64,000 nucleotides of DNA from Bacteroidales bacterium. GTDB taxonomy: Bacteria; Bacteroidota; Bacteroidia; Bacteroidales; FEN-979. How positions within the stretch are numbered: the stretch's first letter is position 1; each line of letters opens with the position of its first letter. The notes under the pieces were generated by a model. The model was given only the letters and a program-made list of their open reading frames with translations. It searched no databases and was not told the DNA's origin. Location of the stretch: the NCBI GenBank assembly GCA_028706295.1, contig JAQWBQ010000013.1, forward strand, positions 1 through 64,000, written 5' to 3'. Shown in pieces: positions 1-64,000 of the stretch. The translations under genes and the position numbers were made by a program.

Positions 1-335
1 ATCATGGTTTGCGGTTTTCGAATACTACAAAACAGATGCTTTTCTCTTTTGGGTTTAGCCCTTACAGCAGGTATTTACGAACATGTGATTGTTAAAAGTC
101 ATTGCTAAATTTTTACCGGAGTATTGTAAGATATGAGCTTATATTTTTTCGTGTTGAAACTAGCCTGTAACACCAAAATCTGAAAGAAACATTCGTCGAT
201 CCGGAATTCATACGTCATTCGTTTTCATTCGAAAATCGTAAATCATTGTTCAATCGTAAATCTGGGCAATCGTAAATTTTTATATTTTAGGAAAGCCCGG
301 ATTGACTAAAATCTAATCACATCAGGCCAGATATA
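1..335. other. AT-rich leader with no gene recognised
   Basis: No convincing coding region or RNA gene is visible ahead of the first real gene. A short open frame at 1-108 has no recognisable features. The stretch 234-281 contains phased short repeats, described separately. Confidence 0.5.
234..281. repeat. Heptanucleotide-phased intergenic words (AATCGTA type)
   Basis: AATCGTA occurs at 234, 252 and 268, each followed by an AAT-starting word (AATCATT at 241, AATCTGGGC at 259, AATTTTT at 275). Most steps are 7 bp. The same word in reverse complement occurs at 54011-54049. It belongs to the family of heptad-phased spacers also found near 1.8, 23.8, 25.5 and 31.8 kb. Function unknown. Confidence 0.6.
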
Positions 336-480
336 TTGAACCTTTATGATTTTGCGAACGTAGAATTGATTAGATGGAGTTATACCGAGCGCGTGAGGGT
401 GCAATTTTTCGCAAACTCAATGAGCCGAAGTGTAGCATGGATGAGCGGGAACGATAAGGGTATTTCAGATCAATACAGCA

Positions 481-1737
481 ATGATCAGCGAAAAGGTATT
501 CGGAAAGTTGAAGATCTTGGCCGAGTCGGCCAAATACGACGTTTCCTGCGCCTCGAGCGGAACCAGCCGTCCCAACATGCCGGGCGGTATCGGCAGCGCT
601 GCGGCCTGGGGGATCTGTCACAGCTTTGCGGAAGACGGCCGGTGCATCTCTCTTTTGAAGATCATGATGAGCAACCACTGCATTTACGACTGTGCTTACT
701 GCATCAACCGCCGCAGCAACGATCTGCCGCGAACGACCTTTACCCCGGAGGAATTGACCGGGCTGACCATCGGTTTTTACCGGAGGAATTTCATCGAAGG
801 GTTGTTCCTCAGTTCCGGGGTGATCCGCAACCGGGATTACACGATGGAACAGATGATCAGGGTGGTCAAAGACCTCCGGGTGATCCACCGTTTCAACGGG
901 TACGTGCACATGAAGGTGATCCCGGGAGCAAGCAGCGCATTGATCCTGGAGGCTGGGCAATGGGCCGACCGGCTCAGTGTGAATATGGAGATTCCGTCGG
1001 AAAACAATCTAAAACTGCTGGCCCCGGAAAAGAACTTCGAATCGATCCTGAAGCCGATCCATACCATAACCGATCACATCCTTCAGAGCAAAGAGGAGCG
1101 GCGGAAATCGAACCATGCGCCCCGGTTCAGTCCCGCGGGGCAGAGCACACAACTGATCATCGGCGCCACCAACGACAACGACCGGACCATCCTCGACCTG
1201 GCTGGAAAGTTATACCAGAAGCGAAACCTCAAGCGGGTCTACTATTCGGGTTTTATCCCGGTTAACGCCTACGACAGCCGTTTACCGGCGCTGGCCTCTC
1301 CCCCGCTGCAGCGTGAACACCGGCTTTACCAGGCCGATTGGCTGCTGCGGTTTTACGGCTTCAACGTCGATGAGCTGGTCAGTGAAAAAGAACCCGACCT
1401 CGACCTTTCGCTCGATCCCAAGACCGTTTATGCCCTGCGAAATCCATGGCTTTATCCCGTCGACATCAACAAGGCCGACTACGCCACACTGCTGCGGGTT
1501 CCCGGCATCGGCCAGAAATCGGCCCGGATGATCGTGGCGGCCCGTTGCCACAGCCGGCTCAATTCGGCACACCTGAAGAAGATCGGGGTCGTTATGAAGC
1601 GGGCACGGTATTTCATCACCTGTCATGAGATCGGCCCACCAATGTCGGTCCAGGATCTGAAGCCGGAGACGGTACGGCAACTGATCCTCCATGGACCAAA
1701 GGCGACGGAAGGAGTGCAACTCAGGCTGGAATTTTGA
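481..1737 (+). CDS. Putative DNA modification/repair radical SAM protein
   Basis: This 418-residue protein has a radical SAM CX3CX2C cluster at Cys67, Cys71 and Cys74, which should bind a [4Fe-4S] cluster and cleave S-adenosylmethionine. The C-terminus, from about residue 335, has a helix-hairpin-helix segment (LLRVPGIGQKSARMIV) typical of DNA-binding proteins. This arrangement fits the radical SAM family that co-occurs with DUF4130/uracil-DNA-glycosylase-fold proteins, and such a partner lies downstream at 1926. The partner fit is strong; the reaction is not known, so a DNA metabolism role is inferred from the HhH domain and the linkage. An ATG at 481 gives the expected N-terminus. Confidence 0.85.
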   Translation: MISEKVFGKLKILAESAKYDVSCASSGTSRPNMPGGIGSAAAWGICHSFAEDGRCISLLKIMMSNHCIYDCAYCINRRSNDLPRTTFTPEELTGLTIGFYRRNFIEGLFLSSGVIRNRDYTMEQMIRVVKDLRVIHRFNGYVHMKVIPGASSALILEAGQWADRLSVNMEIPSENNLKLLAPEKNFESILKPIHTITDHILQSKEERRKSNHAPRFSPAGQSTQLIIGATNDNDRTILDLAGKLYQKRNLKRVYYSGFIPVNAYDSRLPALASPPLQREHRLYQADWLLRFYGFNVDELVSEKEPDLDLSLDPKTVYALRNPWLYPVDINKADYATLLRVPGIGQKSARMIVAARCHSRLNSAHLKKIGVVMKRARYFITCHEIGPPMSVQDLKPETVRQLILHGPKATEGVQLRLEF

Positions 1738-1921
1738 TTGAGTGATTGACTGAATGATTGAATGACTGATTTATTAGTGATTGAGTGAATGAGCGAATGA
1801 GTGAATTAAATTTTTAATTAATGCCTAATGCCTATTGCCTAATTCCCAGTGCCCAATGCCTGATTTGAGCTTTGAGCTTTGAACCTTGAGCTTTTTTCCC
1901 TAATGCCTAATGCCTGTTTCC
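1738..1921. repeat. Phased 4-bp and 7-bp word repeats between rSAM and DUF4130 genes
   Basis: From 1738 to about 1810 the spacer is a run of TGAN-type tetranucleotide words. From 1819 it changes to heptamers in phase: TAATGCC twice, TATTGCC, TAATTCC, CAGTGCC, CAATGCC, then TTTGAGC variants from 1864 to 1891, then TAATGCC twice at 1901-1914. It separates two genes expected to be co-expressed. No hairpin terminator is visible. Confidence 0.75.
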
Positions 1922-1925
1922 AAAG

Positions 1926-2702
1926 ATGAAGATCCTCAGTTTCGACGGCACTTTTGATGGTTTACTGACCCTCGTGTACGAGAGTTTCAGGCTGAAGGTA
2001 TTCCCTGAAATGATCGTCAGCAGCGGAGATCAAGGGGTTACGCTGTTCGATGCCCCGGTTTTTATCCCGGCTGAGGCCGAAAAGGCCGAACGGGTCTGGA
2101 AAAGGATCAAGGAGCGAACATCCCGTGAAGGGGCATACCGGTTGTACATGGTTTTTCTTTCGGAGCAGCCCGATGCGCCGGAGCTGATCTACCAATACAT
2201 CCGTCACATGGTCGCCAGCAGTCACAACATCGAAACCGATTTTGCCCACCCGGTGGTCGTCGATGTGCTGAATATCCACCGGAAGGTAATGCGCGAGGCG
2301 CACCGGATCCAGATGTTCACGCGGTTCCAGCAGACTGCCGCAAACAGTTATTACGCCTCCTTCGCCCCGATATACAACGTACTTCCGGTGAGCATCGCCC
2401 ATTTCAGGGATCGTTTCGCCGACCAGGAGTGGGTGGTCTATGACCTGAAACGGAATTTCGGGTTTCACCATCTCAACGGCGAAATCGAACGCATCAGCTT
2501 CGAAACATTACCGGCCAGCGTCCTGACCGGGAATCTCGATGACCGGTTCCTCCACCCGGATGAGAAGCAGTTCCGTAAATTGTGGAAGAATTATTACCAT
2601 TCGATCTGCATTGAAAACCGGAAAAATCCGAAACTCCACCGGCAATTGCTGCCGAAACGGTTCTGGCAATACCTGCCGGAAAAGCAGGTTGAAAAAGGCT
2701 GA
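1926..2702 (+). CDS. DUF4130 family protein, partner of the radical SAM enzyme
   Basis: The 258-residue product matches the family found beside the DNA-repair-type radical SAM protein: start MKILSFDGTFDGLLTLVYES, middle segment ANSYYASFAPIYNVLP, and a basic end (KNPKLHRQLLPKRFWQYLPE). In many genomes this domain is fused to a uracil-DNA-glycosylase-fold domain. Here it stands alone, so the glycosylase part is either elsewhere in the genome or absent. No signal peptide or membrane segment is seen, so it is cytoplasmic. A role in DNA or nucleobase processing is inferred from the family and the neighbour. Confidence 0.8.
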   Translation: MKILSFDGTFDGLLTLVYESFRLKVFPEMIVSSGDQGVTLFDAPVFIPAEAEKAERVWKRIKERTSREGAYRLYMVFLSEQPDAPELIYQYIRHMVASSHNIETDFAHPVVVDVLNIHRKVMREAHRIQMFTRFQQTAANSYYASFAPIYNVLPVSIAHFRDRFADQEWVVYDLKRNFGFHHLNGEIERISFETLPASVLTGNLDDRFLHPDEKQFRKLWKNYYHSICIENRKNPKLHRQLLPKRFWQYLPEKQVEKG

Positions 2703-2807
2703 GAAAAGATCGTTATGATTGGCAACGCATTACTTTGTAATCTGCAGCCGATTGCCGTTCTCAGGTTCCCATGAACCGGGTAAGCGCCGGGTCGCCTTTA
2801 GCGACGG

Positions 2808-5800
2808 TTATATCTTCGGCGGGATCAGCTTGTAGATCACCGGTGTCACAATCCTCGAAAGCATGGTGCTGCTTATCAGTCCGCCGATGATCACGATGGC
2901 CAGCGGCGATATTAGCGGGTTAGTTGAAACGGCAATGGGCAGCATCCCCCCGATCGCGGTAAGCGTGGTCAGCACGATGGGCAGGAACCTTATTTCGGCG
3001 GAACTCCGGATGGCCTCGTTCAACGGAACTCCCTCACGGCGCATCTGATTGGTGAAATCGACCAGAAGGATTGTATTCTTGACCTCGATACCGGCAAGGG
3101 CGATCAGTCCGATGATGGCGACGAACGACACCGAGTTGCCGGTGATCCAAAGGGCCACCATGGCCCCGACCATGCCCAGCGGGATGACCGATAGCACGAT
3201 GAGTGTGTTGCGGAACGATTTGAACTGCAGGATCAAAACGGCTATAAACAAAAATGCGGCGGTAAGTACGATGCCGGCAAAGCCGCTGAACGACTCGCCC
3301 CGGCTCTCGTATTCACCCCCGATCTCATAGGTGTACCCGCGGGGTAAAGGCAAGGCGGCCAACTTCCGGATCACCTCCGTGTTGACCTTATCGGTCAGGT
3401 ATCCCTTCCGGATGTAAGAGATCACCGAAACCGTCCGGTTCTTGTTGTAATGGTTGATCACCAAAGGCGACGTCTCCAGTCTGATACCGGCAAGTTGCCT
3501 GAGCGGGATCGCTTTGCCCTGCATGTTATTCACGTAAAGGTTGTCGAAAACATCGAGCCGGGGTTTTCCGGTTCGTGGTGTGCTCACCTCAATATCGAAA
3601 TTGTGGCCGTAATCGTCGGTGAAACTGCCTACCGGCAACCCGTTAACGGCCATTCTGACGGTGCGGCCGATGCTTACCGAAGGAACGCCAAACTGGCTGG
3701 CCTTATGCTTGTTGACATCGATGACCAGATCGGATTTCTCGTTGCTGACCGGGTTGTTAATGTAGATGGTTCCGGGGATCCGGTTCAGCATGTTCTCCAC
3801 CTCGATGGCGGCCAGACGCAGCGTGTCAAGGTTGTCGCCAAACAACCGGACCTCGATGGGAGCGGCAACCGGGGGACCCTGCTCAAAGTTTTTCACTTCG
3901 ATGCGGGCGCCGGGGTAACTGCTCCACTTTTTCCTTAACTGTTCAATGATCTCGAGTTTCCGCGTTGCCGGAGTATGTTGTTCGAGCAGGACCAGCAGCT
4001 CCGAGAGGTCACTGCGGGGATTGGCCTGCGTAACATTGTAATAAACCTGGGGATTTCCTTTTCCCACGTTGGTGGCAAAATAGCGGACCTCGGGGATGGT
4101 TCCCAGTTGTTTCTCAATGTCGCGGGTGACCGAATCGGTGTATTCAATCCCCGACTGTAGCGGCGTTTCAATGCGAATATAGAATTGTGGTTTCTCGGAA
4201 GCCGGAAACAGGCTGAATCCGTTCACCCAGAAAAGGCCTATGGAACCGGCAAATAAAATGACCGTTATCACCAGGGTCAGCATGGGTTTCTCCAACGAGT
4301 GGCTCAGGACTTTGTGGTAGGCGCCCCCGATGAGGAACTTTTTAAAGGTCTGCATAACGATATTCCCTTCCCAGGGCCCGTTGTGTTCGCGCAGAATGCG
4401 ACCGGCGATCAATGGGATGGCAGTGAGTGAAACCACCAGGGAGGCCAGCATGCTGAATATGACCGCCATGGGCAGCGCCCTGATGAATTCTCCGGATGCT
4501 TCGGGCATCAGGGCGAGGGGCAGGAACGCAATGATCAGGGTGACTGTACAGCCAAGTACAGCCGGTCCGATCTGCTTGGTAGCCCGGATCACCGCCTCTT
4601 TGCGGCTGTATCCCTGGAACATCCACCGCTCGATGTTCTCTATCACCACAATGCTGTCGTCAACGAGCAGCCCCAGGGCCACCACCAATCCTACGATGCT
4701 GACCTGGTTCAGCGTGAAGCCTGTCATGTTGAGCAGGATGATCCCGATGGCCAGCGAAAGGGGAATCGAGATCATGACAATGAGCGAAGAACGGAATCCC
4801 AGCGGAAGAAGCGTAATGGCTACCAGCAGGATGGCAATCAGGAAATCGGTGCCCAGCCCCGACAACCGTTTGTTGACATGATCGGCCTGGTCAAAAAAAT
4901 GGATCATGTCGATGGAACCGGGGAGGTTATTTTTAAACTTTTCCAGGGTGGTTTTGTAAGACTTCTGGGTGGTTGTAATGTTATTCCCGGGCTTCTGGGC
5001 CGCCACGACAAACACACAGCGGTGACCGTTGAGCCGGGTAATATAATCTTTGGATGCTAGCTCCTGGTAAACATCAGCAATATCGCCTAACAGGATGTTT
5101 TTGCCATTGTAGGAGAACACAATGGTCCGCCGGATGTCGTCGACACTCCGTAGTTTTCCGCTGATCTTGACGTTGAATGACTTGCTGCCTGCCTCCACGT
5201 TGCCCCCGGGAATGGAGGTGAGTTCACCCTGCAGGGCGCCGATGACCGCATTGACCGGTATGTTCATGCTCGCCATCTTTTCGGGCCGGAGGTCCACCCT
5301 GACAACCTGTTCCGCCAATCCATGGATCTCGACATTCTTCAGCGCCGGAATTCTTTCCAGCTCATCCTGAAGATCTTCGGCCTTCTTTCGCAGCAACTCC
5401 GACGGCGCGTTTTCAGAGACCAGCGCCAGTTGCAGCACATTGACGCTTGAAGGATTATACTTGTACACATTGATACTTAAAATGTTATCAGGAAGCTCAT
5501 TGCGCATCGCACCCACTTCACGGATCAGTTCCTGGTATTTTTCATCTGTATCGGTGTTGTAATTGTATTTCACGCTGATCACTGCAATGCCGTCGCCAAT
5601 CTTGCTGGTGACACGCCTGATATCCTCGAGGGCGTAAACCTTCTGTTCGACCGGTTTAACCACCAGTTCCTCCATGTCATTGGGGCTGGTACCGGGATAG
5701 ATGATCACCACGGGAAATTCGGGGTATTTCAGATCGGGGTCCTCTGCCCGGGGCATCGTAAGGAGGGTGCTGACGCCGATGACGATCACCATAAGAAACA

Positions 5801-5849
5801 TCACCAGTGTGAATTGGGAGTTCTTGATCGCTAATTCCGATAGTTTCAT
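2808..5849 (-). CDS. RND-family efflux pump, inner-membrane permease
   Basis: At 1013 residues this is a full-length AcrB/HAE-type permease. An N-terminal membrane segment (about 12-31) is followed by a periplasmic porter domain, a helix bundle from about residue 335, a second porter domain and a final helix bundle. The proton-relay aspartates are present in helix 4 (GLLVDDSIVVIENIER, Asp397 and Asp398). It should export small hydrophobic compounds by proton antiport as a trimer. It is the last gene of a TolC-adaptor-permease operon, 38 bp after the adaptor. It converges on the DUF4130 gene. Substrates cannot be told from sequence. Confidence 0.95.
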   Translation of the reverse strand: MKLSELAIKNSQFTLVMFLMVIVIGVSTLLTMPRAEDPDLKYPEFPVVIIYPGTSPNDMEELVVKPVEQKVYALEDIRRVTSKIGDGIAVISVKYNYNTDTDEKYQELIREVGAMRNELPDNILSINVYKYNPSSVNVLQLALVSENAPSELLRKKAEDLQDELERIPALKNVEIHGLAEQVVRVDLRPEKMASMNIPVNAVIGALQGELTSIPGGNVEAGSKSFNVKISGKLRSVDDIRRTIVFSYNGKNILLGDIADVYQELASKDYITRLNGHRCVFVVAAQKPGNNITTTQKSYKTTLEKFKNNLPGSIDMIHFFDQADHVNKRLSGLGTDFLIAILLVAITLLPLGFRSSLIVMISIPLSLAIGIILLNMTGFTLNQVSIVGLVVALGLLVDDSIVVIENIERWMFQGYSRKEAVIRATKQIGPAVLGCTVTLIIAFLPLALMPEASGEFIRALPMAVIFSMLASLVVSLTAIPLIAGRILREHNGPWEGNIVMQTFKKFLIGGAYHKVLSHSLEKPMLTLVITVILFAGSIGLFWVNGFSLFPASEKPQFYIRIETPLQSGIEYTDSVTRDIEKQLGTIPEVRYFATNVGKGNPQVYYNVTQANPRSDLSELLVLLEQHTPATRKLEIIEQLRKKWSSYPGARIEVKNFEQGPPVAAPIEVRLFGDNLDTLRLAAIEVENMLNRIPGTIYINNPVSNEKSDLVIDVNKHKASQFGVPSVSIGRTVRMAVNGLPVGSFTDDYGHNFDIEVSTPRTGKPRLDVFDNLYVNNMQGKAIPLRQLAGIRLETSPLVINHYNKNRTVSVISYIRKGYLTDKVNTEVIRKLAALPLPRGYTYEIGGEYESRGESFSGFAGIVLTAAFLFIAVLILQFKSFRNTLIVLSVIPLGMVGAMVALWITGNSVSFVAIIGLIALAGIEVKNTILLVDFTNQMRREGVPLNEAIRSSAEIRFLPIVLTTLTAIGGMLPIAVSTNPLISPLAIVIIGGLISSTMLSRIVTPVIYKLIPPKI

Positions 5850-5887
5850 ACGCAGGTTTTTTAGTGGATGATGGAAGAGGAGGTGAA

Positions 5888-6934
5888 CTAACGGATGATA
5901 CGGATGGGCGAGCGGTCCTTAAGATAAGCATTCCCACTGATGATCACGGCGTTGCAGTTTTCAAGCCCCTTGTCGATCATCACAAAATCACGGTACAGAC
6001 CGGCAATGGAGACCAGTTGGCGCATCGCCATTTTTTGGTTACAGGAGGTAAAGACGAATCCTTTGTTGCCGTCACCATCAAGCAAGGCATCGTAGGGAAT
6101 TTTCCATACCTTCCGGCCGATCGACGGGGTGATCGTGGCCTTTCCGAACATCCCCGAGGCAATAGGAATTTTAAACCCCGGGACCGGTGTGATATTGAGG
6201 GTAAAGGTACCGGAATAGGGATCCACTCCTTCTGATTTTTTCGAAACATGGCCCATTAAAGGCCGGTCATCGCCGACATCGGTGAGGATGACCGCTGCAT
6301 CGCCAATGGAGATGGTGCTCCACTGCCCGTCGCTGACGGCTACTTTCAGGATCCAGTGGTCGTCGGCCGCCCCGTTGGTCATGAAGACCGGTGTACCCGG
6401 ACCAACGACCTGACCTTCATTGACAAACTTTTTCAGCACAAATCCGTTCTCCGTGGCGCGGATCTCTGAATAGGCCTGGTTGAACAGGGCCGCCGTGAGC
6501 TGTTCATTGGCAAACTCGAGGGCTGTGCCGGCATTCTCAAACATCTCGAGGGTGACCACACTGTCGCGGTAGAGGTTCTTCACCCTTTCATAATCGCGTT
6601 TTGCCTTCTCATGGGCCAGCCTTGCCTGGGCAACCTGGGCTGAAATTTCAGTCAGGTCAAGCGTCGCCAGTAACTGGCCCGTTTTGATGGCATCCCCTTC
6701 CATGACATACAACCGCTGGACAACCCCACCGGTCTTGAACGACCGTATTACCTCATCATCGCTGGTGAAGGTGCCGGAGGCATACACCGGTTCATTGACC
6801 ACCTCCTGTTCAATCCGGGCTACCTCGACCGGAATGGTTTCATTGTCCCCCGGAATCCTGTCGTCGGGCGATGAGCTACAGGCTGCCGTTACGACAGCGA
6901 TGAATACACAATACAAGTTTCTTCCAATGCTCAT
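5888..6934 (-). CDS. Efflux RND periplasmic adaptor (membrane fusion lipoprotein)
   Basis: A 348-residue adaptor starts with a lipoprotein signal peptide ending at Cys19 (VTAACS). A biotinyl/lipoyl-like half motif (GGVVQRLYVMEGDAIKTGQ), a coiled-coil hairpin (about 110-150), the second lipoyl half and a beta-barrel region follow. It should bridge the permease at 2808-5849 to the outer-membrane channel at 7026-8399. The three genes are in the usual Bacteroidota order, channel first. Anchoring by a lipid at Cys19 contrasts with the transmembrane anchor of the second adaptor in the window. Confidence 0.93.
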   Translation of the reverse strand: MSIGRNLYCVFIAVVTAACSSSPDDRIPGDNETIPVEVARIEQEVVNEPVYASGTFTSDDEVIRSFKTGGVVQRLYVMEGDAIKTGQLLATLDLTEISAQVAQARLAHEKAKRDYERVKNLYRDSVVTLEMFENAGTALEFANEQLTAALFNQAYSEIRATENGFVLKKFVNEGQVVGPGTPVFMTNGAADDHWILKVAVSDGQWSTISIGDAAVILTDVGDDRPLMGHVSKKSEGVDPYSGTFTLNITPVPGFKIPIASGMFGKATITPSIGRKVWKIPYDALLDGDGNKGFVFTSCNQKMAMRQLVSIAGLYRDFVMIDKGLENCNAVIISGNAYLKDRSPIRIIR

Positions 6935-7025
6935 ATCTGTTGTTTTCTAAGTTTCAATGATTGATCTATCGTTTGCCGGCGCCGGTCATCTGCCGACCGG
7001 CATGAACAGGCGCCCATGGTTCTTT

Positions 7026-8399
7026 CTATTTTATGATTTCGCTTACGGCGGTTTGTCGTTTTAATTCGGAATAGGCCGACAGTACCCGGTACCGGTTGAT
7101 CCTGATGTGTATTTCGGAGGAGGTAAGTTGGTTCCGGGCATCGAGATATTCGATCAGGCTGTTAATGCCACCTGTATAACCCTTTTCGACCAGGCTGAAA
7201 TAGGCCTTTGCGCTGTTGTACTGCTTTTCTGCCGATCTCAGATTGACAATGGCCGTATTGAGGTTGTTCCGTGCAACCTGCGCGGTCATGGTGAATTGTT
7301 TTTCCGTCAGCTCCTTCCGCTTCCCGACATCATCGATCTCCAGTCGTGTTTTGTTGATCCTGATTCTGTTCCGCTGTCCTTCAAAAATGGGAATGGATAA
7401 CTGCGCTCCGGCAATGAAATACCGGCTTTGGTTGTCGAAAGCCCAGTCGGAAGCCTGGGATCCCAGGTTGGCAAAGACATTGATCTTTGGAACCAGGTAA
7501 CGTTGGTCCCAATCCAGTTGAAGCTGCCGGATGTTGTTAAGCGTTCCCAGCGCCATCAGTTCGCTCCGTTTATCTACATAGGGTGTGGTGGCCAGCCTTG
7601 CTTCCAGATCCTCAGGGAGCGGAAGGTCCTCGTAAATGATGGAATCGCCCCCCGGGCGGTTCAGCAGGAAATTGAACCATGCCCTCGAATTCTTTACCTG
7701 ATTCTCGGCCTCCTGCTGCTTGGAGCGAATGTTCTCAAGCTCGCTTTCAGCCCTGAGCACATTGGCCGGAAGTCCTTTGCCATTACGGAGAAGCGATTCG
7801 TTCACTTCGAGGTTTTTTCTGACCAGTCCGAAGGCGCTTTGGTAAATGGCCACCCCGTCGGTCGCCAGGCAAAAATGATAATAGGCTGTTTCAATATCCT
7901 TGGTCAGTTCCTGACGGTACGTATCAATTTCGTACTCCGACAGCGTGACCTGCTGCTTTCTGATCTTCGTGCTGTACCATACATCCGTGTTAACCACGGG
8001 ATAGGTGATTTTGACCCGCGCATCGTAAAAATTCTGAGGCATCAGCTGGTACGCCTGGTTCTCGATCTGCGGGAATTGCTGACTGTGGGTAAGCTGATTG
8101 AGGGTAGCATAGACCGGGTTGAGCAGGTCGCCGACCGGAACCGGGAAGGTGCGGCCTCCTTCCGCCCACATGTAATCGCCCAGCAACTCGACCGACGGAT
8201 AATACCAGCTTTTAGCCTCTTTAAGGGCCAGCAGGCTTTGTTGCAGGGAGATGTTTTTTTGCTGCATGACCAGGTTGTTCTGTAAACCCTCGTCGATGTA
8301 ACGCCGGAGTTGGTCCTGTGCCAAAACACACCGGCCGGGCAGGCAGATGATAACGACCCAAAGGAAAACATACAGCCTCGATAGGAAAATATCTCTCAT
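7026..8399 (-). CDS. TolC-family outer-membrane efflux channel
   Basis: The 457-residue protein has a signal peptide (cleavage likely after CVLAQ) and two repeats of the TolC/OEP helical fold, rich in Gln/Asn and Leu-heptad helices (for example residues 200-240 and 380-450). It should form the trimeric exit duct for the pump encoded just downstream. It is the promoter-proximal gene of the operon. The 91-bp gap to the adaptor gene holds no obvious terminator. Confidence 0.93.
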   Translation of the reverse strand: MRDIFLSRLYVFLWVVIICLPGRCVLAQDQLRRYIDEGLQNNLVMQQKNISLQQSLLALKEAKSWYYPSVELLGDYMWAEGGRTFPVPVGDLLNPVYATLNQLTHSQQFPQIENQAYQLMPQNFYDARVKITYPVVNTDVWYSTKIRKQQVTLSEYEIDTYRQELTKDIETAYYHFCLATDGVAIYQSAFGLVRKNLEVNESLLRNGKGLPANVLRAESELENIRSKQQEAENQVKNSRAWFNFLLNRPGGDSIIYEDLPLPEDLEARLATTPYVDKRSELMALGTLNNIRQLQLDWDQRYLVPKINVFANLGSQASDWAFDNQSRYFIAGAQLSIPIFEGQRNRIRINKTRLEIDDVGKRKELTEKQFTMTAQVARNNLNTAIVNLRSAEKQYNSAKAYFSLVEKGYTGGINSLIEYLDARNQLTSSEIHIRINRYRVLSAYSELKRQTAVSEIIK

Positions 8400-8610
8400 C
8401 TGTTCATAATTTTATATTTCATCAGTTCCTGGTTCTAAAGTTCATAAGTCAAATTTAATATCTTTTGGGATCATTCGTGCTCCGCCCGTTTTAACATCCT
8501 GGTCCTATCCTGTATCATCTTGGCTGAAAAGGTGATCACCGGTAATGGCTACCGAAACGGTTCCTGAATTATCTGCTGGAACGCAGGGTGATAACCGGTA
8601 ATCAACATTA
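8400..8610. other. Intergenic region upstream of the first efflux operon
   Basis: This 211-bp stretch should hold the efflux-operon promoter, but no TAnnTTTG element stands out. Two near-copies of GGTGATnACCGGTAAT lie at about 8532 and 8587. No small gene was recognised. Confidence 0.4.
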
Positions 8611-8615
8611 TCACC
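8587..8615. repeat. 8-bp inverted repeat at the end of the S41 peptidase gene
   Basis: GGTGATAA at 8587-8594 pairs perfectly with TTATCACC at 8608-8615, with a 13-nt loop, and overlaps the stop codon of the minus-strand peptidase gene. There is no T-run on either side, so it is a weak candidate for an intrinsic terminator. It could instead be a regulator site for the efflux operon. Confidence 0.4.
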
Positions 8616-10344
8616 GGATGAGGCACTTCCGGGTCAGGATGGCATTTCCGCCCTTAAGACGGTATAAATAAACCCCCGGTGGCAAGTTCCCGGCTGTGAA
8701 TCGGGTAGTATGCCATCCCGCCGTTAATTTTTCATCGATCAGCGTCCTTAGCTTTCTGCCCGATAAATCAAGAACATCAAGGGTGACATTCATTTCCAGG
8801 GGTAGAAAGCAGCTGATATCTGTAAAAGCATTGAACGGGTTGGGGACATTCTGTTCCAGGGTAACTGAGGTTTCCCAATCGGATGGTTCTTCTGTTGCCA
8901 GAATCGAGTTCAGCATTTTGATGGCATAGCGCATCTCCACATCAAGGCTGTCACAGTATAGTTGATCGATGACCGTATCGTTCATGGGGACCCTGATATC
9001 GGGAATCACGCCGCCGGTCATAGTAGAGTCGCTGTCGAGCTGGATATTCAGGCTCCTGTCGGTACTGCAACCGAAGGGAAAGCGCAGGTTCAGGCTGTCG
9101 GGTGGTCCGATAATATTGTAAAAAGTACCGACCAATGCGAAGGATCCGTTTGTGCCGTGAAATCCCAGCACTTTACATTGGGGAAGTTTTTGGAGCGCCA
9201 TCGGTAACCCTTCGCCCGAACTGATGGCACGTGGACTTACAAGGACCATTACCGGATGGGGAAAATTAAAAGACTGGGGTTCGATGTACTGGGCCCCGTT
9301 TGGGTAAGCGGGATTGTACCTGGGTTGAAGGGTTACCGGGTCGAAAGTCGCAATCGGCAATGGAATGGGTTCCAGCATCCTTGTATCTGTATTAAACCAG
9401 GTCAGCATCTCATAAAGCGCAGTGTCGTTGTAGAAAAATCCGGCCAGGGCAGCCGAAAGCGCATCCATTCCACCGGAATTAACGCGCATGTCGAGGATAA
9501 GTCCGTGCGACCCGCTGTTCCTGATATTGAGAAGGGCATCCCGGAAATCGGCATACACCTGTTTCGTAACGGCTGAATCGTTTCCGGCGGTTTCGCCGGT
9601 TAGTTTGATGTATCCGTAACCTTCCGGCTGCAGGATCGCAGATGTAACGACAGGCCCCGGATCATAAACCCACATGCTGGTTTGGTTGTAAGTTGCGTAC
9701 TGGTCATCAACGGCATTGAGCACTGCCGTGACCGGGGCACTATCATCCCGGTTCCGGTAGGTGATCTTCATGGTGGCGCCGACAGGGGCACGACCGATAA
9801 AGCGGCACTGGTTCATGAGTTTCCCTTCGCCGGTGGCAGGAATGATCTCCGACCAGAGAACCCTGACGGTGTCGAGAACACTGGCAGCAGTGCGATCATT
9901 GACCGCTAAGATATTGGCGCCGAACTTCATCCCGGCAAGGGATGCCGGCGACCCGGGGTTGATCAGCGTGGCAACGAGGCGGCCGTCGTCGAGTAATGTG
10001 GTTGAGAACCCATAACTGCCGCCAATGCTGCGATACATGGCCGACGCACGGATTTGCTGCCACCCCCTGCGGATGTTCACGTGCCCGTCGTGGATGCAGG
10101 TGACAAATTCCTGAAGCGCAGTGTAGAACCCGATCGAGTCGCCATTTGCGGCGGCGATTTCAATTTTCGGCCGGATAGTGGCATTCAGATCATCCCAGTC
10201 GATGCCTTTCCATTTACCCATCGGGTACTCATTTGAGATTTTGGCATGCATGGAATCATAGGCCTGAATAAAATTATTTCCTTGTGGAAAAGCACATTGC
10301 CAGGCCAGGCCAAAGAGAAAAACAAAAAAACAGAAACGATACAT
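8611..10344 (-). CDS. Secreted S41-family peptidase with T9SS sorting domain
   Basis: The 577-residue protein has a signal peptide, a helical region, a PDZ-like segment (about 105-160), the S41 core with GLILDMRVNSGG (281-292), and the expected nucleophile region ISSGEG around Ser375/Ser376. S41 enzymes are tail-specific (C-terminal processing) serine proteases. The last 75 residues (NVPNPFNAFTDISCFLPL... ending LTRKCLIR) form a type A sorting domain, so it should cross the outer membrane by the type IX system and be released or surface-attached. It looks monocistronic. The substrate is unknown. Confidence 0.85.
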   Translation of the reverse strand: MYRFCFFVFLFGLAWQCAFPQGNNFIQAYDSMHAKISNEYPMGKWKGIDWDDLNATIRPKIEIAAANGDSIGFYTALQEFVTCIHDGHVNIRRGWQQIRASAMYRSIGGSYGFSTTLLDDGRLVATLINPGSPASLAGMKFGANILAVNDRTAASVLDTVRVLWSEIIPATGEGKLMNQCRFIGRAPVGATMKITYRNRDDSAPVTAVLNAVDDQYATYNQTSMWVYDPGPVVTSAILQPEGYGYIKLTGETAGNDSAVTKQVYADFRDALLNIRNSGSHGLILDMRVNSGGMDALSAALAGFFYNDTALYEMLTWFNTDTRMLEPIPLPIATFDPVTLQPRYNPAYPNGAQYIEPQSFNFPHPVMVLVSPRAISSGEGLPMALQKLPQCKVLGFHGTNGSFALVGTFYNIIGPPDSLNLRFPFGCSTDRSLNIQLDSDSTMTGGVIPDIRVPMNDTVIDQLYCDSLDVEMRYAIKMLNSILATEEPSDWETSVTLEQNVPNPFNAFTDISCFLPLEMNVTLDVLDLSGRKLRTLIDEKLTAGWHTTRFTAGNLPPGVYLYRLKGGNAILTRKCLIR

Positions 10345-10355
10345 GGTCAGAAGAT

Positions 10356-10607
10356 TTAGATCCCGGGCTTCGGGGGAGTAGGTGGCTTGGAAGGGGTTTT
10401 TGGCTTGGGCGCCGGTTTGGGTTTGGGGGCTGGTTTGGGTTTGGGGGCCTTGGGCGGCTTTTTCACCTTCGGGGCCTTTGGGGGTTTAGGAGGAGTTTTG
10501 GGTTTCTGCAAGGTTATTTCAATATTCACCGATGCGACCCTGCCGGCTGTAACCGTAAGCGATCCGAACAGAATAGCGGTAATCAGGAAAAAGATTATTC
10601 TTTTCAT
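10356..10607 (-). CDS. Small exported Lys/Pro-rich protein
   Basis: An 83-residue reading frame begins with a convincing signal peptide (MKRIIFFLITAILFGSLTVTA). A short linker and then about 45 residues of almost only Lys, Pro and Ala follow, with repeats such as PKPAPKPKPAPKPK. Such tails occur in periplasmic spacers and cell-wall- or polyanion-binding segments, but no family was recognised. The opposite strand also has open frames that encode a Gly-rich peptide without a comparable signal; the minus frame is preferred for its signal peptide. An alternative is a non-coding GC-rich repeat. Confidence 0.5.
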   Translation of the reverse strand: MKRIIFFLITAILFGSLTVTAGRVASVNIEITLQKPKTPPKPPKAPKVKKPPKAPKPKPAPKPKPAPKPKTPSKPPTPPKPGI

Positions 10608-10698
10608 GGTTGAATGGATTTTATGTAGTGATCAGATTCACTGATCGTTTTGATTACGCTATTTCTTGGCACCTACTGAAACCTTATCTTTTGCCGGA

Positions 10699-11508
10699 TC
10701 ATTTTGATGGAACAGGACTCAACGGGAGGGAGAACCAAAACTGTGACCCCTGGCCAAAGATACTCCCGACCCCCACCTCGCCTCCATGTGTCTCAACGAT
10801 TTTCTTAACGATATACAGTCCCAGTCCGGTGCTGGGTTCCCCGGCAGTCGACCGGGTCGAGGAACGCTGAAATGCATTGAACAACTTTTCGACTTCATTT
10901 TCCCTGATCCCCTGGCCATGATCCCTGACCGTTATGCGGGCCATTCCTCCCGTAATTTCAAGGATCACGTCGATGGCTGCCCCCGGGAAAGAATATTTGA
11001 TCGCGTTGGTGAGATAGTTTGTCAGTGCCTGGTCAATTTTATCCCGGTCGATCTGAATTTTAACTTCCCCGGCAGGAGGCGAATAGTTGATCGGTATATT
11101 TTTAGCCCGTGCATACAAACTATTCATCGCTATATTATCCCGCACGACAGTATCCAGATCATGTTCTGACAGGTTCAATTCGAGTGATCCAGATTCAATA
11201 TTGGCAATGTCAAGCAAGTCAGTAATCAACCCCAGCATAAATTTTCCGGCGGTATGGATCCGGTTCAGCATATCCTTTACTTCCGTTTCGTTGAAACCGG
11301 CAGGATCATCCTTCATAAGGTCGGTGAATCCAAGGATGATCCCCAGCGGATTTCGGAGATCGTGGGCGGCTATCCCCAGGAACTGGTTTTTCAGTTTATT
11401 CAGGTGGTCCAGCTCCTGGTTCTTCTTGGCAAGCTCGCGTTGCATATTCACAAGCTCATTGTTCAGCCGGGTCAACTCATCGAAATTAAACGCTTCCTGT
11501 TCTTTCAT
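10699..11508 (-). CDS. Soluble histidine kinase coupled to the B12-binding sensor
   Basis: This 269-residue kinase has no membrane segment and no PAS or other input domain. A coiled coil (about 10-42) leads into a HisKA domain with phospho-acceptor His49 (AAHDLRNPLG), then a HATPase_c domain with the N box (TNYLTNAIKYS), DHGQGI and GLGLYIVKKIVETHGGEV. The start lies 1 nt after the stop of the cobalamin-binding protein gene, so translation is probably coupled. Input most likely comes from that protein. No response regulator lies next to it, so the phosphate acceptor is unknown. Confidence 0.9.
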   Translation of the reverse strand: MKEQEAFNFDELTRLNNELVNMQRELAKKNQELDHLNKLKNQFLGIAAHDLRNPLGIILGFTDLMKDDPAGFNETEVKDMLNRIHTAGKFMLGLITDLLDIANIESGSLELNLSEHDLDTVVRDNIAMNSLYARAKNIPINYSPPAGEVKIQIDRDKIDQALTNYLTNAIKYSFPGAAIDVILEITGGMARITVRDHGQGIRENEVEKLFNAFQRSSTRSTAGEPSTGLGLYIVKKIVETHGGEVGVGSIFGQGSQFWFSLPLSPVPSK

Positions 11509-11509
11509 T

Positions 11510-12568
11510 TCAGGCTGCTATTAGTTTTTCTGCTATATCTACAGCATCCTGAGCACCGGATGCAAAACCATCGGCGCCTATCTGTCTCCAAAGTCCCGGC
11601 GCCACTCTGAACGGGTAACCGCCTACGAGTATCTTCATATCGGTTGGCGTGGAAGGTGATGAGCGGATGGCCCGGATCATCTCTTCCACAGCCGTGAGAT
11701 GGAAGGTCATGGTCGCAGAGATGGCAATGATCTTCGGCTTTATCTCACCGATGAACCTGATCACACCCGCGATGGGCATGTTGGCGCCCAGGTAATAGGT
11801 ATCCCAACCGCTCATCTCGAAAAAATCGGTTACCATCCGGGCTCCCATTTCATGCAGTTCACCCGGTACACAGGTGGTGATCATTTTTTTATTCTTCTTC
11901 TCACCGGTGAAGAGATACGGATATAACTGCGACATCACCAACTGGGTGGCCGCTGTACAAAAATGTTCCTGGGCTACCGAGATCCTGTTGTTTTGCCACA
12001 ATCGCCCGATCTCATACTGTACCGGCTGAAAAACATTCAGATAGACATCCCTGACCTTCATTCCCTGCTTTACCGCATTTAAAACCAGTTCAAGTGCGGT
12101 ATTCCGGTCGCCTATGAGAAGCGATTCAAGGTACCTGGCCGCCATTGGGTCGAGCGTGGTTTCGCATGCCGGAATGGACAGCGTTTCCTCTGTTTCAAGA
12201 AGTTTTTTCCTTCCCCTGGCCAACGCCGCGATTACAAGCTCCGCTTCGTCGGCATCGAGGACCGCACGCATCTGGTTACCAATCAGGTCATAACTCTCAG
12301 CGACATCCTTCATGGGGACCTTTACCGAAGAGAGAAAGGTCCGCAACCACGATGAAAATTCCTCGAACAGCGCCGGCTGACCTGCCCATATTGCTTCACC
12401 AAGAAAGGAAAGGATCCATGTGATATCATTCTTGAAATTCGTTTTCTGATGATCCGTATAGTATGCAGCCATGTCGGGCCGTAAGGCAAAATGCGCCTCA
12501 AGGATCTTTTCCGGAAGCCAGGATTTCATTCCGTTCAGCTTGCCTTTTATAGTTCCATCGGATATCAT
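11510..12568 (-). CDS. Cobalamin-binding sensor with CarH-type light/B12 motif
   Basis: The 352-residue cytoplasmic protein has an all-helical N-terminal domain (about 15-125), a B12-binding helical cap (140-215) and a Rossmann-like cobalamin domain (225-352). The cap carries Wx9EH (Trp191, Glu201, His202), the motif of adenosylcobalamin photoreceptors. ExHxxG follows (Glu237, His239, Gly242), and His239 is the likely lower cobalt ligand. The 37-residue spacing between His202 and His239 is close to that in CarH. It lacks the MerR DNA-binding domain of CarH and instead precedes a histidine kinase gene by 1 nt. Inferred role: light- or B12-state sensor feeding the kinase. A methyltransferase corrinoid protein is the alternative. 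Confidence 0.85.
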   Translation of the reverse strand: MISDGTIKGKLNGMKSWLPEKILEAHFALRPDMAAYYTDHQKTNFKNDITWILSFLGEAIWAGQPALFEEFSSWLRTFLSSVKVPMKDVAESYDLIGNQMRAVLDADEAELVIAALARGRKKLLETEETLSIPACETTLDPMAARYLESLLIGDRNTALELVLNAVKQGMKVRDVYLNVFQPVQYEIGRLWQNNRISVAQEHFCTAATQLVMSQLYPYLFTGEKKNKKMITTCVPGELHEMGARMVTDFFEMSGWDTYYLGANMPIAGVIRFIGEIKPKIIAISATMTFHLTAVEEMIRAIRSSPSTPTDMKILVGGYPFRVAPGLWRQIGADGFASGAQDAVDIAEKLIAA

Positions 12569-12616
12569 ATTGAACCAATTGTCATAAATAATTCTGAAAA
12601 CCTATAATCGTAAAAT

Positions 12617-13117
12617 TCAAGGTTCCTTTACCGATCTGAAAAAATAAATACCCCCCTCGTTCAGGCCGTCATTGATGATCCCTTCGAATGTCTGGTCCAT
12701 AAGGATCCTCAATCGTTTCGGTTCGAGGTACTGTGCGGTGACGGTCACCGAATTATCCGAAAACACTTTGACCTTCCCATAGTTTAATACGAAACCTTTC
12801 CCCTTTGGATTACGGATCAGTTTTGACTCGCTGAAGACGACAAAAGCGGGAGAACCGGGGATAACCCCGGCGGCAAAATATTCAAAGGTGCCAATCTCCA
12901 TCCCGGTGATGGCATCGGGCGACTTCTCCTTTACGTTACCTTTTTCCGTCAGCCGGCATTTTGCATACCGGATGACCACCTTCACATTTTCGCCGGCAGA
13001 AAGGGCATTTACCAGGCTGTCGAAATCCTTAATTTGCCGCGTCTGGGCAAAAATGGCCGGATCAGCCCATTGAATGAGAAGAAACAGCGGTACAAGGTAC
13101 TTCCAGTTAACCCGCAT
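12617..13117 (-). CDS. Small secreted protein resembling the VirK family
   Basis: Starting at the ATG at 13117 gives 166 residues with a signal peptide (MRVNWKYLVPLFLLIQ... cleaved after FAQ). The mature part has the pattern DFDSLVNALSAGENVKVVI then YAKCRL, then GMEIGTFEYF, which resembles VirK-like periplasmic proteins; this similarity is from memory and moderate. A longer in-frame start at 13210 is rejected because a canonical promoter lies inside that extension (13139-13169). It is divergent from the small exported protein gene at 13322. Function unknown. Confidence 0.6.
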   Translation of the reverse strand: MRVNWKYLVPLFLLIQWADPAIFAQTRQIKDFDSLVNALSAGENVKVVIRYAKCRLTEKGNVKEKSPDAITGMEIGTFEYFAAGVIPGSPAFVVFSESKLIRNPKGKGFVLNYGKVKVFSDNSVTVTAQYLEPKRLRILMDQTFEGIINDGLNEGGIYFFRSVKEP

Positions 13118-13138
13118 ATACTGTTTAAAGCGTTCACG

Positions 13139-13169
13139 CAAATATACCCAATAACAAATCTGATTCAAA
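13139..13169 (-). promoter_or_regulatory. Bacteroidota-type promoter, TTTG-N19-TATATTTG
   Basis: Read on the minus strand, a -33 TTTG (13169-13166) lies 19 nt from a -7 TATATTTG (13146-13139). This matches the consensus for the primary sigma factor of the phylum. Transcription should begin near 13132, which fixes the downstream start codon at 13117. Confidence 0.75.
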
Positions 13170-13268
13170 ATACAACTCCGGAAATAATATCCCGCTACCA
13201 CCTGGATCATATTTAAGACGAACCATTGCTTCAGTCGGGATAATGCATAGGATAAGTCACCGATTTAG

Positions 13269-13276
13269 TACTTTTG
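13269..13276 (+). promoter_or_regulatory. -7 element TACTTTTG for the gene at 13322
   Basis: The octamer matches TAnnTTTG and lies 45 bp before the ATG at 13322. A possible earlier start at 13274 overlaps it and would not be transcribed. No clear -33 TTTG is visible. Confidence 0.55.
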
Positions 13277-13321
13277 CGGAAAACCTTCAGCCGTTTTCTA
13301 ACAGCTGTTAAAACCGCTTCC

Positions 13322-13750
13322 ATGAAACGATCTACCGTTACCCACCTCCTCCTGACCATCCTGCTGGTCTCTTTTTCGATTCCGATGAATGCACAGTTCA
13401 TAACGCTGGCGCGGAAAATCAAAGGCATGCACGGCGGCGACAACGACGTGGCCACCGTGATCCTCGATGCGCACACCTTCCGGGTTTATCAGGCGGTGGT
13501 CGACACGCTCAGCAGCAGCAAGGTGATCAAAGATCTCACCAAGGATCCCGTGAAACGTACCGTGGTTTTTAACAACGGGAAAAGTAAAATTACCCTGAAG
13601 GTCGATTCACTGGAAACAAAACTGTGTCAGATCACGGTATTGGCTCCACACCAGGAGGAGCAGCAGAAAAAAGCGACCGATCAGGCCGTGGAGACCATTC
13701 TAATGGTCAGTAAAAAGCTGGGAATCACTTGTACAGTCGATAAACACTGA
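13322..13750 (+). CDS. Small exported protein of unknown function
   Basis: From the ATG at 13322 the product is 142 residues, with a signal peptide (LLLTILLVSFSIPMNAQ). The mature part alternates short strands and helices: VYQAVVDTLSSSKVIKDL, VVFNNGKSKITLKVDSL, then a Gln/Lys-rich helix and a terminal helix ending in CTVDKH. The pattern is like small periplasmic proteins of alpha/beta fold, but no family is recognised. It converges on the RND-TolC fusion gene, with only 3 bp between the ends. Confidence 0.6.
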   Translation: MKRSTVTHLLLTILLVSFSIPMNAQFITLARKIKGMHGGDNDVATVILDAHTFRVYQAVVDTLSSSKVIKDLTKDPVKRTVVFNNGKSKITLKVDSLETKLCQITVLAPHQEEQQKKATDQAVETILMVSKKLGITCTVDKH

Positions 13751-13753
13751 CCT

Positions 13754-16700
13754 TTACCGATTCATATACTCCTTGAGGCGGATGAGGAACTCCGACTGTT
13801 CGGCCGGAGTCATCAGGTAATCGAGTCTTCCGATCGACTGCTGCAGGTCGAAATAGCGCTTTACGAAGGTATGGAACGAGGTGTTGACCGAAATCCCGGT
13901 TGAAAGGTTTTGTTGTTGTGCGTCCAGCACATCGAGAATACTTTTCTTCCCAAGAAGATACTGGTTGTTCACGATCTCGAAATTTTTCGAGGCGGCGGTT
14001 TCCGCCACTTTCATCTGTTTAAGGTCATAGTGGGCAGCCATCAGGGCCGACAGGTTGGATTGGATCGATGCTTCGAGCTGGTCGATGGCTGATTGTTGTT
14101 CGCTTTTAAGTTGTGCCAGGGTCAGCCGTGCTTTCCGGGTGACCGCATCATTTTTTAAACCTGTGAACAGCGGGATCTCCACTTTGGCGCTCACACTCCA
14201 TGAATAACCGGGGTAAGTAACCATAAATCCTCCCGGCATCTCATACGCCGGCTGATACAACCGGTTGGAATAATTCCCGTAAGCAGTGGCCGTGGGAATA
14301 TACCTTGAAATGCTGCCTGAACGGTAAGCGCGCTGCTGGGCTTCGATTAAAAAGCGGTACTGATGGATAACGGGTGCATTCGCGATACCCTCCTTCACCA
14401 GAAACTGTCCGAGCCGCTGTAACCTGATGGGATCGTCGAGTATCCGTAAGAATGCCGAATCTGCGATCAGGAGTCCCGACTGTTCCAGCCTGAATTCAGC
14501 CAGATCGTAGGAGGTCAGGCTTTTGACATGGATTAACCGGAGAAGCCGGTAGGAGGCCTGGGTGATGGAAGCATAGGATGAGATCACATTCCGTTTTGAT
14601 TGGGCCACTTCAATCTGCCAGCGAAGCACTTCATCTTCACCCGCCGAACCGGTCTCTTTTTTCATCTTTGAAACCTCGAGATTCGACCGGGTGATCATCA
14701 GGTTATTGATCAGAAGGTAAAAATTGGTACGGCTTTCCAGAATGTCGAGATAGGCCTGGGCAACCTCGTTGGCGGTTGCAAGTTTCCGGTCGTTGAAACC
14801 CTCTTCGCGGGCCGCCTGTCTTGACTTGTTCACTTTCAGGTCGGACCAGAGCGGTTCGGAATAGAGGGTCTGGGAAGCGCCGGCAGTTGCAGTTACCGAT
14901 TGCGGCGGGAGGTAATTTACCGGGTCATTGAGGGTTCCCGTGGCATTCACACTCACATACGGGAGCAGGGCCGATCGGGCTATGTTAATATCTTCGGACC
15001 CCGATAAGACCCCGAACCTGCCGGCTACCAGATCGCGGTTGCTGTCGAGCGCTACGTTGATTACCTGGGGCAGCGAAATAAACCGCACCGATGTATCCTG
15101 TTTCCTGAGATCGACGACGGTGGCTTCGGTAAAGAGATCCCATGAGATCACTTTCAATCCCAGTTTTGCAAAGGTTCCCAGGTTGAGGAAAAATCCTTTG
15201 CCCGTCATCAGTTCCACCGGCAGGGTCGAGGCGTTCTGTCCCAGCAGGATCTGCTGTATATTCAGGGCGATCCGCTTGGATATCCGGCTGATGATACGGG
15301 GATAAACCGATGCGAGGGCGCCTGCTTCGACCAGGGATTCGTCAAACCCGAAAACGGGAATCTTCCGGGTAACCAGCGAATCGATAAGAACCGATAATTC
15401 GGAAAACGGCAGCCGGAATAGGGCATCGAGATACAGGGCTCCGCCATCGGAGGGGATCTCCCGGAGGATGGCGTCAGCCGAAGTGTCGGCCAGGATCAGG
15501 TTCAGCCTGACTCCGTCGACCGTATCATATTGCGCTGCCGGCCGGCGTTCGGGATTGATAACCTCATAGTAATCCCTGCTGATCACCAGTGAAATATTTT
15601 TGAAGGGAACGACCTTTTTCAATTCTGCAATCTCGTTGCTGATCGATGGTTTAAGCTGGATGTAAGAAAGGTTTTGCATTCCGCTGCATCCTTTGGTCCA
15701 GGGCAGGCGTTGCAGTTCATGGTTGATGACCATAGCGGCTACAACCGGCTTTGAAAGACTTTTCCGTGACGCCAGGTCGTGAGAGGCCAGCACGCCCATT
15801 GAAATGATGAGGTCGACCGAAGGATCCGAAAGCAACCGGGAGTTTATCGTGCGTACACTTTCGGCCGTCCACGACCCCGTGGTTTGCTGAACATCGGTGA
15901 AGTCGACCTGTACCTGACCGGCCATCAGGTTCCGGACCTCCTGCACCACGTACGTTTGCATGGTTCCGTTGACCTCCGATTTGCCGTCGTAAACAACAGC
16001 TACCCGGATCCTGCCGGTCCCGAAATTTATTGCCTGTTGAGCAGCTGCGCCCGGGGCCAGACTCAGTAAAATTCCGGTCAGGATCAGGGTTCCCGGGATC
16101 TTTAAGGCGGAGCCCGTTGACTTTTCGCTTTTACCCCCTGAGGTACCGGTTGATTTCTCCTTTCTTTTCGCCCGCCTTTCAAGAAACAGCGCCATTTTTT
16201 CATACACGATAGGCACCACAATCAGGGTCAGGAACATCGAGCTGGTCAGTCCGCCGATCAGTACCCAGGCCAGTCCGTTTTTCCATTCGGCGCCCGCCCC
16301 CGAGGCTGTTGCGATGGGAAGCATACCGAAGATCATGGCACAGGTGGTCATAAAAATCGGGCGGATCCGCATGGTTCCGGCATCGATGAGGGCGCCCCGG
16401 ATGGTTTCACCTACGGCACGCCGCTCATTCGCCCGGTCAACGATGAGGATCGCGTTTTTGGCGACGAGCCCTACCATCATGATCAACCCAAGGATGGAAA
16501 AAACATTTATGGTGTTTCCTGTGAACGCAAGCGCAAGGATGGCTCCGATCAGGGCGACGGGGATCGAAAAGAGGACCACGAAAGGATAGGCAAATGAATC
16601 GTAGAGGATGACCATAATGAAGTAAACAAAGATAATTCCTGCAATCAGGGCCACAAACAGACTCAGAAAGGAGGTCAGCATCTCAGCCTGGTCGCCGCCA

Positions 16701-19231
16701 AATCCGATCCGGGTCCCAGCTGCTTTCTGGTCGCCGTTCCGGGCTGCGAACGACTGGATCACTGAACCGCTGGGAGCGCCGTCGGTATAAGCGCTCACGG
16801 TAGTCAAAGCATTGCGGTTCTTCCGTTCCAGCTTGGTCGGACCCGACGACTGGTATATGGTTGCAAACTGCTGAAGTTCGATGGTCTCTTTTTTCAGGTT
16901 GACGAATGTCAGATGGGCCAGGTCATCGGGGTTGGTACGGTCAAACTTGTCGAGCGCTACCCGGATATCGTACTGGTTCGATCCCTCCCGGTATTTTGAA
17001 TCGTTGTTGCCGGTAAGGGCGATCTGCAAAGTCGAACCCACATCGGTCACGGTAAGCCCCAATGCAGCCATTTTCTGCCGGTCAATTTCCACGCGGGTTT
17101 CAGGATTTCCCCTCGTGGCCGAGAATTTCAGATAGGTCACGCCGGGTGTCAGGATCAGGTTGCGGGCCACGATGGCTGCTGTTTTCATGATACTGTCGTA
17201 TTGGATGCCGGTGATCTCCACGTTTACCGGGGCGCCGCTGGTTCCTCCGGTAAAGTCGATCTGATTGATGAAGACCTTCACGCCGGGAATATCGGAAATG
17301 CGTTCTTTTACCTTTTTTCCCAACAGGGTCGTGGATAACAATCGTTCTTCGGCAGGACAGAGTGTGACGACCACCTCGGTCTGATTGTCGCTGGATATCC
17401 CGTCGGTCCCCTTTCCGACATTGGTCAGGATGCTGACCACCTCGGGAAAGGCCGCGATCCGTTTTTCGATCTGGCGGGTGATCCGGTTGTTTTGTTCGAG
17501 GGTGGTTCCCGGGGCGAATTCAAGCGCTACTGAAAACTGGCTCCGGTCGGTCTGTTTCATGAATTCAAAACCGGTCAGACCTGCAACGGGGATCATCAGG
17601 GTGATCAGCAGGGCTGCCGACACCACAGTGATCACCTTACCCGGGTGAAGCAGGCTCCATTCGAGCAAGCGGGAATACTGAACCGTAAGGTATTTGAAGG
17701 CCTGTTCAAAACCTTTCCCAAAACGGTTCAGCAGCGATTTTGAATCGTAAGCCTCCAGCCGCGCAAACCGGGAGGCCAGAATGGGAGTGACGGTAAAAGA
17801 TACGAACAGCGAGGTGAGGGTCGACACGAGGATGATGATCGAAAAGCCGCGAACGATGTCACCGATCAATCCGGTGGTGAGCGCCAGGGGAACGAACACC
17901 ACGATATCGACAAACGTGATGGAGACAGCCGCGAATCCGATTTCCGTACGTCCCCGGAGCGCCGCGACAAAACGGTTTTCGCCCTGCTCCAGGTGATGGT
18001 AGATGTTTTCGAGCACCACGATGGAGTCGTCGACCAGGATGCCGATGACCAGCGAGAGGGCCAGCAGGGTGAAGAGGTTCAGGCTCATCCCGAAGATCCA
18101 CATCACCACGAAGGCGGTGGTCAGCGAGCAGGGAATCGACACCATGACGATCAGGGAGGTTCGCAGGGAATGCAGGAACAGGAACATTACCGCGGCAACC
18201 AGGAGAATGGCGAGCCCGAGATCCTCCATCACCGCGTGGGCGGCCTTCATGGTATAAACGCTTTGATCGTCGGCAATGCCACAGTGCAGGCCGATATCCC
18301 GGTAATCTGCTTCAAGCCGGATGAGCTCTTTCCTGACCATTTCGCACACCTTCACCATGTTGGCGTCGTTCTGTTTTTGTATTTCGAGGCCCAGCGCGTT
18401 GATCCCGTTGAAGCGGCTGATCCGAACGGGATCGATGGTTCCGTCCTGTACCTCGGCGACGTCGCGAAGCCTGATTTCGCCACCGCCGGCCGAAAAGCCC
18501 ACCACCAGGTTGTTCATCTCTGCGAGGGAGGTGAACTTACCGGCGACGCGCACCACGAACTGACGCGAAGGATCGATGAGCTTCCCGGTAGGAAAATCAA
18601 GGTTGGCGGTGTACAGGGCATTGGCGATCTGGCTGAGGGGCAGCCCGTAAGCCCTGGCCTTCTGCGCATCCACATTGACGCGGATCTCCCGTTTCTGTCC
18701 CCCCGTGATGGTGATATTTCCCACCCCGGGAACACGCGACAGCGCAGGCTTTATCTGGTCATCCACCAGGGTGTAAAACCGGGCCGGGGGAATTTTGGCG
18801 GTGAGGGAGAGGCGAAGCACGGGCATTTGTCCGGCCGAATAGGTGAACAGCGAAGGGGTTTTGGCATCCTTAGGAAGGGTTGAAAGTATTTCATTTACTT
18901 TCCGCTGAACATCCTGAACGGCGAAGTTGATCTTTGCCGACCGGTAAAACTCAAGGAAAACGATCGACAATCCCTCATAGGAGACCGAGGTGATGTTTTT
19001 CACCTTTTCGATGCCCGACACGGCATCCTCCACAACCCGGGTGACATTGTTCTCGACTTCGCCGGGCGAAGCCCCCGGGTAAATGGTCTGTACCGTCACG
19101 TAAGGTGCGTCGATCTTCGGCAGCAATTCATAACCCAGCTGGAAATATCCGAATACCGCGAGCAATCCCATCGCCAGGAAGATCACGATGATAAAAGAGG
19201 GCCGTTTGAGTGCTGATTCGGTGAGCGACAT
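13754..19231 (-). CDS. RND efflux permease fused to binding-protein-like and TolC-like domains
   Basis: A single 1825-residue frame encodes three parts. Residues 1-1015 are a full AcrB-type permease with proton-relay Asp401/Asp402 (GILVDDSIVVLENI). Residues 1016-1042 are a Lys/Ser/Gly linker with EKSTG twice. Residues 1043-1065 are a hydrophobic signal-like helix ending GAAAQQ. Residues 1073-1370 resemble a periplasmic ABC substrate-binding domain (type I fold). Residues 1385-1825 are an OEP/TolC helical domain. The C-terminus of an RND permease is cytoplasmic, so the extra helix would place the rest in the periplasm, possibly after signal-peptidase cleavage. Order: scpB, adaptor, this gene. 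An assembly join is a less likely explanation, since the frame is clean. Confidence 0.88.
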   Translation of the reverse strand: MSLTESALKRPSFIIVIFLAMGLLAVFGYFQLGYELLPKIDAPYVTVQTIYPGASPGEVENNVTRVVEDAVSGIEKVKNITSVSYEGLSIVFLEFYRSAKINFAVQDVQRKVNEILSTLPKDAKTPSLFTYSAGQMPVLRLSLTAKIPPARFYTLVDDQIKPALSRVPGVGNITITGGQKREIRVNVDAQKARAYGLPLSQIANALYTANLDFPTGKLIDPSRQFVVRVAGKFTSLAEMNNLVVGFSAGGGEIRLRDVAEVQDGTIDPVRISRFNGINALGLEIQKQNDANMVKVCEMVRKELIRLEADYRDIGLHCGIADDQSVYTMKAAHAVMEDLGLAILLVAAVMFLFLHSLRTSLIVMVSIPCSLTTAFVVMWIFGMSLNLFTLLALSLVIGILVDDSIVVLENIYHHLEQGENRFVAALRGRTEIGFAAVSITFVDIVVFVPLALTTGLIGDIVRGFSIIILVSTLTSLFVSFTVTPILASRFARLEAYDSKSLLNRFGKGFEQAFKYLTVQYSRLLEWSLLHPGKVITVVSAALLITLMIPVAGLTGFEFMKQTDRSQFSVALEFAPGTTLEQNNRITRQIEKRIAAFPEVVSILTNVGKGTDGISSDNQTEVVVTLCPAEERLLSTTLLGKKVKERISDIPGVKVFINQIDFTGGTSGAPVNVEITGIQYDSIMKTAAIVARNLILTPGVTYLKFSATRGNPETRVEIDRQKMAALGLTVTDVGSTLQIALTGNNDSKYREGSNQYDIRVALDKFDRTNPDDLAHLTFVNLKKETIELQQFATIYQSSGPTKLERKNRNALTTVSAYTDGAPSGSVIQSFAARNGDQKAAGTRIGFGGDQAEMLTSFLSLFVALIAGIIFVYFIMVILYDSFAYPFVVLFSIPVALIGAILALAFTGNTINVFSILGLIMMVGLVAKNAILIVDRANERRAVGETIRGALIDAGTMRIRPIFMTTCAMIFGMLPIATASGAGAEWKNGLAWVLIGGLTSSMFLTLIVVPIVYEKMALFLERRAKRKEKSTGTSGGKSEKSTGSALKIPGTLILTGILLSLAPGAAAQQAINFGTGRIRVAVVYDGKSEVNGTMQTYVVQEVRNLMAGQVQVDFTDVQQTTGSWTAESVRTINSRLLSDPSVDLIISMGVLASHDLASRKSLSKPVVAAMVINHELQRLPWTKGCSGMQNLSYIQLKPSISNEIAELKKVVPFKNISLVISRDYYEVINPERRPAAQYDTVDGVRLNLILADTSADAILREIPSDGGALYLDALFRLPFSELSVLIDSLVTRKIPVFGFDESLVEAGALASVYPRIISRISKRIALNIQQILLGQNASTLPVELMTGKGFFLNLGTFAKLGLKVISWDLFTEATVVDLRKQDTSVRFISLPQVINVALDSNRDLVAGRFGVLSGSEDINIARSALLPYVSVNATGTLNDPVNYLPPQSVTATAGASQTLYSEPLWSDLKVNKSRQAAREEGFNDRKLATANEVAQAYLDILESRTNFYLLINNLMITRSNLEVSKMKKETGSAGEDEVLRWQIEVAQSKRNVISSYASITQASYRLLRLIHVKSLTSYDLAEFRLEQSGLLIADSAFLRILDDPIRLQRLGQFLVKEGIANAPVIHQYRFLIEAQQRAYRSGSISRYIPTATAYGNYSNRLYQPAYEMPGGFMVTYPGYSWSVSAKVEIPLFTGLKNDAVTRKARLTLAQLKSEQQSAIDQLEASIQSNLSALMAAHYDLKQMKVAETAASKNFEIVNNQYLLGKKSILDVLDAQQQNLSTGISVNTSFHTFVKRYFDLQQSIGRLDYLMTPAEQSEFLIRLKEYMNR

Positions 19232-19285
19232 CGGGAAACTTTACGACATGCTTATTTTTTTATTCGTGGGTCAGGATGGCCGGAT

Positions 19286-20344
19286 TCATTCTTCTTTCGC
19301 AACAATCACCACCCGGGTCCCGTCGGTAAGGTTGTTCTGGCCGCTGGTAACCACGAGTTCGCCCTCCCCGAGACCGTTCATCACTTCAAGCATCTGATCC
19401 GATTCGCGACCCAATGTAATGTCGCGGAGGGAGGCCAGATTTCCCCGGATAACGAAAACCTGGGCGTGCCTCACGCTGCCGGTAAGGGCTTCGCGGGGGA
19501 TGGCCAACGCGTTCCGGGATGTGACTGAAATAAAGTTCACCCGGGCAAACATCCCGCCTTTCAACGGAAATAACGCCGGGTTAGGCAGCCTGATTTCAAC
19601 GGGGAAGGTATGGTCATCGTCGGCCTTCGAAGCAATGCTTTCCACATAGCCGTAAAAGCGATGGCCGGGATAGACATCGGTGGTGATCTCTACCGAATCT
19701 CCTCCATGAAGCATGAAGGCATCCTTTTCCGATACATTCACCTTAACCTTCAGGGTGGCAATGTCGACGATGCTTCCCAGCGACGAATTGAGCTGAACGT
19801 ACGACCCTTCATTCACTTTCCGGCTGTTTACCGTTCCGTTGATGGTCGCCTTTACGCGGGTATCATCGAGCGCCTTCTGCGAGCGGGTCATATCATTTTC
19901 GGCCGATTGCATGTCGAGCCTCGATAGATCGAGCTGGGCGGCGGAAATCGAATTCTGCTCGTAGAGCGTTTTGTTTCGTTCGAAATCGCGCTTAGCCTTG
20001 AAAAAGTTGATTTCGGCCCGTGCCAGATCCGACCGGCGGACCAGATCGTCGATTTCAACCAGCACCATCCCCTTCCTGACCTGATCGCCGATGTTGAAAT
20101 GGAGGGACTTCACGATACCCTGGGCCTCGGAGATGATCTCCACGTCGTTTACCGGATTGATCACCCCAACCATACTTACCTGGTCGGAGAGCAACTGCTT
20201 TTTGATCTTCGTCACACTCACCGGGACATCGCTGAGAATATCCTGCCGGTCTCTTCGCTCCTTCTTCCGGCCGATGAAAAAAATTAAAACCAGAAGGAGA
20301 AGAACCGCAACAATCGCGATTACAGGAAAGAGAAATCGTTTCAT
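19286..20344 (-). CDS. Efflux RND periplasmic adaptor, membrane-anchored
   Basis: The ATG at 20344 gives 352 residues, beginning with a transmembrane anchor (FPVIAIVAVLLLLVLIFFIG). Lipoyl half motifs (AQGIVKSLHFNIGDQVRKG and NGTVNSRKVNEGSYVQ), a coiled-coil hairpin (about 95-150) and the beta-barrel follow. A longer frame starting at 20485 would run into scpB and adds an implausible Cys/Arg-rich N-terminus. The start lies 7 nt after the scpB stop, so the two are co-transcribed. It should connect the permease part of the downstream fusion protein to a channel domain. Confidence 0.92.
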   Translation of the reverse strand: MKRFLFPVIAIVAVLLLLVLIFFIGRKKERRDRQDILSDVPVSVTKIKKQLLSDQVSMVGVINPVNDVEIISEAQGIVKSLHFNIGDQVRKGMVLVEIDDLVRRSDLARAEINFFKAKRDFERNKTLYEQNSISAAQLDLSRLDMQSAENDMTRSQKALDDTRVKATINGTVNSRKVNEGSYVQLNSSLGSIVDIATLKVKVNVSEKDAFMLHGGDSVEITTDVYPGHRFYGYVESIASKADDDHTFPVEIRLPNPALFPLKGGMFARVNFISVTSRNALAIPREALTGSVRHAQVFVIRGNLASLRDITLGRESDQMLEVMNGLGEGELVVTSGQNNLTDGTRVVIVAKEE

Positions 20345-20351
20345 GGGTGCA

Positions 20352-21131
20352 TTATTCGCCTTTAAACTCCGGTTTTCGCTTCTCGAAAAAGGCATTGAGC
20401 CCTTCAAGATAATCTTTGCTGTTCCCTGCCACCCTGCGCAACATGTCGATGTGTTCGAAAGTTTGCGGCGACAGTGGTAAGGCATTCCCCAGGATATTCA
20501 ACTGTTGTTTGATCACGCGGATACTCAGCGGCGAATTTTCAAGAATCTTCTCTGCCATCCTGATCGTGAAGGCCTCCAGTTCTTCGGCGGGTACGACATG
20601 GTTGAGGATCCCAAGGGTCAGGGCTTTTTCTGCAGAGATCGGTTCTGCTGTGAAGAACATCTCCTTGGCCGTGTGGGCACCGATGATATCGATAAACTGA
20701 AGGATCCCCGAGGTGTTGTAAGGTACCCCGATCTTGGCCGGCGTGATGGCCAATGAAGTTCTTGGAGTTCCGATCACCATATCGCAAACAAAGGCAATGT
20801 TGCAGGCCCCTCCCCAGATACTGCCCTCAGCCATGGCAATAACCGGTGCCGGAAAATCAATGATGCTGCGGATTACCTTTTGAAGGGGGTTGTCGTAAGC
20901 CAGCGGATCACTCCCGTCGCGGGGAAGCTCCTCAATGTTAAAACCGGCCGACCAGACCTTGGTGCCTTTGTTGGCACGGAGGATCACCACCCGCGCCTTC
21001 CGCATCATCATCTCATCCAGGGCATCGATCAGGTTGCACAGCATTTCAAAACTCAGTGCATTCCGCTTGACATCATGATCCATCGTGATCCAGCCAATCT
21101 GATCGCGGAAATCTGTTACAACTAAGCTCAT
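20352..21131 (-). CDS. scpB: Methylmalonyl-CoA decarboxylase (enoyl-CoA hydratase superfamily)
   Basis: The 259-residue protein aligns by eye over its full length with E. coli ScpB. Shared segments include KVWSAGFNIEELP, EGSIWGGACNI, IGVPYNTSGI, FFTAEPISAEKAL, GILNHVV and a YLEGLNAFFEKRKP end. ScpB converts methylmalonyl-CoA to propionyl-CoA and CO2, the step after the B12-dependent mutase in succinate-to-propionate conversion. It is cytoplasmic. No mutase or CoA transferase gene lies in the window. It is the first gene of an operon with an efflux adaptor and pump, an odd partnership. Other crotonase activities cannot be excluded. Confidence 0.85.
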   Translation of the reverse strand: MSLVVTDFRDQIGWITMDHDVKRNALSFEMLCNLIDALDEMMMRKARVVILRANKGTKVWSAGFNIEELPRDGSDPLAYDNPLQKVIRSIIDFPAPVIAMAEGSIWGGACNIAFVCDMVIGTPRTSLAITPAKIGVPYNTSGILQFIDIIGAHTAKEMFFTAEPISAEKALTLGILNHVVPAEELEAFTIRMAEKILENSPLSIRVIKQQLNILGNALPLSPQTFEHIDMLRRVAGNSKDYLEGLNAFFEKRKPEFKGE

Positions 21132-21225
21132 GGTATATGACTTTTCTGATTCTGTTCTGTAAAGAAAGTACTTTTACCCGATGATGCACATCGTGAAACA
21201 GACGACGGTCAAAGGTTTAAAATCC

Positions 21226-23715
21226 TTATTGCAGGATCACTTTTTTAATTTCGGTGAAATCCTTCGTCCCGATCTTCAGGAAATAGATCCCGCGGGGATG
21301 GGAAGAGAGGTCGATCTGAACCGATTTCCCGTTCCACTCAAACCGGTCAACGACTTTCCCGGTCAGGGTCATGAGTTCTAAAAGACCCGTCGGCACGTTA
21401 AGATTTCCGGTCGAAGTGATCGAAAGCAACCCTGATGTCGGATTGGGACGGATCGTGATCTCCGCTCTGTTTGATTTATCGGCGCCTGTCCCGACCAGGA
21501 TCGGATTTTCGGAGAACACAACCATATTGCATGCAACATCGAGGTAGGGATTAAAGGTATCGCTGCAGTCGCTGCAGGTAACGCCGGTCACACAGTCGGG
21601 ATGATGCGGATGACACAGGTCGACATAATTTTCGTAGAGGATATATTTGAGTTCGACGCCCGAACCGGTAACGTACGGAGTCATGTTGAAATTGAACCAC
21701 GGAGCGATGGAACCGGGGCACCATCCGGCGCGGTTGTAATACCAGGTTCCGTTCTGGGGCTGGCAGGCGTCGGGATTCGGACTGCAGTCGGCCCAGTTAT
21801 GCTGCTCAAAGGTAGATACTCCGTTAACCCAGATGTGGTGAGTCGCTTCGTAGAATTCCGCGGCATTTCCGGTGTTGAGGTCTCCCCACCCATGGCCGGT
21901 CGAAACCATCTTCAGGGTTGCCGCCGTGGCATCCGACGGGAAAGAGTAGTTGCGGATCTCAAGGGGCTGTAGATTGGCATAGTCACCGAACGGATAGTCC
22001 CCTTTCCAGATTTCGTGTACGGTACTGTAACGATGTTCCGGGGTTCCTTCGGTGTAATTCAGGACGAGTTTATAATAGTACCCGTTGTCGAGGGTGGCAC
22101 AATTAAGTCGGAATTCGGTCCGGCCCAGCAGCAGCGACATGTAGTCGGTGAGGTCGATGGTATGCGAACAGGCCACGCTGTAAGGGGTAATGTAACGGAT
22201 AATCTCGTACCATAAACCATCATGTCCTTTCACGTCGATGCTGGCGATGCGGTCATATTCACCGCAACCGCCCGGCGGACAGGATACGGTCAGGGTCGCC
22301 ATGATCTTGTTGAACGCCCCGAGGTAGGAAGGAAGATCGGCTATGACAACCTGACTTACATTGTTGGGATTGAGCCAGACATTTTCGGCAGCCACGACCT
22401 CCGTGTTGGTGGCAGTCGGAACGATGTTGATTCCGATGGTCTCCTGGGCCGATCCCCCGAAATTGTTGGTAGATACCACCGTAAGATCATAATTGCCGTA
22501 TGATGGCGGGGTCCACCAGGCAATATAATGTCCGTTCTGGAAAGTCTGGGCGTGGATGGTCTCCCCGTTGATCAGGAATTTGACATCTGAAACACTGAAG
22601 AGCAGGGGATAGGTAATGGTCGAATAGGTCGACAGGAGGATTTTCGAAAGAATAGGAACATGAACATCGCCTGCCAGCGGGTGGCGGGGATCGATATCGG
22701 GGGTATGGAGCAGGGGATCGAGGGCCATGAAGGTATTGATAACCGGTTCGGCCGGATTGAAAGTGCCGTTGCCGGGCTGGGTCGCCCTGACCGTCACAAG
22801 TCCCTGTGCCCCGGTTAGGGTCAGGATGTTGCCGTTGAGGGTGGCAGGACCCGACAGGATCTCAAACGAAACCGGTAATCCCGAGGTTGCTGTTGCCTCG
22901 AGCGCAAAGGGAGGATCGGTGACCAAATGGTCGGGGATCTGCGGGAACGAGATGGCCTGGTACCCGGGATCGAGTGTACCGTTGAAGTTCGAAGTCGGAC
23001 CGGTCATGGCAAAGTTCAGAAGATCCGAATCCCGCTCGCCGGTTCCGATCTCACACTCCAGTTTGGTGATGGAGGTGTTATTTCCACCCGGCACACCCTG
23101 GTTGAATTTGTAATACAACTGGAGGTTGGGTTCCGTCCCGGTGAGCTCATTGGTCATCATGTCCTGAATTTCAGTCTGGGAAAGACCTTTATTCCATACC
23201 GAAACTTCATCGACCCGGCCTCCGTAAACAAAATTAAAGCCGCCCAGCAGACTCTTTCCAATGGCAAAGTTCACCGAGGGCCCCTGAAAAGTTCCCGAAG
23301 CGGGTTTACTTCCCTTCAGCGCCCCGTTCACATACAATTTGATGGCAGTACCGTCGTAAATCCATGCAATATGCTGCCATACCTGAGGAATTACCGTGTT
23401 GGCGGGCGCCACGTATTCAAAGAAGCCTGCCGTGGTCACCAGCCTGCATTCAAGTACCCCGTTGCTAAGCTGGATCAGGTAAAACTCGGCCGTGCCTGAA
23501 CCGGCGCGGAATCCCATGTATCCCTGACCGTAGGCAAGGGCGTCACAATAAAACCAGCCGGTCATCGACAACTGGTTGCTCCCCGACACATACTGGGATC
23601 CGTTTGGTAGCTGTGTAAAATCATCGACCATGTCGAAATGAAGATACTGGTTCGACTGTGCAAAAAGCATGACCGAAACCAGGAAAAATCCAAAGAAAGT
23701 AAAGAGTTTTTTCAT
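21226..23715 (-). CDS. Secreted PNGase F-like glycan amidase with LamG and T9SS domains
   Basis: The 829-residue protein has a signal peptide, a LamG/concanavalin-like domain (about 22-205), an MBG-type repeat (255-333), an Ig-like module (338-432), two domains like flavobacterial PNGase F (435-740) and a T9SS sorting domain (752-829). The PNGase part has ECGEYDRIASIDV-type sequence with Asp488 at the position of catalytic Asp60, NAAEFYEATH with Glu620 matching Glu206, and NRAGWCPG at 661-668. PNGase F cleaves the Asn-GlcNAc amide of N-glycoproteins. It sits beside SusD/SusC, which suggests glycoprotein glycan use. Residue matching is by eye. Confidence 0.82.
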   Translation of the reverse strand: MKKLFTFFGFFLVSVMLFAQSNQYLHFDMVDDFTQLPNGSQYVSGSNQLSMTGWFYCDALAYGQGYMGFRAGSGTAEFYLIQLSNGVLECRLVTTAGFFEYVAPANTVIPQVWQHIAWIYDGTAIKLYVNGALKGSKPASGTFQGPSVNFAIGKSLLGGFNFVYGGRVDEVSVWNKGLSQTEIQDMMTNELTGTEPNLQLYYKFNQGVPGGNNTSITKLECEIGTGERDSDLLNFAMTGPTSNFNGTLDPGYQAISFPQIPDHLVTDPPFALEATATSGLPVSFEILSGPATLNGNILTLTGAQGLVTVRATQPGNGTFNPAEPVINTFMALDPLLHTPDIDPRHPLAGDVHVPILSKILLSTYSTITYPLLFSVSDVKFLINGETIHAQTFQNGHYIAWWTPPSYGNYDLTVVSTNNFGGSAQETIGINIVPTATNTEVVAAENVWLNPNNVSQVVIADLPSYLGAFNKIMATLTVSCPPGGCGEYDRIASIDVKGHDGLWYEIIRYITPYSVACSHTIDLTDYMSLLLGRTEFRLNCATLDNGYYYKLVLNYTEGTPEHRYSTVHEIWKGDYPFGDYANLQPLEIRNYSFPSDATAATLKMVSTGHGWGDLNTGNAAEFYEATHHIWVNGVSTFEQHNWADCSPNPDACQPQNGTWYYNRAGWCPGSIAPWFNFNMTPYVTGSGVELKYILYENYVDLCHPHHPDCVTGVTCSDCSDTFNPYLDVACNMVVFSENPILVGTGADKSNRAEITIRPNPTSGLLSITSTGNLNVPTGLLELMTLTGKVVDRFEWNGKSVQIDLSSHPRGIYFLKIGTKDFTEIKKVILQ

Positions 23716-23750
23716 GGGGAAAGGTTTTTATAGATTCACAAATATAATGA

Positions 23751-23862
23751 ATTCAAAAGTTCAAAAATCAAAATCGAAAATCAGGTATTGGGAATTGGGT
23801 ATAGGGCATTAGGGAAAAATGAATTTGTATTTTGCATTTTGCATTTTACATTTTGAATTCTC
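23751..23862. repeat. Sixteen consecutive heptanucleotide words between SusD and PNGase genes
   Basis: The whole gap reads in unbroken 7-bp phase: ATTCAAA, AGTTCAA, AAATCAA, AATCGAA, AATCAGG, TATTGGG, AATTGGG, TATAGGG, CATTAGG, GAAAAAT, GAATTTG, TATTTTG, CATTTTG, CATTTTA, CATTTTG, AATTCTC. It ends exactly before the SusD stop codon at 23863. Neighbouring words differ by one or two bases, as if words mutate and duplicate in place. Confidence 0.8.
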
Positions 23863-25494
23863 TCAGGGTGTCCACCAAATCTTATTTCCCGGCGCATCTC
23901 CTCCCTGCCTGGCGATTGCTTCTGCGGTGTTGGCCGCGTTATATTCGACCTCCGACGGCGGGTAGGGCAGCCTGAAATGCGCGATCGGCAATCCTTCACG
24001 GGGTGTTTTTCCCGTCCGGCGCACCAGTGCGTAAGCTTCCCAGGGTTGCCTGAAGGCATCGACCATCCATTGGGTATAAATGAATTCCAGTTTTTCCTCC
24101 TCGGTTTTCGCCATCCAGCTTCCATAGTGGACCAGTACCGATGAAGCATTCAGATCTTCAGGGATCGGGATCATCTCCGGAAAGGTCATACCCGACAGCG
24201 GCAGTTTTGAATTCTTGGCGACCGACATCCACCATTCAACCGAGGCGTTAATCCCGTTCATGTATTCATTGTCGGCCATCTCCTTGTCAACCCCTACACC
24301 GATTCCCCGGAACCAGGCTTCGGCTTTGATAAAGTGAACCTCCGCGCCGGTGATGATGATGATGGGCATATAGTTTTCATCGTCGATGATGAAATAGTTG
24401 AACGGCGAATATTTACAGGTTTCGCCTTTGATGTTGAAAGAGCCGGTCTGGTCGCGGTGGCTGTCGTACGGGATCCCCCCCTCCGACGGAGTGCTGGCAT
24501 CGGGGTTCTGCGGATAAGGTTTCCACTGGCTGGCATTATTGGTTTCGAAAAAGATATAGGCACGCGGATCAAATATCCCGGTTCCATCGGGATTCTCATT
24601 TTCCGACAACCGGTGCCAGATGTTGGTTCCCATCCGCAGGTTCTTATGTTCCCGGAAGGACCAGCTCAGGCTTTCATTTTTAAAACCGACCGCGGCCGGC
24701 CAAAGGCAGGCACTCTCAAGTTTTGAAGCGGCGAAATCGTACCCCACGAAGACCGGTCTGTTTTCTTCGATAATCTCTTTGATGATCTGTCCCGCGATCA
24801 CCGGTTCCTTTTCCGACATCCGCATGGCATGGCGCAGGCGGAGGGAGTTGGCGAGTTTCCGCCACTTTTTCATGTCACCGTTGAAAAGCTTGTCGAAGAC
24901 GACAAATGATTTATAGGGTTCCACCAGTGGAGCCGATTCATCGATGGTTTCGTCGGCCCACTTCAGATTTTCAAGCAACGACAGGTAAATATCACGTTGT
25001 TTGTCGAATTTCGGCCTCAGGTATTCCAGGTTCTGAAATCCGTATCCCGCCTGGCTGAACGGAATATCGCCGAAAAGATCGGTCACGTGGAAGGTTTTCA
25101 TGGCCATGGTGATCTTCAGCATCGCTTTCATATTCAGAACACCCGGTGATTCGCTGTATGCGCTGAACCTTTTTTCTAGCTCCCTGATTTCGGGCAACGA
25201 TCCGTAATAATTACTCCAGATCTCTTCGGTGCCGAGGGTAAAATTCCCCCACCCTTCCTTGGTCAATGCCGCCAACTGCGACTGCTTGTACAGAATCTCG
25301 TTGTTGATGTAAAACTGCTCGTTCCATCCAAGCTGAAGCGAGGAGATCACCGCGTTGAACAACGACCCGTCGCTGGCCGACGTGAAAGAACTCGGGTCGG
25401 TGTTTATTTCCGTGAAATCCTTTTTGCAGGAAGAGAAAAACAAGATCAGGAAGAGGGTTGATAAGAATGCTGGTATTTTTGTTGTCATGATCAT
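23863..25494 (-). CDS. SusD/RagB-like outer-membrane nutrient-binding lipoprotein
   Basis: This 543-residue lipoprotein (lipobox Cys23, FFSSCKKDF) has the helical TPR scaffold of the SusD-like_2 subgroup. Examples are FTEINTDPSSF near the N-terminus, FHVTDLFGDIPFSQAG at about 143, the segment WRKLANSLRLRHAMRMS, and WMVDAFRQPWEAYALVRRTG near the end. It should bind a ligand on the cell surface and pass it to the SusC channel, 37 bp upstream in the same operon. Two ATGs (25494 and 25488) are possible. The ligand cannot be told; the SusD-like_2 subgroup is often not tied to a known polysaccharide. Confidence 0.9.
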   Translation of the reverse strand: MIMTTKIPAFLSTLFLILFFSSCKKDFTEINTDPSSFTSASDGSLFNAVISSLQLGWNEQFYINNEILYKQSQLAALTKEGWGNFTLGTEEIWSNYYGSLPEIRELEKRFSAYSESPGVLNMKAMLKITMAMKTFHVTDLFGDIPFSQAGYGFQNLEYLRPKFDKQRDIYLSLLENLKWADETIDESAPLVEPYKSFVVFDKLFNGDMKKWRKLANSLRLRHAMRMSEKEPVIAGQIIKEIIEENRPVFVGYDFAASKLESACLWPAAVGFKNESLSWSFREHKNLRMGTNIWHRLSENENPDGTGIFDPRAYIFFETNNASQWKPYPQNPDASTPSEGGIPYDSHRDQTGSFNIKGETCKYSPFNYFIIDDENYMPIIIITGAEVHFIKAEAWFRGIGVGVDKEMADNEYMNGINASVEWWMSVAKNSKLPLSGMTFPEMIPIPEDLNASSVLVHYGSWMAKTEEEKLEFIYTQWMVDAFRQPWEAYALVRRTGKTPREGLPIAHFRLPYPPSEVEYNAANTAEAIARQGGDAPGNKIWWTP

Positions 25495-25505
25495 TGATAA
25501 GAGAT

Positions 25506-25531
25506 AAATTTAATTCAAAATTCAAAGTTCT
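25506..25531. repeat. Short heptad-phased spacer between SusC and SusD genes
   Basis: AAATTTA, ATTCAAA, ATTCAAA and most of GTTCTTT follow in 7-bp phase, ending at the SusC stop codon. ATTCAAA is also the first word of the long array at 23751. This is a small member of the same repeat class. Confidence 0.5.
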
Positions 25532-28500
25532 TTAAAACGCGGCCGTAATCCCAAATGTGAGCGACAACGTCCCGGGCAGCGACGCCCACTCAAACCCCTG
25601 CGCGTTGCCCGACCCCATGATCCCTTCGGGATTGATCTTGTCGGGCAGGCTGGAGTAAATGTAAAAGAGGTCGCGACCGACAACCGACAAGGTCAGGTTT
25701 TTAAAGATTTTCAGTTTTTCCATGATCTTGCTCTGGAAGCTGTACGACAGCGATATTTCCCGCATCTTGATCCACGAATTCTCCAGGATTCCCGGGGTTG
25801 ACAGCAGTTTACCCCATCCGCCTGCGTTGGGCAGGTACTTGTAATAGTAGTGCACTACCTTGTCGTTCGGGGTTCCGTCGGCATAAACACCCGGAAGGAT
25901 GACTCCGATATTCGAGGTGTTACCGGCCGGGTCGGTGTAAGGCAACCCGCCGCCTTCGCGTTCGAGCAGGGTTTCGGGACTCTGACCGGTCTGCAGGGAG
26001 ATCACATACGAACCACAGTAGATGTCGCCGCCCCATTTGCAGTCGATCAGGCAGGCCAGCCGGAAGCCCTTGTACAAGAATTCTGTCTGCCAACCCGCCA
26101 GGAAATCGGGTGAGGCGTTGCCAATCGGCACCCGGGTGTCGGTGATCTGGTACTTTGTCCCTTCATCATTGAGAATGGGTTGACCGTTTTCATGATACAC
26201 ATAATCGTACCCGTAGATGGTTCCGTATTCATCGCCTTCGCGTAGCGCCATGGCCGGCCCGTTGAGCCCCCAGATATCGGCCAGCGGGTATATCTCGGCA
26301 TAATCGCCCAGGCTTTTGACCACATTGCGGTTCCGGGAAAAATTTAATGACGACCGGATGGCAAAATTCCGGGTCTGCACCGGGATGGTGTTCAGGATGA
26401 TCTCAAAACCGGAGTTGGTGATCACCCCCTCGTTGATCGTGATCCCCGATGCTCCCGAACTTACCGGCACCGGCAGGTTGCTCAGGATCTGCGAATAACA
26501 GTACTTGTTGTAATAGGTGAAGTCGAGATCGATGCGGCTGTCGAACACTCCGACATTTAACCCGACCTCCCAGGTATTTACGCGCTGCGGCAGCAATTGG
26601 TACGGGGGAATGGTCGTGGGAAAAGAGGCGGTTTGTTCCCCGCCGAAAATTCCCGAAGAATAGTTGAAATCGAGCATGTAAGGATCGGTGTCGGTAGCCG
26701 AGTTGGCAAAGGCGCCCCGGATTTTAAGCATGCTGAGCCACTTCACTTTTTCACTGATCCCGAATGCTTTGGTGGCAATAAAACTCAGCGATACCGAGGG
26801 ATAAAAATAGGAATTGCTCGAACTGGGCAGGGTCGACGACCAGTCGTTCCGGCCGGTCAGCTCTAAAAAGAGGTAATCGTCCCAACCCAGGTTGAGAAAG
26901 GAAAAGACGGAATTGGTTCGTTCGCGCATCACCGATTCGCCGGGGACCATATCGCTTGGCGAGTTGCCGGGAATCGTCACAACCACCTCGCCCGCAGAGT
27001 TGGTGTAATAGGTTGGAGAGGTGTAATTGTCGAAAGTGTACCGGTTCGGAAAGTACCAGGTGCCCGAATGTCCCCGGATCTCATAGAGATAATAATTCCA
27101 CCGGTTGGCCCCGAGACTGAATTTTACATCAAGCTTTTTGTGCAGAAACCCCTCTTTATTGGCTGTGATCAATCCTTCAAAAATATCGGAATAGGTCCGG
27201 TTCAGGCTGTTGGCATAATAGCCGTCCGTGATACCCAATGCATCCGTCGGCTTATTCTGGGTGGTGTACTGATCGAGGTTGAAATCCCGACCGGCTCTGC
27301 CCGTTACGCTCAGCCACGGGGTGATCTCATAGGTCAGGGTCAGCGCCCCGATGTATTTGTCGCGTTTCAGGGAGGTGTTGTTGCTGTAATAATCCCACCA
27401 GAGATAGGGATTAATGTAGAGGAACGGGTAGCCTTCCTGCGGATTCCGCGACCCGTCGGGATTGGCGTAGTACTCCCGGTCGATGCCCTTGTAACTCCGG
27501 GGCCAGGAATAGAGAAATCCTTTGCTGAACGACTCCTGCGATTCACCGAGCATCGGACTGTTTTTCCGGTTAAAGTTGATGTACGAAAGGGTCAGGTCGG
27601 CATAAACTTTCGAGGATATCTTTAACCCGGCCCCCAGGTTGATGGTGGTCCGGTTAAAATTGCTGTTGCTGATGATGGCCTGATTGTCCTGCCGGGTGAT
27701 GGATACCCGCAGGCTTCCCTTGTCGTTCCCTCCCTGGGCCGAAATATTGTAAGTCTGGGTCGAACCGTCACGAAAGGCTGATTTATAATTATCGGGCATC
27801 GGTTCATAGGCCCGCATCTTCCCATCCCACCACTTCACCATCTCGCCGTTCATCTTCGGTCCCCACGACACAGCGGAACCATAATAACCGAACTCCTCCG
27901 TCGTGGAACGGGTATCGCCCTGCTGGTTGATGATCAGGTTGTCGGTGCCGTAGATTCCCGGATAGAGCAGGGTGTCGCCGCTTTTCGGGAAGGTCGGAGG
28001 CGTGAATGAGATCGGTCCGCCGGCGCCATAGGTGTTCTGCATTTCCCTGAAACGGTAGGGATGGTTCCATTTATAACTGTAATTGAATGTTACACCCAAC
28101 CCTTCCTGTTTTTTACCCCGCTTGGTGGTGATCAGGATGACCCCGTTGGCACCCCGTGATCCGTACAAAGCCGAAGCGGCGCCGCCTTTCAAAACATTGT
28201 AGGTTTCAATATCAATGGGATTGATGTCGGCGATCGGATTCCCCCAGTCAACCCCCCGTCCCACGTTTTCCTGGCCGGGAATGTTCTCGAGCGGCACATT
28301 ATCGACCACGATCAGGGGTTGGTTTTTCCCGCTCAGGGTATTGTTCCCCCGGATGACAATCCTCGTGGAACCCCCTTCCAACCCGTCGTTCTGCGAAATC
28401 TGAACCCCGGCGGCCCTGCCGATCATCCCGTTGAGGATGTTGGGCGGATTCGACTGCTGCACCAGGTTGGCCTCTATCTTTTGGGTTGAATAGCCGATCT

Positions 28501-28849
28501 CCCGCTCCTGCCGCCTCACGCCGAAAGCGGTTACCACGTACTCCTGAAGATCCTGGGTTGAAACCAAAAGCACCACGTCGATCCGTGTCTGAATCCCGAC
28601 AATGATCTCCCGTGCCTCATAACCGATGTAACTGAACCGTAACGTGTCCCTTGACGAAACCCCCGTCAGGGTATAGTTTCCGTCGATATCGGTTACCGTA
28701 CCCCGCGTGGTTCCTTTGATCATGATGGTCACCCCCGGAATGCCGGTGTTATCCTCCTCCGAGGTAACTTTCCCGGTAATGGTGACTTGCTGCGCGAAGG
28801 TAAGATGGGCTAAAAGAATGAAAATCAAGAGTAGAAAATTGGCTCTCAT
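25532..28849 (-). CDS. SusC/RagA-family TonB-dependent transporter
   Basis: The 1105-residue protein has a signal peptide, a carboxypeptidase-like domain (about 22-105, VTITGKVTSEEDNTGIPGVT), a TonB-box/plug region with the SusC hallmark LKGGAASALYGSRGANGVIL near 220, and a 22-strand barrel ending in Phe (LTFGITAAF). It should form an energised pore with the SusD lipoprotein encoded downstream. A TAACTTTG element (28897-28890, minus) about 41 bp ahead of the start is a probable promoter. Substrate unknown; the nearby PNGase-like protein hints at glycoprotein-derived ligands. Confidence 0.93.
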   Translation of the reverse strand: MRANFLLLIFILLAHLTFAQQVTITGKVTSEEDNTGIPGVTIMIKGTTRGTVTDIDGNYTLTGVSSRDTLRFSYIGYEAREIIVGIQTRIDVVLLVSTQDLQEYVVTAFGVRRQEREIGYSTQKIEANLVQQSNPPNILNGMIGRAAGVQISQNDGLEGGSTRIVIRGNNTLSGKNQPLIVVDNVPLENIPGQENVGRGVDWGNPIADINPIDIETYNVLKGGAASALYGSRGANGVILITTKRGKKQEGLGVTFNYSYKWNHPYRFREMQNTYGAGGPISFTPPTFPKSGDTLLYPGIYGTDNLIINQQGDTRSTTEEFGYYGSAVSWGPKMNGEMVKWWDGKMRAYEPMPDNYKSAFRDGSTQTYNISAQGGNDKGSLRVSITRQDNQAIISNSNFNRTTINLGAGLKISSKVYADLTLSYINFNRKNSPMLGESQESFSKGFLYSWPRSYKGIDREYYANPDGSRNPQEGYPFLYINPYLWWDYYSNNTSLKRDKYIGALTLTYEITPWLSVTGRAGRDFNLDQYTTQNKPTDALGITDGYYANSLNRTYSDIFEGLITANKEGFLHKKLDVKFSLGANRWNYYLYEIRGHSGTWYFPNRYTFDNYTSPTYYTNSAGEVVVTIPGNSPSDMVPGESVMRERTNSVFSFLNLGWDDYLFLELTGRNDWSSTLPSSSNSYFYPSVSLSFIATKAFGISEKVKWLSMLKIRGAFANSATDTDPYMLDFNYSSGIFGGEQTASFPTTIPPYQLLPQRVNTWEVGLNVGVFDSRIDLDFTYYNKYCYSQILSNLPVPVSSGASGITINEGVITNSGFEIILNTIPVQTRNFAIRSSLNFSRNRNVVKSLGDYAEIYPLADIWGLNGPAMALREGDEYGTIYGYDYVYHENGQPILNDEGTKYQITDTRVPIGNASPDFLAGWQTEFLYKGFRLACLIDCKWGGDIYCGSYVISLQTGQSPETLLEREGGGLPYTDPAGNTSNIGVILPGVYADGTPNDKVVHYYYKYLPNAGGWGKLLSTPGILENSWIKMREISLSYSFQSKIMEKLKIFKNLTLSVVGRDLFYIYSSLPDKINPEGIMGSGNAQGFEWASLPGTLSLTFGITAAF

Positions 28850-28889
28850 ATCGAAATGAAGTTAGTCAGACGCAATGGTTCAGGAGCGT

Positions 28890-28897
28890 CAAAGTTA
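28890..28897 (-). promoter_or_regulatory. -7 element TAACTTTG of the SusC/SusD operon
   Basis: On the minus strand the octamer fits TAnnTTTG, with the SusC start codon 41 bp downstream. No TTTG occurs at the usual -33 distance, so an activator may be needed. Confidence 0.5.
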
Positions 28898-28991
28898 TCA
28901 AAATAAAAAAATGGTTAGCGGATTACTTTGCTCTTAACCGATAAAAAAAACCTGTTCACCTATTTTATCCAACCCGTTGTTTCGACATACC

Positions 28992-28999
28992 TAGTTTTG
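28992..28999 (+). promoter_or_regulatory. -7 element TAGTTTTG of the TonB receptor operon
   Basis: The octamer matches TAnnTTTG and lies 58 bp before the ATG at 29058. The -33 position has no TTTG. It is divergent from the SusC promoter in the same 208-bp gap. Confidence 0.5.
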
Positions 29000-29057
29000 T
29001 ACCACCTTCTTTCCCGGTCAGTAAAATCAACCCTCCCGGACCGAAGACACTATTATA

Positions 29058-31808
29058 ATGGTCAGAAATCTACTCGTTTTTCTTCCCTTCCTTTTAGTAC
29101 CAGCATTGCTGGCCGCCCAGGATGCCGGCACCCCGGACCCTCTGAAAAACTATTCTGCATCGCTGGAGAACATCCATGTCGATAAGCTATATATCATGTC
29201 ACTCGACAAAGTCCTCGACGACATTGCTAAAACCAACCGCCTCAAATTCAGTTTCGACCGGGAAACCTTCGCCGCCATCCAGGTGAATGACCGGCCTATC
29301 GACAAACCGCTGCCGTTGTTCCTCTCCCAGTTGTGCGGTGAAAACAAGCTCAAATGGTACATCGGCGGCGACTCAACGATCTACCTGGTAAACAAATACG
29401 AAAACCTCACCTCGAAGCCACAGGAGTCGAAACAGGCAAGAAGCTACAGCGGCAGTGCGAAGAAGTTCATGATCACATTGTCGGGCCTGGTGCGCGACAA
29501 GTACTCCGGCGAGGCCCTTCCCTTTGCCAACATCGGGGTAAAAGGCACTGCGATCGGAACCTTTACCAATGCCGACGGCTATTTTTCGCTGGTGAAGATC
29601 CCGACCGACACTTCCACCCTGCTGGTCAGCTACCTGGGCTACCAGACGGCGATCATCTTTCTTTCGCCCGACCTCCCGCTTTCCAACCTGCTCATCGAAA
29701 TGGAGCCGCAGTCGCAAACTTTAAAAGAGGTGGAGATCTCCGGTGAACAGGAGCAGTTGATGGTGACCAACGACAAGATCAGCACGTTGAAGATAACGCC
29801 CCAGAAACTCTCGACCCTCCCGAACATCGGCGAAAAGGATGTGATCCGTTCCTTCCAGCTCCTCCCGGGGGTTTCGGCGGCCAACGAGTCATCGTCGAAC
29901 CTCTACGTCAGGGGCGGCACCCCCGATCAGAACCTGCTGCTTTACGACGGATTCACGGTGTACCAGGTCGACCACCTGTATGGATTTTTCTCTGCTTTTA
30001 ACTCGAACGCCATCAAAGACGTGCAGCTTTACAAGGGAGGATTTGAGTCGAAATTCGGGGGCCGGCTGTCGAGCGTAACGGAGATCACCGGGAAAGATGG
30101 CAATTCCAAGGCATTTACCATCGGGGGAGAGATCAGTCTGCTTAGTTTTAACATCTATACGGAGGTGCCGATCGGCAAGCGGTTCACCTCGCTGATCGCC
30201 TTCAGGCGGTCCTACCAGGGACTTCTCTACGACAAAATTTTCAAACAGTTCAACAACACCACCGAAGTCAAACAAATCAGCACAAAAGGAGGTCCTCCGG
30301 GGGGTGGTCCGTCGGTCAGCTCTACCACCAAATCCTACTTTTATGATCTCAATGCAAAATTCACACTGCGGCCATCTCCCAGAGACATCCTTTCGCTGAG
30401 CTTTTATAACGGGACCGACAATTTATCAAACGGGACGTCGATGGGAAGCCCGTCCGGCGGATCTTCATCGGGGTTCAGCTTCAGCATGGAGAACACCGAC
30501 CTTACCACCTACGGCAACATGGGGTCGGGACTCCGGTGGACCAGGAACTGGAACAGCCGTCATTTCGGGACCACCTCGCTGAATTTTTCCTATTACTACA
30601 GCGACCGCGAACGTTCGAGCACCGGTTCCCATTCAGGTGGGGAGAGCGGCGGAGGTACCATCGACAACGGAGTCAACGAGAACAACAACCTGCTCGACAT
30701 CACCTTCAAGACCGACTACTCCTTCAACCTGAATAACCAAAATCTGTTGGGATACGGTCTGTATTATACCAATTACAACATCAGTTACAATTTCGGGGAG
30801 ACCGATACGGCCAGCTACCTCGACAAACACCAGACCGGTTCGCTTTTAGGCATCTACCTCCAGGATAAGATCAAGTTGTTCGACGCCCGGCTGTCGATCG
30901 TTCCCGGACTGCGCCTGAACTGGTTCTCCCCTACCGGCAAGCTCTACCCCGAACCCCGCCTGGCCCTTACTTACAACCTGAACAAGAACATCAAGATCAT
31001 AGGGGAGACCGGACTGTTCGACCAGTTTGCCAACCGGGTGGTGCGGGAGGATTTTCTGAGCGGTAGCCGCGATTTCTGGATCCTGTCGGATGGCGACCTG
31101 ATCCCGGTGGGCACCGCCTGGCATTACATCGCCGGGATCAGTTGGGAGAGCAAAGCATTCCTGGCCAGCATGGAAGGCTATTACAAGAGCATCGACGGCG
31201 TGACGGAATATTCGCTGCGGTTCCAGCCGACCCGCGAAGGGGCTACTTATGCCGAGAACTTTTTCCACGGCGTCGGCTACGCCACCGGGGTGGAATTCCT
31301 GCTGCAGAAAAAGACCGGCAGCCTGACCGGGTGGGTCAGCTATACCCTCGGACAGGCCAGGAACAAGATCTCCATCTACGGTAATGATTACTTCGCGGCC
31401 AACCAGGATGTAACGCATGAATTCAAGTTCGTCGGCATGTACGATTACCGGAACTGGAGTTTCTCCCTCACCTGGCTTTTTGCCTCCGGAAGGCCGTATA
31501 CCGCACCTGATGGCTCCTACACCGTGAACCTGTTGAACGGAACCGAACAAACCTATATTGATTTCGGATCCAAGAACAGCAGCCGCCTTCCCGATTACAA
31601 CCGACTCGACCTGGGTGTGAACTATCATCTTCGCAGAAAAGAGAACGGCAACGAGTGGGGGAACATCGGCCTTTCGATCTTCAATGTTTACAACCGGAGA
31701 AACATCTGGTACAAGGAATATCAGATCATCGACGGAAACATCATCGAGACGGATAAGCTGTTCCTCGGGTTCACGCCGAATATAACGCTGATGCTGAAAC
31801 TCAGGTAG
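29058..31808 (+). CDS. TonB-dependent receptor with STN-like and carboxypeptidase-like domains
   Basis: The 916-residue receptor has a signal peptide, a short N-terminal STN-like domain (about 33-115, DKVLDDIAKTNRLKFSFDRE), a carboxypeptidase-regulatory-like domain (130-212, LSGLVRDKYSGEALPFANIG), a plug (GGTPDQNLLLYDGFTVYQ near 285-305) and a barrel. A Ser/Gly-rich loop lies near 450-475. It differs from SusC in lacking the SusC signature and in pairing with a DUF4249 lipoprotein rather than SusD. An STN domain often relays signals to anti-sigma factors, but no FecR is adjacent. Ligand unknown. Confidence 0.9.
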   Translation: MVRNLLVFLPFLLVPALLAAQDAGTPDPLKNYSASLENIHVDKLYIMSLDKVLDDIAKTNRLKFSFDRETFAAIQVNDRPIDKPLPLFLSQLCGENKLKWYIGGDSTIYLVNKYENLTSKPQESKQARSYSGSAKKFMITLSGLVRDKYSGEALPFANIGVKGTAIGTFTNADGYFSLVKIPTDTSTLLVSYLGYQTAIIFLSPDLPLSNLLIEMEPQSQTLKEVEISGEQEQLMVTNDKISTLKITPQKLSTLPNIGEKDVIRSFQLLPGVSAANESSSNLYVRGGTPDQNLLLYDGFTVYQVDHLYGFFSAFNSNAIKDVQLYKGGFESKFGGRLSSVTEITGKDGNSKAFTIGGEISLLSFNIYTEVPIGKRFTSLIAFRRSYQGLLYDKIFKQFNNTTEVKQISTKGGPPGGGPSVSSTTKSYFYDLNAKFTLRPSPRDILSLSFYNGTDNLSNGTSMGSPSGGSSSGFSFSMENTDLTTYGNMGSGLRWTRNWNSRHFGTTSLNFSYYYSDRERSSTGSHSGGESGGGTIDNGVNENNNLLDITFKTDYSFNLNNQNLLGYGLYYTNYNISYNFGETDTASYLDKHQTGSLLGIYLQDKIKLFDARLSIVPGLRLNWFSPTGKLYPEPRLALTYNLNKNIKIIGETGLFDQFANRVVREDFLSGSRDFWILSDGDLIPVGTAWHYIAGISWESKAFLASMEGYYKSIDGVTEYSLRFQPTREGATYAENFFHGVGYATGVEFLLQKKTGSLTGWVSYTLGQARNKISIYGNDYFAANQDVTHEFKFVGMYDYRNWSFSLTWLFASGRPYTAPDGSYTVNLLNGTEQTYIDFGSKNSSRLPDYNRLDLGVNYHLRRKENGNEWGNIGLSIFNVYNRRNIWYKEYQIIDGNIIETDKLFLGFTPNITLMLKLR

Positions 31809-31815
31809 AAAAACA

Positions 31816-31884
31816 AGAATGCAAAATGCAAAATGCAAAATGCAAAATGCAAAATTTTGAATTTTGAATTAATTCCAACTTCCA
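31816..31884. repeat. Heptad-phased AAAATGC array between TonB receptor and DUF4249 genes
   Basis: AGAATGC is followed by AAAATGC four times, AAAATTT, TGAATTT, TGAATTA, ATTCCAA and CTTCCA, in strict 7-bp phase up to the ATG at 31885. AAAATGC is close to the reverse complement of the CATTTTG words at 23835-23855. The ribosome-binding region of the DUF4249 gene is thus made of repeat words. Confidence 0.8.
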
Positions 31885-32706
31885 ATGACCTCAACCCTTA
31901 AATTTCTTTCACCCCTTATTATTCTTCCATTCATACTCCTGCAAGGATCCTGTACGAAGGATAACCAGGAGGTGATGACGGACATTCCCGTGGTGGAGGC
32001 GTACCTTCAGCCGGGATCGCAGATTACGGTGAAGGTGTCGCGCAAAAGTCCGACCGATGAAAACGAGACGCTGCCTGCCCGCGACCTCGACCATCTCGTC
32101 GTGACAGTTTGTTATGCCGGTTCCTGGTATACCCTTATCCCGGTGGGCGAGGGCACCTATTCCGACACCACCGGATTGATCCCGGTGGTTCCCGACAGCG
32201 CTTACCTGCTTAAATTTAACTGGGATGAATCGGTGGTCACCTCATCCACGCTCATCCCGGCCAAACCCGCGGGTGTTTCCCTTTCTGACACCTCGATCTC
32301 CATGTACCAGTGGGATCCCGACGACCCGCCGGCTGGGCAGCACCCCGATCCGGTAACCATCAGCTTCACCAACGACGACGACAGTTATTACCTGGCTACC
32401 ATCGAATGCCTGGAGACCGATCCCGTGCCCGTTTTCAAGGATTCGACCTACGTGAACGACATGTTCTCATCCCGTCCAACCACCGACGATGTCATCGACA
32501 TCAATCCGATGTCGATCCGGTATTTTGGCAGGAACCGCATCATCCTCTGTCACATCAACCCCGAATACAGCACCTTTTTCATGCGACAGATGAGCACTTC
32601 ACAAAACTACCAGGATCCGCCAACCAACATCACCAACGGACTGGGTATCTTTACCGGGATCCATTCCGACACCCTGTATCTCCGGGTAATTCAGAAGACA
32701 AAATGA
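31885..32706 (+). CDS. DUF4249 family lipoprotein
   Basis: The 273-residue protein has a lipoprotein signal with Cys23 (LLQGSCTKD) and the DUF4249 layout: a beta-rich N-terminal domain (TDIPVVEAYLQPGSQITVKV), a middle strand region, and a C-terminal half with YYLATIECLE and the terminal segment HSDTLYLRVIQK. Such lipoproteins are encoded right after plug-type TonB receptors, as here, and probably serve as their surface partner. No enzymatic motif is seen. Confidence 0.8.
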   Translation: MTSTLKFLSPLIILPFILLQGSCTKDNQEVMTDIPVVEAYLQPGSQITVKVSRKSPTDENETLPARDLDHLVVTVCYAGSWYTLIPVGEGTYSDTTGLIPVVPDSAYLLKFNWDESVVTSSTLIPAKPAGVSLSDTSISMYQWDPDDPPAGQHPDPVTISFTNDDDSYYLATIECLETDPVPVFKDSTYVNDMFSSRPTTDDVIDINPMSIRYFGRNRIILCHINPEYSTFFMRQMSTSQNYQDPPTNITNGLGIFTGIHSDTLYLRVIQKTK

Positions 32707-32718
32707 AGCCGGGTTGAG

Positions 32719-32726
32719 TATATTTG
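32719..32726 (+). promoter_or_regulatory. -7 element TATATTTG before the LytS gene
   Basis: TATATTTG fits the phylum -7 consensus and lies 22 bp before the ATG at 32749. It could give the two-component genes a transcript separate from the receptor/DUF4249 pair. No -33 TTTG is evident. Confidence 0.5.
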
Positions 32727-32748
32727 CAGAAAAGAAGGACAATGGACA

Positions 32749-33945
32749 ATGCCTAATACCTGGTTCGGAATCGATAACAGAAAAATGGAGTTCCTGATCC
32801 ATCTCGGGATCTGGATTATTCTATTCTTCTTTCCTTCCTTTCTGCTGTACAGGGAATCGCAATACGATCCGCATTTCCTGTGGGTCAATTTTATACAAAC
32901 TTCCTTATACCTGGGCGTCTTCTACCTCAACTACCTTTGGATGATCCCCGGCCTCTTCTTCCGGAAGAAAAAGATCCGTTATACCATCCTGGCAGTGATC
33001 GTGGTGCTGGCCTCTACCGTGATCATGGAGACTTCCCATTACTATTTTTTCCGCAGCAGGCCTTTTCCCCAGGAGTCATTTAAAGGTGGACAGAGTGGCA
33101 GTCCTGGAAGTGAGATGCCCGGTGGCTTCCCGGCAAAACCTCCGCTTGAATTTAAGGACAATGGCGTAAATCAGGCAGGACCCGGCAACCAAAACGTCCA
33201 ATTCAATCCGCAAAAACCTTACGGTATTGACCGTCCCAAGCGAATGAAAAGCTGGCCGATCTACAACTTCATGCTGATCACCGGACTAATCACCGGGCTG
33301 GCGCTTGGACTGAGGTTTTCGCAGAAACTTACACAAAACGAGAAAAAGCGCAAGGAGGCGGAAAAGGAGCGGCTGAACACCGAACTCGCTATGCTGAAAA
33401 ACCAGATTAATCCGCATTTCCTGTTCAACACCCTGAATTCGATCTACAGCCTTGCCCTCATGAAGAGCGATCAGACAGCCGAAGCGGTCATGAAACTTTC
33501 CGACATGATGCATTACGTAATCCAGGATGTGAACCACGAACTTGTACCGCTCGAGACCGAGATCGGGTACATCCGCTATTATGTAGAACTGCAGAAACTC
33601 AGGCTGAGCGAGAATGTGCAGGTGCAACTGGAGGTCGAAGGCGATCCGCAGCCATACCAGATCCCGCCGATGATCCTGATCCCTTTTGTCGAGAACGCAT
33701 TCAAGTACGGCGTGACGACCCACGAAAGCGCCACCATCCTGGTCAGGATCGGGATCCGGAACAAAAAACTCTTTTTCAAAATATCCAACCAGATATTCCC
33801 CGGACGGGAGAAAAACGAGACCTTCGGCATCGGCATCAGCAATACCCGGCAGCGTCTTCAACTGATATACCCCGACCGTCATGAGCTGGAACTGACCCAC
33901 AACGGCAAAGTCTATATCGTGAATCTCAGCATCGACCTGACATGA
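32749..33945 (+). CDS. LytS-type sensor histidine kinase
   Basis: This 398-residue kinase has membrane helices at about 14-34, 46-68, 77-96 and 171-190. A Pro/Gly/Gln-rich hydrophilic loop (about 103-168) lies between helices 3 and 4. The cytoplasmic His_kinase domain has KNQINPHFLFNTLNSI with His223 as the likely phospho-acceptor, and an ATP-binding part with PPMILIPFVENAFKYG and FGIGISNTRQRL. It overlaps the response-regulator gene by 4 bp (ATGA), so the two form one unit. The signal is unknown; the flanking TonB receptor and DUF4249 genes may be targets or sources of input. Confidence 0.92.
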   Translation: MPNTWFGIDNRKMEFLIHLGIWIILFFFPSFLLYRESQYDPHFLWVNFIQTSLYLGVFYLNYLWMIPGLFFRKKKIRYTILAVIVVLASTVIMETSHYYFFRSRPFPQESFKGGQSGSPGSEMPGGFPAKPPLEFKDNGVNQAGPGNQNVQFNPQKPYGIDRPKRMKSWPIYNFMLITGLITGLALGLRFSQKLTQNEKKRKEAEKERLNTELAMLKNQINPHFLFNTLNSIYSLALMKSDQTAEAVMKLSDMMHYVIQDVNHELVPLETEIGYIRYYVELQKLRLSENVQVQLEVEGDPQPYQIPPMILIPFVENAFKYGVTTHESATILVRIGIRNKKLFFKISNQIFPGREKNETFGIGISNTRQRLQLIYPDRHELELTHNGKVYIVNLSIDLT

Positions 33946-34640
33946 TCCGTGCAATTGCCATCGACGATGAACCCCTGGCGCTGGAAGTGATCCGCAAATA
34001 TGCCGGGGAGACTCCCCTGTTAGACCTGATGGCGACCTTTACCGATGCTTTCGAAGCGCTGAACTACCTGAAAACGCATCAACCCGATTTGTTGCTGCTC
34101 GACATTCACATGCCCGACATCAATGGAATCCAGTTGTTCCAGGGATTAAACGATAAACCCTACGTGATCTTTACCACGGCCCATCCGCAGTATGCCGTCA
34201 AAGGTTTCGATCTGGAAGCCGTCGATTACCTGGTAAAGCCAATCAAGTTCGACCGGTTCCTGAGGGCTGTCACCAAGGTCGACAAGCTGCTTAATCCCAT
34301 GATCCCATCCGATGAGGAGGAATTCATTTTCGTGAAATCAGGGTACCAGACCATCAGGATCATCCTGAGCCAGATCATCTATATTGAAGGACTGGATGAT
34401 TATATCAAGATTCACCTTTCCAATCCCAAAACCCCGCTGGTCCTTTCGCTGATGAGCATGAAAGGCATTCTGAAGAAACTGCCGCCCGACCGGTTCATGC
34501 GGGTGCACCGAAGTTTTATCGTACCCCTCGGAAAGGTCACGAGCATACGGGGAAAGTACATCTACCTTGATTCGGTCAAAGTGCCCGTGGGAGATTCTTT
34601 CACAACACCCGTGCAGGCCTGGATATCGGGTCAACGGTAG
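33942..34640 (+). CDS. LytTR-family response regulator
   Basis: The 232-residue protein has a receiver domain with acidic pocket Asp8/Asp9 and phospho-acceptor Asp54 (LLLLDIHMPD), then a LytTR DNA-binding domain (about 125-232, IYIEGLDDYIKIHL... MRVHRSFIVPLGKV). It should be phosphorylated by the kinase encoded just upstream and bind promoter repeats. A probable terminator overlaps its stop codon. Confidence 0.93.
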   Translation: MIRAIAIDDEPLALEVIRKYAGETPLLDLMATFTDAFEALNYLKTHQPDLLLLDIHMPDINGIQLFQGLNDKPYVIFTTAHPQYAVKGFDLEAVDYLVKPIKFDRFLRAVTKVDKLLNPMIPSDEEEFIFVKSGYQTIRIILSQIIYIEGLDDYIKIHLSNPKTPLVLSLMSMKGILKKLPPDRFMRVHRSFIVPLGKVTSIRGKYIYLDSVKVPVGDSFTTPVQAWISGQR

Positions 34641-34652
34641 ACCCGGGTTTTT
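34627..34652 (+). terminator. Intrinsic terminator overlapping the LytTR gene stop
   Basis: CGGGTC at 34627-34632 pairs with GACCCG at 34640-34645 around a 7-nt loop and is followed by GG then TTTTT. The stop codon lies in the hairpin. Confidence 0.6.
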
Positions 34653-34769
34653 ATCTGATACGCGCCTTATACCATTATCAATCCCATCACTGTATTCCTG
34701 ACGGCTGGTACGAGTTGGATCGCAATCATTACTGGAACCGTCAGACACCGGTGGGCCCGAACAAACTTC

Positions 34770-35198
34770 TCAGGGATCCATTACGGATTCGGAAATCAGG
34801 CTTTCGAGTGTTGCCTGTTCCAGTTTCGAAAAAGTCGTATCTCTGATTTCTTTAAATACTTTCCGGATGGAACAGTTTTTTTCATCCCTGCAAAATTCAC
34901 AGGTTTGATAGGCTTTTTCCGATACGCAGGAAAGCAGGGCGATCGGACCTTCAAACCGCCGGACAATTTCGGCAAGATTAACCTCACCGGGATGACGTAA
35001 CAGAAAATAACCGCCCGATTTGCCGAGTTTGCTCCCGAGAATCCCCATTTTCTTTAATTCAAGTAAAATATTTTCCAGAAAACGTTGCGGCAGTTTTTCA
35101 CTTTTTGCAAGGTCTCCAATCAACATAGCGCCTTTGCCGTATTCACGGGCCAGCCTTGTCAACGCAATCATTGCGTATCTTGTCTTCTGTGATAACAT
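34770..35198 (-). CDS. Rrf2-family transcriptional regulator with four-Cys cluster
   Basis: The ATG at 35198 gives 142 residues starting MLSQKTRYAMIALTRLA, the standard Rrf2 N-terminus; a longer frame to 35279 runs into the upstream gene and adds a Ser/Arg-rich tail. It has a winged helix (KLPQRFLENILLELKKMGIL) and cysteines 91, 100, 103 and 109. IscR, NsrR and relatives use such cysteines to hold an Fe-S cluster that senses cluster supply, NO or redox state. It lies 10 bp after the Crp/Fnr-like gene on the same strand. It may control the divergent ABC/GTPase/desulfurase genes. Confidence 0.88.
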   Translation of the reverse strand: MLSQKTRYAMIALTRLAREYGKGAMLIGDLAKSEKLPQRFLENILLELKKMGILGSKLGKSGGYFLLRHPGEVNLAEIVRRFEGPIALLSCVSEKAYQTCEFCRDEKNCSIRKVFKEIRDTTFSKLEQATLESLISESVMDP

Positions 35199-35208
35199 AT
35201 TCTTCAGA

Positions 35209-35913
35209 TTAACCTTTTCTACTGATCTCTTTAAGCTTTTCGATCTCCTTGATGATGATCTTTCTTCCCTGGAATTCAATCAGCCCCTCTTTGTTAAAGG
35301 ATGAAAGCACCGAAATGACATTCTCGTGGGAACAAGCCGCGAATTCCGAAATTTCTTTCCGCGTCAGCGTGAATTCATACGGGGAGTTGCGGTAAACGTT
35401 TTCCCATAGAAATATCAGGATGTCGGCAATACGACCCATAACATGATTGTGTGCCAGGCTTATAAAATTAAATATCGAGGATTGAAACATGTCGGTCGAT
35501 CGCTCCACCAGGTACAGGAGAAATCGGCCATGATCCTCGAGCACCCTGAGTACCTTGTCATTCGGAAGAAAACAAAGGTCGCAATCCTCTACTGCAATAA
35601 TCGAAAAAATATTCTTCTCCCTGAAAAAAAGGTTGGCCTGACCGATGAGTTTGGGGCCTGATACCACGGTCATGATATAGCTTTTTTTCGCATCCTTCTG
35701 GTAAGTGAATTTCACGATTCCCTTGTGAAGGAACCCGATGCTGGTGGAATTGGCTCCCTGTTTGAGGATCATCTCGCCTTTTGAAAAATGCAGCTGATCT
35801 GCATGGGTGCAAATATGTTTTCGCTCTGCTTCACTCAGATAAATGCTGGTCAGCCTGTTTAAAAAACATTCACTGCAGTTAAACAATTGCCCTGAATTTG
35901 TGATCGATTCCAT
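35209..35913 (-). CDS. Crp/Fnr-family transcriptional regulator
   Basis: The 234-residue protein has a cyclic-nucleotide-binding-fold domain (about 20-140) and a C-terminal winged helix (FTLTRKEISEFAACSHENVI). N-terminal Cys13 and Cys16 (NCSECF), Cys35, and Cys111/Cys114 (EDCDLC) could ligate an Fe-S cluster as in Fnr, but the spacing differs from E. coli Fnr. The region for cAMP contacts is not conserved. The start lies 108 bp from the divergent ABC ATPase gene, so direct control of that operon is likely. It forms an operon with the Rrf2 gene. Confidence 0.88.
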   Translation of the reverse strand: MESITNSGQLFNCSECFLNRLTSIYLSEAERKHICTHADQLHFSKGEMILKQGANSTSIGFLHKGIVKFTYQKDAKKSYIMTVVSGPKLIGQANLFFREKNIFSIIAVEDCDLCFLPNDKVLRVLEDHGRFLLYLVERSTDMFQSSIFNFISLAHNHVMGRIADILIFLWENVYRNSPYEFTLTRKEISEFAACSHENVISVLSSFNKEGLIEFQGRKIIIKEIEKLKEISRKG

Positions 35914-36000
35914 AAAATTTAATAATAGAGTCTGAAAATGTTCATGGGAAGATATCGAAAGTTTCTGTCAAATGTACACTAATTTGGTGAACATTGTGTA

Positions 36001-36008
36001 TATTTTTG
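36001..36008 (+). promoter_or_regulatory. -7 element TATTTTTG of the ABC/GTPase/desulfurase operon
   Basis: The octamer fits TAnnTTTG, 13 bp before the ATG at 36022, so the leader would be nearly absent. TTTG at 35983-35986 is only 14 nt away, too close for a standard -33. The weak match suggests control by one of the divergent regulators. Confidence 0.5.
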
Positions 36009-36021
36009 CTGCAAATCTAAA

Positions 36022-36822
36022 ATGATGAATGTTGATACCATTACCATTTACGGAGGCAACGGCAAAGACGGGGTGAAAGAGCCGGTGGAGTGCTTTACCA
36101 TGCGCGTTGGCGATATTGTCAGCATCGTTGGGCCGACCGGTTGCGGGAAAACCACGCTGATCAACGACATTGAGCTGTTTGCAAATCACAATACTCCGTC
36201 GAACCGAACCGTGGAGATAAACGGGGCAACGGTTCCCGATGATTTTATTTTCGATCCTTCGCACCATCCGATTGCCCTGATCTCCCAGCACACAAACTTT
36301 CTGAGTGATCTTCCGGTGGAGGAATTCCTGACCATTCATGCAACCGTCAGGGGCGCACGCGATATTGAGACCATTCTCAGAGAGACACTCAGTTTCGCCA
36401 ATGAACTCACCGGCGAAGCCATCCAGCCCGAGATAACCATGACCGAGTTATCGGGTGGTCAAACACGCTCGCTGCTGATTGCGGATGCAGTCGTGATCGG
36501 CAACGCCCCGATCATCCTGCTCGATGAGATCGAAAATGCGGGGATCCATCGTACCCGGGCGCTTGAACTTCTGAAGAAATACAGGAAGATCTTCGTCTTT
36601 GTTACCCACGATCCCTGCATCGCATTGATGTCCGACTTCAGGATCGTTATGAGAAAAGGCGCCATGCAGCAACTGATCCATACCCGTCCCGAAGAAAAAA
36701 AAGTTGCCGGAAAGATGAAGCAGATCGATGATATGATGCTCGACTTCCGGCAGATCATTCGTTCAGGAGGGGAGCTCACCCAAACGGTTTTCGATGCAAG
36801 CTATCATGTTTTAACCATTTAA
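36022..36822 (+). CDS. Stand-alone ABC-type ATPase, cofactor or metal handling suspected
   Basis: This 266-residue ATPase has Walker A (GPTGCGKTT, residues 37-45), a Q-loop (LISQHTNF), the ABC signature (TELSGGQTRS), Walker B (IILLDEIENAG) and the switch His (VTHDP). No permease gene is nearby and no membrane segment is present. The Walker B context DEIEN differs from the usual DEP of importers. It is not a clear SufC. Next to it lie a Cys-rich GTPase, a cysteine desulfurase and an Fe-S protein, so a role in metallocofactor or sulfur delivery is inferred. Substrate unknown. Confidence 0.8.
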   Translation: MMNVDTITIYGGNGKDGVKEPVECFTMRVGDIVSIVGPTGCGKTTLINDIELFANHNTPSNRTVEINGATVPDDFIFDPSHHPIALISQHTNFLSDLPVEEFLTIHATVRGARDIETILRETLSFANELTGEAIQPEITMTELSGGQTRSLLIADAVVIGNAPIILLDEIENAGIHRTRALELLKKYRKIFVFVTHDPCIALMSDFRIVMRKGAMQQLIHTRPEEKKVAGKMKQIDDMMLDFRQIIRSGGELTQTVFDASYHVLTI

Positions 36823-36830
36823 CTGATTTC

Positions 36831-37532
36831 ATGAAACTCGTAATTTTTGCCGGCCCTCCGACCTGTGGTAAAACCACCGTTATCAGACAGATCCTGAAAC
36901 GAATGACTGTGAGGAACATTCAAACCGCTTATCTGAAAATTGATGTCTTGTATGCCGACGATGATTCACTCATTGGACGGGAGTTCGGAATTCCGGTAAA
37001 AAAGATCTACTCCGGCGAACTTTGTCCCGACCACTGCAACGTGGTGGTTCTCGACGAAGCAGTGGAATGGGCAGAAAAAGAAGGGGCCGGCTATCTTTTC
37101 GTCGAAACCGCCGGTCTGTGCCTGCGTTGTTCCCCTTATGTCGAAAATGCACTCGGCATCGTGGTGCTGGAGGCGACCAGCGGCATGAACCTTCCCCGCA
37201 AAATCGGTCCGATGCTAACGCTGGCCGACATCGGTGTCATCACTAAAATCGACCTGATATCGCAAGCCGAACGGGAAGTTTTCAGATACCGGGTTCTTGA
37301 AACCGCCAACCAGATAACGGTGGTCGAAAGCAATGCCCTCTACGGGATCGGAATCGATCCCATCGTGAAACACATCCTCAGAACACCCGACCTTGAATTC
37401 CCGATGTATCTCAGAGGTAATCCACCCGTAGGCACCTGCACTATTTGTGTCGGCAAGAAAGAGATCGGGGCTAAAAATCACTTTGGGGTCCTGCGGACTC
37501 TTGATCATGAATTGTTCTATGTCGGAGAATGA
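36831..37532 (+). CDS. Cys-rich P-loop GTPase, HypB/CobW-like
   Basis: The 233-residue protein has a P-loop (FAGPPTCGKTTV, residues 8-16), a switch-like ETAG (92-95), and TKID near 138 as the guanine-specificity motif. Three pairs of cysteines stand out: Cys65/Cys69, Cys97/Cys100 (GLCLRC) and Cys203/Cys206 (CTIC), followed by KNHFGVLR. HypB, UreG and CobW GTPases use similar folds and Cys/His sites to insert nickel or other metals into enzymes. It lies 8 bp after the ABC ATPase gene and overlaps the desulfurase start by 14 bp. Metal insertion is inferred, not shown. Confidence 0.75.
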   Translation: MKLVIFAGPPTCGKTTVIRQILKRMTVRNIQTAYLKIDVLYADDDSLIGREFGIPVKKIYSGELCPDHCNVVVLDEAVEWAEKEGAGYLFVETAGLCLRCSPYVENALGIVVLEATSGMNLPRKIGPMLTLADIGVITKIDLISQAEREVFRYRVLETANQITVVESNALYGIGIDPIVKHILRTPDLEFPMYLRGNPPVGTCTICVGKKEIGAKNHFGVLRTLDHELFYVGE

Positions 37533-38706
37533 GTCACCGAACCCCGATCACGGGATCTACCTCGATAACGCGGCAACGACTACAGTCGATCCCCGGGTGG
37601 TCGAAGCCATGCTCCCATTGTTTACAGGATATTATGGTAATGCTTCCAGTTTCCATCATTTTGGCACCCGCTCGAAGGAAATCCTTGATAACTCGAGAGA
37701 AACGATCGCTGAATGCATTGGCGCCAAACCCGGGGAGATCTTTTTCACTTCGAGTGGAACAGAAGCAAATAACTGGGCCCTGAAAGGAATTGCCTGTGCC
37801 CATCGTCACCGGGGTAACCACCTGATCGTATCCTCCATCGAACACGATTGCATACTGAACACCTGCCGGTGGCTTTCCGGACTGGGATTCTCCATAACCT
37901 ACCTGCCGGTCGATTCCTTCGGAATGATCGATTTACAGGAATTGGAACGATCCATCTTACCTCAAACCATCCTGGTCTCAGTCATGCATGCCAACAATGA
38001 AATCGGCACCATTCAACCCATTGCAGAAATCGGCCGGATCTGTCATGATCATGGGATTTTGTTTCATTCCGATTGCTGTCAATCCTTCGGAAAGATCCCA
38101 TTGAATGTCAGGCGAAGCAACGTCGACCTGATCACACTCAATGCCCATAAAATCTATGGTCCGAAAGGAACCGGAGCCTTGTACATCCGGGAAGGGATCA
38201 GTATTGTTCCGCTGCTTCACGGAGGCGGCCAGGAAAAAGGTTTGCGATCCTCCACTGAAAACCTTCCTTCCATCGTGGGTTTTGCCAAGGCATCTTCCCT
38301 GTGTATGGATGAGATGACTACCGAGATCAAACGACTTACGGAACTCAGAAAAAAAATCGAACAATCGGTTTTTTCAATTTATGAACAATCGTATCTAAAC
38401 GGACATCCCGATCTGCGACTTCCGGGACTGTTGAATTTCGGTATTCATGGTTTGGAAGGGGAGACCATACGGTTACTGCTGCTCCTCGATTCCTTTGGTA
38501 TAGCCGTATCAACAGGTTCTGCCTGCTCCTCAAACGATCCGTCGCACAACGGTTCCCATGTATTGCGATCCATCGGATTGAATGCTTTTCAGGCAAGAGG
38601 TTCCATCCGAATAAGCCTGGGAAGATTTACAACGGCCCGTGATATCGAAATCTTTAACATTTCGCTACACAACGCATTGGCAGAACTGACTTCAATTTTT
38701 TCATGA
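37519..38706 (+). CDS. Cysteine desulfurase, NifS/IscS-like
   Basis: From the ATG at 37519 the protein is 395 residues. It starts with the class V aminotransferase motif YLDNAATTTVDP, carries the PLP-binding Lys211 (NAHKIYGPKG) and the active-site loop Cys336 (STGSACSSNDPSHNG). It should take sulfur from cysteine as a Cys-persulfide. The start overlaps the GTPase gene by 14 bp in another frame; an earlier in-frame start at 37447 would lie deep inside that gene. No scaffold IscU or SufB is adjacent, so the sulfur acceptor may be the Fe-S protein encoded next. Confidence 0.92.
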   Translation: MSENESPNPDHGIYLDNAATTTVDPRVVEAMLPLFTGYYGNASSFHHFGTRSKEILDNSRETIAECIGAKPGEIFFTSSGTEANNWALKGIACAHRHRGNHLIVSSIEHDCILNTCRWLSGLGFSITYLPVDSFGMIDLQELERSILPQTILVSVMHANNEIGTIQPIAEIGRICHDHGILFHSDCCQSFGKIPLNVRRSNVDLITLNAHKIYGPKGTGALYIREGISIVPLLHGGGQEKGLRSSTENLPSIVGFAKASSLCMDEMTTEIKRLTELRKKIEQSVFSIYEQSYLNGHPDLRLPGLLNFGIHGLEGETIRLLLLLDSFGIAVSTGSACSSNDPSHNGSHVLRSIGLNAFQARGSIRISLGRFTTARDIEIFNISLHNALAELTSIFS

Positions 38707-38770
38707 TTTGAACTATTTTTTTTTACAAGAATTCATCTTCGACCCGACAGGGTCAATAAACTGAAAACCT

Positions 38771-39460
38771 ATGGATACGCCTGTAAACGAAAAAAAAACT
38801 CTCGGGATGCTTCCCTTGTTGGACTGTGGTCTTTGCGGATTCAGAAACTGTGAAACTTTCGCCGAATCCGTCGATCGCTTCGAAACAGAACTGAAAAAAT
38901 GCATCCATGTAAAACCAAATGGCGGTTCGGTAATTAAAACGTCCGTAAATATTAATCGCAGGTTCGCGGCTCAAATAGGTGAAAAGATGGGCTGGAAAGA
39001 TCATCTGAACCGGGATTTTGACTTTATCCTTGATTGTTTCGATAACGAACCCGGACCCAGAGAGACCATATTGCCTTATAACCCTGCTCTTGTGAAAGAC
39101 CTCGGAATAAAAAAAGGGGACTTGATGATCGGTCGTCCGATGGGTATGTCATGCGGTTGCCCGATTACGCACTGCGGAGTTGTCACCGGGGTTGACCCCC
39201 GTAACGGCGTGATCCACTGGTGTGTCACGGGTCCTTTAAAACCCCGGTCAGAAGGATTTATCGATATTGGCTATTATACTGCCCAGGGTTATGAGGGATT
39301 GATCCGGGAATGGAAAGGGGAAGTAGAACTGGGCCGTCGGTACTGGTTTCTGCCGCGACGTTGTATGCTTCAATGGAGACACAGTGGATTGGTAAATGCT
39401 GTAACACGACTCTCCGACGGAGGATATAAAGTCAGAATTGAAGGTCTGTTTATCGGTTAA
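38771..39460 (+). CDS. Fe-S-binding protein with CFeSP/RnfB-type 4Fe-4S domain
   Basis: The 229-residue soluble protein begins with CX2CX4CX16C (Cys19, Cys22, Cys27, Cys44; CGLCGFRNC), the pattern of the 4Fe-4S domain found in corrinoid Fe-S protein and RnfB. A second Cys group follows (Cys128, Cys130, Cys135, Cys151; MSCGCPITHCG). The rest (about 80-229) is not recognised. It ends the operon with ABC ATPase, GTPase and desulfurase. Inferred: it is the target or the carrier of the cluster or metal made by its neighbours. Confidence 0.75.
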   Translation: MDTPVNEKKTLGMLPLLDCGLCGFRNCETFAESVDRFETELKKCIHVKPNGGSVIKTSVNINRRFAAQIGEKMGWKDHLNRDFDFILDCFDNEPGPRETILPYNPALVKDLGIKKGDLMIGRPMGMSCGCPITHCGVVTGVDPRNGVIHWCVTGPLKPRSEGFIDIGYYTAQGYEGLIREWKGEVELGRRYWFLPRRCMLQWRHSGLVNAVTRLSDGGYKVRIEGLFIG

Positions 39461-39511
39461 ACAGTAATTCTTTGGAGTCTACTTCCCTTTACCGTTGACC
39501 CCGACAGGATC

Positions 39512-41074
39512 TCAGCGGATCTCCTCAATTTTTCCTTTGATCTTTGAAAGCGCCTCGCTCAGTACGGCTTCCGGCGCGATCACGTTGAAGTTGCCCCAGA
39601 AATCGTCATCGGGGGTATAAGGCTGATCGGAAAAGATCACGCCGGGCTTCAACACCTCCTGCCGGGGAAATTTCACCACGCCTGCCGTATCGATGCGGCA
39701 GGTGGCGAATTCAAGGAAGGTATCGAAGCGGTCGGTCGCCATCCGCCTGCGTAAACGGGTCTTTAACCCGATATCGCACCGTACATGTCGCAGGTAGTAC
39801 CTCCCGTTATAGGGCATATAGCTTACCGAATAGCTGATCTTTTCGAGCCTGACGGTCAGGTTCGGGCTCTTCCGTAAAACCAGGTTTTCAGCCGCCAACT
39901 CAAGGTAGTCGGGGTTGATCTCGAAATCTGCCCCCAGCAGTGCGAAATCATCTTTGCCAATGTACAGCGTCCCGGTATATAAAGCCTCCCGGATACCCTC
40001 CTTCTGCACAAAATGGATGGCATAGGCATCTTTTGCATCATAAGAGGTAAGCCCTGCGTAACGGTAGTTGTACGATGAAGGGGTCCTCAGATCGAGAAAG
40101 TCCGGGACCTCTTTCACCAGGTCCAGTTGAAGGGCCGATTGAATGCCGGCTTTGAGCTTCAGGAACACTGTGTCGCGGGGATCCGTATTCTGAATTTTCC
40201 TCGATTTCATCAGCTTTACCTGGTCCGAAAGTACGCTTACATCCCAGGGAGATTTGAAGACCCTGAAAACCGCCTCGGAATAACCGATACAGGTATGATT
40301 CTTCATCACCCCCTCCCGGTAAAACGCAGTAAGGTAAACGGGGTCGACCGCATAATTCAACTTGCGCCGTTCCAGCGCCTTTTCAACCACGGCTTCCGGA
40401 TCCACGTACCGGATAATCACCTCCTGGATCGAAATGACCCTTCGCTCCAGGAAGATATCGACCCGCTGTTCGTGCAGCAGCCTTGCGGGGAACTTCTCAC
40501 TCAGGTAACCGAGATGCGATACCGTCAGCATGGATCCTGCCCCCGAAGCCGGGATCCGGATCATGAAAAAGCCATCCTGGTTGGTGACGGTGCCGGTGTT
40601 ATCCTCAACAATACCCACCGTGGCATAGGGAATCGGAGCCCTGTTCTGACGGTCGTAAACATGCCCGCGGATGAGGATATGCTGAAGGGTGTCGGGTTGT
40701 TGTGCCGGTTGGGAAATTTCGGCCGCCGGTTCCTTTTTGCGGATCAGGATATAGCGCCCCATCACCCGGTAATCGAGCCCGGGATCGGCCAGCAGGTCGT
40801 CGAGAACCTTGCGGAGCGGCTGATGGCCGGGCTTAAGCCGCACCCTTTTGTCGTTCTTTACCGTCTCACTGTTATAAATAAAAAAACAACCGGCCTGTTG
40901 CGAAATCACATTCAGCGCCTCATACAGGGTAGTGCGCTGACCGGTAACCCGGATCTCCTGCTCAAGCAGCGGATCCTGTGCCGATGCTGTGCCGATCCAT
41001 AAAAGGAACAGGCCTGCAATCATCATGCAGGCCCGCGAAGGGATAACCGGGCTGGCGCCCCGGTAAAACTCCAT
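39512..41074 (-). CDS. STN/carboxypeptidase-like surface protein of the sigma/FecR locus
   Basis: Start at 41074 gives 520 residues. After a signal peptide (MMIAGLFLLWIGTASAQ) come an STN domain (RTTLYEALNVISQQAGCFFI), a carboxypeptidase-like beta-sandwich (ILIRGHVYDRQNRAPIPYATVG) and a long C-terminal region ending DDDFWGNFNVIAPEAVLSEA. The last region matches the protein encoded at 42768-44018. An STN domain normally meets the periplasmic FecR domain, and FecR lies 10 bp upstream here. No barrel is seen, so it is not a TonB receptor. It probably acts as input or output of this ECF sigma switch. Confidence 0.8.
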   Translation of the reverse strand: MEFYRGASPVIPSRACMMIAGLFLLWIGTASAQDPLLEQEIRVTGQRTTLYEALNVISQQAGCFFIYNSETVKNDKRVRLKPGHQPLRKVLDDLLADPGLDYRVMGRYILIRKKEPAAEISQPAQQPDTLQHILIRGHVYDRQNRAPIPYATVGIVEDNTGTVTNQDGFFMIRIPASGAGSMLTVSHLGYLSEKFPARLLHEQRVDIFLERRVISIQEVIIRYVDPEAVVEKALERRKLNYAVDPVYLTAFYREGVMKNHTCIGYSEAVFRVFKSPWDVSVLSDQVKLMKSRKIQNTDPRDTVFLKLKAGIQSALQLDLVKEVPDFLDLRTPSSYNYRYAGLTSYDAKDAYAIHFVQKEGIREALYTGTLYIGKDDFALLGADFEINPDYLELAAENLVLRKSPNLTVRLEKISYSVSYMPYNGRYYLRHVRCDIGLKTRLRRRMATDRFDTFLEFATCRIDTAGVVKFPRQEVLKPGVIFSDQPYTPDDDFWGNFNVIAPEAVLSEALSKIKGKIEEIR

Positions 41075-41084
41075 GCTGTTTGTC

Positions 41085-42104
41085 TCAGTTCCTGTTCTTC
41101 GAAAATACAATGGTCCCATTTATGGCCTGGCTTTTCAGGTTCAGCGTCGCGCAAAGGAGTTCGGCGATGGATCCGGCCGCGTTCCGGTCGAAAGTGACGG
41201 TCAGCCGCAACCTGCCTGTCTCCTCATCCGCCGTTGCGAAGTTAACGCTGAAATTCCGGTTTAGCACGGGAATTATATTTCCAAGCATTTCATCCTTGAA
41301 ATGAATCCGCTGTTTATACCAGGCAGTATCTTCATTTCCAGCTATTTTCGATTTTATAAGCCGGTTCTCTGCCACCGCGATCTTTTCACCGGCTGTCACC
41401 AGTTGAACGATCGATGGATCATCCTTCAGGGTGACCCGCACCGTTCCCCGTTCAACCATCAGTTCAAATTTGCTCCCGTTGTCCGTGATCACGTGAAAGG
41501 AGGTTCCCAGCACGCGGATCAGGGTTTTACCGGTTTCAATGATGAAGGGTTTGGCGGGATCGGGGGTGATGTCGAAAAAGGCTTTGCCTTGTAATTCCAC
41601 GGTACGGGAATCGGCTTCAAAGTTCCCGGGATAAGAGAAGCGGGAATTCCGGTCGAGATATACCACCGAGCCGTCGGCCAGGGTTTTGATCAGGGTGTTC
41701 GATTCGGAGGCGGTGCTGAGTTGAACCATCCGGGTGGCGGGCTTGCGGTCGATCGTGTAATAAAGGATCGCTGCCAGCGCCACCAGCACCACGATCGCAG
41801 CGGCAATTCGTGTGAAAACCGGTACCGGTAAGCGGCGTGAAGGGTTGTCCGCGGCGGGGATCAGACCATCGCCCTCCAGGCGGCCGTGCAGCTTTTCCCA
41901 GGCCTGCCGCGCATCGGGCCCCGGCGTCCCGTGAAACTGTTCCAGCGCCTTCCACTTTTTTTTCATCATCTCTGTCCTCCTTAATGTTTCATCCGAAGAT
42001 GAAATTTCCTTCTGAAAAGCCCAAAACTCCTCCCCGCTCATCTCCCCGCTCAGGTACTTTGCCAGCTTTTCGTCACATTCCCGTTGATGCTCCCTGGTTC
42101 CCAT
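41085..42104 (-). CDS. FecR-family anti-sigma factor
   Basis: The ATG at 42104 is preceded by AGAGGAG, a strong Shine-Dalgarno that is unusual in this phylum and settles the start. The 339-residue protein has a cytoplasmic N-terminal anti-sigma part (KLAKYLSGEMSGEEFWAFQK), one membrane helix (about 103-121) and a periplasmic FecR domain (TLADGSVVYLDRNSRFSYP), then a DUF4974-type end (NFSVNFATADEETGRLRLTVTF). It should hold the sigma factor encoded 34 bp upstream until a signal arrives at the periplasmic part. Confidence 0.93.
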   Translation of the reverse strand: MGTREHQRECDEKLAKYLSGEMSGEEFWAFQKEISSSDETLRRTEMMKKKWKALEQFHGTPGPDARQAWEKLHGRLEGDGLIPAADNPSRRLPVPVFTRIAAAIVVLVALAAILYYTIDRKPATRMVQLSTASESNTLIKTLADGSVVYLDRNSRFSYPGNFEADSRTVELQGKAFFDITPDPAKPFIIETGKTLIRVLGTSFHVITDNGSKFELMVERGTVRVTLKDDPSIVQLVTAGEKIAVAENRLIKSKIAGNEDTAWYKQRIHFKDEMLGNIIPVLNRNFSVNFATADEETGRLRLTVTFDRNAAGSIAELLCATLNLKSQAINGTIVFSKNRN

Positions 42105-42138
42105 TTCGTTTCTCCTCTTTATCGCGATTGATCTCTGT

Positions 42139-42720
42139 TCACAAACTGTTCTTTGGATAGATCCCGGCTTCATTACCTGTGTAATCTTTCAGGGATTTCC
42201 TGAAGATCTGAAGCGCCTTTCCCATCTCCGCCTCCACCGTCTTTACCGAGATGGAAAGGATCGCGGCGATTTCACGGTACTTTTTACCGTCAAAGCGGTT
42301 CATCCGGAAGATCCGGGAACACCGCTCCGGCATCTGGTTCAGCGTGTTTTCGATCACCCGGGTCAGGTCATTCAGCTCCGCCGATTGTGGCTCCGGTGCA
42401 GGCGCCGTTTCCCGCTGTTCGCCGCGTACCTGCTCCGCGTAACTTCTTCGTATGGCAAGATGTTCGAGGTGATGCAACGCGTTGTTGCGGATCGACTGAT
42501 AGAGGTAGGCATTCAGCGACAACCGCACCGTGAAGGTCTCCCGGTTCTTCCAGAATTGGTAGAAAAACTCCTGCACCAGATCTTCCGAAGTATCCATGTC
42601 GTTCAGAATTTTATTGGCATGACGGCATAAGGGTTCGTAATATTTTGTGAAAAGCCGCTCGAATTCACCGATGTCGCCATGCTGAATGTTTCTTTGTGTG
42701 AAGAGGTCGTTGAGCGACAT
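42139..42720 (-). CDS. ECF RNA polymerase sigma factor
   Basis: The 193-residue protein has sigma region 2 (about 22-90, DTSEDLVQEFFYQFWKN) and region 4 (about 125-185, RCSRIFRMNRFDGKKYREIA) with no region 3, as in ECF factors. It is cytoplasmic and paired with FecR downstream. Targets are likely the adjacent surface-protein genes. The gene upstream on the same strand ends 47 bp away. Confidence 0.93.
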   Translation of the reverse strand: MSLNDLFTQRNIQHGDIGEFERLFTKYYEPLCRHANKILNDMDTSEDLVQEFFYQFWKNRETFTVRLSLNAYLYQSIRNNALHHLEHLAIRRSYAEQVRGEQRETAPAPEPQSAELNDLTRVIENTLNQMPERCSRIFRMNRFDGKKYREIAAILSISVKTVEAEMGKALQIFRKSLKDYTGNEAGIYPKNSL

Positions 42721-42767
42721 CGGGTTGTTATTGAGGGTTATCCTGGTGCAGGAATCCAGTCAAATGG

Positions 42768-44018
42768 TTACTTTTTCAGACTTTTCGAAAGCTTTTTAAT
42801 GGCATTTTCAATCGAGCTCTCGGGCTCAATGATGTTGTTGTCGCCCCAGAAATCGGGATCGGCAAAAGCCTGGACTTTTTCTTCGAAAACCATGTTGGTC
42901 TTGAAAACCTCCTGATTGGCAAATTTAACGATATTATCCTCATGCCGGTCGGTGATGGCCAGTTCCGACATCACGGTATAGTGGTTTTTGAAGAGTTTTC
43001 GTTTCCAGTCGCACCGGAATTTAAGATCGACGCGGACATAACTGAGATAAAATTTACCGTTCTGCTCCTTATAAGTCACGAGGTAACTGGTCGAAGTAGG
43101 CGTGAATACCAGTCCCATGGGTTTTTTCTGGACAAAAAGCCGCGCGGCCTTGTCGGTATCGTCGAGGTCGAGGCTGAAATCGGCGCGGGTGATGGCCATG
43201 TTATCCTGAGCGATGTAAAGCTTCCCGTTGTAAAGGGGAACCGCTTTGATCACGTTGGGCGTAAAACCGATCACCCAGTTAAGTCGGTTATCGATCGTCA
43301 CCATCGACTCAATCTCGAACTGGTAGTTATCCAGACTGTCGAGGGCGATGCTGAGGTCGGTGTTCTTCACAATATCGAGCAGCAGCGAAACATTCGGACC
43401 GCCCTGCAATTGTACCATCAGCGTATCGGCCTTTTTCACGTTGGTGCTTTTTCTTCCCTTGAAGATCTTCACCTGGTCGTCCTGCCAGTTGGTGTAAGGG
43501 GCCTTGCGGATATCGACGACCGCTTCGGAGATGGAGACATAGTCGCGGCGCTGACGGATCGACTCCCGGTAAAAGCCGGTCATCATGTTTGCTCCTTCGC
43601 TGTAGTTCTTCCGGATGCGGTGCATGGCCATCTCGACGATTCCGCGTGCATCGCCAGGTACTACCGACAATTCTTTAAGCTGAATAGGCTGCAGTTCCAG
43701 GTAAAAGGTCTTTTCCTTTCCCGAAGCCTCGCTGATTTTGAACTTGGTGGTGGTATAACTCAGGTGCGAAACCTCGAAGTACTCTGCGTTGAGCGAATTC
43801 TGAACTTTCAGGATAAACTCCCCTTCTGAATTCGAAACGGTGCCGATGTTGGTTCCCGGAACCGTGATGGTGGCATGAACGATTTTTTCTCCCGATTTGA
43901 CGTCTTTAAGGTGGCCCGAAACGGTGACATAACCGTTCTGCGCCCGAAGCGCGCTGAATATAAAGATCAGGAACAGTATCATGCTGATCCGGATCATACT
44001 TTGAGTCAATTTTTTCAT
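42768..44018 (-). CDS. Carboxypeptidase-like-domain protein, paralog of the STN protein
   Basis: The 416-residue exported protein (signal peptide to about residue 26, FSALRAQ) has a carboxypeptidase-like sandwich (VTVSGHLKDVKSGEKIVHAT) and a long domain with GFYRESIRQRRDYVSISEAV, ending DPDFWGDNNIIEPESSIENA. The last two segments match the 39512-41074 protein, which has an added STN domain. It lies directly upstream of the sigma gene. Function unknown; a surface protein under control of this sigma factor is the simplest reading. Confidence 0.75.
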   Translation of the reverse strand: MKKLTQSMIRISMILFLIFIFSALRAQNGYVTVSGHLKDVKSGEKIVHATITVPGTNIGTVSNSEGEFILKVQNSLNAEYFEVSHLSYTTTKFKISEASGKEKTFYLELQPIQLKELSVVPGDARGIVEMAMHRIRKNYSEGANMMTGFYRESIRQRRDYVSISEAVVDIRKAPYTNWQDDQVKIFKGRKSTNVKKADTLMVQLQGGPNVSLLLDIVKNTDLSIALDSLDNYQFEIESMVTIDNRLNWVIGFTPNVIKAVPLYNGKLYIAQDNMAITRADFSLDLDDTDKAARLFVQKKPMGLVFTPTSTSYLVTYKEQNGKFYLSYVRVDLKFRCDWKRKLFKNHYTVMSELAITDRHEDNIVKFANQEVFKTNMVFEEKVQAFADPDFWGDNNIIEPESSIENAIKKLSKSLKK

Positions 44019-51877: not shown

Positions 51878-52465
51878 ATGAAAAATTCCATTGGTCCGAA
51901 ACCCCTCTTGTTACCCAGTCCCGTGCTGATCGTCGGTTCCTATGATCCGTCGGGAAAGCCGAACGCGATGAATGCCGCCTGGGGCGGAATTGCCAACTCC
52001 AATCCCCCCTGTGTCGCTATTTCGTTGAGAAAAGCCACTTACACCCACGGCAATATTATGAATCGCAAGGCTTTCACCATCAGCATCCCTTCTGAAAAAT
52101 ATGTCAAAGAGGCCGATTATTTCGGGATGAAATCGGGAAAGGATACGGATAAATTTGAAGGCGCCCGGCTCACGCCCGTCCGAAGCGAAAAGGTGGATGC
52201 CCCATACGTCGGAGAATTTCCGGTGGTTCTTGAGTGTACCCTCTTACATTACCTGGAACTCGGGTCGCATACCCATTTTATCGGTGAAATAGTGGATATC
52301 AAAGTCGACGAAGAATGCCTCAACGAAGCCGGTTTGCCCGATATCGCGAAAGCGTTACCGTTTTGTTTCGACCTTTCGAGCCGTTCCTATTATGGCATCG
52401 GAAAGAAGCTGGATATAGCCTTTGACCCTTCCGTCCTGCAAACTTTCGCAAAAGAATCCAGGTAA
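51878..52465 (+). CDS. Flavin reductase-like FMN-binding protein
   Basis: From the ATG at 51878 the protein is 195 residues (MKNSIGPKPLLLPSPVLIVG). The flavin-reductase-domain pattern follows: NAMNAAWGGIANSNPPCVAI, SLRKATYTHGNIM, AFTISIPSE and a final segment with YYGIGKKL. A second ATG at 51872 is possible. It lies 32 bp after hgcB and likely belongs to the same transcript. It may supply electrons or act on an unrelated substrate; a link to mercury methylation is not established. Confidence 0.85.
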   Translation: MKNSIGPKPLLLPSPVLIVGSYDPSGKPNAMNAAWGGIANSNPPCVAISLRKATYTHGNIMNRKAFTISIPSEKYVKEADYFGMKSGKDTDKFEGARLTPVRSEKVDAPYVGEFPVVLECTLLHYLELGSHTHFIGEIVDIKVDEECLNEAGLPDIAKALPFCFDLSSRSYYGIGKKLDIAFDPSVLQTFAKESR

Positions 52466-52481
52466 CCCTGCTGCGCGGGGA

Positions 52482-53963
52482 TCAGGATTTGAATTCCTGT
52501 TTTTTCTTCCTGCAGATCAGTTGCACTGCCCATTTGCCGGTCTGCGCCGAGGGGGGAAGTCCTCCACCCGGCACCAGCCACTGTCCGGCCATGTAGAAAT
52601 TCCGCAAGCCGGGAAGCTGCATTTTCAACGATTTCATCATGTTTTCCCGCGTGGGCATAAATCCTTCATAAGCTCCGTTCCGGACTCCGGTGAAACGCAC
52701 ATCTGTTTTCGGCGTTGCCACATCGGTGGCCTCGATAAATCCGCTAATCCCCGGGTAGATGGTCTCGAGACAGACCGTCGCATCCTTCAGGATCTGATCT
52801 TTTTCAGCCCGGTAGGCATCGCCTTCCAGATCTTTCCACAAATCCCATTGAGTTTCAAATCGCATGACCATCGTGGTTTTTCCTTCCGGGGCCATGGTGC
52901 TGTCGTACGAATAGTTCATCAGCGAATAGCCGAATTCGAGCCGCGTGCTCCCGATCGACATCCCCTTCGTGAAGTTCAGGACAATCGGCGCTTCCGATAA
53001 AACTTCGCGCCCGATGCCAAACGAAACCTGGACCAGTGGCGGAAAGAGCTCCCAGTTTTTATGGGCATGGTCGAAGGCCTTGGTCACGTATTTCCCGCCG
53101 AGCATGCCGTAGATCGTTGAATAGCCGTCGGCCGCGCTGATCACGTAATCAGCCGCGATTGAGGTCCCGTCGGCCAGAACCACACCCCGGACCATACAGT
53201 TTTCCACGGTAATTTTTTCGACCCGTTTCCTGTAAGAGATTGCGCCTCCCAGCGAGGTGAACCGTTCCACCATCCGTTGAGCCAGGGGATAAGAGCCTCC
53301 TTTGATGTATCCTGCATTTTTCTGATTGAACCAGGCCAGCATGAAAATAAAAGCCATCGCCGAAAAATTTCGCTCCCCGTACATCGTGTAGAGGGCTGAC
53401 CGGATCCTGGGACTTTTGAAATGCAGCCGGTCGAAATACTCCCGGCAGGTCAGCCTTCCGTATTTTCTCACGACCCGGAAGAGGGGGAAGAATTTGGGCA
53501 TAATGCGGATGTAATCGAGCGGGCTCCGCAACTCCGGCGGCAGGGCAAAAGGCTCGAGAAAGGCGCTCTTTCGCATGGTTTTGCACATCCTGCGGATCGG
53601 GACCTCATCTTCGGGGGCGATCCCGAGAAGATACTGCTCCCACCGGTCGATATCGGCATAGATGATAAAGGTATTCCCCTTCCCGTCGATGATCTGCGAA
53701 TGGATCTCATGGTCAATGATCTCGGTCCGGTCGTTCAGCACGTTGGTCTCCTTCCAGATGTCGTGAAAGGCCCCTTTGGAAGTGCCGACCAGCCAGTGCA
53801 GGCAATAATCAAAACGGAACCGGTTGCGCTCCCAGGCAGTACACTGTCCGCCTGCCACCGAATGCATCTCGAGGATTTCCGTATCAAACCCGTTTTTCGC
53901 GGCATAGATTCCGGCAGATAAGCCTGCCACGCCACCACCGATAATCACAACTTTTTCTTTCAT
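52482..53963 (-). CDS. FAD-dependent oxidoreductase, phytoene desaturase/CrtI-like
   Basis: The 493-residue protein opens with a dinucleotide-binding motif (VVIIGGGVAGLSAGIYAAKNG), followed by GGQCTAW and RFDYCLHWLVG. It ends with the carotenoid-desaturase-type signature NFYMAGQWLVPGGGLPPSAQTG. The family covers phytoene desaturases, carotenoid isomerases and related retinol-type enzymes. No other carotenoid genes lie in the window, so the substrate is open. It converges on the flavin reductase-like gene, with 16 bp between the stops. Confidence 0.85.
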   Translation of the reverse strand: MKEKVVIIGGGVAGLSAGIYAAKNGFDTEILEMHSVAGGQCTAWERNRFRFDYCLHWLVGTSKGAFHDIWKETNVLNDRTEIIDHEIHSQIIDGKGNTFIIYADIDRWEQYLLGIAPEDEVPIRRMCKTMRKSAFLEPFALPPELRSPLDYIRIMPKFFPLFRVVRKYGRLTCREYFDRLHFKSPRIRSALYTMYGERNFSAMAFIFMLAWFNQKNAGYIKGGSYPLAQRMVERFTSLGGAISYRKRVEKITVENCMVRGVVLADGTSIAADYVISAADGYSTIYGMLGGKYVTKAFDHAHKNWELFPPLVQVSFGIGREVLSEAPIVLNFTKGMSIGSTRLEFGYSLMNYSYDSTMAPEGKTTMVMRFETQWDLWKDLEGDAYRAEKDQILKDATVCLETIYPGISGFIEATDVATPKTDVRFTGVRNGAYEGFMPTRENMMKSLKMQLPGLRNFYMAGQWLVPGGGLPPSAQTGKWAVQLICRKKKQEFKS

Positions 53964-54010
53964 ATGCTTAGAGTCGATGTAAATTTAACTTTTCAGGAGA
54001 AAAACTTTCT

Positions 54011-54049
54011 ATTTACGATTGAACATGATTTACGATTTACGAATGAATC
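54011..54049. repeat. Heptad-phased TTTACGA words
   Basis: ACGATTG, AACATGA, TTTACGA, TTTACGA and ATGAATC follow in 7-bp phase from 54015. The core GATTTACGATT is the reverse complement of the AATCGTAAATC words at 234-281, 54 kb away. Confidence 0.55.
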
Positions 54050-54138
54050 CAGATCAAAAGTAGGAATCAATAATATCCCTGGCAACCGCGACCCGGGTGA
54101 AAAGAAATAATTTTCCGATGAAAACGGAAATTTAGCTG

Positions 54139-54177
54139 TTCAGGTTCGGACCGGAGCCGCGCCTTTGTCAACCTGAA
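54139..54177. repeat. Inverted repeat TTCAGGTT/AACCTGAA
   Basis: Two perfect 8-bp arms are separated by 23 nt of GC-rich sequence. A third related AACCTGG follows at 54184. No T-run and no match to a known riboswitch were seen; an operator or a leader hairpin is possible. Confidence 0.4.
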
Positions 54178-54350
54178 TGCATGCAACCTGGTTTTCAATG
54201 TACCCGCACCCTTTACCGTCATCATCAGGGTGGACTGACGCATTTCGAAAAATTGTATTTTTATCGCCGTAAATCAATGAATAACGGCGCATACCGCCTT
54301 CAATTTCAATCTCTGTCTGAACAACAATCCCAGTTAATCAGAATTGACTC

Positions 54351-55031
54351 ATGAACATTCCCTTCACCACCTCGCAGTTTTTCGGAATCATCGAAAACTA
54401 CAATGAAGCCGTATTCCCCACGCAGATCCTCCTGGTGCTGCTCGGTTTCGGATGCCTCTTCCTCCTCCATTCTTCATTCAGGCTCAGGGATCGACTGACC
54501 GGCACGTACCTCGGATTCTTATGGATCTGGATGGGAGCCGCCTACCATCTTGCCTTTTTCACCCGGATCAACCCGGCTGCTTATCTCTTCGGCGCATTAT
54601 TCATCATCCAGGGACTACTTTTCCTTTACGAAACCTGGATCCGGAAAAGCCCGCAGTTCCGGATGGAGTGTTCAGCAACGGCTTACACAGGATATTTCTT
54701 TCTTTGGTTCGGACTGGTCATCTATCCGGTGCTGACCTATTTCATCGAAAGTACCCGTCATACAACCATTGTCATGGGCCTCCCCTGCCCTACCACCATC
54801 CTGACCTTCGGCCTGCTGCTCATCGCCGGGAAAACCCTTCCGAAATACCTGCTGATTATTCCGTTCCTTTGGGCGTTGGTCGGGACCACCGCTGCCTTCA
54901 AATTCGGGGTCATCCCCGATTACATGCTGATCCTTGCAGCCGTCATCACGGTGATTCTCCGCTTCATCAAAAAAAGGCAGAAGGAGGCCGGTGTCGGTGA
55001 GCAAACCATCGATTATAAATCCTCAACATGA
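54351..55031 (+). CDS. Membrane protein, DUF6064-like
   Basis: The 226-residue protein starts IPFTTSQFFGIIENYNEAVFPTQ and has about seven hydrophobic helices, which fits the DUF6064 family of inner-membrane proteins from memory. Notable are GLPCPTTILTFGLLLI and a charged tail. It overlaps the next gene by 4 bp (ATGA), so the two are translated together. Function unknown. Confidence 0.65.
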   Translation: MNIPFTTSQFFGIIENYNEAVFPTQILLVLLGFGCLFLLHSSFRLRDRLTGTYLGFLWIWMGAAYHLAFFTRINPAAYLFGALFIIQGLLFLYETWIRKSPQFRMECSATAYTGYFFLWFGLVIYPVLTYFIESTRHTTIVMGLPCPTTILTFGLLLIAGKTLPKYLLIIPFLWALVGTTAAFKFGVIPDYMLILAAVITVILRFIKKRQKEAGVGEQTIDYKSST

Positions 55032-55663
55032 AATTCCCGAAACACCTCGCCATCTATTTCAAGTCCTTTTACAAGCCCTCCGCGGCTTTTAATGAGCTCC
55101 TTGCCGGTAATTATTTCCGCGCGGGCTTTTTGTACATGATGATCCCTCTGGTGCTGTATACCCTGATGTACTTCATGCTCTGGGCAGGGAACGGGGCGCC
55201 TTCAACGTTTGCTCCCTGGCTGGACATTCCAAGGGAACAATACTACTACTGGAACCGGTTTCTCGTCGCCCCGAGCATGATGTTCGCCTGGTTTGCCACT
55301 GCTTCTTTCATGCAGGTCATTGCCCGCACCCTGAAAGGCTCCGGCTCTTTCGAAGCCACCCTTGGGCTGACCGGCCTGTCGATCTCTGTGGCCATGTGGA
55401 GTACGCTGCTGCATGACCTGCTGATGAGTTTTTTCAGCATGACCGGGGTCATAGATGCCCGGCTGCATGAAACAGCCATGAACAGCCCTACTATCTGGCG
55501 AAACATTCTCTGGGCCTGTTTTGCCCTGTACCTGTTTGCCTTTCCGGCGTTGTTTTACACTACGGTGCGGGCGGTACACGGATTGAGCAAAGCCCGGAGT
55601 TTTTTTATTGCCCTTGCATCTTTTCTGATTTTCCAGTTGATCTTCCTGGTATTTAACCGGTGA
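55028..55663 (+). CDS. Yip1-like multi-pass membrane protein
   Basis: The 211-residue protein has five hydrophobic helices (for example at about 31-50, 85-105, 109-135, 158-178 and 188-208) after a short amphipathic start (KHLAIYFKSFYKPSAAFNEL), the layout of YIP1-family proteins. It is translationally coupled to the DUF6064-like gene. No catalytic motif is seen. Confidence 0.6.
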   Translation: MKFPKHLAIYFKSFYKPSAAFNELLAGNYFRAGFLYMMIPLVLYTLMYFMLWAGNGAPSTFAPWLDIPREQYYYWNRFLVAPSMMFAWFATASFMQVIARTLKGSGSFEATLGLTGLSISVAMWSTLLHDLLMSFFSMTGVIDARLHETAMNSPTIWRNILWACFALYLFAFPALFYTTVRAVHGLSKARSFFIALASFLIFQLIFLVFNR

Positions 55664-55704
55664 ATGCCCTTGAAAACCTCCCGATATCACCATTCCATCC
55701 ACTG

Positions 55705-55992
55705 TCAGCCAACATTGTATTTCACCGTGGTAAGTTCGAATTTCCCATAGCAGAATTCCCCTTCCGGCCTGATGTAGATCACATCCGCCCGGTAAGGAAG
55801 AATCATTTCGCCGGATGCGCGGTACTCAACGACCGGCGTTCGCCAGGGGTGGTTGATATACCGTTTCCCGTCGGTGGTTTCGAAGCGATCGTGGCTGAGA
55901 AAATCAATGAGCCTTCCATCGTCGGTAAAAGTAAGCGTCCCGGTTACCCGGAGGTTACCGTTGGTGAGGGTCGCTCCTGCCTGTATTGAATC
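55705..55992 (-). pseudogene. Truncated remnant of a DUF6544-like gene
   Basis: An open minus-strand frame of 95 codons, closed upstream by TAA (55995-55993) and lacking any ATG start, ends at TGA (55707-55705). Its translation has the family-like pattern TFTDDGRLIDFLSHDRFE, WRTPVVEYRASGEMI, and RPEGEFCYGKFELTTVKYN, resembling the C-terminus of DUF6544 proteins (usually well over 200 residues). The 5' half is missing and a terminator lies at its broken edge. Identification is from memory. Confidence 0.6.
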
Positions 55993-56081
55993 TTAAATCC
56001 CATATTTAAAGCTCCTTTTTTGGATGGATGATGAATTCACATTGAATACCCTTAAAATTACACAAATTATCTTTCAGCATA

Positions 56082-56112
56082 ATAAAAAAGCCGCCCCCTG
56101 AGAGGACGGCTT
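56082..56112 (-). terminator. Intrinsic terminator of the outer-membrane barrel gene
   Basis: Minus strand: AAGCCG pairs with CGGCTT, with an inner CCT/AGG pairing around a short loop, followed by TTTTT then ATT. It lies 29 bp after the stop of the gene at 56141. Confidence 0.75.
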
Positions 56113-56140
56113 CATGACCTGACAAAATTTCTGACGACAG

Positions 56141-56797
56141 TTAGAATTTCCCGAATTTCAACCCCACGGTGGCCGTGAAATTGTTCATTACGGTGGAGGA
56201 GGTGTTGATCAGATCAAGCCCCGCCACGTAACGGTAACTGATCCCGGCGTTCAGCCGCATGAACTTCAGGATATTGATCTCGGCGCGGACCCCGGGCTCC
56301 ACAACAAAGTACTGATCTTTGTCGATGGTTCTGCGATGTTCGTCACAGTCATTCTCATCCCATTCCGGGTAATCCGGATCGGTAATGTAGGAGGCATCCC
56401 CTCCCCCGATCAGGACCGGGAAGGTGACATGAACCATCGATTTGGGGAAAAGGGTGTACTCGAGCAGTAGTCCGCCATACCCGCCTTCAAGATATGCACC
56501 GGTAGTGTCGGTAACATTTGGATAATACATCCCATTACGGTTGCACCAGCCGCGTCCCGTCAAACCGAGGGTGAAATTGTGGTTGATGATCATACCAACG
56601 CTCAGTCCGGCCATCCAAACATCACGTCCGCTGAATTGTGTGTACCCCGGGTCAATCCCGATAACCCAGCCAATCCTGGTCTTTTTCTCCTTTCCGAAAA
56701 TAGTGTTCATCTCATCCGTTGAATTCGGCGTCTCTGTCTGAGCCTTTACCATAACAACCATGAGCAGCAATGCGACCATTAATGATAATTGTTTCAT
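56141..56797 (-). CDS. Outer-membrane beta-barrel protein
   Basis: The 218-residue protein has a signal peptide (cleavage after VVMVKAQ), then a charged linker and barrel strands (WVIGIDPGYTQFSGRDVWMA, VVEPGVRAEINILKFMRLNA), ending NNFTATVGLKFGKF. An aromatic last residue is usual for barrel proteins. An acidic loop (DPDYPEWDENDCDE) may bind a cation. It is monocistronic. Confidence 0.78.
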   Translation of the reverse strand: MKQLSLMVALLLMVVMVKAQTETPNSTDEMNTIFGKEKKTRIGWVIGIDPGYTQFSGRDVWMAGLSVGMIINHNFTLGLTGRGWCNRNGMYYPNVTDTTGAYLEGGYGGLLLEYTLFPKSMVHVTFPVLIGGGDASYITDPDYPEWDENDCDEHRRTIDKDQYFVVEPGVRAEINILKFMRLNAGISYRYVAGLDLINTSSTVMNNFTATVGLKFGKF

Positions 56798-57011
56798 ACT
56801 GAATTGATTTTGTTTAATTTGTGAATTGATTAACAGATCGTGTTTTGAAACATTGGATGCATACTGATTTCATATGTTACAGGGGATGGCCGTAAAACAG
56901 TTGAATCCGGGTATTCAATCGTTGAATGGTACAAAACATCCGATGAACCCATGAAGGATCCACGTTCGGAAAATAATGGCAGAGATTATGAATGGGGAAG
57001 TTAACCGGATC
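56798..57011. other. Intergenic region with no gene recognised
   Basis: The 214-bp stretch is AT-rich upstream of the minus-strand barrel gene. No clear promoter octamer, repeat or small gene was seen. Confidence 0.4.
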
Positions 57012-57251
57012 TCAGGCTTTTTCATATACTGAGCCTTTCAGGTGAGACATTTTAGATTTCATTTCCCGGAAGTCGGCAGTATCATCACCACCCACGGCAA
57101 CGGATATCAGTTCGCGGGGATCGAAAGCATTGACAACCGTGTACATCGTGGTTGGAGCGCCGAATCCGGTGGCATGAAACCATGCTCTCCGGTAATCATC
57201 GAAGGTCTTTCCTTCTCTGAGCCTCCGGTGAATGATCGTGATAAATTTCAT
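57012..57251 (-). CDS. Small conserved-looking protein of unknown function
   Basis: The 79-residue product (MKFITIIHRRLREGKTFDDY...) has one long amphipathic helix after a first strand, then TMYTVVNAFDPRELISVAV. This suggests a ferredoxin-like dimeric alpha/beta barrel fold, but no family is recognised with confidence. It lies in a region with gene remnants, so it could be shortened itself. Coding appears real because strand and codon choice match neighbours. Confidence 0.5.
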   Translation of the reverse strand: MKFITIIHRRLREGKTFDDYRRAWFHATGFGAPTTMYTVVNAFDPRELISVAVGGDDTADFREMKSKMSHLKGSVYEKA

Positions 57252-57302
57252 TGATTACCTCCTTTTTTGTTGGTTTGTATATCAAAATGAACAATCTTTT
57301 AC

Positions 57303-57398
57303 TCACTTCTGATCGGCCTGCTCAAGCATAATCCGGTAGAATTCATCGGGCATATCGGCCATAGGGACATGAGAGGAGGGTAACTCAGGATCACCGGG
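57303..57398 (-). pseudogene. Short remnant resembling an alpha/beta hydrolase C-terminus
   Basis: A 31-codon minus-strand frame after a TAA (57401-57399) reads PGDPELPSSHVPMADMPDEF and on to a TGA at 57305-57303. SHVPM is like the segment with the catalytic His near the end of alpha/beta hydrolases. The rest of the gene is absent. The match is short, so this is tentative. Confidence 0.4.
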
Positions 57399-57613
57399 TT
57401 ATTGCAGCTTTACATTCGTCAACCTGCTATGATTCAGTATCATATGAGGTATAATGACAAATGTACTACAAATTTCAGCAAAAACAAAGGTGTTCAAAGC
57501 TCATCCCGGTGAAACATTTGATGAAAAGCTGAAGAAAGAGGACCTTCCTTGCTGAAGCTGTGACCAATTAATGATCAGATGGTTTGAAACCCTGGGGTGA
57601 GGTATTTTTCAGT
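57399..57613. other. Intergenic region, one doubtful 33-codon frame
   Basis: Nothing well supported. A plus-strand frame at 57454-57555 encodes 33 residues (ending KLKKEDLPC) with no family match and no visible ribosome site. Confidence 0.35.
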
Positions 57614-58768
57614 TCATGGCCTGACCAGGAGCCGAAGCGTTCCCCAGCAACGTCCTTCCGACCACAGGGTTGCATAACAGATCCCGCCGGAGAGGCCAAA
57701 GTTGTCGACCGGGATGAGATGATCGCCTTCGCTAACCGATCGTTCGATACAGCCGGCTGCATCGCCCCGGGAAGTAGTGATTTGGATGAGTATTGATCCC
57801 GGCCGAAATGCATGCACGAAAAGATAGGTCCTGTCGCGGAAGGGATTAGGAAAATTCTTCTCAAGGATAAAACCGGACGATGGGGACGGGCCCCGGTCTT
57901 TGATCCCCACCGGGAATTCAACACCGGTGATCAGCCGGATACGGTTCGCATTGTACTCGGATACAAATAAATTACCTTCCGCGGTAAGAGCGATACTGTT
58001 GGGACCGTTGAACTGAGCCGAATCAGCAGGGCCGTCTTTCCCCCCGGAGACACCTGTCCCGGCTAATACGGTAACATTCCCCGCGGGCGATATCTTATAG
58101 ATTTTATGATGACCGTATGCAGGAAGGTACAGATTGCCCGACTGCCCCCGGGCAAGGTACTGGATCCGCGATGTGGAGGGATTGGGAACCGTTGCAAATA
58201 CCGTGACAATCCCGTTTGGGGTGACCTTGTTGACGATACCCGTGTTATAATTTGATACATAAAGGTTCCCGTCAGGATCGAAGACCAGGCCGATTGGCCC
58301 GCTGAATCCCGATGCGAAGACCGATACCGATCCCCCGGGCGTTATTTTGCTTACCGTGCCGCCGCCATAGTTCGACACATAAAGGTTCCATTCGTTATCG
58401 AATGCAAGCGCACTGGGATGGTTCAGCCCCGTGGCGAAGTCGGTCTTCACTCCCGCCGGTGAAGTGCGGGTAATCTTACCGGAATTATAGTCGGATATAT
58501 AAAGATACCCTGCACTGTCGAAAGCCAGTCCGTCAGGGGCATCTGAAGTGGAGTCGATCACTATCACGGAAGCATCCGGAGTGATCTTCAGTACGGTAGT
58601 TCCGGAACCGCCTCCCCAGTTGGCAACAATGAGATTCCCGGTTGTGTCGATGGTAAAACCGTCGGGTCCGTTCAGTCCGGAGCCGGTCAGGAATGTGGAA
58701 ACGGTCTGGCCCTCAGTAAAAGAGCTGAACAACGATATTACAAGGATAAAGGTTGATATTCTTATCAT
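57614..58768 (-). CDS. Secreted NHL-repeat beta-propeller with T9SS sorting domain
   Basis: Start at 58768 (MIRISTFILVISLFSSFTEG) gives 384 residues with a signal peptide. About six NHL repeats follow with the pattern GxLYVSNYNxGxVxKITPxG (e.g. LAFDNEWNLYVSNYGGGTVS), forming a beta-propeller. The last 75 residues (LEKNFPNPFRDRTYLFVHAF onward) resemble a type A sorting domain, so it is probably a type IX cargo on the cell surface. NHL propellers bind ligands or partner proteins; no enzymatic motif is seen. A longer frame from 58822 adds no signal-like sequence. Confidence 0.82.
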   Translation of the reverse strand: MIRISTFILVISLFSSFTEGQTVSTFLTGSGLNGPDGFTIDTTGNLIVANWGGGSGTTVLKITPDASVIVIDSTSDAPDGLAFDSAGYLYISDYNSGKITRTSPAGVKTDFATGLNHPSALAFDNEWNLYVSNYGGGTVSKITPGGSVSVFASGFSGPIGLVFDPDGNLYVSNYNTGIVNKVTPNGIVTVFATVPNPSTSRIQYLARGQSGNLYLPAYGHHKIYKISPAGNVTVLAGTGVSGGKDGPADSAQFNGPNSIALTAEGNLFVSEYNANRIRLITGVEFPVGIKDRGPSPSSGFILEKNFPNPFRDRTYLFVHAFRPGSILIQITTSRGDAAGCIERSVSEGDHLIPVDNFGLSGGICYATLWSEGRCWGTLRLLVRP

Positions 58769-59040
58769 GACAGGGAATTTGGTGGAATGATTATCAGCCA
58801 CAATGATATAATCATTCCGCAAAATGTGAAAAAGAAATCGCTGTTCCTCGGCGATTGATCTGTGATACCCGCGTGAAATACTGTTTTTCAGAATTGCGGG
58901 ATTCGCCTGGTTATCATTTTGTGTTCCGGAGTTGAGAATATTGCTTTGAAAGCAAAGAGCGAATACACCTCACATTTCGGAATCATAATATAAATACAAC
59001 CCGGGCCTGGCTTTTCAGCAAAAGACAGCTGGCCCTGCCA
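58769..59040. other. Intergenic region with no gene recognised
   Basis: The 272-bp gap separates two minus-strand genes. It has no evident terminator, promoter octamer or repeat. Confidence 0.4.

Positions 59041-64000: not shown

Follow-up and report, generated by a model that had tools for sequence, protein, structure and literature searches.

A conserved ABC ATPase, UreG-like GTPase and Fe-S protein gene block in a Bacteroidales genome: a candidate metallocofactor-loading module linked to inorganic-sulfur incorporation

What is built by a gene block that combines two NTPases, a sulfur-mobilising enzyme and an iron-sulfur protein? In the window, the whole stretch of 64,000 nucleotides analysed here, which comes from an uncultured anaerobic bacterium, an operon-like block on the + strand (36022-39460) encodes an ABC ATPase without a permease, a GTPase of the UreG/HypB type, a cysteine desulfurase similar to NifS and a 4Fe-4S protein, and the genes of two Cys-rich regulators, of the Crp/Fnr and Rrf2 families, lie divergent from it on the - strand. 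The initial annotation gave the coordinates and gene contents of the block correctly, including the 14 bp overlap of the GTPase and desulfurase genes, and the genes do stay together beyond close relatives. The block is conserved across phyla: it occurs in Acidobacteria and Methanocella as well as in dozens of Bacteroidota MAGs, and its gene order together with a GTPase identity of at least 64% recurs among these far beyond chance. No plasmid-borne copies of the block were found, and the phylum to which the Parcubacteria-type genome G070 belongs was rejected as a main carrier (3/145 genomes).

The four-gene run is real, but treating it as the unit overstates the role of the desulfurase. This gene is not adjacent to the block in four loci (L071, L090, L095 and L097) and in the archaeal coenzyme M (CoM) clusters, and it is deleted in L042 and L075 with the ATPase, GTPase and Fe-S protein genes otherwise intact. 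The ABC ATPase and GTPase genes, in contrast, are paired in every complete locus examined. The core of the system is the ATPase and the GTPase, with the Fe-S protein, and the desulfurase is optional. Loci with the Fe-S protein type of the window were assigned to groups A-C, group B being the archaeal CoM clusters; group D holds paralogous ABC-GTPase pairs, and in group E an Fe-S domain is fused to the C-terminus of the GTPase.

The GTPase (36831..37532, + strand, 233 aa; PF02492, 1e-10) is of the UreG/HypB type. Its profile matches UreG 4hi0 (2.3e-11), and its AlphaFold model matches 4hi0_E by Foldseek (E 2.9e-11, TM 0.66/0.78). It shares with UreG and HypB the SIMIBI-type fold, the P-loop and the position of the CPH-type metal motif, occupied here by CPDHC (37023..37037), in which C65, P66, D67 and H68 align with the CPH of UreG and do not vary among 20 sequences; furthermore, IPRKGGP of UreG aligns with LPRKIGP. 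Three Cys pairs had been described. Two of these, the CxxC at residues 97-100 after the ETAG G3/switch II motif (37119..37130) and the C-terminal CxxC at 203-206 (37437..37448), are invariant in the same 20 sequences, whereas C69 of the first is not, and the invariant pair there is C65/H68. Unlike UreG and HypB, the protein has the extra CxxC pairs and a constant ABC ATPase partner, the block is without urease or hydrogenase structural genes, and the scores fall below the equivalog cut-offs for both (UreG 30.7 bits, cut-off 204.2; HypB 46.1 bits, cut-off 121.2). Fold and metal-motif position in the alignment and the model support that the block GTPase belongs with the nickel/metal metallochaperones.

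The first gene of the block (36022..36822, + strand, 266 aa; PF00005, 3.1e-15) encodes an ABC ATPase with the features that define the superfamily (Walker A/B, LSGGQ, Q-loop and H-loop): Walker A, Q89, LSGGQ, D168E169 and H196 are invariant in 18 sequences, and all catalytic motifs are present. Such an ATPase could power the uptake of a sulfur or metal compound through a permease whose gene lies elsewhere, and an SsuA-like binding protein does adjoin the block in L129, L130 and L134, while group D pairs adjoin TonB, FecCD and periplasmic binding protein genes of metal-type uptake in several loci. However, the genes found repeatedly with the block in different lineages encode no membrane protein, no permease is conserved in or beside the loci of groups A-C, and the constant partner of the ATPase gene is the GTPase and not membrane proteins. 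We therefore consider a role in transport very improbable.

The Fe-S protein (38771..39460, + strand, 229 aa) consists of an N-terminal 4Fe-4S domain, to which PF04060 matches (7.6e-8, on residues 14-45 only), and an uncharacterised beta-rich C-terminal domain. The CX2CX4CX16C domain noted earlier was confirmed (ligands C19, C22, C27 and C44; 38825..38902), but the further cysteines are six instead of four, and only C130 and C198 of them are invariant. These two belong to two motifs of the C-terminal domain, CPxxH (residues 130-134; 39158..39172) and CMx4H (198-204; 39362..39382). The four ligands, the CPxxH motif and C198, M199 and H204 are invariant in 31 sequences and also across groups A-C. 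In its N-terminal domain the protein is similar to AcsC, the large subunit of the corrinoid/iron-sulfur protein (profile match 4djd_C, 2e-5), but this similarity ends after about 55 profile positions and leaves the corrinoid-binding part unmatched. No PDB entry matched the model of the protein (pLDDT 82.7) at E < 0.001. For the C-terminal domain, a fold search with residues 81-227 gave no clear match: the best Foldseek E was 0.018, and the best VIA-align hit, to a beta-barrel (Z 5.4 over 63 residues), is within the range of unrelated proteins. A non-match in itself proves nothing.

The desulfurase (37519..38706, + strand, 395 aa; PF00266, 6.2e-78) is of the NifS/IscS type, scores 467 bits with TIGR03402, below the NifS cut-off of 530.75, and is an extra copy. 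Together with the soluble ABC ATPase and the Rrf2 regulator it makes the block resemble SufBCD systems, and a type I desulfurase with an Rrf2 regulator is likewise found in Isc and Nif desulfurase operons. This combination would fit a dedicated Fe-S assembly system that replaces or backs up Suf/Isc, with a SufC-like ATPase and the Fe-S protein as scaffold, and five block-bearing genomes (G061, G063, G064, G070 and G071) show no SufB/D match, although these may be incomplete. Unlike SufBCD, however, the block has a UreG-like GTPase and no SufB or SufD partner; unlike the Isc/Nif operons, it is without IscU/NifU and its desulfurase, with its score below the NifS cut-off, is dispensable. No scaffold family is matched by any of the four block proteins or by either regulator, and no SufB/D, NifU or IscU homologue is present in the block. 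The earlier statement that no Suf, Isc or Nif scaffold is present holds for the block, but the genome of the window (G000) has SufB/D-core genes on another contig (C96), which argues against Suf replacement in this genome and, with the dispensable desulfurase, leaves the idea of a self-contained pathway unsupported. As the archaeal CoM clusters also do without the desulfurase, Fe-S assembly is an improbable explanation.

A 2025 paper noted a trio of ATPase, Ni-binding GTPase and COG2000 Fe-S protein beside methanogen CoM biosynthesis genes, without giving it a role (PMC12068725, legend of Fig. 2). Judging by the order of the genes and by the Fe-S domain, we infer that the Fe-S protein of the window is of this COG2000 type. 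Our literature search found this one relevant paper on the trio and none on the bacterial block. The original claim of an undescribed system is therefore not supported in full, but the bacterial version with NifS and a linked Rrf2 gene, and the wider ABC-GTPase family, appear to be new. The Methanomicrobia have the trio in clusters with the genes of cysteate synthase, sulfopyruvate decarboxylase and, in most cases, CoM synthase (MMP16), and the GTPase of these clusters is roughly 50-55% identical to the window protein. Fifteen Halobacteriota loci carry the trio with cysteate synthase, nearly all of them with ComDE and most with MMP16 (families assigned with the curated models TIGR03287, TIGR03844, TIGR03845 and TIGR03846). 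Types and order of the three genes are the same in the window, where, unlike in archaea, a NifS-type desulfurase and the Rrf2 and Crp/Fnr regulators are added, in a bacterium. Linkage to cysteate synthase, ComDE or MMP16 is absent from the Bacteroidota loci, and the COG1900 family is absent from the genome of the window. Since the trio occurs in bacteria without adjacent CoM genes or a COG1900 gene, it is unlikely to act for CoM alone.

The archaeal clusters also suggest maturation of a single sulfur-cofactor metalloenzyme in each lineage, which would be MMP16 in methanogens and, in Bacteroidota, HydE/[FeFe]-hydrogenase or a different enzyme. In most group B clusters the gene after the trio is that of MMP16, which belongs to COG1900 and has been named a metalloprotein, and in Halobacteriota a second COG1900 gene accompanies the presence of the GTPase (33/38 vs 38/110, p 1.5e-8, uncorrected for phylogeny). 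Against this, 38 GTPase-negative archaeal genomes have at least two COG1900 genes, and PMC12068725 cites an earlier report in which CoM was formed by MMP16 produced in E. coli, which weakens the explanation for MMP16. The partners suggested in the initial annotation (CODH/ACS, hydrogenase and HgcA) were not recurrent neighbours, except for the hydrogenase maturase HydE (TIGR03956, above cut-off), which lies between NifS and the Fe-S protein gene in L064, L078 and L080 and next to the latter in L083. This linkage is confined to two lineages, and COG1900/HcyBio is absent from the block-bearing Bacteroidota. COG1900 (CoM/homocysteine synthase) maturation was rejected as a universal role, PF01837 being found in 1/61 relatives, a genome without the block. 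Maturation of one enzyme per lineage is thus quite improbable.

The recurrent neighbours of the block are enzymes that add inorganic sulfur to small molecules. In Bacteroidota, counted outside the genus clade of the window, 9 of the 25 loci have cysK, cysE or cystathionine or homocysteine synthase genes nearby, a proximity far above chance (estimated at about 1e-7 or less), and a control sequence of 557 kb gave one partial match to this gene set. In the genus itself the genes flanking the block are not sulfur genes. Genome-wide co-occurrence with cysteine synthase showed no clear association; no recognisable cysteine synthase is present in the genome of the window and in G006. Given this and the missing COG1900, neither MMP16 nor CysK is a universal client. 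A link to sulfite reductase was also rejected, as the enzyme was found in 1/61 relatives, a genome without the block; the relatives that lack it would rely on reduced sulfur. These neighbourhoods, present in both domains and with NifS and ThiF/MoeB-type genes nearby, would also be expected from a sulfur relay without metal loading, in which the Fe-S protein (4Fe-4S and Cys site) receives sulfur from desulfurase or sulfide, the two NTPases drive persulfide or sulfide handover to CoM, cysteate or cysteine/homocysteine synthases, and the Cys sites of the GTPase bind structural Zn or Fe-S only. We find such a relay rather unlikely, as NifS is optional and has been lost from intact loci, the GTPase groups with metal-inserting GTPases, and the links of group D are to metal-type uptake instead of sulfur genes.

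We tentatively prefer an NTPase-driven metallocofactor-loading module that would serve inorganic-sulfur incorporation in anaerobes, an explanation that, resting on sequences and models, we hold to be plausible but just short of probable. The GTPase would bind a metal (Ni, Fe, Co or Zn) and hand it over on GTP hydrolysis, with the ABC ATPase as a soluble switch that drives or gates the transfer. The Fe-S protein may accept this metal or metal-sulfur centre at its C-terminal site, where the CPxxH and CMx4H motifs lie, and the 4Fe-4S cluster could supply electrons or hold sulfur. The loaded protein would then supply or activate sulfur for the sulfur-inserting enzymes, the adjacent desulfurase, if present, acting as an additional persulfide source. 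The original proposal of a metal-sulfur cofactor being built or inserted is in line with the metallochaperone-type GTPase, the second Cys/His motif set of the Fe-S protein, the cross-phylum conservation and the regulators with their palindrome, but the reaction itself is one that we infer. It speaks for this explanation that an Fe-S domain is fused to the GTPase in group E, where some loci have adjacent ferredoxin, FTR and thioredoxin genes. It counts against it that archaea and bacteria share no single target enzyme, and that group E showed no C-terminal domain of the Fe-S protein, which is therefore not the universal acceptor.

It is also possible, though doubtful, that the ABC ATPase and the UreG-like GTPase form an unrecognised cross-domain class of two-NTPase metallocofactor insertases with interchangeable acceptors: the COG2000-type Fe-S protein in groups A-C, a DUF1858/SBP_bac_6 protein in group D and the fused Fe-S domain in group E. 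The product in groups A-C would be a new metal-sulfur protein on which thiol synthesis depends for the step that takes up inorganic sulfur, on the way to coenzyme M in methanogens and to cysteine/homocysteine in anaerobic bacteria. Activation and routing of inorganic sulfur in methanogens and other strict anaerobes, including the sulfur donor of CoM, are only partly understood, and the CoM gene cluster contains, with the trio, a part that is uncharacterised. A family of paired ABC ATPases and metal GTPases would be a new architecture among metallochaperones.

Both regulators carry Cys clusters, as had been noted, and these are conserved in the aligned homologues. In the Crp/Fnr-family protein (35209..35913, - strand, 234 aa; PF00027 and PF13545) Cys 13, 16, 111, 114 and 194 are 76-100% conserved (42 aligned rows), and in the Rrf2-family protein (34770..35198, - strand, 142 aa; PF02082, 2.2e-31) all four cysteines of C-X8-C-X2-C-X5-C are 100% conserved (25 aligned rows). 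The start of the latter had been placed at TTG 35279, overlapping the Crp gene. Homologues begin MLSQKTRYAM or similar, and judged by these the start is most likely ATG 35198, which leaves the two genes without overlap. The Rrf2 protein is probably an Fe-S or thiol sensor and would repress the operon at TACACTAAnnnGGTGnA, with Crp/Fnr input. The operator-like palindrome TACACTAATTTGGTGAA (35975..35991), a predicted Rrf2 site from match counts across loci, overlaps the promoter and is matched at 12 or more of 17 positions in 22/25 loci with an adjacent Rrf2 gene, in 6/18 without, and in about 5% of shuffles. Downstream of it, TATTTTTG (36001..36008, + strand) is similar to the Bacteroidota -7 element (TAnnTTTG), and its TTTG is aligned in most of the upstream regions compared.

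The four block genes lie on the forward strand, in the order ABC ATPase (36022-36822), CobW/HypB/UreG-type GTPase (36831-37532), NifS/IscS-type cysteine desulfurase (37519-38706, overlapping the GTPase gene by 14 bp) and Fe-S protein, FES (38771-39460), and are divergent from a Crp/Fnr and an Rrf2 regulator gene, the latter most likely starting at ATG 35198. Gene calls and family matches agree on this arrangement, and the block read in the initial annotation is real. Among curated families, only a generic ABC family, a CobW/HypB domain, aminotransferase class V and a short Fe-S domain (one PF04060 4Fe-4S domain in FES) cover the four proteins. Outside the block, at 39512-44018, two outer-membrane-type CarboxypepD-regulatory-like proteins, as judged by eye, flank a FecR-like/sigma-factor-like pair.

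FES has a homologue at E < 1e-100 in 22 of 61 genomes, counting that of the window along with 60 relatives, and in the loci fetched the genes stand in the same order, usually with the same divergent regulators. When 84,980 named species genomes were scanned, 67 loci came back, mainly from Bacteroidota MAGs (titled after lakes, fen, groundwater and others), the remainder belonging to Acidobacteria, Methanocella, Methanoregula, one Patescibacteria-labelled contig and a distant Dependentiae/Parcubacteria-type set. Searching other genomes, the check proposed with the initial annotation, found the genes recurring together in Bacteroidota, Acidobacteria and Methanocella, with a GTPase almost always of 233 aa and at least 64% identical to the window protein, and the ABC and GTPase genes were paired in every complete locus examined. 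Decay was also seen: one locus (L098) retains intact regulators and ABC gene with truncated GTPase, NifS and Fe-S genes, and another (L041) keeps the regulator pair, the Fe-S protein being reduced to a short fragment in its genome.

The set was first read as four genes, of which the ABC, GTPase and Fe-S genes stay together but the desulfurase does not. In L042, from a same-genus genome with a GTPase 99.6% identical to that of the window, nearly all of the desulfurase gene has been cleanly deleted (10690-10870), and in L075 a second internal deletion (1920-2230) has left 5' and 3' remnants; in both the other three genes are intact. Both are MAG contigs and misassembly is possible, yet the cases are separate and agree with each other, and the lack of the gene in the archaea points the same way. 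The desulfurase is also non-adjacent in L071, L090, L095, L097 and the coenzyme M (CoM) clusters. Because the window's genome has a second NifS-type domain and, away from the block, SufB/D-core genes, the desulfurase of the block is an extra copy. In this genome and most relatives the second domain is part of a long open frame of some 730-830 aa, which suggests a fused desulfurase, perhaps with MnmA; in the window's genome it is at 26048-27142 of contig C34, in a frame of 737 aa. The L042 record is titled Alphaproteobacteria, a name that looks wrong as the contig is near-identical to the Bacteroidota window.

Four cysteines of Rrf2 are invariant in 25 rows and five of Crp/Fnr are 76-100% conserved. 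The palindrome TACACTAATTTGGTGAA lies 47 bases upstream of the ABC start codon. Matching at no fewer than 12 of its 17 positions, it recurs in 22 of the 25 loci where an Rrf2 gene is adjacent, in 6 of the 18 where none is, and in about 5% of shuffled sequences. The comparison with shuffles is optimistic since the consensus was derived from the same loci, and the counts include closely related, non-independent loci.

The GTPase groups with UreG (2.3e-11) and HypB in profile searches, and its AlphaFold model (pLDDT 86.9) is best matched in the PDB by UreG 4hi0 (E 2.9e-11, TM 0.66/0.78). It scores far under both equivalog cut-offs, and is thus a relative rather than a member of HypB or UreG. Its C65-P66-D67-H68 is invariant and aligns with the CPH motif of UreG, the nickel site of that protein; C97/C100, directly after the G3 motif, and C203/C206 are likewise invariant. 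The N-terminal domain of FES matches the Fe-S domains of AcsC and RnfB, and the C-terminal domain (about 80-229) is beta-rich, mostly predicted with high confidence, and gave no clear PDB match when searched with the predicted structure. Bacterial and archaeal forms share invariant C19/C22/C27/C44 as well as C130-P131-x-x-H134, C198-M199 and H204, the latter three likely forming a second metal or sulfur site. The GTPase of the distant Dependentiae/Parcubacteria-type group carries a short Fe-S domain fused to its C terminus, an independent tie between this domain and the GTPase. In three candidate-phylum loci (L099, L102, L101) a small ferredoxin gene comes after the ABC and fusion genes; L099 and L102 have a ferredoxin-thioredoxin reductase-like gene after them as well, and in L099 a thioredoxin-like gene precedes them.

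Among 148 Halobacteriota genomes, a phylum assigned on the basis of the Methanoregula genome at the centre of the set, 38 carry relatives of the GTPase. Cysteate synthase adjoins the ABC-GTPase-FES trio in 15 of the 20 loci read. The order in L130-L141 is trio, MMP16 (CoM synthase, a COG1900 protein), cysteate synthase and sulfopyruvate decarboxylase (ComDE), MMP16 missing there in L130 and L134; L142-L144 are rearranged, with MMP16 and ComDE both unseen in L142. These families were confirmed on L133 with TIGR03287, TIGR03844, TIGR03845 and TIGR03846. The archaeal trio had been seen before, as an ATPase, Ni-binding GTPase and COG2000 Fe-S protein often colocalised with CoM biosynthesis, their role stated as unknown (PMC12068725, 2025, on CoM synthase). 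The system was thus not wholly undescribed, contrary to the first proposal, but its four-gene form in bacteria, including the regulators and the operator, is new as far as the literature consulted shows.

Beyond the genus clade of the window, 25 Bacteroidota loci had enough flanking sequence to judge, and in 9 of them the block has cysK, cysE, cystathionine-synthase-type or O-acetylhomoserine sulfhydrylase genes nearby (chance about 1e-7 by a binomial with generous gene density, about 2e-6 after rough collapse to clades); control DNA totalling 557 kb gave one partial match. ThiF/MoeB-type genes were found at four loci. COG1900 was absent from block-bearing relatives, sulfite reductase from all relatives but one, itself without the block, and cysteine synthase was not found in the window's genome, so what the loci have in common is the incorporation of inorganic sulfur, with no single fixed client. 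HydE, the [FeFe]-hydrogenase radical-SAM maturase, lies between NifS and FES in L064, L078 and L080 (TIGR03956 above cut-off in L080) and adjoins FES in L083.

Composition, conservation, fold class, motif invariance and gene linkage are established directly; beyond them, we consider it about evenly balanced whether GTPase, ABC ATPase and FES form a metal-loading module serving thiol-forming enzymes. The GTPase would bind a metal ion and load the C-terminal site of FES together with the ABC ATPase, which would act as its soluble, energy-driven partner; once loaded, FES could give electrons or activated sulfur to these enzymes. The desulfurase may contribute cysteine-derived sulfur, and Fe-S, sulfur or redox stress would trigger expression of the operon through Rrf2 and Crp/Fnr. 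As far as the literature consulted shows, it is also new that the block is linked to cysteine/homocysteine synthesis, that the desulfurase is dispensable, that second Cys/His motifs are conserved, that the GTPase can be fused to an Fe-S domain, and that some paralogues are linked to uptake genes.

A tree of 86 GTPases separated five groups, with several long branches, a midpoint root only and group A not resolved as a single clade: A (Bacteroidota, Acidobacteria, Methanocella), B (CoM clusters of Methanomicrobia), C (another archaeal form, also CoM-linked), D (in methanogens, where most loci pair it with a DUF1858/SBP_bac_6 protein) and E (the fusion). Group-D-like genes were also found in 17 same-phylum genomes, judged Chlorobi-like by content, and in Acidobacteria, and several Chlorobi-like loci and methanogen L147 have them near FecCD, Peripla_BP_2 or TonB-receptor genes, which ties the ABC-GTPase pair to putative metal-type acquisition. 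The main doubt is whether the module relays sulfur instead of loading metal; group D beside metal-type uptake genes favours metal loading over a pure sulfur relay. In L175-L180 and L147 an SBP_bac_6-type protein, which in the Chlorobi-like loci has no evident signal peptide, is encoded next to the ABC-GTPase paralogues, and several of these loci also have TonB receptor, FecCD and Peripla_BP_2 genes; these loci are possibly intracellular metal-trafficking operons.
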